Shown: piece by piece, positions 1 to 31,192 of the stretch | Numbering within the stretch: the first letter of the stretch is position 1 | Layout of the letters: each line of letters begins with the position of its first letter | From: a virus | Length of the DNA stretch: 31,192 nucleotides | Direction: 5' to 3' (one strand) | IMG/VR virus record: IMGVR_UViG_3300030116_005638 | Coordinates: 1 to 31,192 of that record | Notes under the pieces: model-generated | What the model was told of the DNA's origin: nothing | The model's database searches: none | What the model saw: the letters and a program-made list of their open reading frames with translations, nothing else | Program-made: the position numbers and the translations under genes

Positions 1-1102
1 TGTAATGCACAAAATACTGTATCTTGCGCTTCATATCATCATCTTCACGATAATTACGGCGTATGGACAATATCTGCCCATTATCCTGACTAATTGTCAC
101 CACATACGGCACTTTTATGCCTGTGGGCTCTCCATCATCATCTTTCTCTTCATAGCCCTCTATGTCCAAATCGACATGACATTCCAGCAAAGTGCAGTCA
201 TAATCTATCTGATTAGGCGACATCCCGTCGATTCTGTTGATTTCATCGGTTACAGAATCGCCCTCAGCCTGCCCCGGAAGCACCGGAATATCAAGATAAA
301 ATCCCGATATTTGCTTCTTCCGGAGCTCATTTAGCGATATTCGTAGCGTTTGTGTAATATTAGGGCACGTTTCAAGGTCTGATGTCTCATATGGCACCAC
401 CAAATGCTCTGCTGGCACAAATTTTGATACTGCTCGCCCCATATTTTCGTCAAAATACACCTTTTTAAAGGTAGAACCGGCCAAAGGCAGGTAAAAAAGC
501 ATCTGATCGAGCTCTGGGGTGTATTCTTCCATGACATTTGTAATGTAATAGTTCATAAATTGGCGTACACGCTGCGATTGCTGCTGTTTATCGCGTGTTT
601 CGGCCCCAACTATAGCTGTTCGGACAGGTCCAGACGCTGGAAGCAGCTCATTAAACGCTTGTGCTTGAAATTGTGTGGCTGCTTCGGCCAAAAGTGGGTG
701 TGTTACCCCTGAAGAACCCCTAAACGGCTGTGTTCTTTCTTCATAACTAAAGCCCAAAAGCTCTAAACCGTTAGCATAGGCGTCTTCCCACTCCTGACGG
801 CTAGCTTTATTAGCGTCATACTCACTTAAAAGCTCTCCTGCTATGCGTCCCAGCTCTCTATCTGGCATTTCTTCGGCTAAATTTGCATAAAAATTATCAC
901 TTGTGCCCCTTTGATCCATTGGCTCAAAGTCCACGGTCACCCCGCCATCGTCTTCCGCCGTGATCTCTATGTCCATATTCTCTGCTTCGACGTCCATATC
1001 TAGTGCAGCTATGGGCTCCATAGTGCCGGGCATCTCTATTTCAACATCAGCGGCCAGCTCTTCTGGCGTGGTGTCTGTCGGTATTCCTTTTTCTATAGCC
1101 AT
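1..1102 (-). CDS. Portal protein, N-terminal part (runs off the left edge)
   Basis: The reading frame starts at an ATG at 1102 and stays open for 367 codons to the window edge, so the C-terminus is missing. Portal proteins form the dodecameric ring at the capsid vertex through which DNA is packaged and ejected. The assignment rests on the fold-typical text. An acidic N-terminal tail (about residues 1-65) is followed by a helical segment around EWEDAYANGLELLGF, the RGSSGVTHPLLAEA stretch, FNELLPASGPVRTAI, and a later VPAEHLVVPYET strand. These are characteristic of P22-like portals of marine phages. It follows the 780 aa gene with 16 bases between them, in the classic terL-to-portal order. An SD-like AAAAAGGAG lies just before the start. 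The exact portal family could be argued; the portal role is well supported. Confidence 0.85.
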   Translation of the reverse strand, partial: MAIEKGIPTDTTPEELAADVEIEMPGTMEPIAALDMDVEAENMDIEITAEDDGGVTVDFEPMDQRGTSDNFYANLAEEMPDRELGRIAGELLSEYDANKASRQEWEDAYANGLELLGFSYEERTQPFRGSSGVTHPLLAEAATQFQAQAFNELLPASGPVRTAIVGAETRDKQQQSQRVRQFMNYYITNVMEEYTPELDQMLFYLPLAGSTFKKVYFDENMGRAVSKFVPAEHLVVPYETSDLETCPNITQTLRISLNELRKKQISGFYLDIPVLPGQAEGDSVTDEINRIDGMSPNQIDYDCTLLECHVDLDIEGYEEKDDDGEPTGIKVPYVVTISQDNGQILSIRRNYREDDDMKRKIQYFVHY

Positions 1103-1118
1103 ACGTGACTCCTTTTTT

Positions 1119-3461
1119 CTAACCTACCATAAACGGTTGATAAGCGCCAATACCTTTTGGACCCTTAAACATATCGCGTGCTATGTCCGATAAACCGGCT
1201 ACACCGCCATCTTTCATCGGTTGACCACCGATAGCAGAGGAAACTAAAGACTCTTTATTAGGTCGGTCTATCAACAATATGTGACTGACGGAACCAACAT
1301 CCTCATAATCATTGTAATAAGGTATCGAGGTGAACCCCTCATCAGCTAATTTTTTTCTAAACTTTTTTACAGCTTCGCGACCAAGATCCGATATATCTCC
1401 ACTAATTGAAGATACTTTTTTAATGGAAGCTGGGTCAATATCTTTAGGTATATCATTACTTATTGCAACTTGACTAGGAGTGAGTTCATAATCATAAAAT
1501 TGTTTACCTTTTTTTGCTTTAATAACCGCAGGATCTTTTTCCACAACATTATCTATAATCCATTCATGCAGATCGTACTCTGACCAAACTCCATCACCTT
1601 GAGGATCTCGTGGATTTTCAAAGGGACGACTTAAATCTGCTTTTAAAGGGAAAGTAGCTCCTTGAGAGGAGATAGTAGATCCTGTGTCTTGTATGTTTTC
1701 AAATCGTTCCTTAGCCGCCTGTTTTGTGCCTACGTGCAATCCTAAATTATCTAAGTAACTCGTAGAATATTCTTTCACACGTTCATCAATAACATCCATA
1801 TCAAATTTTTCAAAATCTATAGGTAGAGCCTTATTTGTGTCAGGGTCTTTTACAGGGGTATGATAGTGATACACTTTATCAAACTTAAATTGGGGATAGC
1901 TTTCACTATAAGATTTTATTAAATCGTAATCAGAATCAAACTCACCCTTAGCTTCTTTAATTTTCTTAACCACCGCTTTCTGTGTTAATCCGGGAGCTTT
2001 CTCTTTGATTACCTCATAGCCTAAATCACCTGCTGCGGCGTCTATAACATCTCTGTAATTTTTACCGCCGGTCACAAATACTTTGTCATAGTCCCCTGCA
2101 ATAGTCTCTCTAATCGTTTTCATTTGTTCTGGGTCATTAATAAACTTATCGCGTATCTCTGGAGTCATTAGCTGATCGTATTTCTCTATTGGAGTATCCG
2201 AGCGTATAAGTCCGTGTTTCGCGGACAGTATAGCTATGTCCACGTTTGGCGGTATGCCTTCTGCTTTCATTTTAGTAAATAACATACCCGTATATCTATC
2301 TAATGCTTTCATGTTACCAACATCTGGGCATTTGTTTTCACTACAAGAAACAATCAATAACTGACGACCCTGCTTAGATTCTGAAGGAAACAAACTTGAT
2401 CCTTGTCCACTTTGAGGAAGCATCTTAGGTAAATTCAAACCAGAGAGATCCATAGGAGGCAAACCACCCCTTTTATCGTCGGATAAGCGTAGAGCCCCAA
2501 GAACTTCCTCAGCAAAGTCCTCTGCCATCTGGGGTCTTAGACCCCTGTCTGTAATTGCCCTGTCTAGCGCCTCTTGAACCTTAGGCTCTCTAAGGGGATC
2601 TAGCGACCCTACTATCTCTCCTTTTTTATTTCTAAAATTATGAACCACCTTATTTGTCAAACGTGCTAGTTCTACAAACTCTTCTTCAGGCATCTTCATA
2701 AAGTCTTCATAGCCTTTGCCCTTGACCAACTTCTCTACCGTATCATTTAGCTGCACCGTCACAGCGTTCATTTCGTCATTAATCTTATTTGTTCGTGTTA
2801 AATAGTCCGAAAGCGCTTCCGTTGTTTCAATAGCATTACTCATACGATTGCTACGTTGATTAAAAACCTGATCCTTCTTGAAGCCTAGATCACTTAGCTT
2901 GTTTGCAAGGCTCGTGGCTAGTGCTAGACCAGACTTAGCTCCCGCTTTTACTGCTTTAGTTGTAGCACCCGACGGCAAAACATCGCCTAACTCTTTTATG
3001 ATTGAAGGAGAAACAGCCGTGGCCACCGCAGCTGCGCCAGCTTTCTTTAACAAATCTCTGCGCGATAAATCCACACCTGTAGCTGTCTGCTGAGGCAAAA
3101 CAGTCTTAGAGCCTCTCGGCAAGCCTTTAACAAGCTGATTAATAGGTATCAAAGAGGTAAGTGCTTCCGCCGATAACATACCCGCAATTCCTGCTCCGTA
3201 CTCATCTTTAGGTATCGACGCAATATCCTTGTATGTGCCTACATTACCTGCGGCCATCAAATCTTTGAATGTCTGGGACCCGCCAACTGGCTTTTCAGAA
3301 AAAGGCTGCATCCCCTGCTTACCGGGTAAAAGATTTAAAAGAAGAGGAGCCATGTTAACCATGTCCACAGGAAAGCCCAAAATCTGTGCTATACCGGTAT
3401 TTGCTCCTTTTACAAAAGCCTTCGCTTTTTTCTTATCGCGTTCCGTAAACAGATCCGTCAT
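1119..3461 (-). CDS. 780 aa multidomain virion-associated protein: DUF6884-like plus ADP-ribosyltransferase-like regions
   Basis: Its start overlaps the terL stop by one base (TGATG), so translation is coupled to packaging genes. Residues 133-150 contain SRRDLLK followed by an Ala-rich hydrophobic run that looks like a twin-arginine motif, but it is internal. Residues 367-480 resemble the DUF6884/YaaA-like family: LLIVSCSENKCPD, YTGMLF, then ILSAKHGLI and IEKYDQ. Residues 529-735 resemble ADP-ribosyltransferase-like regions of phage polyvalent proteins: VYHYHTP, LGLHVGTKQAAKERF, a TFPLKADLSRPFENP strand, and a C-terminal EGFTSIPYYNDYED then SHILLIDRP. The tail (MKDGGVAGLSDIARDMF) is of a type common in marine phage virion proteins. 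A protein between terL and portal with these modules may be packaged and injected. No domain search was possible, so the two domain calls are by eye. Confidence 0.6.
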   Translation of the reverse strand: MTDLFTERDKKKAKAFVKGANTGIAQILGFPVDMVNMAPLLLNLLPGKQGMQPFSEKPVGGSQTFKDLMAAGNVGTYKDIASIPKDEYGAGIAGMLSAEALTSLIPINQLVKGLPRGSKTVLPQQTATGVDLSRRDLLKKAGAAAVATAVSPSIIKELGDVLPSGATTKAVKAGAKSGLALATSLANKLSDLGFKKDQVFNQRSNRMSNAIETTEALSDYLTRTNKINDEMNAVTVQLNDTVEKLVKGKGYEDFMKMPEEEFVELARLTNKVVHNFRNKKGEIVGSLDPLREPKVQEALDRAITDRGLRPQMAEDFAEEVLGALRLSDDKRGGLPPMDLSGLNLPKMLPQSGQGSSLFPSESKQGRQLLIVSCSENKCPDVGNMKALDRYTGMLFTKMKAEGIPPNVDIAILSAKHGLIRSDTPIEKYDQLMTPEIRDKFINDPEQMKTIRETIAGDYDKVFVTGGKNYRDVIDAAAGDLGYEVIKEKAPGLTQKAVVKKIKEAKGEFDSDYDLIKSYSESYPQFKFDKVYHYHTPVKDPDTNKALPIDFEKFDMDVIDERVKEYSTSYLDNLGLHVGTKQAAKERFENIQDTGSTISSQGATFPLKADLSRPFENPRDPQGDGVWSEYDLHEWIIDNVVEKDPAVIKAKKGKQFYDYELTPSQVAISNDIPKDIDPASIKKVSSISGDISDLGREAVKKFRKKLADEGFTSIPYYNDYEDVGSVSHILLIDRPNKESLVSSAIGGQPMKDGGVAGLSDIARDMFKGPKGIGAYQPFMVG

Positions 3462-4906
3462 CAGTAGTACGCTCTTACTTGCACGTTGTTGTCATCCTCA
3501 TCCCAGTCATCACTTGGCAGCTGCACAAAATTACCCTGACGATACCGCATCAAAGCCTGTGTCATACTATCCACTAGGTCATCATACTCCCCATTTGGAA
3601 AAGCTGCAACCTCCTCTATCATCTCATCCGCAAACTTTGTGTCTGGTGCGTACACCATGCCTGCTTCAAAAAGAACCGATACAGAGTGCACGCGCGTCAC
3701 CTTATCATTACCTTTACTTGGTGTAAAGTTGACAACAGGTATACCCATGTTCCGTAGTTCGTGGGTCAAGGGCAGCCCCGTCGCCTTTGCCTCTATGATT
3801 ACCGTATCCGGCTCCCAGTACTTATACTGATCCAGCGCTACCTCCTTTAACTCAGGGAAGTCCCACCGATCCTTCTGACTATCAAGAAGTATCAACGCCG
3901 GGGGTCCCCCCGCTTCTTCAGGATAAAACACACCCCATGTCGTAATCGCACTATAGTCCGATGTCTCGCGTTTCGTGAACGCCGTATCGTAGCTCTGTAT
4001 TACAAACTCAAGGTTCGGCACATTCTTTTGCTCCCATCTCTTCCACCACTCTCTGGGTATAATAGCATTCTCTTCACCTGTCGGGTTCTGCTGATACTGC
4101 GCGTTCCATTTGCTGGGTGGTATAGATGCGCGGACCGCTGTCAAATCATCGAGGCTCCAGAACTCTGGCCAACAGGGGGATCCATCCTCAAATATCGCCG
4201 GTAACTCTACAACTTCCCACTGGTCGGCTAATTCATCTTTCGCCATCGCACGCATCAGCTGTCCCGTCATATCCTTCTCGGACCATCTTGTCTGAACCAA
4301 AACAATACTGCCACCCGGCTGTAGTCTCTGTCGGGGGCCCCCAGTGTACCAGTCCCACGCATCGTCAAAACCTGTATTCGACATCGCGGTCTGTTCCGAG
4401 TGCGGGTCATCTATAATCACCAAGTCGCCACCACGACCCGCTAAGTTCGAACCCACACCAACAGCGTAGTACATACCCCCAGAGGTCGTGTCCCACCGAC
4501 CGGAGGCTTTACTATCCGCTGACAGATTAACAGACGGAAAGATCTCTTTGTAATCGTCACTATCAATAAGATTCTTGGTCTTACGTCCAAAGTTCACGGC
4601 GAGCTCGGTGGTGTGTGTCGCCTGAATAATTTTCATCTTAGGGTTTTTACCCATCATCCACGCAGGAAACAAGAAGCTGGCAAACTCAGATTTTGTATGT
4701 CTCGGGGCCATATTGATTATTAATCTCTTGAGCTCGCCACGTGCCACACGCTCCAGCTTTTCCGCGATAATTTTGTGGTGACGACCTGCAATAAAATCGG
4801 GCCACATATTTTTTACAAAAATTAAAAAGTCCTGTTGGCACTTCTCGTTTTTCTCGATTTGCGCAAGTCGTAACTTGAGCTTTGCCTCTTTCTCAGTCAG
4901 ATCCAT
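3461..4906 (-). CDS. terL: Terminase large subunit (ATPase and nuclease)
   Basis: This is the packaging motor: it cuts concatemeric DNA and pumps it through the portal with ATP. At 481 aa it has normal length. The N-terminal ATPase shows an atypical Walker A, NMAPRHTKSE (residues 65-74), with the usual glycines replaced, as in many Terminase_6-type proteins. Walker B is LVIIDDPHSE with D166 and D167. A coupling-motif region is seen at IVLVQTRWSEKD (201-212). The RNase H-like nuclease has its acidic residues at QSYDTAF (D307), VIIEAKATG (E372) and YDDLVDS (D442, D443, D446). The ATG is preceded by AGGGG about ten bases upstream. Its leader is the 570-base non-coding stretch carrying the parS-like site and the repeat array. 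The small subunit is not adjacent but about 6 kb away. Confidence 0.95.
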   Translation of the reverse strand: MDLTEKEAKLKLRLAQIEKNEKCQQDFLIFVKNMWPDFIAGRHHKIIAEKLERVARGELKRLIINMAPRHTKSEFASFLFPAWMMGKNPKMKIIQATHTTELAVNFGRKTKNLIDSDDYKEIFPSVNLSADSKASGRWDTTSGGMYYAVGVGSNLAGRGGDLVIIDDPHSEQTAMSNTGFDDAWDWYTGGPRQRLQPGGSIVLVQTRWSEKDMTGQLMRAMAKDELADQWEVVELPAIFEDGSPCWPEFWSLDDLTAVRASIPPSKWNAQYQQNPTGEENAIIPREWWKRWEQKNVPNLEFVIQSYDTAFTKRETSDYSAITTWGVFYPEEAGGPPALILLDSQKDRWDFPELKEVALDQYKYWEPDTVIIEAKATGLPLTHELRNMGIPVVNFTPSKGNDKVTRVHSVSVLFEAGMVYAPDTKFADEMIEEVAAFPNGEYDDLVDSMTQALMRYRQGNFVQLPSDDWDEDDNNVQVRAYY

Positions 4907-4934
4907 CCGGGGCCCCTAAAAACGCTTAAATCAT

Positions 4935-4949
4935 GTGCATAATATGCAC
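4935..4949. promoter_or_regulatory. Perfect inverted repeat in the terL leader
   Basis: GTGCATAATATGCAC has six-base arms around AAT and lies 29 bases upstream of the terL start codon. It fits an operator for a dimeric regulator better than a terminator, because no gene reads into it from the left. Related GTGC-containing words recur at 4994, 5018 and 5042. Confidence 0.4.
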
Positions 4950-5000
4950 GGTTTTTGGGCAGTTAACAAGAACTCTGTTTTTTGCCTATTTATTGTGCAT

Positions 5001-5016
5001 TGTTTCACGTGAAACA
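5001..5016. promoter_or_regulatory. parS: Perfect parS-type centromere site (ParB-binding palindrome)
   Basis: TGTTTCACGTGAAACA is identical to the chromosomal parS palindrome bound by ParB/Spo0J proteins across bacteria. A degenerate copy, TTTTTCACGTAAATAT, follows at 5025-5040 (11 of 16 identical), and a half-site-like GTGCGAAACA lies at 5043-5052. It is in non-coding DNA upstream of terL. No parA or parB gene is visible in this window, so a ParB would have to come from the host or from another part of the phage genome. The sequence match is certain; the function is inference. Confidence 0.75.
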
Positions 5017-5166
5017 TTGTGCGATTTTTCACGTAAATATTCGTGCGAAACATGGCCCTAGCTAACGTCTGCACAACCGCTGGTCGTGGTTTTCCGGTCG
5101 CGCGCACCAGATCAAAAACCGTGTTTTTTGCCTCGATTATCTAAGGATCCTAAGCGAAAAACTTGG

Positions 5167-5331
5167 CCAGCTGGCGGCGGATCGCGGCCAGCGGCTGGCG
5201 GATCTGGTGCGCTGGATCTCGACCAGCTGGCGGCGGATCGCGGATCTGGAACCGTGAACCGTGCACCAGCTGGCGGCGGATCTCGAGTCTGAACCGGTCG
5301 AGCTCGAGCAATGGCCAGCGGCTGGCGGATC
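5167..5331. repeat. GC-rich short repeat array, five copies of a 17-bp unit
   Basis: Unit CCAGCTGGCGGCGGATC occurs exactly at 5167-5183, 5223-5239 and 5266-5282. A variant, CCAGCGGCTGGCGGATC, occurs exactly at 5188-5204 and 5315-5331. GATC words and CTCGA spacers are interspersed. The stretch is far richer in GC than its surroundings. Open frames across it give Pro/Arg/Ser low-complexity peptides without ribosome sites, so I treat 5041-5430 as non-coding. The core contains the palindrome CAGCTG and could fold into hairpins. Shorter copies follow genes at 5463 and 6152. Confidence 0.75.
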
Positions 5332-5427
5332 TGAAAAAATCCTGGTCGGTTACAGGATAACGGCCAGCTATACGTTTCACCAGCTACACGGGACGCTGGC
5401 GGCGGCGTGATTAACTGGCAATTAGAC

Positions 5428-5455
5428 ACAAAAAAAGCGGCGCAAAGGCCGCTTT
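5428..5455 (-). terminator. Rho-independent terminator after the 67 aa gene
   Basis: Arms AAAGCGGC and GCCGCTTT (5434-5441 and 5448-5455) enclose a six-base loop and are followed on the minus strand by a run of T. It lies just beyond the stop codon at 5478 and closes the 6049-5478 unit. Confidence 0.85.
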
Positions 5456-5462
5456 AATTGCA

Positions 5463-5478
5463 CCAGCTGGCGCGGATC
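5463..5478. repeat. Dispersed copy of the GC-rich repeat (3' of a gene)
   Basis: CCAGCTGGCGCGGATC overlaps the first base of the stop codon region of the 67 aa gene and sits directly before its terminator. It is the 16-base short form of the array unit and is identical to the copy at 6152-6167. Confidence 0.7.
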
Positions 5479-5681
5479 TAAAAATCTTCTTCTATGATTT
5501 GAGCAAGCTTAGCAAGTTTTAAATGTGCTGGCATTGTTTCCGCTAATGTGTCGCGGATCTGGCCGTGCTCGAGCGCCACCAGCAAGTCGACACAGTGGTG
5601 GCCACATAAAGCTTCCAGCTCGAATAAAACGCTGGTAGCTTCTTTATTAACTGAACCGTCAGAATTAAGAACTGGCATCAT
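5478..5681 (-). CDS. Hypothetical protein, 67 aa
   Basis: Not recognised. The start overlaps the stop of the gene before it (TAATGATG), so translation is probably coupled; the second ATG, one codon later, is an equally good start. The sequence is mostly helical, with an acidic C-terminus (AQIIEEDF), and contains LCGHHCVDLL near residue 30, a Cys/His pair too small for a proper zinc finger. It is the last gene of a two-gene unit that ends at the terminator at 5428. The stop TAG leads straight into a copy of the repeat found in the neighbouring array. Confidence 0.65.
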   Translation of the reverse strand: MMPVLNSDGSVNKEATSVLFELEALCGHHCVDLLVALEHGQIRDTLAETMPAHLKLAKLAQIIEEDF

Positions 5682-6049
5682 TAACCTTTCAATTGTTTAG
5701 AAGTATTATAAACCGTCTTTTGATCCACAAAGTCGAATTGATCTTCTAAGCCTATTAATGGTTCATGCTTGCGCGTTTTCTGGCGTACTAGCGATCGTTT
5801 TAGTAACGTCTTGCGTCCAGTGTGACCGTCAGTAAATGACAACTGGAAAGTTTTAACGCCGTTTTCTGGATCTTCCTTAACACTTATATCTAGTGATCCA
5901 AAGTAATGCGAATTAACAGCGCTAAAACCTACGTTAATATTTTGCGTGTTGTGCTGGATCACGCCAAAAGATTTATTACCAGTTTTCGCGCCGCTATTCT
6001 TTGCATAGGCGCAAGAATTGATATCAAACCAAATAGGATAGTTTCTCAT
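5681..6049 (-). CDS. Hypothetical protein, 122 aa
   Basis: Not recognised. I place the start at 6049 (MRNYPIWFDI) because AAAGG lies at the right distance before it; an upstream in-frame start would put that site inside the gene. Text such as NVGFSAVNSHYFGSLDISVKE and TFQLSFTDGHTGRKTLLKR suggests alternating beta strands, with a basic C-terminal half. It is the first gene after its own promoter (6082-6109). Its leader, AACATAACTATTGAAAGG, is nearly the same as that of the 73 aa gene upstream, as if both cassettes share one control region. Confidence 0.7.
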   Translation of the reverse strand: MRNYPIWFDINSCAYAKNSGAKTGNKSFGVIQHNTQNINVGFSAVNSHYFGSLDISVKEDPENGVKTFQLSFTDGHTGRKTLLKRSLVRQKTRKHEPLIGLEDQFDFVDQKTVYNTSKQLKG

Positions 6050-6081
6050 AGTTTTACCTTTCAATAGTTATGTTTAATTTG

Positions 6082-6109
6082 AGTATAAGAAAAAAAGAGA
6101 ATAAATCAA
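6082..6109 (-). promoter_or_regulatory. Sigma70-like promoter for 6049-5478
   Basis: On the minus strand TTGATT (6109-6104), a 16-base spacer and TATACT (6087-6082) form a good promoter. It is placed in the tail of the preceding terminator. It has the same spacing and -10 box as the promoter at 6750. Confidence 0.75.
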
Positions 6110-6141
6110 ATAATATAAGAAAGGCCGCATATAGCGGCCTT
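6106..6141 (-). terminator. Hairpin terminator after the 104 aa gene
   Basis: Arms AAGGCCGC and GCGGCCTT (6121-6128 and 6134-6141) enclose five bases and are followed on the minus strand by a broken T-rich tail. It is near-identical to the hairpins at 5434 and 6788. Confidence 0.75.
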
Positions 6142-6151
6142 AATTGGTGCA

Positions 6152-6167
6152 CCAGCTGGCGCGGATC
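6152..6167. repeat. Dispersed copy of the GC-rich repeat
   Basis: CCAGCTGGCGCGGATC lies between the stop of the 104 aa gene and its terminator, the same position relative to the gene as the copy at 5463. The flanking words TAGATCC and CAATTAA are shared as well. Confidence 0.7.
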
Positions 6168-6178
6168 TAGTCGAGCTC

Positions 6179-6493
6179 TCAACTTGTCATTCTATTAGTT
6201 TTCAAACCTACTTCACGCGCTATCATTACAAACTCTAAAATTGGATTATAGATCTTAAAATTGTTTTCACTATCTGCAAGAATATTTAAAACGTAGGTAT
6301 CAACTATAAAATCAAGATCATTTAAACGGTTATCATATTCTACAAGCGCGTCATACTTTTCAAAAAATCCAGCGGCTGGCATATCTTTAGACCAGCTTTT
6401 CCATAAACGCCGCGCTTTTTGTGTAAGTAATTTCATGCCATATAATTCATTATTAACGGCCGTTTCTGGTATTTTATCAAATAGAATATCCAT
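6179..6493 (-). CDS. Hypothetical protein, 104 aa
   Basis: Not recognised. The protein is predicted to be mostly helical, with a Trp/Lys-rich RRLWKSWSKDM segment near residue 30 and an Asp-rich YDNRLNDLDFIVDTY stretch around residues 52-68. It starts two bases after the stop of the 73 aa gene, with AAGGAAG as ribosome site inside that gene, so the two form one small unit. It is followed by a repeat copy and a hairpin terminator. Confidence 0.65.
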   Translation of the reverse strand: MDILFDKIPETAVNNELYGMKLLTQKARRLWKSWSKDMPAAGFFEKYDALVEYDNRLNDLDFIVDTYVLNILADSENNFKIYNPILEFVMIAREVGLKTNRMTS

Positions 6494-6495
6494 AG

Positions 6496-6717
6496 CTAAA
6501 CTTCCTTAATCTGGATCATAGAGTTTTCTGTCTCTTGTAACGCTTCCAGATCATCTTCAGAAAGCGTGTACTGGCTATGTGATACCGTCCAATCAACACG
6601 GCGGCTAATCTCTTCAGATATCCAATCTTCAACTTCTGAAATAGTTTTAAATCTTTTTTTGGTCGGATTAGTATCCAGCCAATCAACTGGATAAGTTACT
6701 TCATATTCAATAGTCAT
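6496..6717 (-). CDS. Hypothetical protein, 73 aa
   Basis: Not recognised. I chose the start at 6717 (MTIEYEVTYP) because AAAGG sits eight bases before it; the frame also extends upstream through a second ATG, but that would consume the ribosome site. Short acidic protein with a predicted beta strand, two helices (TISEVEDWISEEISRRV) and a Glu-rich C-terminus (SEDDLEALQETE). First gene of a two-gene unit driven by the promoter at 6750-6777. Confidence 0.65.
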   Translation of the reverse strand: MTIEYEVTYPVDWLDTNPTKKRFKTISEVEDWISEEISRRVDWTVSHSQYTLSEDDLEALQETENSMIQIKEV

Positions 6718-6749
6718 AATTTTACCTTTCATAGTTATGTTTAAATTCA

Positions 6750-6777
6750 AGTATAGGAAAAAATAGGTTTACGTCAA
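6750..6777 (-). promoter_or_regulatory. Sigma70-like promoter for 6717-6179
   Basis: TTGACG (6777-6772), a 16-base spacer and TATACT (6755-6750) on the minus strand, starting seven bases after the T-run of the terminator at 6784. The leader AAACATAACTATGAAAGG follows. Confidence 0.8.
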
Positions 6778-6783
6778 TGACAT

Positions 6784-6810
6784 AAAAAAAGGCCGCATGA
6801 AGCGGCCTTT
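6784..6810 (-). terminator. Rho-independent terminator after the DUF932 gene
   Basis: Arms AAAGGCCGC and GCGGCCTTT around a five-base loop, with seven T residues on the minus strand. It lies 23 bases after the stop codon at 6833. Confidence 0.85.
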
Positions 6811-6832
6811 AGTGGTTCATATATAAATGGAT

Positions 6833-8026
6833 CTAGGCGGCTACCGTATCCAATAGCTGGCCAGCCTTGCGCTCTAAATCCAGCCTATTGTCTTGATGTG
6901 GAATATCGCGCGCTATAGCTGTTATAGCATTAGATGCGTCCCAAATCGTTTTCATAGGCTTTTGTTCTTCTTCACCATGTCTAGTATAAGCGGCTTTTGC
7001 CATTCTAGCGGATAAGCCTACGCGCTTTTGAAGAAATTTTAACGCTTGTTCTTCATCTTCAGCAACTTGCGCTTCTTGTGCGGCTTGTATACCGTCCAGC
7101 ACTTTAGTAGTTGATCCATTGCTAAAGGATCTAAGAGCTGGCTGGGCTTCTTCGCTAAAACGTTCCGCCGCAAATTTGGTATGTCTAATAGTGATTTCAC
7201 TAAAATCTTCAACACCCCAAGCGTATCGGTTCTGGCATATTCCGCGCATATACATGGTTGCTATCTTGCAAGACTTGGCGCCTACTTCGCTATTTGAGAT
7301 ATAAAAACCCCTGAACACTAGATCAGGTTCACCATTTGGAAGCTTGCCTATTTCAATAGGGTTCAGATCATCTACTAGAAAAATAAAAACGTCACGATCA
7401 GAGCCATAAATAGTAGTGCTCTCATTAGTGACTGGGGCAAAAGGATCATAAACAGCCATGCCGCTTTCAGATCCAGTTATATAACCGGGAATTTTAAACT
7501 TAGTAGCGGCGGCTATTTCTTGAACAGCGGCTACTATTTCCCAATCATATATGCGGCCGTATTCGGATCCTGTGAGAGCTCTTAACTGGCCTTTTGTAGA
7601 TTTATAAGATTTTACCAGCTCTTTATTTCTGTTTTCTAATAAACCCCATTTAACACAATCCGCCGCTAAGGGTGCTGGTAGATCACGCAAGTAGCCAGCT
7701 GGCGCACCAGCTAAACTACTGATCTGGCCAAAAGACCAATGAGTAGGGACAGCCTGATGCTCTTGTTTATTCTGATCAGTAAATTCCAGCGTTATCTTGC
7801 CTTGTCTTATGTCGTTCTCATCTACATCACCGTTTATATGTAAATTCTTAACATTAAGAACGTCCGCTTGCATCATCTGATAATCATTAAACTTGAAATC
7901 ACGCAATGCTTGCAAAGATGTAAAGCGTTCGTCCGCTGGCCTACGCGCCCAATTTGAAGCAATTAACCCAGCTTCGCTACTAATACCATGCGTTAAAGCA
8001 TCTGTTTTATATGTAAATTCGTTCAT
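6833..8026 (-). CDS. DUF932 (phage/plasmid-like) protein, 397 aa
   Basis: It resembles the DUF932/TIGR03299 family, found on phages and plasmids, whose function is unknown. Supporting text includes GYLRDLPAPLAADCVKWGL and LRALTGSEYGRIYDWEIV, then DRDVFIFLVDD, LVFRGFYISNSEVGAKSC, and a CQNRYAWGVEDFSEITIRHT segment around residues 265-290. The C-terminal 100 residues are helical and acidic. It is the largest gene of the accessory module and forms a single-gene unit. It ends at a strong terminator, but its own promoter is not obvious: a hairpin with a T-run lies directly upstream of its ribosome site (AAAGGAAA). Family assignment is by recall of sequence pattern. Confidence 0.8.
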   Translation of the reverse strand: MNEFTYKTDALTHGISSEAGLIASNWARRPADERFTSLQALRDFKFNDYQMMQADVLNVKNLHINGDVDENDIRQGKITLEFTDQNKQEHQAVPTHWSFGQISSLAGAPAGYLRDLPAPLAADCVKWGLLENRNKELVKSYKSTKGQLRALTGSEYGRIYDWEIVAAVQEIAAATKFKIPGYITGSESGMAVYDPFAPVTNESTTIYGSDRDVFIFLVDDLNPIEIGKLPNGEPDLVFRGFYISNSEVGAKSCKIATMYMRGICQNRYAWGVEDFSEITIRHTKFAAERFSEEAQPALRSFSNGSTTKVLDGIQAAQEAQVAEDEEQALKFLQKRVGLSARMAKAAYTRHGEEEQKPMKTIWDASNAITAIARDIPHQDNRLDLERKAGQLLDTVAA

Positions 8027-8046
8027 AGTTTTTTCCTTTGTTATGT

Positions 8047-8077
8047 TAAAAAAAGCGGACTGTTTTACCAGCCCACT
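8047..8077 (-). terminator. Hairpin with T-run in the DUF932 leader (terminator or attenuator)
   Basis: On the minus strand AGTGGGCTG pairs with CAGTCCGCT (two G-U pairs) around a six-base loop, followed by seven T. It ends only 21 bases before the start codon. It may terminate the upstream 124/64 aa unit, or attenuate expression of the DUF932 gene. Confidence 0.65.
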
Positions 8078-8100
8078 TTATTTGTCGCATATATGCCTAT

Positions 8101-8129
8101 ACTTTTCAAGAATTAATTTTTTGAAAAGT
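8101..8129. promoter_or_regulatory. Nine-base perfect inverted repeat after the 64 aa gene
   Basis: ACTTTTCAA (8101-8109) and TTGAAAAGT (8121-8129) are separated by 11 A/T-rich bases and touch the stop codon of the 64 aa gene. The arms are AT-rich, so an operator or a weak terminator are both possible. Confidence 0.45.
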
Positions 8130-8323
8130 TATCTTCTTAATTCCTTATGCTCATTTAAATAGCGTTCTTCTTCTATAAATTCCGCAACCTTATTGCGGAT
8201 CTCACAAAGCTCTGAAAAATGCCTATGTTCACTATCAATTTTTTCTACCCCAAATTTTTCTAATAAATCATAGAAAGCATCTTGGAATAACACCCACTCA
8301 CCAGCGCTAAATTCATTTCTCAT
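8129..8323 (-). CDS. Hypothetical protein, 64 aa
   Basis: Not recognised. Overlaps the end of the 124 aa gene by four bases (ATGA), so the two are translationally coupled. Helical and charged throughout, with a C-terminal EFIEEERYLNEHKELRR segment likely to be a continuous helix. It is the second gene of a two-gene unit under the promoter at 8728-8755. Confidence 0.65.
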   Translation of the reverse strand: MRNEFSAGEWVLFQDAFYDLLEKFGVEKIDSEHRHFSELCEIRNKVAEFIEEERYLNEHKELRR

Positions 8324-8694
8324 TTTTTATTCCTTTCACGCCGCTGTTTTGCTTCGATCCATAAAGACATAGTTACCGCTTTATAATATTGATTTAGTCG
8401 ATCTTTCTCTTGCTGGATCAGGGCGTCATATTCTTTAACAATGGCTTCTTTATTACCAGCATTAAACGCCGCCTTAGATCTTTTCTTAAATTCATTAATC
8501 TTTCCATAGGCGGCTATCTCTGCGAACCTAGCGGCGGCTACCCCAGTTTCAGTACATTGGTTGCAAGACCGGCCTTTATCATAATCAACTAACGGTTCTG
8601 GGTTATTGCCCTCCGCCCAGCCAGATTTCTCATCTGGTAATATGGGCTCTTTGCAAAATACACAATGATGTTTTACTTCTTTAATATCTGTCAT
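8320..8694 (-). CDS. Zinc-finger-like hypothetical protein, 124 aa
   Basis: The N-terminal half has two CxxC pairs, CVFC (residues 11-14) and CNQC (44-47), a likely zinc-binding knuckle. After that comes a long charged helix (residues 55-124) ending in a basic AKQRRERNKK tail. This layout suits a small nucleic-acid- or protein-binding phage factor, but no specific role can be given. The start is fixed by GGAG at seven bases. The leader word GTCACTAACTA is shared with the operon that begins at 10329. Confidence 0.65.
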   Translation of the reverse strand: MTDIKEVKHHCVFCKEPILPDEKSGWAEGNNPEPLVDYDKGRSCNQCTETGVAAARFAEIAAYGKINEFKKRSKAAFNAGNKEAIVKEYDALIQQEKDRLNQYYKAVTMSLWIEAKQRRERNKK

Positions 8695-8727
8695 AGTTTT
8701 ACTCCTTAGTTAGTGACAATATCGTAT

Positions 8728-8755
8728 ACTATACACAATAAAAAAGGCCAGTCAA
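8728..8755 (-). promoter_or_regulatory. Sigma70-like promoter for 8694-8129
   Basis: TTGACT (8755-8750), 16-base spacer, TATAGT (8733-8728). The -35 box is part of the terminator hairpin at 8743-8770, so terminator and promoter are physically fused. Confidence 0.8.
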
Positions 8756-8770
8756 TTACAACTGGCCTTT
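8739..8770 (-). terminator. Rho-independent terminator of the 10329-8882 operon
   Basis: Arms AAAGGCCAGT (8743-8752) and ACTGGCCTTT (8761-8770) around eight bases, with a T-run on the minus strand. Confidence 0.8.
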
Positions 8771-8773
8771 CAT

Positions 8774-8866
8774 TTATTTACGGCGGCGGCGGTCTATCCT
8801 GCTCCTGTATTCATCATATTTAGATCCATACATAAGACGGCCGAACCAATCAATTAAAAATAATAT
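8774..8866 (-). CDS. Possible 30-codon ORF behind a perfect Shine-Dalgarno, no normal start codon
   Basis: AAAGGAGGTGAT (8882-8871) is fully complementary to the bacterial 16S 3' end and overlaps the stop of the 102 aa gene. Eight bases after its GGAGG core comes ATA, which would start a 30-residue peptide with a hydrophobic N-terminus (ILFLIDWFGRL) and a very basic tail (RSRIDRRRRK). The first in-frame ATG is at codon 12. Either a rare ATA start is used, the start codon is damaged or misassembled, or this is a relic. Speculative. Confidence 0.3.
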   Translation of the reverse strand: MLFLIDWFGRLMYGSKYDEYRSRIDRRRRK

Positions 8867-8881
8867 CTATATCACCTCCTT

Positions 8882-9190
8882 TCAATCCCATAGATCCCAA
8901 GCGTCACACGCTTCCAGACGCAAAGGGCTCTTCCTACCCTTTACGCCATGAAGAACCAGCCTACTTTTGGTTTCTATCCATAATTTTGCTCCGCATGGTC
9001 TAGGACGATCTGGCCTGTAAACCATACGCGCATTAGCTGGCAATTCTACTTCCATACAATATTTAGTCTGCGTTTTCTGCCGCCTTGCTTTCTGATCCCA
9101 GTAGTCATACTCTACACGAACCACGGGCTCACGCTCTTCACGCTTGGCATTACGCTGTATGATATTTTTATTTATGTGTATTATTTTCAT
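8882..9190 (-). CDS. Hypothetical protein, 102 aa
   Basis: Not recognised as a named family. The start overlaps the stop of the gene upstream by four bases (ATGA). The middle looks like a beta-rich domain with two notable stretches, YCMEVELPANARMVYRPDRP and CGAKLWIETKSRLVLHGV (residues 44-85). It includes a conserved-looking CGAxLWIET, a pattern I associate with small phage proteins of unknown role. The N-terminus is basic. It is the last certain gene of a five-gene overlapping operon. Confidence 0.7.
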   Translation of the reverse strand: MKIIHINKNIIQRNAKREEREPVVRVEYDYWDQKARRQKTQTKYCMEVELPANARMVYRPDRPRPCGAKLWIETKSRLVLHGVKGRKSPLRLEACDAWDLWD

Positions 9191-9537
9191 TGTTTGATCC
9201 CCTGTTCTCTAGCCGCGTCTTGCATGATCTGGGTTAGAACTGGCTCCAGCTTTTCGTCTAGTCTTTGAAACTGAGCATCACCGATCCCACCCCTACAATA
9301 AACGGATACTTTAAAGAATTGATGAAAATGAGAACGTCTATTCATCAGGCCATTATTAAACAGATCGTATAGTAAGTTGCTGGCAACACGAAAGCGCTCC
9401 AAATATTTATTCTTAGATCTGCCCTGTGGTATTTTACCCTCAAAAGGCACCAGCGCTATGAGCTTGTCGTAAAGACTGCTAAAGCCCTCATTAACTGCCC
9501 AAGAGCTCTTGAACAAATTTAATTGATCACCGTACAT
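9187..9537 (-). CDS. Hypothetical protein, 116 aa
   Basis: Not recognised. Start overlaps the previous stop by one base (TAATG). Predicted helical, with basic and aromatic content (KNKYLERFRVASNLLYDLF near residues 43-61, RSHFHQFFKVSVYC near 68-81). Position in the middle of a coupled five-gene operon suggests that it acts with its neighbours, but nothing identifies the process. Confidence 0.65.
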   Translation of the reverse strand: MYGDQLNLFKSSWAVNEGFSSLYDKLIALVPFEGKIPQGRSKNKYLERFRVASNLLYDLFNNGLMNRRSHFHQFFKVSVYCRGGIGDAQFQRLDEKLEPVLTQIMQDAAREQGIKQ

Positions 9538-9752
9538 TATTTTCCTCCTACACTATCAACTTGCACAGAATGAAAATCTCTATGGACAGTTTTTAAATAA
9601 TATTCCTTTGCTACTTTCTCATCACAAAAAGAAAAACCGCCGTAGTCCTCAGTAATCTTTAAGGCTTTGTTCTCAGCATCTTTTTCAGTATCAGCCTCAA
9701 CTTCAAAGTGAAAGCCCTCTTCATACGCAATTGCTACCCTAAATTTTTTCAT
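9537..9752 (-). CDS. Hypothetical protein, 71 aa
   Basis: Not firmly recognised. It begins with a strand, KKFRVAIAYEEGFHFEVEA, followed by the helix TEKDAENKALKITEDY. This layout resembles small DpnD/PcfM-like phage and plasmid proteins, but the likeness is weak. Coupled on both sides by one-base stop/start overlaps (TAATG). Confidence 0.6.
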   Translation of the reverse strand: MKKFRVAIAYEEGFHFEVEADTEKDAENKALKITEDYGGFSFCDEKVAKEYYLKTVHRDFHSVQVDSVGGK

Positions 9753-10012
9753 TACTCACCTCCTAAGAACGTACCAGAACCATCATAGGATATTTTAGAA
9801 ATATCCATGCGCTTTAATATGTAATAAACGTCCAAAGCCTCAGTGAGCTGGTTTTCAGAATCTTGATACTTTTTAAAAATTTCAGGGTTAGACAAAGTTT
9901 TCATATCTATCTCTGCGTCTGGACTAACCGCTACTTTTTGTAAAAGCTTCTTCAAATCTTTCTCGTTCAGACACAAACCCTCAAATTCAATGTTGTAGAA
10001 ATGCTCAGTCAT
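9752..10012 (-). CDS. Hypothetical protein, 86 aa
   Basis: Not recognised. I place the start at 10012 (MTEHFYNIEF), where ATGA overlaps the stop of the 106 aa gene and GGAGGA lies at the right distance; the frame is open a little further upstream but without a ribosome site. Acidic, with a strand then two helices (LNEKDLKKLLQKV, QDSENQLTEALDVYYIL). Confidence 0.65.
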   Translation of the reverse strand: MTEHFYNIEFEGLCLNEKDLKKLLQKVAVSPDAEIDMKTLSNPEIFKKYQDSENQLTEALDVYYILKRMDISKISYDGSGTFLGGE

Positions 10013-10329
10013 TTTGGTTCCTCCCACAAATAATCTAATTGGTAAGCACTAGCGTCCTTAAATCCACCAGCATTAAATTGATCTAACAATTTATCATGGA
10101 CAATAGCTAATCTGCGCTGGATACGTTCCATCTCGTTTTGGTTATACTTGCCCATAAACTCAACTCCATCTAATTGAAGTTCAGTTCTGCCGCCAAACTC
10201 TTGGATCTCTCCAGCTATTTGCTTAAAGGCCGCACGAAGCGTGGCGATCTGCAAATAAGTAACCATTTTAAGTGGGGAAAGTTTTAAGCTATCCCAGTCC
10301 GGTTGTATTGGATCTTCATATTTTGTCAT
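10009..10329 (-). CDS. Hypothetical protein, 106 aa, first gene of a five-gene operon
   Basis: Not recognised. An ATG with GGAG nine bases upstream; its leader repeats the word GTCACTAACTA also found before the 124 aa gene. Predicted to be helical, with LQIATLRAAFKQIAGEIQEF and QNEMERIQRRLAIVHDKLLD as long amphipathic helices (residues 26-45 and 64-83). The operon it opens runs to 8882 with each gene overlapping the next. Confidence 0.65.
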   Translation of the reverse strand: MTKYEDPIQPDWDSLKLSPLKMVTYLQIATLRAAFKQIAGEIQEFGGRTELQLDGVEFMGKYNQNEMERIQRRLAIVHDKLLDQFNAGGFKDASAYQLDYLWEEPK

Positions 10330-10365
10330 AGTTTTACTCCTGTCTAGTTAGTGACAATATCCCAT

Positions 10366-10393
10366 AGATAAACTATTAGACTGGGCAAATCAA
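10366..10393 (-). promoter_or_regulatory. Promoter for the 10329-8882 operon
   Basis: TTGATT (10393-10388) with a weak -10 (TTATCT, 16-base spacing), followed by ATGGGATA and the word GTCACTAACTA. It lies inside the 3' end of the nuclease gene. The -10 is poor, so it may need an activator. Confidence 0.5.
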
Positions 10394-10834
10394 GTAAAAA
10401 ATTTTATCCCATTGAAAAGGTTGTCTACATTTAAACTCTGGTTTGACCTTATCCAGACCGTCCATCTTCAGGTCTACAGCGTCAGAACCCTTAAACAAAT
10501 AGATCTCTGCTACATCAGACGGCGTGGGTTGTTTCTTTACCAGCACCCAGCACGAACCTTTCCCGTGTCTGGTCAGCCAAGCTACCTGTGACGGACGTAA
10601 GTCTACTTTATTGGTGGTAGTATATTTAAGCTCTACAAAATGAAAAGCACCCAGCTGGTCACACATTAACAGATCTGGTATTCCAGATCCCACCCAGTTT
10701 TCAATTCTGGTTAGTATCAGTTTGTAATTCGACCGACTCGCTGCTTCCTTTACTTGCTTGTAAAATCCGCTCTCTCGCTTTATTGCGGTTGCTGGTATTT
10801 TCTTCAGGTGTGATGTCGATTGTGACTGGGGCAT
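10376..10834 (-). CDS. VRR-NUC-like PD-(D/E)xK nuclease, 152 aa
   Basis: Small endonuclease fold of the kind that includes Holliday-junction resolvase-like phage nucleases; likely works on branched or packaging DNA. Visible motif: GIPD at residues 51-54, then FHFVELKYT with E68 and K70, and a SQVAWL helix (residues 82-87), which is the order expected in VRR-NUC proteins (PD...ExK...Q). A Glu (E21) in KRESGFYKQV matches the N-terminal acidic helix of the family. The first 45 codons overlap the end of terS in a different frame (134 bases). No better start exists downstream, because the E21 helix would be lost. Confidence 0.8.
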   Translation of the reverse strand: MPQSQSTSHLKKIPATAIKRESGFYKQVKEAASRSNYKLILTRIENWVGSGIPDLLMCDQLGAFHFVELKYTTTNKVDLRPSQVAWLTRHGKGSCWVLVKKQPTPSDVAEIYLFKGSDAVDLKMDGLDKVKPEFKCRQPFQWDKIFYLICPV

Positions 10835-11324
10835 AACTATTTTTGATCTCCTCTAATGCTTTCATTACTTCTTCCTTAGACATACTGTCTATGCTCCCGT
10901 GTCGTATTTCTGATTTATTCACATAGATATCGCCTTGCGCCATGCCTCTGGCTTTCTCAGCCATAACAGCCGCAGAGTAAGCACCATTCTGAAGCGCCAA
11001 ATCACGGATAGTTTGCAGATCACGGATATGCCTGTGAAATGTAATCCCGTACTTCTCGTCCAGCTCTCGCCTATATTCTTTGATAGCATGACATACGTGT
11101 GGTGATATTCTGGGGTTAGTGAGCTCATATGCTCTAGTATGTGCAGAGCCAACAGAGTAGCCAGCATTGATTGCCGCCTCTCTAAATGTTATCTGCCCGT
11201 CCTTACTTACCAGCTCTTTCACAAACAGTTCTTGCTTTCGTGTTAGTGGGCTATGTATATCAGCTGGTCTTCTTCCGCGTGTTTCGTATTGTATTCCTGA
11301 TTTAGTGGGTCTGCGTCTTGCCAT
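10701..11324 (-). CDS. terS: Terminase small subunit
   Basis: TerS recognises the packaging site on viral DNA and loads TerL. Residues 27-85 contain the DNA-binding helices in the usual text for this family: LTRKQELFVKELVSKDG, then FREAAINAGYSVGSAHTRA, then ELTNPRISPHVCHAIKEY. Residues 95-150 form the oligomerisation helices, with SKSEIRHGSIDSMSKEEV after them. The C-terminal 40 residues are polar. It is 207 aa, normal for the family. It lies 5.8 kb from terL, separated by the accessory module. The iteron-like cluster 120-220 bases upstream is a natural candidate for its own binding site. Confidence 0.85.
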   Translation of the reverse strand: MARRRPTKSGIQYETRGRRPADIHSPLTRKQELFVKELVSKDGQITFREAAINAGYSVGSAHTRAYELTNPRISPHVCHAIKEYRRELDEKYGITFHRHIRDLQTIRDLALQNGAYSAAVMAEKARGMAQGDIYVNKSEIRHGSIDSMSKEEVMKALEEIKNSYAPVTIDITPEENTSNRNKARERILQASKGSSESVELQTDTNQN

Positions 11325-11602
11325 GTGTTAATCCAGTTAAAAAGGTCTAGTTTGTTATTTCTCTATATACTATAGACACAAAATAAAAAAAATAAAAAAC
11401 CATTTACCCCCCCATTAAGGAACATTTGTTAAATAACTCTGTAGTAACATAAGTGAAAACAGTAGTGTTACCTATTATGTTACCTTAAAAGTCTATATAA
11501 ATAAGGGTGTTTAGGGCAAAGTAACACGGGTAACACGGGTAACGGCATTTTTTTTCAAAAATATTTTTTTTATTTTCAGCTCTATATGATATAGGCAAAT
11601 AA
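11325..11602. other. Non-coding stretch upstream of terS
   Basis: 278 bases without a convincing gene. It contains the GTAACA iteron cluster, two A/T-rich tracts (11380-11400 and 11546-11580) and, for terS, a TATAGT -10-like box (11374-11369) without a good -35. A short minus-strand frame here gives an implausible Cys-rich peptide and is left out. Confidence 0.6.
11444..11545. repeat. Iteron-like GTAACA repeats, six copies
   Basis: Three tandem copies with 9-base period at 11521, 11530 and 11539 (GTAACACGG, GTAACACGG, GTAACGG). Two inverted copies lie at 11465-11472 (GTGTTACC) and 11477-11484 (ATGTTACC), and one more direct copy at 11444-11450 (GTAACAT). An A/T-rich tract follows. Possible uses: packaging site for TerS, replication origin, or operator. 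Confidence 0.7.
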
Positions 11603-11782
11603 CTACAACAAGTGCCAAGAGTTCCGAAAACGGCCATCATTATGCTCTTTTTGCTTCTCGAGCATCTGTTCAGCATCTTTGCGATTTGTCACGTTATTCG
11701 TGATCCGATGTCCGGCCGCCTCGATATAATACAAGCGTTTATTGTCAAAGCCTTTTATTTCTTTGATGACAAAATTATCCAA
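11603..11782 (-). CDS. Small hypothetical protein, 59 aa, TTG start
   Basis: The frame gives a compact, protein-like text: NFVIKEIKGFDNKRLYYIEA (two strands), then TNNVTNRKDAEQMLEKQKEH (helix). No ATG fits the start, but TTG at 11782 overlaps the preceding stop by eight bases (TTGGATAA), which suits translational coupling. A strand-strand-helix layout is common in small phage proteins; no function can be given. It is the last gene of the seven-gene operon from 13053. Confidence 0.6.
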   Translation of the reverse strand: MDNFVIKEIKGFDNKRLYYIEAAGHRITNNVTNRKDAEQMLEKQKEHNDGRFRNSWHLL

Positions 11783-12092
11783 CGGACATTTGGTGCAGCA
11801 GCTCTTTTACTTGTGCGGCATCGCTACACTCTTTCAGTTTTTTCTTGTAAAAGGTCGATGTAAACTTTGGCAGCTCTCTGTCAAAACGTTGCTGCGCCAT
11901 GATCTCATCTTTTTTTCTACACTCCAGCTCGTAAAAGAGCTCGTCATTCTCCAGCTTAAACTTTTTTTCTTCTGACGTTTCTTCACGCAATCTGCAAATT
12001 TGTTGCACCAGCATATTAACGTTGATGCGTATCTTCACTTGCTTTTCTGTAAACTGTCGTATTTCTTTCGTGGTTAGTGGTGTTATCTTCAT
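11775..12092 (-). CDS. Hypothetical protein, 105 aa
   Basis: Not recognised. Highly charged and almost entirely helical; ICRLREETSEEKKFKLENDE (33-52) and RFDRELPKFTSTFYKKKLKE (69-88) look like coiled-coil segments. Overlaps the previous gene by four bases and the next by eight. Confidence 0.65.
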   Translation of the reverse strand: MKITPLTTKEIRQFTEKQVKIRINVNMLVQQICRLREETSEEKKFKLENDELFYELECRKKDEIMAQQRFDRELPKFTSTFYKKKLKECSDAAQVKELLHQMSVG

Positions 12093-12418
12093 GGTTGTTC
12101 CTTTAGCATTTCTAATACTTTGGTGAGCGCATCAACAGCTCCTACGTTGTAGGACGCCTCTTCAGGCGAGATCTGCGGACTGTGAATATTGATATTCTTA
12201 TGTTCCATGATTGTTTTTTTTACCTGATCAGTAATGGTTTCTAGCTTTAAACTTAACTTACCCATGTGTTTCATAGCTTTTATATGATTATCGCTAAGAG
12301 TTTTTGTATATAAGTTATTTATTTTTTCTAACGTTTCGTTATTTCCAAGGCGCCCAAACCAATACTCGTACATCACCTCTTCAAGTTCATCTTTTATTTC
12401 AATGTTTTTTATGTCCAT
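12089..12418 (-). CDS. Hypothetical protein, 109 aa
   Basis: Not recognised. Helical and acidic at the N-terminus (DELEEVMYEYWFGRLGNNET) with a long central helix (LSLKLETITDQVKKTIMEH). The C-terminus (SYNVGAVDALTKVLEML) resembles a small packing helix. Overlaps its neighbours at both ends, so it belongs to the coupled operon. Confidence 0.65.
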   Translation of the reverse strand: MDIKNIEIKDELEEVMYEYWFGRLGNNETLEKINNLYTKTLSDNHIKAMKHMGKLSLKLETITDQVKKTIMEHKNINIHSPQISPEEASYNVGAVDALTKVLEMLKEQP

Positions 12419-12590
12419 TTCTATCCTCGTTCATTATCATATCCGCTAAGTTTTCAAAGTCTTGTGCGATATACACTATGTTTGTGTATTGTATATACTT
12501 AGCTATTTTTATTATTTTTTTTGTTTCATCGTCGTCGGGGAGCAAGCCGCGCTCCCCGTAGGTTATAATATAGCGTAGGACCTCTTCCAC
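12399..12590 (-). CDS. Small hypothetical protein, 63 aa, GTG start
   Basis: Starts with GTG that shares its first base with the preceding TAG stop (TAGTG); AGGA lies before it. The text contains YGERGLLPDDDETKKIIKIA, suggesting a helix with an acidic cap. It overlaps the 109 aa gene by 20 bases. Not recognised. Confidence 0.6.
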   Translation of the reverse strand: MEEVLRYIITYGERGLLPDDDETKKIIKIAKYIQYTNIVYIAQDFENLADMIMNEDRNGHKKH

Positions 12591-12748
12591 TAGAGTCCTA
12601 ATACTTCCCGTAGAATATTGCTGGGCACGGGGCTATCTGTATCTATTTTACCTATTCGCAATGTAACATATCCATCATCATCTATTTCGATATATGATAC
12701 ATCGTCTGACACAGTATTCAAAGCATTGGTTAGATCATTCCATGTCAT
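12590..12748 (-). CDS. Small hypothetical protein, 52 aa
   Basis: ATG with GGAGAG nine bases upstream, overlapping the end of the 63 aa gene before it by 14 bases. Sequence starts MTWNDLTNALNTV, then has a strand pair YIEIDDDGYVTLRIGKI and a short C-terminal helix. Not recognised, but the good ribosome site, the tight overlaps and the protein-like pattern support a real gene. Confidence 0.65.
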   Translation of the reverse strand: MTWNDLTNALNTVSDDVSYIEIDDDGYVTLRIGKIDTDSPVPSNILREVLGL

Positions 12749-12926
12749 CTTTGCTCTCTCCTAAAACGTATAAATTATCTTTACGTTTTACATCAGACAA
12801 CGCTTGTAAATGAACATCATCATATCCCTGAGCAATCCATTCGTCATAATGCTCTTTTGCTCTCTCGTAGCTGGTGTAATAATCATCACAGGCACCTACC
12901 CAAACCACATACTTCCATTTACTCAT
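12735..12926 (-). CDS. Small hypothetical protein, 63 aa
   Basis: I place the start at 12926 (MSKWKYVVWVGACDDYY), one base after the stop of the zinc-ribbon gene and with GGAGAG just upstream; the longer upstream frame overlaps that gene. Layout is strand, helix (SYERAKEHYDEWIAQGYDDV), strand (DNLYVLGE), a small alpha/beta fold of unknown role. Confidence 0.65.
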   Translation of the reverse strand: MSKWKYVVWVGACDDYYTSYERAKEHYDEWIAQGYDDVHLQALSDVKRKDNLYVLGESKDDME

Positions 12927-12927
12927 T

Positions 12928-13053
12928 TCACTCTCCATACTCTTCAGGGCAACAATCTTCACAGTACAATTCATCTTCAAATATGAATCCTGTTTCGGGG
13001 TACGCAGTATCCCCACAATTAAAACATTTTCTATCGTCTTCTATATCAGTCAT
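12928..13053 (-). CDS. Zinc-ribbon microprotein, 41 aa
   Basis: Two CxxC-type knuckles, CFNC (residues 10-13) and CEDC (31-34, followed by another Cys), with strands between them (YPETGFIFEDELY), form a minimal zinc ribbon. The rest is acidic. ATG preceded by AAGGA at nine bases. It opens the seven-gene operon that runs to 11603, directly after the promoter at 13084-13112. Possible roles are in transcription or as a structural knuckle; neither can be chosen. Confidence 0.7.
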   Translation of the reverse strand: MTDIEDDRKCFNCGDTAYPETGFIFEDELYCEDCCPEEYGE

Positions 13054-13083
13054 ATGTTTTTCCTTAGTTGTTGTGTTTATCCC

Positions 13084-13112
13084 ATACAATCACATAGTAA
13101 AACAGAAGTCAA
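13084..13112 (-). promoter_or_regulatory. Promoter for the 13053-11603 operon
   Basis: TTGACT (13112-13107) begins five bases after the T-run of the terminator at 13117; -10 is TTGTAT (13089-13084) at 17 bases, then GGGATA. Same layout as the other cassette promoters. Confidence 0.65.
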
Positions 13113-13116
13113 CACG

Positions 13117-13146
13117 AAAAAAGCCCCCCAGAAATCTGAGGGGCTT
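13117..13146 (-). terminator. Rho-independent terminator of the 13885-13217 operon
   Basis: On the minus strand AGCCCC and a following TCAG pair with CTG and GGGGCT around a four-base loop (one internal mismatch), followed by six T. Lies 71 bases beyond the stop at 13217. Confidence 0.85.
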
Positions 13147-13216
13147 CCAACATAACTACGGGAGTGGGCCTATGACAACCCTTCTCATATATAGTTATAC
13201 GCGAGTATATAAGATT
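13147..13216 (-). other. Orphan promoter-like segment before a terminator (possible small RNA)
   Basis: The word CGCGAGTATATAAGATT (13200-13216 on the plus strand) touches the stop codon of the 83 aa gene. It matches, with one difference, the -10 region of the promoter before the 52 aa RHH gene (14132-14148). It contains TATACT on the minus strand but lacks a clear -35. A transcript from here would be about 80 bases and end at the hairpin at 13117, with no sizeable ORF. Confidence 0.35.
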
Positions 13217-13468
13217 TTACAAGCTTTTTTTTGATTTTTTATTATTAAATCCGTCAGGCGCGATAAATCCTTTTTTTATATCGGCACGGATACGCTTGAT
13301 CGTTTCTTCATCGTCCATGATCTTAGAATAATCGGCCTCGGTTAGCTTCTGACGCTGCATCATGCGTTTAAACTTCTCCACAACCCCCTTACTAAAGTGA
13401 CGGATCTGGTGGTCGGTGGTGGTTTTTTTTAAAAAATTATTAATGTGAAACATATCTTCTAACTTCAT
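13217..13468 (-). CDS. Hypothetical protein, 83 aa
   Basis: Not recognised. Very basic and helical (FKRMMQRQKLTEADYSKIMD in the centre, NNKKSKKSL at the end), so it may bind nucleic acid. Overlaps the 77 aa gene by four bases (ATGA) and is the last gene of its operon. Confidence 0.65.
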   Translation of the reverse strand: MKLEDMFHINNFLKKTTTDHQIRHFSKGVVEKFKRMMQRQKLTEADYSKIMDDEETIKRIRADIKKGFIAPDGFNNKKSKKSL

Positions 13469-13698
13469 CTCATAAACTCTGGTTTGCGTAAGGGTATGCG
13501 TACTTCTTTTATGTAATTATTTACCTTAACACAATTTGGTTTACGGACAATAGGATCATAACGTTGATCTAATATTTCTGCGTAGTGATCGCATTGATCA
13601 AAATCTTCAAAGTAAATCCGGTGGATAGCACGCTGGTCACTCTCGATGTCAGGCACCGTTATAAGATACAGAATAAAGTATACAGTTTCAGGCGTCAT
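13465..13698 (-). CDS. Hypothetical protein, 77 aa
   Basis: I place the start at 13698 (MTPETVYFILYLITVPD), overlapping the 65 aa gene by 11 bases; the longer frame would cover most of that gene. The N-terminal 15 residues are hydrophobic strand-like, too short and polar-flanked for a certain membrane helix. The middle is Asp-rich (YFEDFDQCDHYAEILDQRYD), and a basic C-terminal strand follows. Small alpha/beta proteins of this pattern are frequent in marine phages; function unknown. Confidence 0.65.
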   Translation of the reverse strand: MTPETVYFILYLITVPDIESDQRAIHRIYFEDFDQCDHYAEILDQRYDPIVRKPNCVKVNNYIKEVRIPLRKPEFMR

Positions 13699-13885
13699 AG
13701 TCCAACCCCCTGTAGTCCACAACATAACTATGTTCAGCTGGTTCACCGTCACGCGGTATACGGAACCGTATATTAACCTGTGTATAATCGCGATACTCTG
13801 TTTCGCGTAGCGACCACTTAGGTAAAGGGCACTTCTCCAGCCATAAATCAAACTCTGTGCGAGCGGTGTAGTCTTTCTTTGTCAT
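13688..13885 (-). CDS. Hypothetical protein, 65 aa
   Basis: ATG with GGAG seven bases upstream and a good promoter 40 bases further up. The text (TEFDLWLEKCPLPKWSLRET, then TQVNIRFRIPRDG and HSYVVDYRG) suggests a small beta-rich fold. First gene of a three-gene operon ending at 13217. Not recognised. Confidence 0.65.
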   Translation of the reverse strand: MTKKDYTARTEFDLWLEKCPLPKWSLRETEYRDYTQVNIRFRIPRDGEPAEHSYVVDYRGLDYDA

Positions 13886-13924
13886 ATTTTCTCCTATTTT
13901 ATGTTAATATATATAACTTATCCC

Positions 13925-13952
13925 ATACTACAGGCCAAATTTTTTTAGTCAA
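13925..13952 (-). promoter_or_regulatory. Sigma70-like promoter for the 13885-13217 operon
   Basis: TTGACT (13952-13947) overlaps the stop codon of the RHH-like gene; 16 bases later TAGTAT (13930-13925) and GGGATA follow, as in the other cassette promoters. Confidence 0.7.
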
Positions 13953-14107
13953 GGCTTGGGATCGAGCTTCTCTTTCAGCTTATTATATATTTGCCATACT
14001 ATTTTCAGCTGGCCGCTGATTGTTCGGCCGTGATCCGCGCTTGTTCGCTTGATGTCCTCGTAAACTTCTTTAGGAACGAGCACCGATTTCCATTTTTCTG
14101 TGTCCAT
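13949..14107 (-). CDS. Ribbon-helix-helix-like small protein, 52 aa
   Basis: Starts MDTEKWKSVLVPKEVYEDIK and continues RTSADHGRTISGQLKIVWQI. A short N-terminal strand, then VPKEVYEDIK, then a second helix after GRTIS is the usual pattern of Arc/CopG-type DNA-binding proteins. ATG with GAGGA upstream and its own promoter (14136-14164). It could repress nearby promoters; the many operator-like palindromes in this window are possible targets. Too short to be sure. Confidence 0.7.
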   Translation of the reverse strand: MDTEKWKSVLVPKEVYEDIKRTSADHGRTISGQLKIVWQIYNKLKEKLDPKP

Positions 14108-14135
14108 AAGGGGTCCTCATATGTTATCTTACGCG

Positions 14136-14164
14136 AATATATAAGATTATATGTAAAAATGCAA
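14136..14164 (-). promoter_or_regulatory. Promoter for the RHH-like gene
   Basis: TTGCAT (14164-14159), 17-base spacer, TATATT (14141-14136). The -35 box overlaps the T-run of the polA terminator. Confidence 0.65.
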
Positions 14165-14190
14165 GAAAAAAAGCCTCGCCAAGCGAGGCT
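14163..14190 (-). terminator. Strong rho-independent terminator after polA
   Basis: Perfect eight-base arms AGCCTCGC (14172-14179) and GCGAGGCT (14183-14190) with a three-base loop and seven T on the minus strand. It ends the replication operon 40 bases after the polA stop. Confidence 0.95.
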
Positions 14191-14230
14191 AGGTGGGAGG
14201 AAAGAACAAAGCAAGTGTTAAGCAGTAAAT

Positions 14231-16123
14231 TTATTTGGCAGAGCCCCAGTCAGGGCCGACCTCGATGTCACACTTGCTAGGTATCTCTAAGTCTACAGCA
14301 GTTTCCATCATCTGCGAAACAGTTTCTGCATCTTTTTTATCTTTGACCGACATAGCTATCTCATCGTGAATCTGTATCAGCGGTATACGGCCTGTTTTAT
14401 ATATATCGACCATGGCTTTTTTGGTCATATCGGCGGCGGACGCCTGTATGAGTCTGTTTAGCGCCTTATAAGTATACGCACGCTTCAGGCGTGTGGTATC
14501 GCCATACTCTTGCACCGCTTCGCGGTACGGGAGCGCTTTGTTCATCTCAAATGTATCAGGTTCCCACAGATCAAAACGACACTTACGGCCCAGCAACGAG
14601 CGTATGGAGCCGCTGCTGCTCTTATCGTTTAGTCTGTTCTGCACGCCTGTCATTAGCATCTTAACAAAAGGCACCCGTGTGTGATACTGACGGACAAGTT
14701 CTTTGGCCTCGTCCAGCGTGATATCCAGCTGGTCCGACATCTTGCCCACACCCATACCGTACATCAGGCCTAAGTTTATTGTTTTTGCTTGCTTACGTGG
14801 TATCTGTGCCATTTCTGCCACCATTGTATGAAAGTCCATATCGGGATTGTTCCGATAGCCGTGGACAAACTCTTCTACGCCGTCCAGCGTAAGCCCCTTA
14901 CTTTTACCATACACATACGCATAGTGAACCAAGATGCGTGGTTCCTGTTGCGAGAAGTCAATGGCTGCCCATTGTTCGCCCTCTTCAGGTAGAAACAAAC
15001 TACGTATCATGGGTCCGAGCTCTGGATCGCGTGCTGGGATCTGCTGTAGATTTGGATTATTCATAGATATGCGCCCTGATACGGTGCCGCCGTCATCGGA
15101 TCGTATTTGGTTGATGTGGCTATGTATACGTCCGTCAGAGTGACAATGCTTCATTATTGTGTTGATAAAGGTGCCCGACGTTTTATTTAGGTTACGCGCT
15201 TGCACGATTAGCTGTGGTAACTGGTGACTGTGATCGGTAAGAAATTGTTTCGTGAACGATGGTGCACCTTTGTCGGTACGTGGGTAATCTATGCTCAGAG
15301 CCTCGAAGGCCTTCGCTATGGACGCGGCAGCCCATATTTCGATGTCATGGCCCACAAGTTTCTTAATGTGCCCCAGCACCTCTTTTTCGCGCTTCAGTAG
15401 CGAATTACGTGTACGCTCGACCTTATCTTGGTCTACACGGACACCGCGCCAAGTCATATCAATCAGGCACGGCAGTAGATCGAGCTCAAGATTAGCGATA
15501 GGCCACAGATCTTCTTTACCCAGCTGACCAGATAGATAGTTCCAGAGTTCGAGTGTGAGCTCGGCGTCACCCTCAGCGTAGGGCCCAACATACATGGCTG
15601 GCATCTTCCAGAGCTCGGCTTTTGGGTCCAGACCAAAACCGCGTGCAGCTTCTATCAGGTTCTTTTCAGACTTGACCTTACCTAGATGATCATAGGCCAG
15701 CGCGTTTAGGCTGTAGCTAAAACGGTTTTCGTCTAGTAGCGCTGCTATTAGCATGGTATCTATGATACGTCCGTTGATCGTGAAGCCCATGCGGCGTATC
15801 CAGCCAGCATCATACTGGGCATTGTGCATGATTTTATCGGCTGGGCTTTCAAATACTTTCTTTAGCCACTTGTTTACTACCCGTTCATCAAGATTACCGC
15901 CATATTTATGACGAATTGGTATATAGCCGGACCAGTCACTCACCGCTATGGCATAGCCAACGACCTCGCCATCTCCCGTTGCCCAACCAGCACCCAGCGT
16001 CTTGATGTTTGGATCGCGTGTTTCAACATCTATAGCTATTTGCTTGGCGTCAAATATGTTTGGCAGCTCACTAGGCGGAAGCCACTCAGACTTTGGCGTG
16101 TCAAACGCCAACTGTAACGCCAT
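14231..16123 (-). CDS. polA: DNA polymerase, family A, with 3'-5' exonuclease
   Basis: Replicative polymerase of the phage. Residues 25-200 form the DnaQ-like proofreading domain: Exo I IAIDVETRD (D32, E34), Exo II MHNAQYDAGW, Exo III YAEGDAELT. The polymerase domain follows with motif A AIDFSQQEPR (D389), motif B/O-helix RKQAKTINLGLMYG (443-456) and motif C IQIHDEIA (H586, D587, E588). The position equal to E. coli Phe762 is Leu451. Motif A has Gln-Gln where Ile-Glu is common. No 5'-nuclease domain is present, as usual for phage enzymes; 630 aa is a normal size. The start overlaps the previous stop by one base (TAATG). Last gene of the replication operon. Confidence 0.97.
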   Translation of the reverse strand: MALQLAFDTPKSEWLPPSELPNIFDAKQIAIDVETRDPNIKTLGAGWATGDGEVVGYAIAVSDWSGYIPIRHKYGGNLDERVVNKWLKKVFESPADKIMHNAQYDAGWIRRMGFTINGRIIDTMLIAALLDENRFSYSLNALAYDHLGKVKSEKNLIEAARGFGLDPKAELWKMPAMYVGPYAEGDAELTLELWNYLSGQLGKEDLWPIANLELDLLPCLIDMTWRGVRVDQDKVERTRNSLLKREKEVLGHIKKLVGHDIEIWAAASIAKAFEALSIDYPRTDKGAPSFTKQFLTDHSHQLPQLIVQARNLNKTSGTFINTIMKHCHSDGRIHSHINQIRSDDGGTVSGRISMNNPNLQQIPARDPELGPMIRSLFLPEEGEQWAAIDFSQQEPRILVHYAYVYGKSKGLTLDGVEEFVHGYRNNPDMDFHTMVAEMAQIPRKQAKTINLGLMYGMGVGKMSDQLDITLDEAKELVRQYHTRVPFVKMLMTGVQNRLNDKSSSGSIRSLLGRKCRFDLWEPDTFEMNKALPYREAVQEYGDTTRLKRAYTYKALNRLIQASAADMTKKAMVDIYKTGRIPLIQIHDEIAMSVKDKKDAETVSQMMETAVDLEIPSKCDIEVGPDWGSAK

Positions 16124-16377
16124 TATTTTTCTCCTCCAAGAGCACCGTAACCACAGATATCAAGCCAGCTGTCCTCATGGTCTGGTGTTTCTATTAATCG
16201 TGACAGCTTGACAGCTATCATACATTGGTAAGCTTGCGATACTGTTACCTCTCTTTCTAATATAACAGACCAAAGCTTCGCTATGCGTTTGTGGTTTTCA
16301 TGCGCGTCACCATATGCTTTAGCGCGTGGGCCGTTAATCATCTTCTCGGCTTTTTCTAGTATTTCCTTCCTGTTCAT
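16123..16377 (-). CDS. DUF6378-like protein, 84 aa
   Basis: Text GPRAKAYGDAHENHKRIAKL (residues 17-36) and TPDHEDSWLDICGYGALGG near the C-terminus match the small phage family DUF6378, usually found next to replication or nucleotide genes and of unknown function. The HENHKRIA and DHEDSW motifs could be metal-binding, as in all-alpha nucleotide-hydrolase folds, but that is inference. Overlaps the helicase by four bases and the polymerase by one. Confidence 0.8.
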   Translation of the reverse strand: MNRKEILEKAEKMINGPRAKAYGDAHENHKRIAKLWSVILEREVTVSQAYQCMIAVKLSRLIETPDHEDSWLDICGYGALGGEK

Positions 16378-17897
16378 ATTATGTAACTCCTCAATGCGTC
16401 TTCTGGCTCGATTAAATATAAGTTTTTTTTAGTTCGTGTTACACCGACGTAGAATACACGGTGCAGTTCGTCAGGGTCACTCTCTGCTGCTTTTGAGGCG
16501 GCAGGAGATATATCGGTAAATAGCACAACGTTTTCGGCCTCGCCACCTTTTGATCCGTGGATCGTGGATAGCTGTATACGAGGCGTGCTGTTGAACTTCT
16601 CACCGCGTCGCAACAGCGCTGTAATGTACGCACGCTCGCTGTCGGGCATTTTGTCCATGGCTTCGTGCCATATCATATCTTTCGTGGCAAATAGACCATG
16701 ATGCTGCTGGAGCTCTTCAAGACCTACCGTTTCATCGTCCGCTAAATGCGGTAGCTTTTTAAACCCACGTTTTACACGTTTACCCACAGACATATAGGCA
16801 TATACAACACGCGCTACAGGGGTAGCTATCGCACGCCCCTTACGCATTTGCTCCCAGCCGTTAACCGCTTCACTTATCTTTTGCGATATGGACCTATGGC
16901 CGTGGTACGCAAACAGATGGCCACGACTACGTAAGGTTTCTACCATATCATACAGAAAGTACCCCGCTTGCGCCAGCACCAGCCATGTGCCCTCAGAAAA
17001 GTCTAGGTCATTTATGTCATACACACGCTTGAACGTGCCCTCATCAGGACGCGGTAGATATGTTTTAGGTACGCGCTTATGTATACGCTTGGATATACGC
17101 GAGGCTATCGGGTGTATGTTTTGTGGCACGCGGTACGATTGTTCAAGCACCTCATAACCACCGTCAAGACCGATGAAGTGTTCTACGTCTGCCCCAGCCC
17201 ACTTATATATGGCTTGATCGTCGTCGCCAGCACAATAAATCTTTTCAGAATATTTCTCTATGACATGAGCTACGTCCCATTGTAGCGGCGATAGATCCTG
17301 TGCCTCATCAATAAAGCTGACGCTAAGGTTAGGACAGAAGCGTGAGCTCTCGTTTACAAACAGCTCCAACATATCGGTAAAATCATACAGACGCAGACGG
17401 TTCTTGTAGCTTTGTAGGGACCGCGCTACATAGGATAGTGTTATCCAATCCACTGTGCTGTCTGATTTATTGTATTGTTCTTTTAACGATACCTTACGTA
17501 GCCGTGCTAAGTTTATGATGGTCAGATAGGGGTCACTGTTGCTTGTCTTGTCGAGTATGTTTTCATCTTCATTGACCTTATCTACAGTAATACTAATACC
17601 TATAGCATTAGATAGCTCACGATAGTGCTCAGGTTGCATGATTTGTTCGGCACGAATACCCGACAGCCGTAGCGCAAAGCTGTGTAGAGTACGAAACCAC
17701 GGCAACTGACTTTCGTTAAAACCAAAGCGCTGGCACGCACGGTCTACTGCCTCATAAGCCGCTTGGCGTGTAAAGGCAAAGTATCCTATCTTAGAGGGAG
17801 ATATACCTTGCGCTAACGCTTCATCGACTTTATTCAGTAGTGCTGTTGTCTTCCCTGTACCCGGTGGCCCGTATATTCTGAATATCTTTGTCTGCAT
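16374..17897 (-). CDS. UvrD/Dda-like superfamily 1 DNA helicase
   Basis: Unwinds DNA 3'-5' or removes proteins ahead of the fork; likely the replicative or recombination helicase here. Motifs in order: Walker A GPPGTGKTT (10-18), TLHSFALRL motif Ia (70-78), Walker B FIDEAQD (195-201), motif III AGDDDQAIYKWAG (223-235), motif IV LEQSYRVPQNI (251-261), motif V STIHGSKGGEAENV, motif VI VFYVGVTRTKKNLYLI (near 482-497). 507 aa. The first 68 bases overlap the end of the HTH gene; the only possible ATG precedes Walker A by ten residues, so the overlap is real. Downstream genes are coupled. Confidence 0.95.
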   Translation of the reverse strand: MQTKIFRIYGPPGTGKTTALLNKVDEALAQGISPSKIGYFAFTRQAAYEAVDRACQRFGFNESQLPWFRTLHSFALRLSGIRAEQIMQPEHYRELSNAIGISITVDKVNEDENILDKTSNSDPYLTIINLARLRKVSLKEQYNKSDSTVDWITLSYVARSLQSYKNRLRLYDFTDMLELFVNESSRFCPNLSVSFIDEAQDLSPLQWDVAHVIEKYSEKIYCAGDDDQAIYKWAGADVEHFIGLDGGYEVLEQSYRVPQNIHPIASRISKRIHKRVPKTYLPRPDEGTFKRVYDINDLDFSEGTWLVLAQAGYFLYDMVETLRSRGHLFAYHGHRSISQKISEAVNGWEQMRKGRAIATPVARVVYAYMSVGKRVKRGFKKLPHLADDETVGLEELQQHHGLFATKDMIWHEAMDKMPDSERAYITALLRRGEKFNSTPRIQLSTIHGSKGGEAENVVLFTDISPAASKAAESDPDELHRVFYVGVTRTKKNLYLIEPEDALRSYII

Positions 17898-18039
17898 TTA
17901 GCTCTTCTATTCTATTTACTATGACACGGACACGCTCGCGTGACAGCCCGTATTTCTTTCCTATAGCGGTAAGAGTCATGCCCCTATGCTTTCTAAGGTT
18001 GTGCATCTCTTTGTTGCGCTCTAAAAATTTTAAATCCAT
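17830..18039 (-). CDS. Small helix-turn-helix protein, sigma region 4-like, 69 aa
   Basis: The segment RGMTLTAIGKKYGLSRERVR (residues 19-38) is the classic helix-turn-helix of sigma70 region 4 and related regulators. I place the start at 18039 (MDLKFLERNK): it has AGGG at suitable distance and lies four bases after the preceding stop, whereas a longer frame overlaps the 86 aa gene. At 69 aa it lacks other sigma regions, so it may be a repressor or a sigma-like adaptor of phage transcription. The last 68 bases overlap the helicase gene. Confidence 0.8.
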   Translation of the reverse strand: MDLKFLERNKEMHNLRKHRGMTLTAIGKKYGLSRERVRVIVNRIEELNADKDIQNIRATGYREDNSTTE

Positions 18040-18043
18040 GTGC

Positions 18044-18304
18044 TTACCCTGATATGTCAAACTCCCAATTTTCCTCAAACTCTTTCATGCTACCGTATCT
18101 TTTTACAAAAAGGGGTGTTTTTTCACCAACCCATGCGCCTATGACATTGTAATTAAAAAATTCCAAAGCCTCTTCATAATCCATACCATCACGCCTACAG
18201 AGTATAGCAATACACTCATCTTTATCATAGGCTATAACATCTTCCATTCCAAAACGCTGCGCTACGCCAAGGAACGCTTCATCAAATCCGTCTGCTTTTA
18301 ACAT
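18044..18304 (-). CDS. Hypothetical protein, 86 aa (widespread phage family)
   Basis: The C-terminal text DGMDYEEALEFFNYNVIGAW followed by GEKTPLFV is a pattern I recall from many phage proteins of unknown function. Residues 1-40 are a separate small helical region with IAYDKDECIAIL. Its ATG shares a base with the primase stop (TAATG), so it is coupled within the replication operon. Its constant company with primases and polymerases suggests a replication role, but no mechanism can be read from the sequence. Confidence 0.75.
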   Translation of the reverse strand: MLKADGFDEAFLGVAQRFGMEDVIAYDKDECIAILCRRDGMDYEEALEFFNYNVIGAWVGEKTPLFVKRYGSMKEFEENWEFDISG

Positions 18305-19848
18305 TAAAATACCTCTTTGTTTTCTTGAGCACCAAAATCAGGAGCATGGAGCTCCACGTTTACAGCATCAAAGGACGGTATCTGCCATACGCGAATAGGC
18401 CGTCCTTTAATCTTTAAAAGCACACTCTCGCCACCCATATCGCGCAGACGCTGCGCTATCTTGTGGCTCTTATACTCAAAAAACTTGTTACGTTTTAAAA
18501 ACGCATCAAAGTCTTTTAGTCGAAAGTATGTTTTTTGTTCTTCTTCATCGGTCCATGGACGCTTGAGTAATATTTCTTCTTTATCCTGTGCCTGTTGCAT
18601 ATGACGGCAAAACTCTTCCAAGTGATCGTAGAACTGTCCTGTGATACTAGCGTCCTGTGCCACCTCTATAATAGCGCTCTCATTGTCTTTCATTTCTTGC
18701 ATCAGGCCCCCTATACGGTTTTCCCATATAATTTTTGATACAGAGCGTGGCATAAAGTTTAGTTGCTCCATACAAGAACGTTGAAACGTGGCTTGGTTTA
18801 GTAGCGCGTCGGTATCCATTTCCAGCGGCTCACCGTTTACATCAACAAACCACACAGGCGGCGTAGAGTTATACTTACGTAAGTTTGCAATCACAGCGCC
18901 TTGTACGGCGGCTCCTACACCGTGTTTACGTGTAAGACATAGAGTTTTATTGCAATGCGCATTGATAGGCGCGTCACTACACTTGTATACGTAATCTTTC
19001 TTTTCAAGCTGTTTTGCTACAATATTTACCTCATTTAGCGGTAGCGGCGGATCGAGATACTCCATATTGTACTTTAGTATCTCGGACTCCCAGCTGTCTG
19101 GGTACGCCTTACGTAAGTATACGCCCAAGTTAAATAGGCCGTTGTTACGACCGCCCTCTGATATTTTGTTCTTTGCCAGTATCTGTAGGCATGGTGGTCC
19201 ATCTGTAAGCTGGTGCTGTTCGGCTTCGCCCCCTATCTGTAGCTTTGTTACTTGTTCAGGCGTTTGTTTGTACTGTTCGTAAAGTTCAATAAACTCATCT
19301 AGGGTAGCGCTGGTGCCATCATCTTTGATAGCATAGCGCAGACCGTCTTCACTATTGTAGTAAGGCAAGTTAAGAAAGTTGCCCACATCATCGCGGTCTA
19401 AGTGTAATTTTATCTGCTTTGGAAAGATCTCACTGCCACCATAACCCAGTGCAGCGGATATCTGTTGTAACGTAAACTGCATATCCTTGGCGTCTATCCA
19501 CTCTGTTGTAAATAAGAAACAGTGTGCGCCACCTGACTTAGATCGACATATGACCAGTGGCAGTTTAAGTTTTCTAATCTTATCTATTAGTGCTTTGTGG
19601 TCTAGGGGGTACTGATCAACGTCAATACACCCCCAAACACATCTGTTGTCTTCATTGATAGGTATGATACCAACGGCCCTACCTTTACCGGACAAGTGCC
19701 CTTCCCAGAGCTCCTTGGTCCGTGGTTCACGTACTATCGCAGCGCGACCCGTGCTCTTACCGTTTAATTGCTTTTTATCTATCTTAAACGTGCCATAGGC
19801 AAGTTGAAGACCATTAAAGATAGCAGCAAATTTATCCGCTGAAGACAT
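18304..19848 (-). CDS. Archaeo-eukaryotic-type primase, 514 aa
   Basis: Makes primers for replication. The catalytic core (residues 70-165) shows motif I WGCIDVDQYP (D76, D78), motif II SKSGGAHCF with H109, and motif III NFLNLPYY, the pattern of the primase domain known from TOTE-type elements and phages. Residues 215-285 look like a PriCT-type helical domain (NKISEGGRNNGLFNLGVYLR and EVNIVAKQLEKK). Three cysteines follow (C290, C299, C304) and could hold zinc. The C-terminal third is unassigned; no helicase Walker box is present in it. It follows SSB by ten bases. Confidence 0.88.
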   Translation of the reverse strand: MSSADKFAAIFNGLQLAYGTFKIDKKQLNGKSTGRAAIVREPRTKELWEGHLSGKGRAVGIIPINEDNRCVWGCIDVDQYPLDHKALIDKIRKLKLPLVICRSKSGGAHCFLFTTEWIDAKDMQFTLQQISAALGYGGSEIFPKQIKLHLDRDDVGNFLNLPYYNSEDGLRYAIKDDGTSATLDEFIELYEQYKQTPEQVTKLQIGGEAEQHQLTDGPPCLQILAKNKISEGGRNNGLFNLGVYLRKAYPDSWESEILKYNMEYLDPPLPLNEVNIVAKQLEKKDYVYKCSDAPINAHCNKTLCLTRKHGVGAAVQGAVIANLRKYNSTPPVWFVDVNGEPLEMDTDALLNQATFQRSCMEQLNFMPRSVSKIIWENRIGGLMQEMKDNESAIIEVAQDASITGQFYDHLEEFCRHMQQAQDKEEILLKRPWTDEEEQKTYFRLKDFDAFLKRNKFFEYKSHKIAQRLRDMGGESVLLKIKGRPIRVWQIPSFDAVNVELHAPDFGAQENKEVF

Positions 19849-19858
19849 GATACGTTAC

Positions 19859-20659
19859 TTAAAACGGTATCTGGTCTTTTGAGGCGTCTTCATTTTCGCG
19901 TTTTACTTCGACATTGCCAGCCTGCACGCTTTCAGAAAATGATTTAGCCTGCTCATATACGGCTAGGTTCAAAGCAAACTGAGCTGGATCTTTCTTTTGC
20001 GTTTCCGCATCGAGAAGAGGCCCCTCAAGCTGCATTTCCCAGCCGTGCCATGAGCCCTTGTCATTGGACTCAGCTAAAGTTTTTAGACGGAATTTGTACG
20101 CAAAACGTGCAAACCCATCTTTATTACACTGCGCCATAATCATGCTATTAAACTTGCGTGATTTTTTAAGCTGTGTAGACTTCATAGGTATTAGTGCTGT
20201 TTCGCCTTTACCGTCCGCTCCTATGACCAACACAAAGTGCTGATGCGTTTCCTCAACGTAGTCGCCACTGCCATCGGTGCAGTAGTCTTTGTTGTCCTCA
20301 GCTGACCGTTTAGTTTCAGGACACTCTGCCTGTGTCTTGTAAACCGTAGGAGCGCCGCTCCCTTGCCCTCTGGGGGCCCATCTGAGAAATTCACGCTGGT
20401 AAGCTACCGGAACGACTACAATGCCGTCCTTGCCGCTGTATAGCGCTTCTGTGACACTATTATATATGTCACCCTTTTTACCATCGAGCTTATCCATCAT
20501 TGGATCTACACCCGATAATATTTTTATAAACGGTAAGGCAAGATCGTCTTTACCGACGTTCTCGTTTCCCTTTCCCGCATCTTTTTGAAGTTGTGCAAAA
20601 TCAAATGCGGCAACTTCTGTGGCCTTCTTTTCAGCCACGGCTTTGCTTGCTTCAGCCAT
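19859..20659 (-). CDS. Single-stranded DNA-binding protein, 266 aa
   Basis: Covers ssDNA at the fork and recruits partners. The start at 20659 (MAEASKAVAEKK) has AAAGGAG six bases before it and overlaps the previous stop by eight bases; the frame runs further upstream but there it is a shadow of the 196 aa gene. The middle (residues 40-215) is a beta-rich OB-like region (LALPFIKILSGVDPMMDKL, GKDGIVVVPVAYQREFLRW). The acidic tail ends in DQIPF, very like the DDDIPF tip of bacterial SSBs that docks other replication proteins. The operon position before primase fits. Confidence 0.85.
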   Translation of the reverse strand: MAEASKAVAEKKATEVAAFDFAQLQKDAGKGNENVGKDDLALPFIKILSGVDPMMDKLDGKKGDIYNSVTEALYSGKDGIVVVPVAYQREFLRWAPRGQGSGAPTVYKTQAECPETKRSAEDNKDYCTDGSGDYVEETHQHFVLVIGADGKGETALIPMKSTQLKKSRKFNSMIMAQCNKDGFARFAYKFRLKTLAESNDKGSWHGWEMQLEGPLLDAETQKKDPAQFALNLAVYEQAKSFSESVQAGNVEVKRENEDASKDQIPF

Positions 20660-21242
20660 TTTTTGCTCCTTTAGCTTTAGTGATAATTGCTCTTTGACCA
20701 ACATACGCCCCAAAGAGTTCCATGGGGAACTCGTCCCCGTTTTCCACACGTTCCTTAACAAAGGATCGTAAGGTGCTCGGTTCAATCTTTTCTGTTTGAT
20801 CCGCGACAAAGCCTTCTTTTTCGGCAAAGGCCTTGAACGAAGACGCTTGATCATCTTCTCCACGTCCAAACTGACAAGATATGGTGTTTTTAATAATGTC
20901 GTCATAGCCATGCTCCCTTAGCCATTCATAAGCAGCTGGTCGATTGTCTACCTTGATAGACGCGCCATACTGCGGTTTTATAGTTACTTTTGATCCATCG
21001 AGAAGAGTAAACTCCATAGAGTTAGCTTCTGTCATTAATGCAGGTAGATCTTCATCTGTCATTTTTAACAGCTTCTTTTTTTCTTCTTTGAGCCGTTCTT
21101 CAAGCTCTTTGACGAAAGTATCTTGTTTTATGATCGCTTCGGCAAATCCAGTCAGCGTGGATAAATCTTCATTATCTAACGTATGCTTGGAAAATAAGGA
21201 GCCTTGATTGGCGTCCTCTTGCAGTTTCTTCATTATGTCCAT
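20652..21242 (-). CDS. Hypothetical protein, 196 aa, first gene of the replication operon
   Basis: A family found in T7-like and marine phages beside ssDNA-binding or replication genes; function unknown to me. Residues 40-62 form a charged helix (FVKELEERLKEEKKKLLKMT), followed by a beta segment (MEFTLLDGSKVTIKPQYGAS) and helical stretches with WLREHGYDDIIKNTISCQFG. The C-terminus repeats strand-like motifs (FPMELFGAYVGQRAIITK). ATG with AAGGA seven bases before it and a strong promoter 50 bases upstream. Confidence 0.75.
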   Translation of the reverse strand: MDIMKKLQEDANQGSLFSKHTLDNEDLSTLTGFAEAIIKQDTFVKELEERLKEEKKKLLKMTDEDLPALMTEANSMEFTLLDGSKVTIKPQYGASIKVDNRPAAYEWLREHGYDDIIKNTISCQFGRGEDDQASSFKAFAEKEGFVADQTEKIEPSTLRSFVKERVENGDEFPMELFGAYVGQRAIITKAKGAKNG

Positions 21243-21284
21243 ATATCGTCCTTTCTCTTTCGCGATTAAAAACCTTTTCAGGTC

Positions 21285-21312
21285 TTGACAATTCCATATA
21301 TAAGCGTATAAA
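21285..21312 (+). promoter_or_regulatory. Sigma70 promoter for the SNF2-like helicase
   Basis: Consensus TTGACA at 21285-21290, 16-base spacer, TATAAA at 21307-21312. The ribosome site AGAGGA is at 21325-21330 and ATG at 21335, so the leader is very short. Confidence 0.85.
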
Positions 21313-21325
21313 TTCTTATAGTCAA
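21297..21325 (-). promoter_or_regulatory. Sigma70 promoter for the replication operon
   Basis: TTGACT (21325-21320), 17-base spacer, TATATA (21302-21297). It overlaps the opposite promoter almost completely, so the two probably compete for RNA polymerase. Confidence 0.8.
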
Positions 21326-21334
21326 GAGGATAAA

Positions 21335-22783
21335 ATGAAAAAATACAAATTTAAAACAAAACCATTTAAGCACCAAAGTAAGGCGCTCCGTGATTCGTGG
21401 GACGCAAAGTATTATGCACTGTTTATGGAGATGGGTACAGGAAAATCTAAAGTGGCTATTGATACCATGGGAGCTCTGTATACAGAACGTAAAATAAACG
21501 CTGCGTTAATCATATCACCCAAGGGCGTATACGACAACTGGGTGCAAGGAGAGATACCAACACATCTATCTGATGAGATAGAGACAAACATAGTACGCTG
21601 GCAGCCGTCTAGCGCACAGTGGTTCCAAAAACAAATGAGGACACTTGTGTATGAGAAGTTTGATGGCCTAAAGATATTTGTAATGAACACCGAAGCGTTG
21701 TCCACGCCTCGTGGAGCGCAGGCAGCATTTACTTTCTTAGAGGCAAACGATGAAAACATCGTGATTGTTGATGAGAGCACATCTATAAAAAATAGATCTG
21801 CTAACCGCACAAAGAATATCATGCAGCTGAAAGGCCTGTCCAAGTATAGACGTATACTGACAGGATCTCCAGTAACACGTAGTCCGATGGATTTATACAG
21901 TCAGTGTATGTTTTTGTCTGTGCTGGCCCTTAATTTTAAAAGCTTCTTTGCATTTCAAAATCGTTATGCACTGGTGCAAAAGCGTACCATGGGTCCACGG
22001 TCTTTTAATGAGATTGTAGGGTACCGCCGGCTGGACGAGCTTAACCAGAAGCTAGAGAGTTTTAGTAATCGTGTGCTGAAAGAAGATTGTCTGGATCTGC
22101 CAGATAAAATGTATACAAAGCGCCTTGTACCGTTGTCCGAGGAGCAAAACAAATCATACAAAGAAATGAAACGGCTGGCTCTTACAAAGCTACACAATGG
22201 TGAGCTGGCTACGACACAAAGTGTGCTTACCCAGATCATGCGGCTGCAACAGATATGCTGTGGTCACATACAGGACGATGAGGGTAATTTAGTGAGTTTC
22301 GCAAACGGGCGGCTGAAGGAGCTGCTCGATATATGTGAAGAAGTACAGGGAAAAGCTATCATTTGGGCGACATTTACCTACGACATCCAACAGATAGCGA
22401 AAGCCCTGCGCGACCGTTTTGGGCCCGATTCGGTCGCAACCTACTATGGTGAAACCCCACAAGAGGAGCGCCAAGAGATTGTGCAACGTTATCAAGATCT
22501 TGAAGATCCCCTGCGCTTCTTTGTGGGCCAACCAAAGACGGGTGGGTATGGTATTACACTAACAGCAGCTAACACTGTAATATACTACAGCAATAGTTAT
22601 GATCTTGAGATACGCTTGCAGTCAGAGGACAGGGCGCACCGTATTGGTCAGACAAATAAAGTTACCTATGTGGATATTATATCGCCAGATACCGTAGACG
22701 AAAAGATACTCAAAGCGCTAAAAGAAAAAATAAACCTAGCCCAGCAAGTGTTGGGCGAAGATGTTAGGTCTTGGCTTTCTTAG
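21335..22783 (+). CDS. SNF2-family DEAD/DEAH-like helicase, 482 aa
   Basis: The only plus-strand gene. Superfamily 2 ATPase that remodels or unwinds DNA; likely part of replication or recombination. Motif Q FKHQSKALRDSW at the N-terminus, Walker A FMEMGTGKSKVAI (33-39), motif Ia LIISPKGVYDNWV, Walker B/motif II IVDEST (144-149; DEST instead of DEAH), motif III LTGSPVTRSP, motif V GYGITLTAANTVIYY, motif VI QSEDRAHRIGQTNKV (429-443, SNF2 signature). The C-terminus ends soon after. Its end overlaps the convergent 41 aa gene by 20 bases. Confidence 0.95.
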   Translation: MKKYKFKTKPFKHQSKALRDSWDAKYYALFMEMGTGKSKVAIDTMGALYTERKINAALIISPKGVYDNWVQGEIPTHLSDEIETNIVRWQPSSAQWFQKQMRTLVYEKFDGLKIFVMNTEALSTPRGAQAAFTFLEANDENIVIVDESTSIKNRSANRTKNIMQLKGLSKYRRILTGSPVTRSPMDLYSQCMFLSVLALNFKSFFAFQNRYALVQKRTMGPRSFNEIVGYRRLDELNQKLESFSNRVLKEDCLDLPDKMYTKRLVPLSEEQNKSYKEMKRLALTKLHNGELATTQSVLTQIMRLQQICCGHIQDDEGNLVSFANGRLKELLDICEEVQGKAIIWATFTYDIQQIAKALRDRFGPDSVATYYGETPQEERQEIVQRYQDLEDPLRFFVGQPKTGGYGITLTAANTVIYYSNSYDLEIRLQSEDRAHRIGQTNKVTYVDIISPDTVDEKILKALKEKINLAQQVLGEDVRSWLS

Positions 22784-22889
22784 TCTTTAGCACAGATCGC
22801 AAAACTTTAGCCTGTCGTGCATGAGTCTTTGATGCTTTGCTAAGACCTTTGGCTACTTTTTTTATTTTCTTTCGTATTTGTTTAGTCAT
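22764..22889 (-). CDS. Small basic protein, 41 aa
   Basis: Lys/Arg-rich helical microprotein containing KKIKKVAKGLSKASKTHARQ. The ATG is embedded in an eight-base overlap (ATGACTAA) with the stop of the alternate AT-hook frame, and 5 bases after the 99 aa gene ends. Proteins with the text GLSKASKTHAxQAK are common small phage proteins; a DNA- or scaffold-binding role is possible. Its end runs into the convergent helicase gene. Confidence 0.7.
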   Translation of the reverse strand: MTKQIRKKIKKVAKGLSKASKTHARQAKVLRSVLKTKKAKT

Positions 22890-23124
22890 TTTTTCTAGGC
22901 CGTCCCCGTTTTCTTTTTATTTTTGGCTCTGAGGTCTTCTTTGGCCGCCCTCGCGATTTGGGCTTGTCTGTTTTTGCCTTGAACTTTGGCTCGTTGTTCG
23001 AGGACGGTGAGGATTTGGATCTTCCTAGCAAACGGCTTATTAACTCTTTTAACCTTAGCAACAGTTGCTTTGGCATCTGCCACAGTGGCATATTTAATAG
23101 AGACTGTATCTTTGGGGTTTTCAT
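22882..23124 (-). CDS. Overlapping frame with two AT-hook cores, up to 80 aa
   Basis: Second minus-strand frame within the 99 aa gene. Its end contains PKSRGRPKK and KRKRGRPRKND, two canonical AT-hook (GRP) motifs. Its stop overlaps the ATG of the 41 aa gene, a typical coupling arrangement, while the 99 aa gene ends before it. There is no good ribosome site at the frame's first ATG. It may be reached by a +1 shift from the 99 aa frame, be an internal start, or be chance in a Lys/Arg-rich region. Confidence 0.35.
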   Translation of the reverse strand: MKTPKIQSLLNMPLWQMPKQLLLRLKELISRLLGRSKSSPSSNNEPKFKAKTDKPKSRGRPKKTSEPKIKRKRGRPRKND

Positions 23125-23194
23125 CGGTATATAACCTCCTTCCTGACCCTTTTGGTTTTTTTCCAGTGCCTTTAAGTGGATCTTTCTTAGCCAC
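22895..23194 (-). CDS. Hypothetical basic protein, 99 aa
   Basis: The start overlaps the end of the 1553 aa gene by eight bases. N-terminus MAKKDPLKGTGKKPKGSGRR is a disordered basic arm, then a strand and helix (DTVSIKYATVADAKATVAKV), then a helical basic half (FARKIQILTVLEQRAK). This text recurs in marine phage genomes right after the large internal protein; a role in DNA packaging or the virion interior is plausible but unproven. Confidence 0.7.
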   Translation of the reverse strand: MAKKDPLKGTGKKPKGSGRRLYTDENPKDTVSIKYATVADAKATVAKVKRVNKPFARKIQILTVLEQRAKVQGKNRQAQIARAAKEDLRAKNKKKTGTA

Positions 23195-26100
23195 GCAAAC
23201 TACCTATACCTTGTACTAGGTCAGCGTCTTCTGGAAATAAAGCAGCAAACCTCCGTCTGTCTACTCTTTGATTTTGCACAGGCGGCGCTATATTATTTAA
23301 CGAGGGGGACACAGCTGCTATATTGGTTGGTGGCGCCGTGATGGGTGCTTGGCTTGTCTGTATAACGTCCGGTCTTACAAGACTAGGCGTAACAGGCTTT
23401 GTCTCACGGCCAATAACAGATGGATCTTCTGCTGGCACAACCACATTTCTTTGTCTTTCTTCTTCCTCCGCTAGATAATCATTATAACTTTGTGCTGAAA
23501 TAAGTCCGGAGCTAAACAAAGAGGTATTTAAACTTTTTGACAATTTAATTTTATCTGCTCTAGTTATTCCCTTTTCCATGAACAGTTTAAAGGTGCTCGG
23601 GTTTGCTACCGCCTCCAACAATAAATCTTTCAAGGCTTCTGCTGGAACCTGAAATAAACGTTGGTCAATCTCATCCGCCACTATGATGGGTTCTGCAAGA
23701 CCTGATCCTCGACCGGGTATAAAGGTAGCTATTTGACCACCCGCAGATAAACCAAACAAACGAACTACTTTTCTTAGTATTTCACCACCTAATTCTTTAG
23801 GTAAAGGGGCTCCTTTGGCTTGTTGCAGTTCTAAATTACCTTCACCCATAAAACCTTTTTGAATACCAACGCTATCGTTAAGCAAACTGTTAAAACGTAT
23901 GGCTTCTGCGTTAGTCACTAAGCCCTCTTGACGCATGATTTCTAAAATTGACGGACCTCTACCTTCAAACGGTGACACTAAATAATCTTGCATCTGCGCG
24001 AAATTTGTAAACTGTTGACCACCTTTGTCTGCTTTACCGGTTGCGTAGAAGAAAGCCTGTTCGAATATAAGATCTTTTAAACCATTTGCAGCACCAGAAA
24101 ATTTTGTTTCTGCACGTTGAGCTTGTTTAATTAAAGTACGTAATGCTTGCTCGGAACCTGTTTTACGATTTCCGGGTTCCCCGACTGTACTTTTAACTAT
24201 CTCTGTTGCGTTACCATCTAAAAAACTAGAGAGATTAATTGTGCCTTTTAGTTTCTTTTGATAAACCCCTTGTCGTGGTATTGATTTACCTAAAGGACTA
24301 ATACCAGATTGATCAATTCTCGGATCACCGGTTTTTGCTAAAAGAGTATCAAAGGCATTTTGAGCTTTTTCTACGGTTTCTATGTCACGCATAAACTCAG
24401 GAAATTTCTCTGTGCCATCCTCGTTATATAAAACAACCTTAAACTCCTCTTTGAATCTGTTCAAAGACGTTGCGTTTACACGACCCGTGTTTGGATCGAT
24501 GGTCTTCTTTGAAGCTACTCGAAGAAGATCGCTCTGAGCTGCTCGTAAGCTACCAACTTGTGATATAGTAAAGTCATCAAAATTTTCACCAGCCACGTTG
24601 TCTGCTAAAAATGTCATAGCTTTTTGTAATTGATCATACTTTAAGGCTGTAGCGTCACCCCCGCCTGTAAAAATTTTCTTGTGAGCGAGTTCAGGAATGT
24701 TAAACGCGCCGCCTAACCTATCTTTTGCTACCATTGCGTTTGGAAAAGCACGTGTAAACACATCATTAAGTGCTTTTGAAAATATAAAAGCATTGCGTAA
24801 TTTTAGCTGATCTTCTGTTAGTGCGGCTAGTGCTTCACCATCAGGTGCGTCGCCACCAACTTTAATTCCAAAATCATCTTTAATCGCGTCCGCGAGCTCC
24901 CCTAGAACTCTGGCAGCATTCAAATCTTGTGAACCACCAAGAGCTGTTTTTTGTTTCATTAAAGTAAGAAGAATACTTCGAGCACGCATACCTTCTTTGA
25001 CAGTAATTTCTTCAGGAGCTACGTCTGTTGTTTGTGCAGTAAAATTATTTCTTGCATTTATTAAGTTAAGCTCGTTATTTAAAATTTTTGCTTTTTCTTT
25101 TAAGAGATTTATTACTCTATTGCGTCGCATTCTTGGAAAATCTAAACGAGTTTCTTTCTCTAGAATATTAAAAAAGTTATCTAATCTTTGTCCCCTAAGC
25201 ATTTCAACAGCAGAGGGCTTTTCCATTCCAGCTATGTGTTTTTGTATTTCTTCTAACTTTACTCTTAACTTTTGATCTTGCGGTAATTTATCAAAATTTT
25301 CAGTATCTCTTATTTGAAGATCTCTTATCTCTTGCTCTCGTAAAAATTTTGTATTTTTAAGAAGAAGATCGTCATCAAAGATTTCTTTATATTTATTTTT
25401 AAATTTTAATAAGTCTTCAAGACCCTTTATCTGTTGGTTGAAGTAAGACTGTGCCTGTTCAAGACTACTTTTTTTAATACCGTCTACCTTACCCTGTTTT
25501 CGTACAGATTGCTGGCTATATATTAACTCTATTTCTTTTGGTATTTCTCTTTTTAAAACGTTAATAGTTTCGGTTAGCTCTTTAATAGATTGAGCATTGT
25601 AAAAACTGTTGCTTAGATAAGTGTCTGGGTTCTGCGCTCTTTGAATTAAAACACTAGGGTCTGAAGTTGTAAAATTTACAGCTCTTGAACCGGCCTCTAA
25701 TCTTGATTTTAAAGCAGGCATAAGCTCTTCAAAAATGGGTATCTTTAAAAGACCTCTTTCCGCTGTTGAATTATACGCATCAAGAAATAATTGTTTGCCT
25801 TTTTGCTCATCGGTCATGTCACGCATAATTCTATATGGAGTCTCCGATTTAAAGTCTTCAATCATTTCATAAATTCGACCGTCGCTTCTTGTATTTTGTA
25901 TGGGTAAATCTTTTCTTTCTGAAATAACGGTTAAAAGATCTAATGTTTCACCCTCCTCAAGATCAAATAAGGCTCGAGTTTTCTTATCTTTGATTGCTAC
26001 CTTTGCTTCAGTGGCAGATAAAAAACCACTATAATCGCCGTCTTCAATAATTTTGTTTACAAACGTAACGTCCTCTGGGTAAACCGCATTAATTTCATCA

Positions 26101-27848
26101 ATCTTTTCATTACCTTTAGCTATCTTCTTCTGTAGAGTATCAACAGCACTATCAAAAGTTGAAGCGTCATCACCAGTGACGCCTTTTGCTCTTAAAACTA
26201 AATTACGTATGGGTACAGGTAAAAAATCTATCTCACCCGGTAAAAGTTTTTCTTCATTCTCTGCAAGTTTGGCTAAAAAATTGTCGAGGCTGAAAGGCTC
26301 ATCGCCATTTACCAAAGCGTAAAGTTCTTTTTCTTGCTTTCGTGCGGCGGACAAGGCTTGTTGCGTAAGCTGCTCTAGGGCAAGAGACGACTTTGACGCT
26401 AAAAAAGTATCGTCTCGTTTAATTAGTTGATTAACAGTATTCTTTGCGCGTGTGTTTTTCTTATCTAACAATCGTGTAATAACACCTCTCATCAAATCCT
26501 CTTTCATAAGAGCCGCTTTTTCTAACAAGGCAGGGTTGCCGGTCTTTTGCATGACGTCTATTAAAGCGCCAAGCGTTACATAATCTTGATCTATTGCCGC
26601 TTGTATTGTTGGTCCAAACTCTTTCTCTTGAAGCATTGTCTGAAAAAGTTTTTTGATTGCTGGATCATCGGTAATTTGTAATAAGGACATAGTTTTTGTG
26701 ATTGTTTCTTTTCCTGTCTCCTCATCGATAGTTTTTATAGGCTTTAAATCTACCCCTAAATCTTTGGCTAGTTTTTGTATGCCAAGCTCTCCTTTTTCAT
26801 ATGCCTGCAAGGCAGCCAATACTTTTTTTGGATTACCACCATTCTTTTTTATATACTCTATAAGCCGAGTGCCCTGATTTACTTGCTGTCCTTCCGGTAA
26901 CGCATACTTACGTAATAAGTTAGCTACTCCTTGAGAACCTGCTTCAAAAAGTCTTGCTATAGCCCGAGGCGGACTAAAAACTCCACCCACAGTCTCTCCT
27001 ATGAATCTAGGTGTTGGCTCACCGGGAAAACTACGTTCAGCAAAATAAGCTCCTGTTGCGGCACCTAATGTGCTCGTTGTCTCTATATAAGTAGCCCCTA
27101 ATGGTCTTTTGGCATATGTTTCTATGATAGGCGCCAAAGGGTTTTTACTCTTGGCTAAAAAATCTATGTTATTAGATACAGTTGCTGAACCCGGACTATA
27201 ATTTCGTGCAACAAGGTGCGGTGCGTAAAAAGAAATAATGCCCATACCTGCTGTTCGTCCCGCTTCTCCAAATGCACGAGCATCAGGCGTAAAAGGGGCA
27301 TCATCAAATAAAAGATTTTTGATATTTTGTCCACTTGGAGTTAAACCTAAACCTGTTAAAATCCCCACACCAAGACCAATTATAGGTGATCTTGTTACTG
27401 CCGTCGCAGTCATGCCTGCCGCGACTCCACCCGCTAAAGGTGGAGACGCCTCTACCATGCCTAATTGTGTACCTTTTCCAAATGCTTCCAAACCCATTTC
27501 AGGTCGATAGCCAAGAAGCTTTGCGAGAAGATTAGCATCGTCAAAGCCCTTATCGCGTAAACCTTCAATATCTATTGTTCCCGGAAAGTTTCTTATGGCA
27601 TAATCTAAAATCTGACGATTGTTCATATTAGCCTCGGCAGCCCTTTGGTTCAAATCTTGAAGATCAAAACTCTGTCTCCACGCTTCAACTGCATTTTTTT
27701 CAGCCTGTGTCCGCCCGATAGATACTTCAAAGGCTGCATCAGTAGGTTTTAAATCAGCTTGCGCAAGGTCAACAGTTGTATCCTCTTCCTGTGCAAAAGG
27801 ACCAACTTGTGTAAGAGAAATGTCGTCTATGTCAAAATCTTCTGCCAT
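23187..27848 (-). CDS. Very large virion-type protein, 1553 aa
   Basis: No catalytic domain recognised. The N-terminal 190 residues contain a Gly/Ala-rich hydrophobic stretch (APPLAGG-like region at about 133-170, then more such text at about 190-250) that could insert into a membrane or line a channel. Residues 300-1500 are almost wholly helical and charged, with several coiled-coil-like stretches. A low-complexity Pro/Ala linker near 1490-1525 leads to a C-terminal tag RRRFAALFPEDAD and GIGSLRG. Large helical proteins next to packaging genes in phages often leave the capsid with the DNA and span the host envelope. It starts one base after the 947 aa gene ends. Role inferred from size and position. 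Confidence 0.65.
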   Translation of the reverse strand: MAEDFDIDDISLTQVGPFAQEEDTTVDLAQADLKPTDAAFEVSIGRTQAEKNAVEAWRQSFDLQDLNQRAAEANMNNRQILDYAIRNFPGTIDIEGLRDKGFDDANLLAKLLGYRPEMGLEAFGKGTQLGMVEASPPLAGGVAAGMTATAVTRSPIIGLGVGILTGLGLTPSGQNIKNLLFDDAPFTPDARAFGEAGRTAGMGIISFYAPHLVARNYSPGSATVSNNIDFLAKSKNPLAPIIETYAKRPLGATYIETTSTLGAATGAYFAERSFPGEPTPRFIGETVGGVFSPPRAIARLFEAGSQGVANLLRKYALPEGQQVNQGTRLIEYIKKNGGNPKKVLAALQAYEKGELGIQKLAKDLGVDLKPIKTIDEETGKETITKTMSLLQITDDPAIKKLFQTMLQEKEFGPTIQAAIDQDYVTLGALIDVMQKTGNPALLEKAALMKEDLMRGVITRLLDKKNTRAKNTVNQLIKRDDTFLASKSSLALEQLTQQALSAARKQEKELYALVNGDEPFSLDNFLAKLAENEEKLLPGEIDFLPVPIRNLVLRAKGVTGDDASTFDSAVDTLQKKIAKGNEKIDEINAVYPEDVTFVNKIIEDGDYSGFLSATEAKVAIKDKKTRALFDLEEGETLDLLTVISERKDLPIQNTRSDGRIYEMIEDFKSETPYRIMRDMTDEQKGKQLFLDAYNSTAERGLLKIPIFEELMPALKSRLEAGSRAVNFTTSDPSVLIQRAQNPDTYLSNSFYNAQSIKELTETINVLKREIPKEIELIYSQQSVRKQGKVDGIKKSSLEQAQSYFNQQIKGLEDLLKFKNKYKEIFDDDLLLKNTKFLREQEIRDLQIRDTENFDKLPQDQKLRVKLEEIQKHIAGMEKPSAVEMLRGQRLDNFFNILEKETRLDFPRMRRNRVINLLKEKAKILNNELNLINARNNFTAQTTDVAPEEITVKEGMRARSILLTLMKQKTALGGSQDLNAARVLGELADAIKDDFGIKVGGDAPDGEALAALTEDQLKLRNAFIFSKALNDVFTRAFPNAMVAKDRLGGAFNIPELAHKKIFTGGGDATALKYDQLQKAMTFLADNVAGENFDDFTISQVGSLRAAQSDLLRVASKKTIDPNTGRVNATSLNRFKEEFKVVLYNEDGTEKFPEFMRDIETVEKAQNAFDTLLAKTGDPRIDQSGISPLGKSIPRQGVYQKKLKGTINLSSFLDGNATEIVKSTVGEPGNRKTGSEQALRTLIKQAQRAETKFSGAANGLKDLIFEQAFFYATGKADKGGQQFTNFAQMQDYLVSPFEGRGPSILEIMRQEGLVTNAEAIRFNSLLNDSVGIQKGFMGEGNLELQQAKGAPLPKELGGEILRKVVRLFGLSAGGQIATFIPGRGSGLAEPIIVADEIDQRLFQVPAEALKDLLLEAVANPSTFKLFMEKGITRADKIKLSKSLNTSLFSSGLISAQSYNDYLAEEEERQRNVVVPAEDPSVIGRETKPVTPSLVRPDVIQTSQAPITAPPTNIAAVSPSLNNIAPPVQNQRVDRRRFAALFPEDADLVQGIGSLRG

Positions 27849-27849
27849 C

Positions 27850-30693
27850 TTACCCTTCTGGATTTACGTTTATGAATTGATTGATATCAACATCTTGTGG
27901 GTTGCCACCCGCCTCTATTTGTTTAAATCTTCTTTCAAAGCTTTTTACTATGTTTGCATAACCACGTGCAACTCCTTGAAATTTAATTAAATCTGCACGT
28001 AGAGCGCCCACATCTGTTGTTTTAAGAGGATTTCTTAATATTTCTTGAATAGCGGCTATCTCTTTATTAAAGAAAGCCAAAACATTTCTAGCTTTATTAT
28101 AAGAAGTTTCATCACCTTGCAAAAATTTACCCGGTGTAGGAAGCTTATCTTTTATTTCCATTCTAAAATCTTTGTCCGTCTTTCCCTTAACACTTGACAT
28201 AATTACAAGTTGTGCATTGATGTTAAACCCATCTAAGACCTCTGCTGCTTGTGCCACGTTTGGAAAAGGCTTTTTCATAATAAAGCTTATTAATTCTGAC
28301 CCTTTGTTAAAAAATTGTCCAATCGCTGTAGGCGTACCAGTCGCCTTAATAACATCAATCTCATCAATTAAACTTTTAAAAGTTACTCCACCAATCGGTC
28401 CTTCTTGTGCCTCTGTCAAAGCTTGATCAAGGGCAGGGGTTGAAGAACTTAATCCGCGTTGCCCCTTGGTTGGTAACCCCAAGTAAGCTCTTGGTAACGT
28501 AATAGTGTCATCATTTTGCGCTAAAGCTACTCTTCTTTGCACCGCCTCTTTCCACTCCGTTGGTAGGATTCCACCCGGCACTGTTTCATTTGTTACGGTG
28601 TTTAATACATCTTTTGTAAAGTTATCTATTACAAAATTAATTACATTATCCATTTCAGCTCCGGTTTGATTTAAGCTGTATTTAATTGCTAAATCTAATC
28701 CTTTGTTTTCCCCTTCTTCTGTCAAAAACTTTGAGAACATTCTAGTTAAAGGTAACTTGTAATCAAGAATATTGGAGCTAATACCTAGTACTTTTTCTTT
28801 ATCGTTTTCGCTCAAGTTATCGTAAATATCGCGTGGAATATCTTTTATCTTATCGCCGGTGGGTAGAAGCACACGTTTTTTATCCTCATCTGACAGCTCA
28901 TCAAAGATTGATTTTGGTATGCCTTTAACATCTGACTCTTCAGGTAAAATAATGCGTTTTTTCTCCTCATCTGGCAATTTATCATAAATTGATTTTGGTA
29001 TGCCTTTAACGGTTTCTTCTTTAATATCGGGAACAAGTATTTTCTTTTTATCCTCTTCTGAAAATGTATTAAATATAGATTCAGGGATATTTTTTATTAA
29101 CCTTTCCGTGATAGGTTTAGTTCCAAGTACTTTCTTTTTATCGTCATCTGATAATGTATTGAATATAGACTCAGGTATTCCTTTGATTGTTCTTTCTGTA
29201 ATAGGCTTAATTCCTAATATCTTTTCTTTTTCAACATCAGAAAACTTGTTAAAAATGCTCACAGGTATTCCTTTAACTGTTGCTTCTTTTTTATTTGTTT
29301 GCCGAAGTTCTTCTATCTTGAGAGCGGACTCTCTACCTTTTTCTGCCTCTAATTTAGTTTCAGCTGCGGTTAGAGCCGATAACTGTATTGCTTGATCTCT
29401 TTGTTTTTGTGCTTGTTTTTTCTCTAACAAAGATTGTGCACGTTGACCAATTCTTTCTGGTAGCTGTGTTGTTCGCGCCGCTAAGGCAAGACGTTCAGCA
29501 GCACTTAAACCGGGACGCTCTCCCTCCATGGGGGCAGCAAAAGCCAAGCCTGTCTGTGCTAAATCAAATAACATTTGAGCTCGTGTCAGTCTCTTTTGCT
29601 CTTCTACATCCTCAGGCGTACCCAAAAGAGAACGTCGTGCTTCATAAGCTTGTTGTGCAAGCGGACCTAAACGTCCTGATAAATTTGCAAAAGGGTTAAC
29701 GTCTCCCGAAACTAACCCTGCGTTTTGGAAGTATTGTACTGGGCGGACTTCACCGCCTTTGTTAAAATTTACGGGAGCAGTCCCGCCGGCCTCCATCATT
29801 GGTGGTTCGGGAACCGTGGACATTATGCCCCCGGCCATCGGCCCCTCCATAGGCTGCGTCATCTCTTGCTGTGCAAGCTGACCAATACCTTGATCGACAT
29901 TTGCTAACATCATAACAGGCTGTACTAACGTTAACACGGACTCTGGTGTCTGGTTCGCGTCACCGGGACCGACAACTTCTGCTAATTCTTCGCGTCTTTC
30001 TTCTACTGTTGCCTGATCGCCACGCATAGTGTTCATTACCTGTTCGTAGTTTTGTGCCTGATCTAAGTCACCTATACCACCGGCAGCCTGTGCTAGAGCG
30101 CTCTGCACTATGTTTGGATCAAGTTGATCTTGTGGGGCTTGTTCTGGTGCAGGCATAGGAGGTGCTTGTGGAGGGGGCATACCTGCCGCCATCATCGGAT
30201 CACCGCCCATCTGCATACCCACGGGTCCGCCATACTCTTTCTCTATAACACCACGCCCTATAAGTATATCTTTCTGTGTAATCTTGCCGTCACCGCTCAG
30301 ATCAGGAAACGCTGCGCCTCCTTTTTCATACATTTGCACGGCCGGTCTAGCTAGTTGATTAAACATAGGACGTTGGCCCACAGAGCCAAGATCCACTCCA
30401 AATCGTTGATTTGCCATATCGCCTACCTCTCCTATAAATTCCTGTACCTCGCCTTGGTTTTCTTGTGCTAATTGCTCATTTATGAATTGACTAAGACCAG
30501 ACAACGGACCGCGTTGCATAAATGCCTGTTGCAAATTACCGATTCCAACAGGTTGCCCCACTCTAGTCACCTCTTCTACTATAGGTCTTCTTTCTTCTTC
30601 TATAACAGGTCGTTGAGGCTCTGCTTGTCCAAGTTTTTCTTTAACTAAGGGAGGCACCATGCCTGTTAAAAACGGAAACATGATAGGACTCAT
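27850..30693 (-). CDS. Large virion-type protein with EF-hand-like loop and tandem repeats, 947 aa
   Basis: Not assigned to a named family. Residues 131-142 (DLSGDGKITQKD) match the EF-hand/dockerin calcium loop at positions 1, 3, 5, 6, 8 and 12. Residues 160-345 are rich in Pro, Met and Gly (MQMGGDPMMAAGMPPP, MEAGG, KGGEV), as seen in virion proteins of marine phages. Residues 473-640 hold six tandem repeats of 25-30 residues with the pattern KGIPxSIFxxLSxEDKKxVL. The last third is helical. Its start overlaps the previous stop by one base (TAATG). Structural or ejected protein is the likely role. Confidence 0.65.
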   Translation of the reverse strand: MSPIMFPFLTGMVPPLVKEKLGQAEPQRPVIEEERRPIVEEVTRVGQPVGIGNLQQAFMQRGPLSGLSQFINEQLAQENQGEVQEFIGEVGDMANQRFGVDLGSVGQRPMFNQLARPAVQMYEKGGAAFPDLSGDGKITQKDILIGRGVIEKEYGGPVGMQMGGDPMMAAGMPPPQAPPMPAPEQAPQDQLDPNIVQSALAQAAGGIGDLDQAQNYEQVMNTMRGDQATVEERREELAEVVGPGDANQTPESVLTLVQPVMMLANVDQGIGQLAQQEMTQPMEGPMAGGIMSTVPEPPMMEAGGTAPVNFNKGGEVRPVQYFQNAGLVSGDVNPFANLSGRLGPLAQQAYEARRSLLGTPEDVEEQKRLTRAQMLFDLAQTGLAFAAPMEGERPGLSAAERLALAARTTQLPERIGQRAQSLLEKKQAQKQRDQAIQLSALTAAETKLEAEKGRESALKIEELRQTNKKEATVKGIPVSIFNKFSDVEKEKILGIKPITERTIKGIPESIFNTLSDDDKKKVLGTKPITERLIKNIPESIFNTFSEEDKKKILVPDIKEETVKGIPKSIYDKLPDEEKKRIILPEESDVKGIPKSIFDELSDEDKKRVLLPTGDKIKDIPRDIYDNLSENDKEKVLGISSNILDYKLPLTRMFSKFLTEEGENKGLDLAIKYSLNQTGAEMDNVINFVIDNFTKDVLNTVTNETVPGGILPTEWKEAVQRRVALAQNDDTITLPRAYLGLPTKGQRGLSSSTPALDQALTEAQEGPIGGVTFKSLIDEIDVIKATGTPTAIGQFFNKGSELISFIMKKPFPNVAQAAEVLDGFNINAQLVIMSSVKGKTDKDFRMEIKDKLPTPGKFLQGDETSYNKARNVLAFFNKEIAAIQEILRNPLKTTDVGALRADLIKFQGVARGYANIVKSFERRFKQIEAGGNPQDVDINQFINVNPEG
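28773..29277 (-). repeat. In-gene tandem repeat, six units of about 75-90 bases
   Basis: The six units (30, 30, 29, 27, 27 and 25 codons) share KGIP, SIF or SIY, LS, a run of D/E, then KKxVL. Copies 1-2 share GxKPITER linkers, copies 4-5 lack it, so they have diverged by both substitution and small length changes. They code for protein in one frame throughout. Confidence 0.85.
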
Positions 30694-31192
30694 TAGAATA
30701 ACCCCGCTTGTTTAGCACCGCCATATGCGGATAGACCCGCTATACCTAAACCAAACAACTGTTGCGCCGGAGACACATCAGGTCGTTGCACTTGTGATAG
30801 TGTCATTTGTGAGGTTGGCGCTCCTCTATATATATCAGACAAGAAACCAAGGCGTTGATACGGCTCATAAAGCTGTGCCATATCGCTCTTACGCTTTGCT
30901 TCCAACTCAGCCTGTTGTTGTCTTTGTTGTGCTTGACCTAATTGAAACTGTGTTTGTATGTCTCTTAGAGCACTTTGCTGTGCTAACTCACCAATCCCTG
31001 CTCTTTGTACCCCAAGTTGTCCAAGAGTACTTGCGCCTTGTAACCCTAACGCTCCAATGCCCTGTGCCGCTTGTAATTGCCTTGCTCTCTCGCGCTCTGC
31101 CGCTTGTTGTGCCTGCAAAAAGTTTTGTGCTTGCGCTTGTGCCAAAGCCTGCGCTCTGTTTCTACCTATTTCTGTCTGCTGTATGCCTGCTC
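30693..31192 (-). CDS. Virion-type Gln/Ala-rich protein, C-terminal part (start outside the window)
   Basis: The frame is open beyond the TTG at 31145 to the right edge (in-frame GIQQTEIGRNRAQAL upstream), so the true start is not in the window and 166 codons are visible. Text is Gln- and Ala-rich and helical: LQAQQAAERERARQLQAAQG, then GIGELAQQSALRDIQTQFQL. A segment YEPYQRLGFLSDIYRGAP (about two thirds along) recurs in marine phage virion proteins. The C-terminus is Gly/Ala-rich (LFGLGIAGLSAYGGAKQAG) and could be membrane-active. First of three large virion-type genes. Confidence 0.6.
   Translation of the reverse strand, partial: AGIQQTEIGRNRAQALAQAQAQNFLQAQQAAERERARQLQAAQGIGALGLQGASTLGQLGVQRAGIGELAQQSALRDIQTQFQLGQAQQRQQQAELEAKRKSDMAQLYEPYQRLGFLSDIYRGAPTSQMTLSQVQRPDVSPAQQLFGLGIAGLSAYGGAKQAGLF

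Follow-up and report, generated by a model that had tools for sequence, protein, structure and literature searches.

We report that a fragment of a viral genome carries a perfect parS word, the palindrome of the ParB/Spo0J consensus, and that this site, judged by comparison with related phages, is under strong selection. We consider it likely to be a working parS on a phage without a ParB domain of its own, which would make the phage DNA a client of host ParA and SMC. The source is a 31,192-base IMG/VR fragment, analysed over its whole length and hereafter called the window. The site and the features that surround it are as follows.

3461..4906, minus strand: terL, large terminase subunit (phrog_38, E 1.1e-106), the first gene downstream of parS
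4939..4966, minus strand: promoter-like TTAACT-16-TATTAT, between the parS site and terL
4983..4999, no strand: imperfect dyad TGCCTATTTATTGTGCA, adjoining the parS site
5001..5016, no strand: parS word TGTTTCACGTGAAACA, a perfect palindrome kept in relatives
5024..5053, no strand: imperfect inverted repeat forming a conserved upstream element, which includes a supposed second copy of the word
5434..5455, minus strand: terminator-like hairpin with a T run, ending the upstream gene cluster
10701..11324, minus strand: terS, small terminase subunit (PF03592, E 1.5e-7; phrog_51)

The original prediction placed an exact ParB/Spo0J consensus palindrome at 5001-5016, in non-coding DNA before terL, and both points hold: the word precedes the terL start codon by 94 bp and is the longest perfect palindrome of the window. 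It is a 16-bp inverted repeat that fits the parS consensus, with its tolerance at positions 5 and 12, and is unique to within three mismatches, the next-best match in the window having four. From the window's own base composition, 1.0e-5 exact matches are expected per window, close to the earlier estimate of about 7 per million. The site is flanked by the terminator-like hairpin on one side and the promoter-like sequence on the other. The latter is a weak match (one found versus 0.7 expected in shuffles), and its TTGTTAACTG stretch is conserved in relatives. The adjoining dyad at 4983-4999 reads TTGCCTAATTATTAGGCAA in many relatives and is decayed in the window, and the stretch at 5160-5480 is non-coding, with repeated CCAGCTGGCGGCGGATC-like units and no long conserved gene. 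The gene for the small terminase subunit lies about 5.8 kb upstream of terL, and a family A DNA polymerase, a primase and helicases were recognised among the window proteins, along with structural proteins. Integrase, repressor, ParA and ParB domains were not reported among the window proteins scanned, in agreement with the earlier statement that the window holds neither parA nor parB.

Relatives were picked by terL and not by the site, and many of the loci are fragments. The exact TGTTTCACGTGAAACA was found in 62 of 80 window-clade loci chosen in this way (64 of 80 if one mismatch is allowed), while 40 palindromes permuted from it, with the composition unchanged, had essentially no matches in those 80 loci (mean 0 exact). 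Among the 59 window-type loci that were well covered, terL having 1.3 kb or more of sequence before it and 1 kb or more after it, the site is present in 47 and absent from 12. Across IMG/VR at least 120 stretches carry TGTTTCACGTGAAACA, compared with 2, 9 and 5 for three control palindromes, two of which keep the CACGTG core. The 45-base flanks of the site average 72-73% column conservation in 34 distinct site-centred segments, themselves selected for containing the exact word. The word is conserved beyond chance and beyond its flanks. Absence of the palindrome from close relatives at the terL locus had been named in advance as evidence against the prediction; the word is kept there. A chance match, or contamination with host DNA, has nothing in its favour beyond the limited length of the word, and is so improbable that it can be set aside: very few exact matches are expected per window (1e-5), and the word is kept in most relatives and is present on long phage contigs. 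Chance was rejected on the base-composition expectation, the control palindromes and the permuted palindromes in relatives. No site within three mismatches was seen in the stretches read of CRP-901/902 and ct7L0027. Megablast against annotated phages returned no relative of the window, and a full-text literature search returned no report of parS sites in these phages.

In a related group of phages, clade C, the word lies inside the gene after terL, approximately 430-640 bases past the end of terL, where it reads V-S/P-R-E-T within a variable linker. To avoid selecting on the DNA word, we searched the 900 bases after terL with the peptide V[SP]RE[TSN]. All 45 of the 45 peptides found were spelled in DNA as the parS word or as a variant one base away from it (GTTTCACGTGAAACA 31, GTTCCACGTGAAACA 13, GTTTCCCGTGAAACA 1). 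Other synonymous codings did not occur, and the linker around the peptides varies in both residues and codons; the peptide was absent from 29 loci. As no instance departs from the parS word by more than one base, it is the DNA word, beyond the peptide, that is conserved in this gene, and conservation of V[SP]RET at the protein level was ruled out on the same grounds. In the clade C examples L469, L479 and L496, the in-gene word lies 435-550 bases after the end of terL.

Placement is variable elsewhere too. Upstream of terL, the window clade has the word either 84-151 bp away or, where another gene intervenes, at a distance of about 1.05 kb; in L157 it has been relocated to just upstream of another ORF, and in L413, L420 and L441 it lies downstream of a promoter-like stretch. 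On a terL tree (a quick FastTree of 239 rows, with gains and losses counted together), presence of the site changes 21 times and its location state 42 times, versus 126 times when shuffled. No constant position relative to one promoter was found, and the site is freely placed, on either side of the terL promoter, kilobases off, or in the next gene.

This freedom bears on two alternatives. The word could be the operator of a phage-encoded regulator that resembles parS by coincidence, as its position near promoter-like sequence and the other dyads flanking it in the window clade might suggest. We regard this as quite improbable, since the promoter geometry is not fixed, the word is conserved at the DNA level within a gene, its variation follows chromosomal parS variants, and the same word is found in isolates of unrelated phages; an operator fixed to a promoter was ruled out by the varying geometry. 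Alternatively, the site may act as a late-gene switch, in which host ParB silences the terL promoter at low copy number until replication dilutes ParB and frees late transcription. The site of the window clade lies about 34 bp upstream of a -35-like hexamer before terL, the intervening gene of other window-clade loci is likewise preceded by the site, as is the ORF in L157, and the intergenic parS3 and parS4 of P. aeruginosa repress neighbouring promoters (PMC5521831). Intragenic parS sites of P. aeruginosa did not repress, however (PMC5521831), and loss of Spo0J in B. subtilis left genes beside parS sites unaffected (PMC7022226). Geometry also counts against a switch, the site lying up- or downstream of promoter-like stretches, kilobases off, or in the gene after terL. 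Because the related clade has its site inside that gene, silencing of terL cannot be the general reason for the word. Within the window clade it is a real rival; as an account of the site we consider it unlikely.

Sister-clade variants of the word differ mainly at positions 5 (T/C) and 12 (A/G), giving TGTTCCACGTGGAACA, TGTTCCACGTGAAACA and TGTTTCACGTGGAACA, and these are words used by bacterial chromosomes as parS. A ParB from Hyphomonas has been assayed in vitro on TGTTTCACGTGAAACA as the wild-type parS (PMC6650430). That the phage might encode a ParB elsewhere in its genome, as originally proposed as one option, was not borne out: ParB_N (PF02195) was found in 0 of 22 records and HTH_ParB (PF17762) in 0 of 31, near-complete relatives being included in both sets, and a phage-encoded ParB was rejected on these counts. 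Among 50 further word-bearing records, two gave ParB_N at E <=0.001, one of them above the family cut-off. A phage-encoded ParABS, with parB and parA on the phage genome, was thus not found. As no ParB domain was found in near-complete relatives, ParB would have to come from the host. It is conceivable in principle that the word is read instead by a DNA-binding protein of the phage that has no ParB domains. Loading of host ParB on the site, raised in the original prediction, is strongly supported by comparison, that is, by conservation at the locus, variants of host type, free position and the lack of a ParB domain, and we think it very likely.

The supposed second copy at 5025-5040 fared differently. 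It had been described as a decayed parS, and its 11 of 16 matching bases are at chance level, about ten or eleven other stretches of the window matching TGTTTCACGTGAAACA at least as well. Across 34 distinct relatives its CACGTG core is not kept (core columns 44-68% conserved), and a decayed parS was rejected on this poor conservation; the AAAA to one side of the core is kept in the same 34. The surrounding element at 5024-5053 is also present in L147, L157 and L161, which have no adjoining parS word, and the stretch is therefore better read as one arm of what appears to be a separate conserved element. In a sister group (L420 and nine others), TGTTCCACGTGGAACA and then TGTTTCACGTGAAACA form a genuine pair, likewise spaced 24 bp apart, and because of this pair the stretch in the window and the second parS of the sister group may share a common descent.

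Which host supplies the ParB is a related question. The window word is of the Rhodobacteraceae type, TGTTTCACGTGAAACA being found in 37 of 41 Rhodobacteraceae genomes, often as a pair about 1.9 kb apart, and not of the Verrucomicrobiota type, where matches in the two orders sampled are TGTTCCACGTGGAACA almost without exception. Relatives with terL at least 81% identical fall in MAG bins of Verrucomicrobiota (three) and Rhodobacteraceae (one, L219, in whose 21 kb no site was found). The Verrucomicrobiota bins may be wrong; if they are right, the word does not follow the host. Assignment of a host from the MAG bins was rejected, the bins not being trusted because the Verrucomicrobiota parS word differs from that of the window. 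No tRNAs were found for host prediction, and a parS pattern search in the genus Pelagibacter, covering a single genome, gave little.

If host ParB loads on the site, this CTP-dependent DNA clamp would recognise the word and close around the phage DNA, and the clamps would then slide from the site onto the flanking kilobases. Loaded ParB would make the phage genome a client of host ParA and, where present, of SMC/condensin, so that, in the course of a long infection, phage DNA inside the cell could be positioned, distributed across it and divided between the daughter cells. The related phage HTVC027P is described as obligately lytic, with a latent period of approximately 18 h in SAR11 (PMC12753301), and there would therefore be time for host growth during infection. 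Against a role as parS, some relatives have no site (the 12 of 59 window-type loci above, and most of the HTVC027P type), and a site that part of the relatives do without is not essential. Nor is it obvious why a virulent phage should need to be partitioned faithfully, which speaks against a partition role. We put forward only tentatively that the phage gains by the segregation or positioning of its DNA.

Two other uses of host ParB have to be weighed. Replicating phage genomes could act as decoys, titrating ParB off the host centromere and stalling chromosome segregation or division. Five exact words in a 5.8-kb inovirus, and arrays of three to five words beside terL in L017, L044 and L053, are what such a decoy might look like, but titration favours more copies and the window phage and most of its long relatives have a single one; a decoy here seems rather improbable. 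The site could also be a landing point for SMC/condensin, which ParB recruits in many bacteria (PMC10197239), compacting or aligning concatemers near the packaging gene. Near-complete IMG/VR genomes (47-60 kb) carry one to three sites each, and in 10 of the 10 examined these lie within about 7.5 kb of terL, whatever their placement. This proximity is, however, partly inherited within clades, and most loci were sampled around terL; a packaging role of this kind would be a long shot. The reading we prefer is still that the site makes phage DNA a client of the host partition proteins.

The inovirus is L540 (bajarodino virus 69, 5843 bases), with exact words at 712, 1182, 2767, 4108 and 5764. The arrays lie at 10535-11462 in L044, 2657-3444 in L017 and 240-961 in L053, which belong to a different TerL lineage (28-29% identical to the window TerL); no ParB_N was found in these three records.

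Among cultured phages, those closest by TerL are the pelagiphages HTVC027P (61% identity) and HTVC023P (54%), together with the lake phage DSL-LC04 (58%). The HTVC023P/HTVC027P-type pelagiphages are virulent phages of about 60 kb, related to the window phage through TerL, and the HTVC027P-type clade is mostly without the site, which is carried by 4 of its 80 terL-chosen loci. HTVC027P itself (L207) has a single word with one mismatch, CGTTTCACGTGAAACA at 16412-16427, which lies about 4 kb upstream of terL and apparently within a nuclease-like ORF, and HTVC023P has no word within two mismatches.

The phi29-type phages of Bacillus are a known precedent for a host-type parS word on a phage genome. 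Meijer et al. are said to have described in 2005 how host Spo0J/ParABS is used for trapping a phi29-type genome in spores. Judged from sequence, the window-type phages share with these Salasmaviridae the combination of a virulent phage, a host-type parS and no ParB, the phi29-type phages being small, virulent and without ParABS; neither integrase nor repressor was among the 25 of 31 families listed for G015. The two are otherwise unrelated: phi29-type phages are terminal-protein phages of a spore former, whereas window-type phages are terL/portal phages of aquatic bacteria, with the site at another genome position, conserved as a single site clade-wide, and with an in-gene version. Compared with chromosomal parS of the bacterial ParABS-SMC system, the 16-bp word is identical and equally tolerant at positions 5 and 12, but here it is carried by a phage rather than lying near oriC, and neither parA nor parB accompanies it. 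The phage-plasmid systems P1, N15 and RedRock likewise place a centromere site on a phage genome; they differ in having their own ParA and ParB and private centromeres, whereas no ParB domain was found here. The centromere of mycobacteriophage RedRock consists of 8-bp direct repeats (PMC7157519).

Isolates from unrelated phage families also have the exact word, according to a short blastn search of annotated phages. In Bacillus phage BSP11, which is related to the phi29 type, one exact word is accompanied by one with a single mismatch; two exact words each were seen in stretches of Ruegeria phage vB_RpoS-V10 and of the Gordonia phages Hello and PatrickStar; Bacillus phage vB_BcoS-136 has four, and Butyrivibrio virus Arian and Spiroplasma phage 4 have one each. 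The records of the word-bearing Spiroplasma, Ruegeria, Gordonia and Bacillus phages are L539, L542, L544, L538, L545 and L541. It may be, although we hold this view with some reserve, that phages of many unrelated families have, again and again, picked up the centromere word that their own hosts use (large-terminase phages of sea and lake, Salasmaviridae, tailed phages of Gordonia, Arthrobacter and Ruegeria, gut Microviridae and inoviruses), the phage word tracking the host word in a general and overlooked parS parasitism from which hosts could be predicted.

In summary, a centromere word is conserved in abundant aquatic phages, even under protein-coding constraint, and these phages, a marine family, probably plug their DNA into the chromosome-handling machinery of the host. 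To our knowledge, the host functions that virulent phages are usually held to exploit do not include the proteins of chromosome segregation. If true, the parS word would also offer a new signal for host prediction, because bacterial groups such as Verrucomicrobiota and Rhodobacteraceae differ in the parS word that they use.
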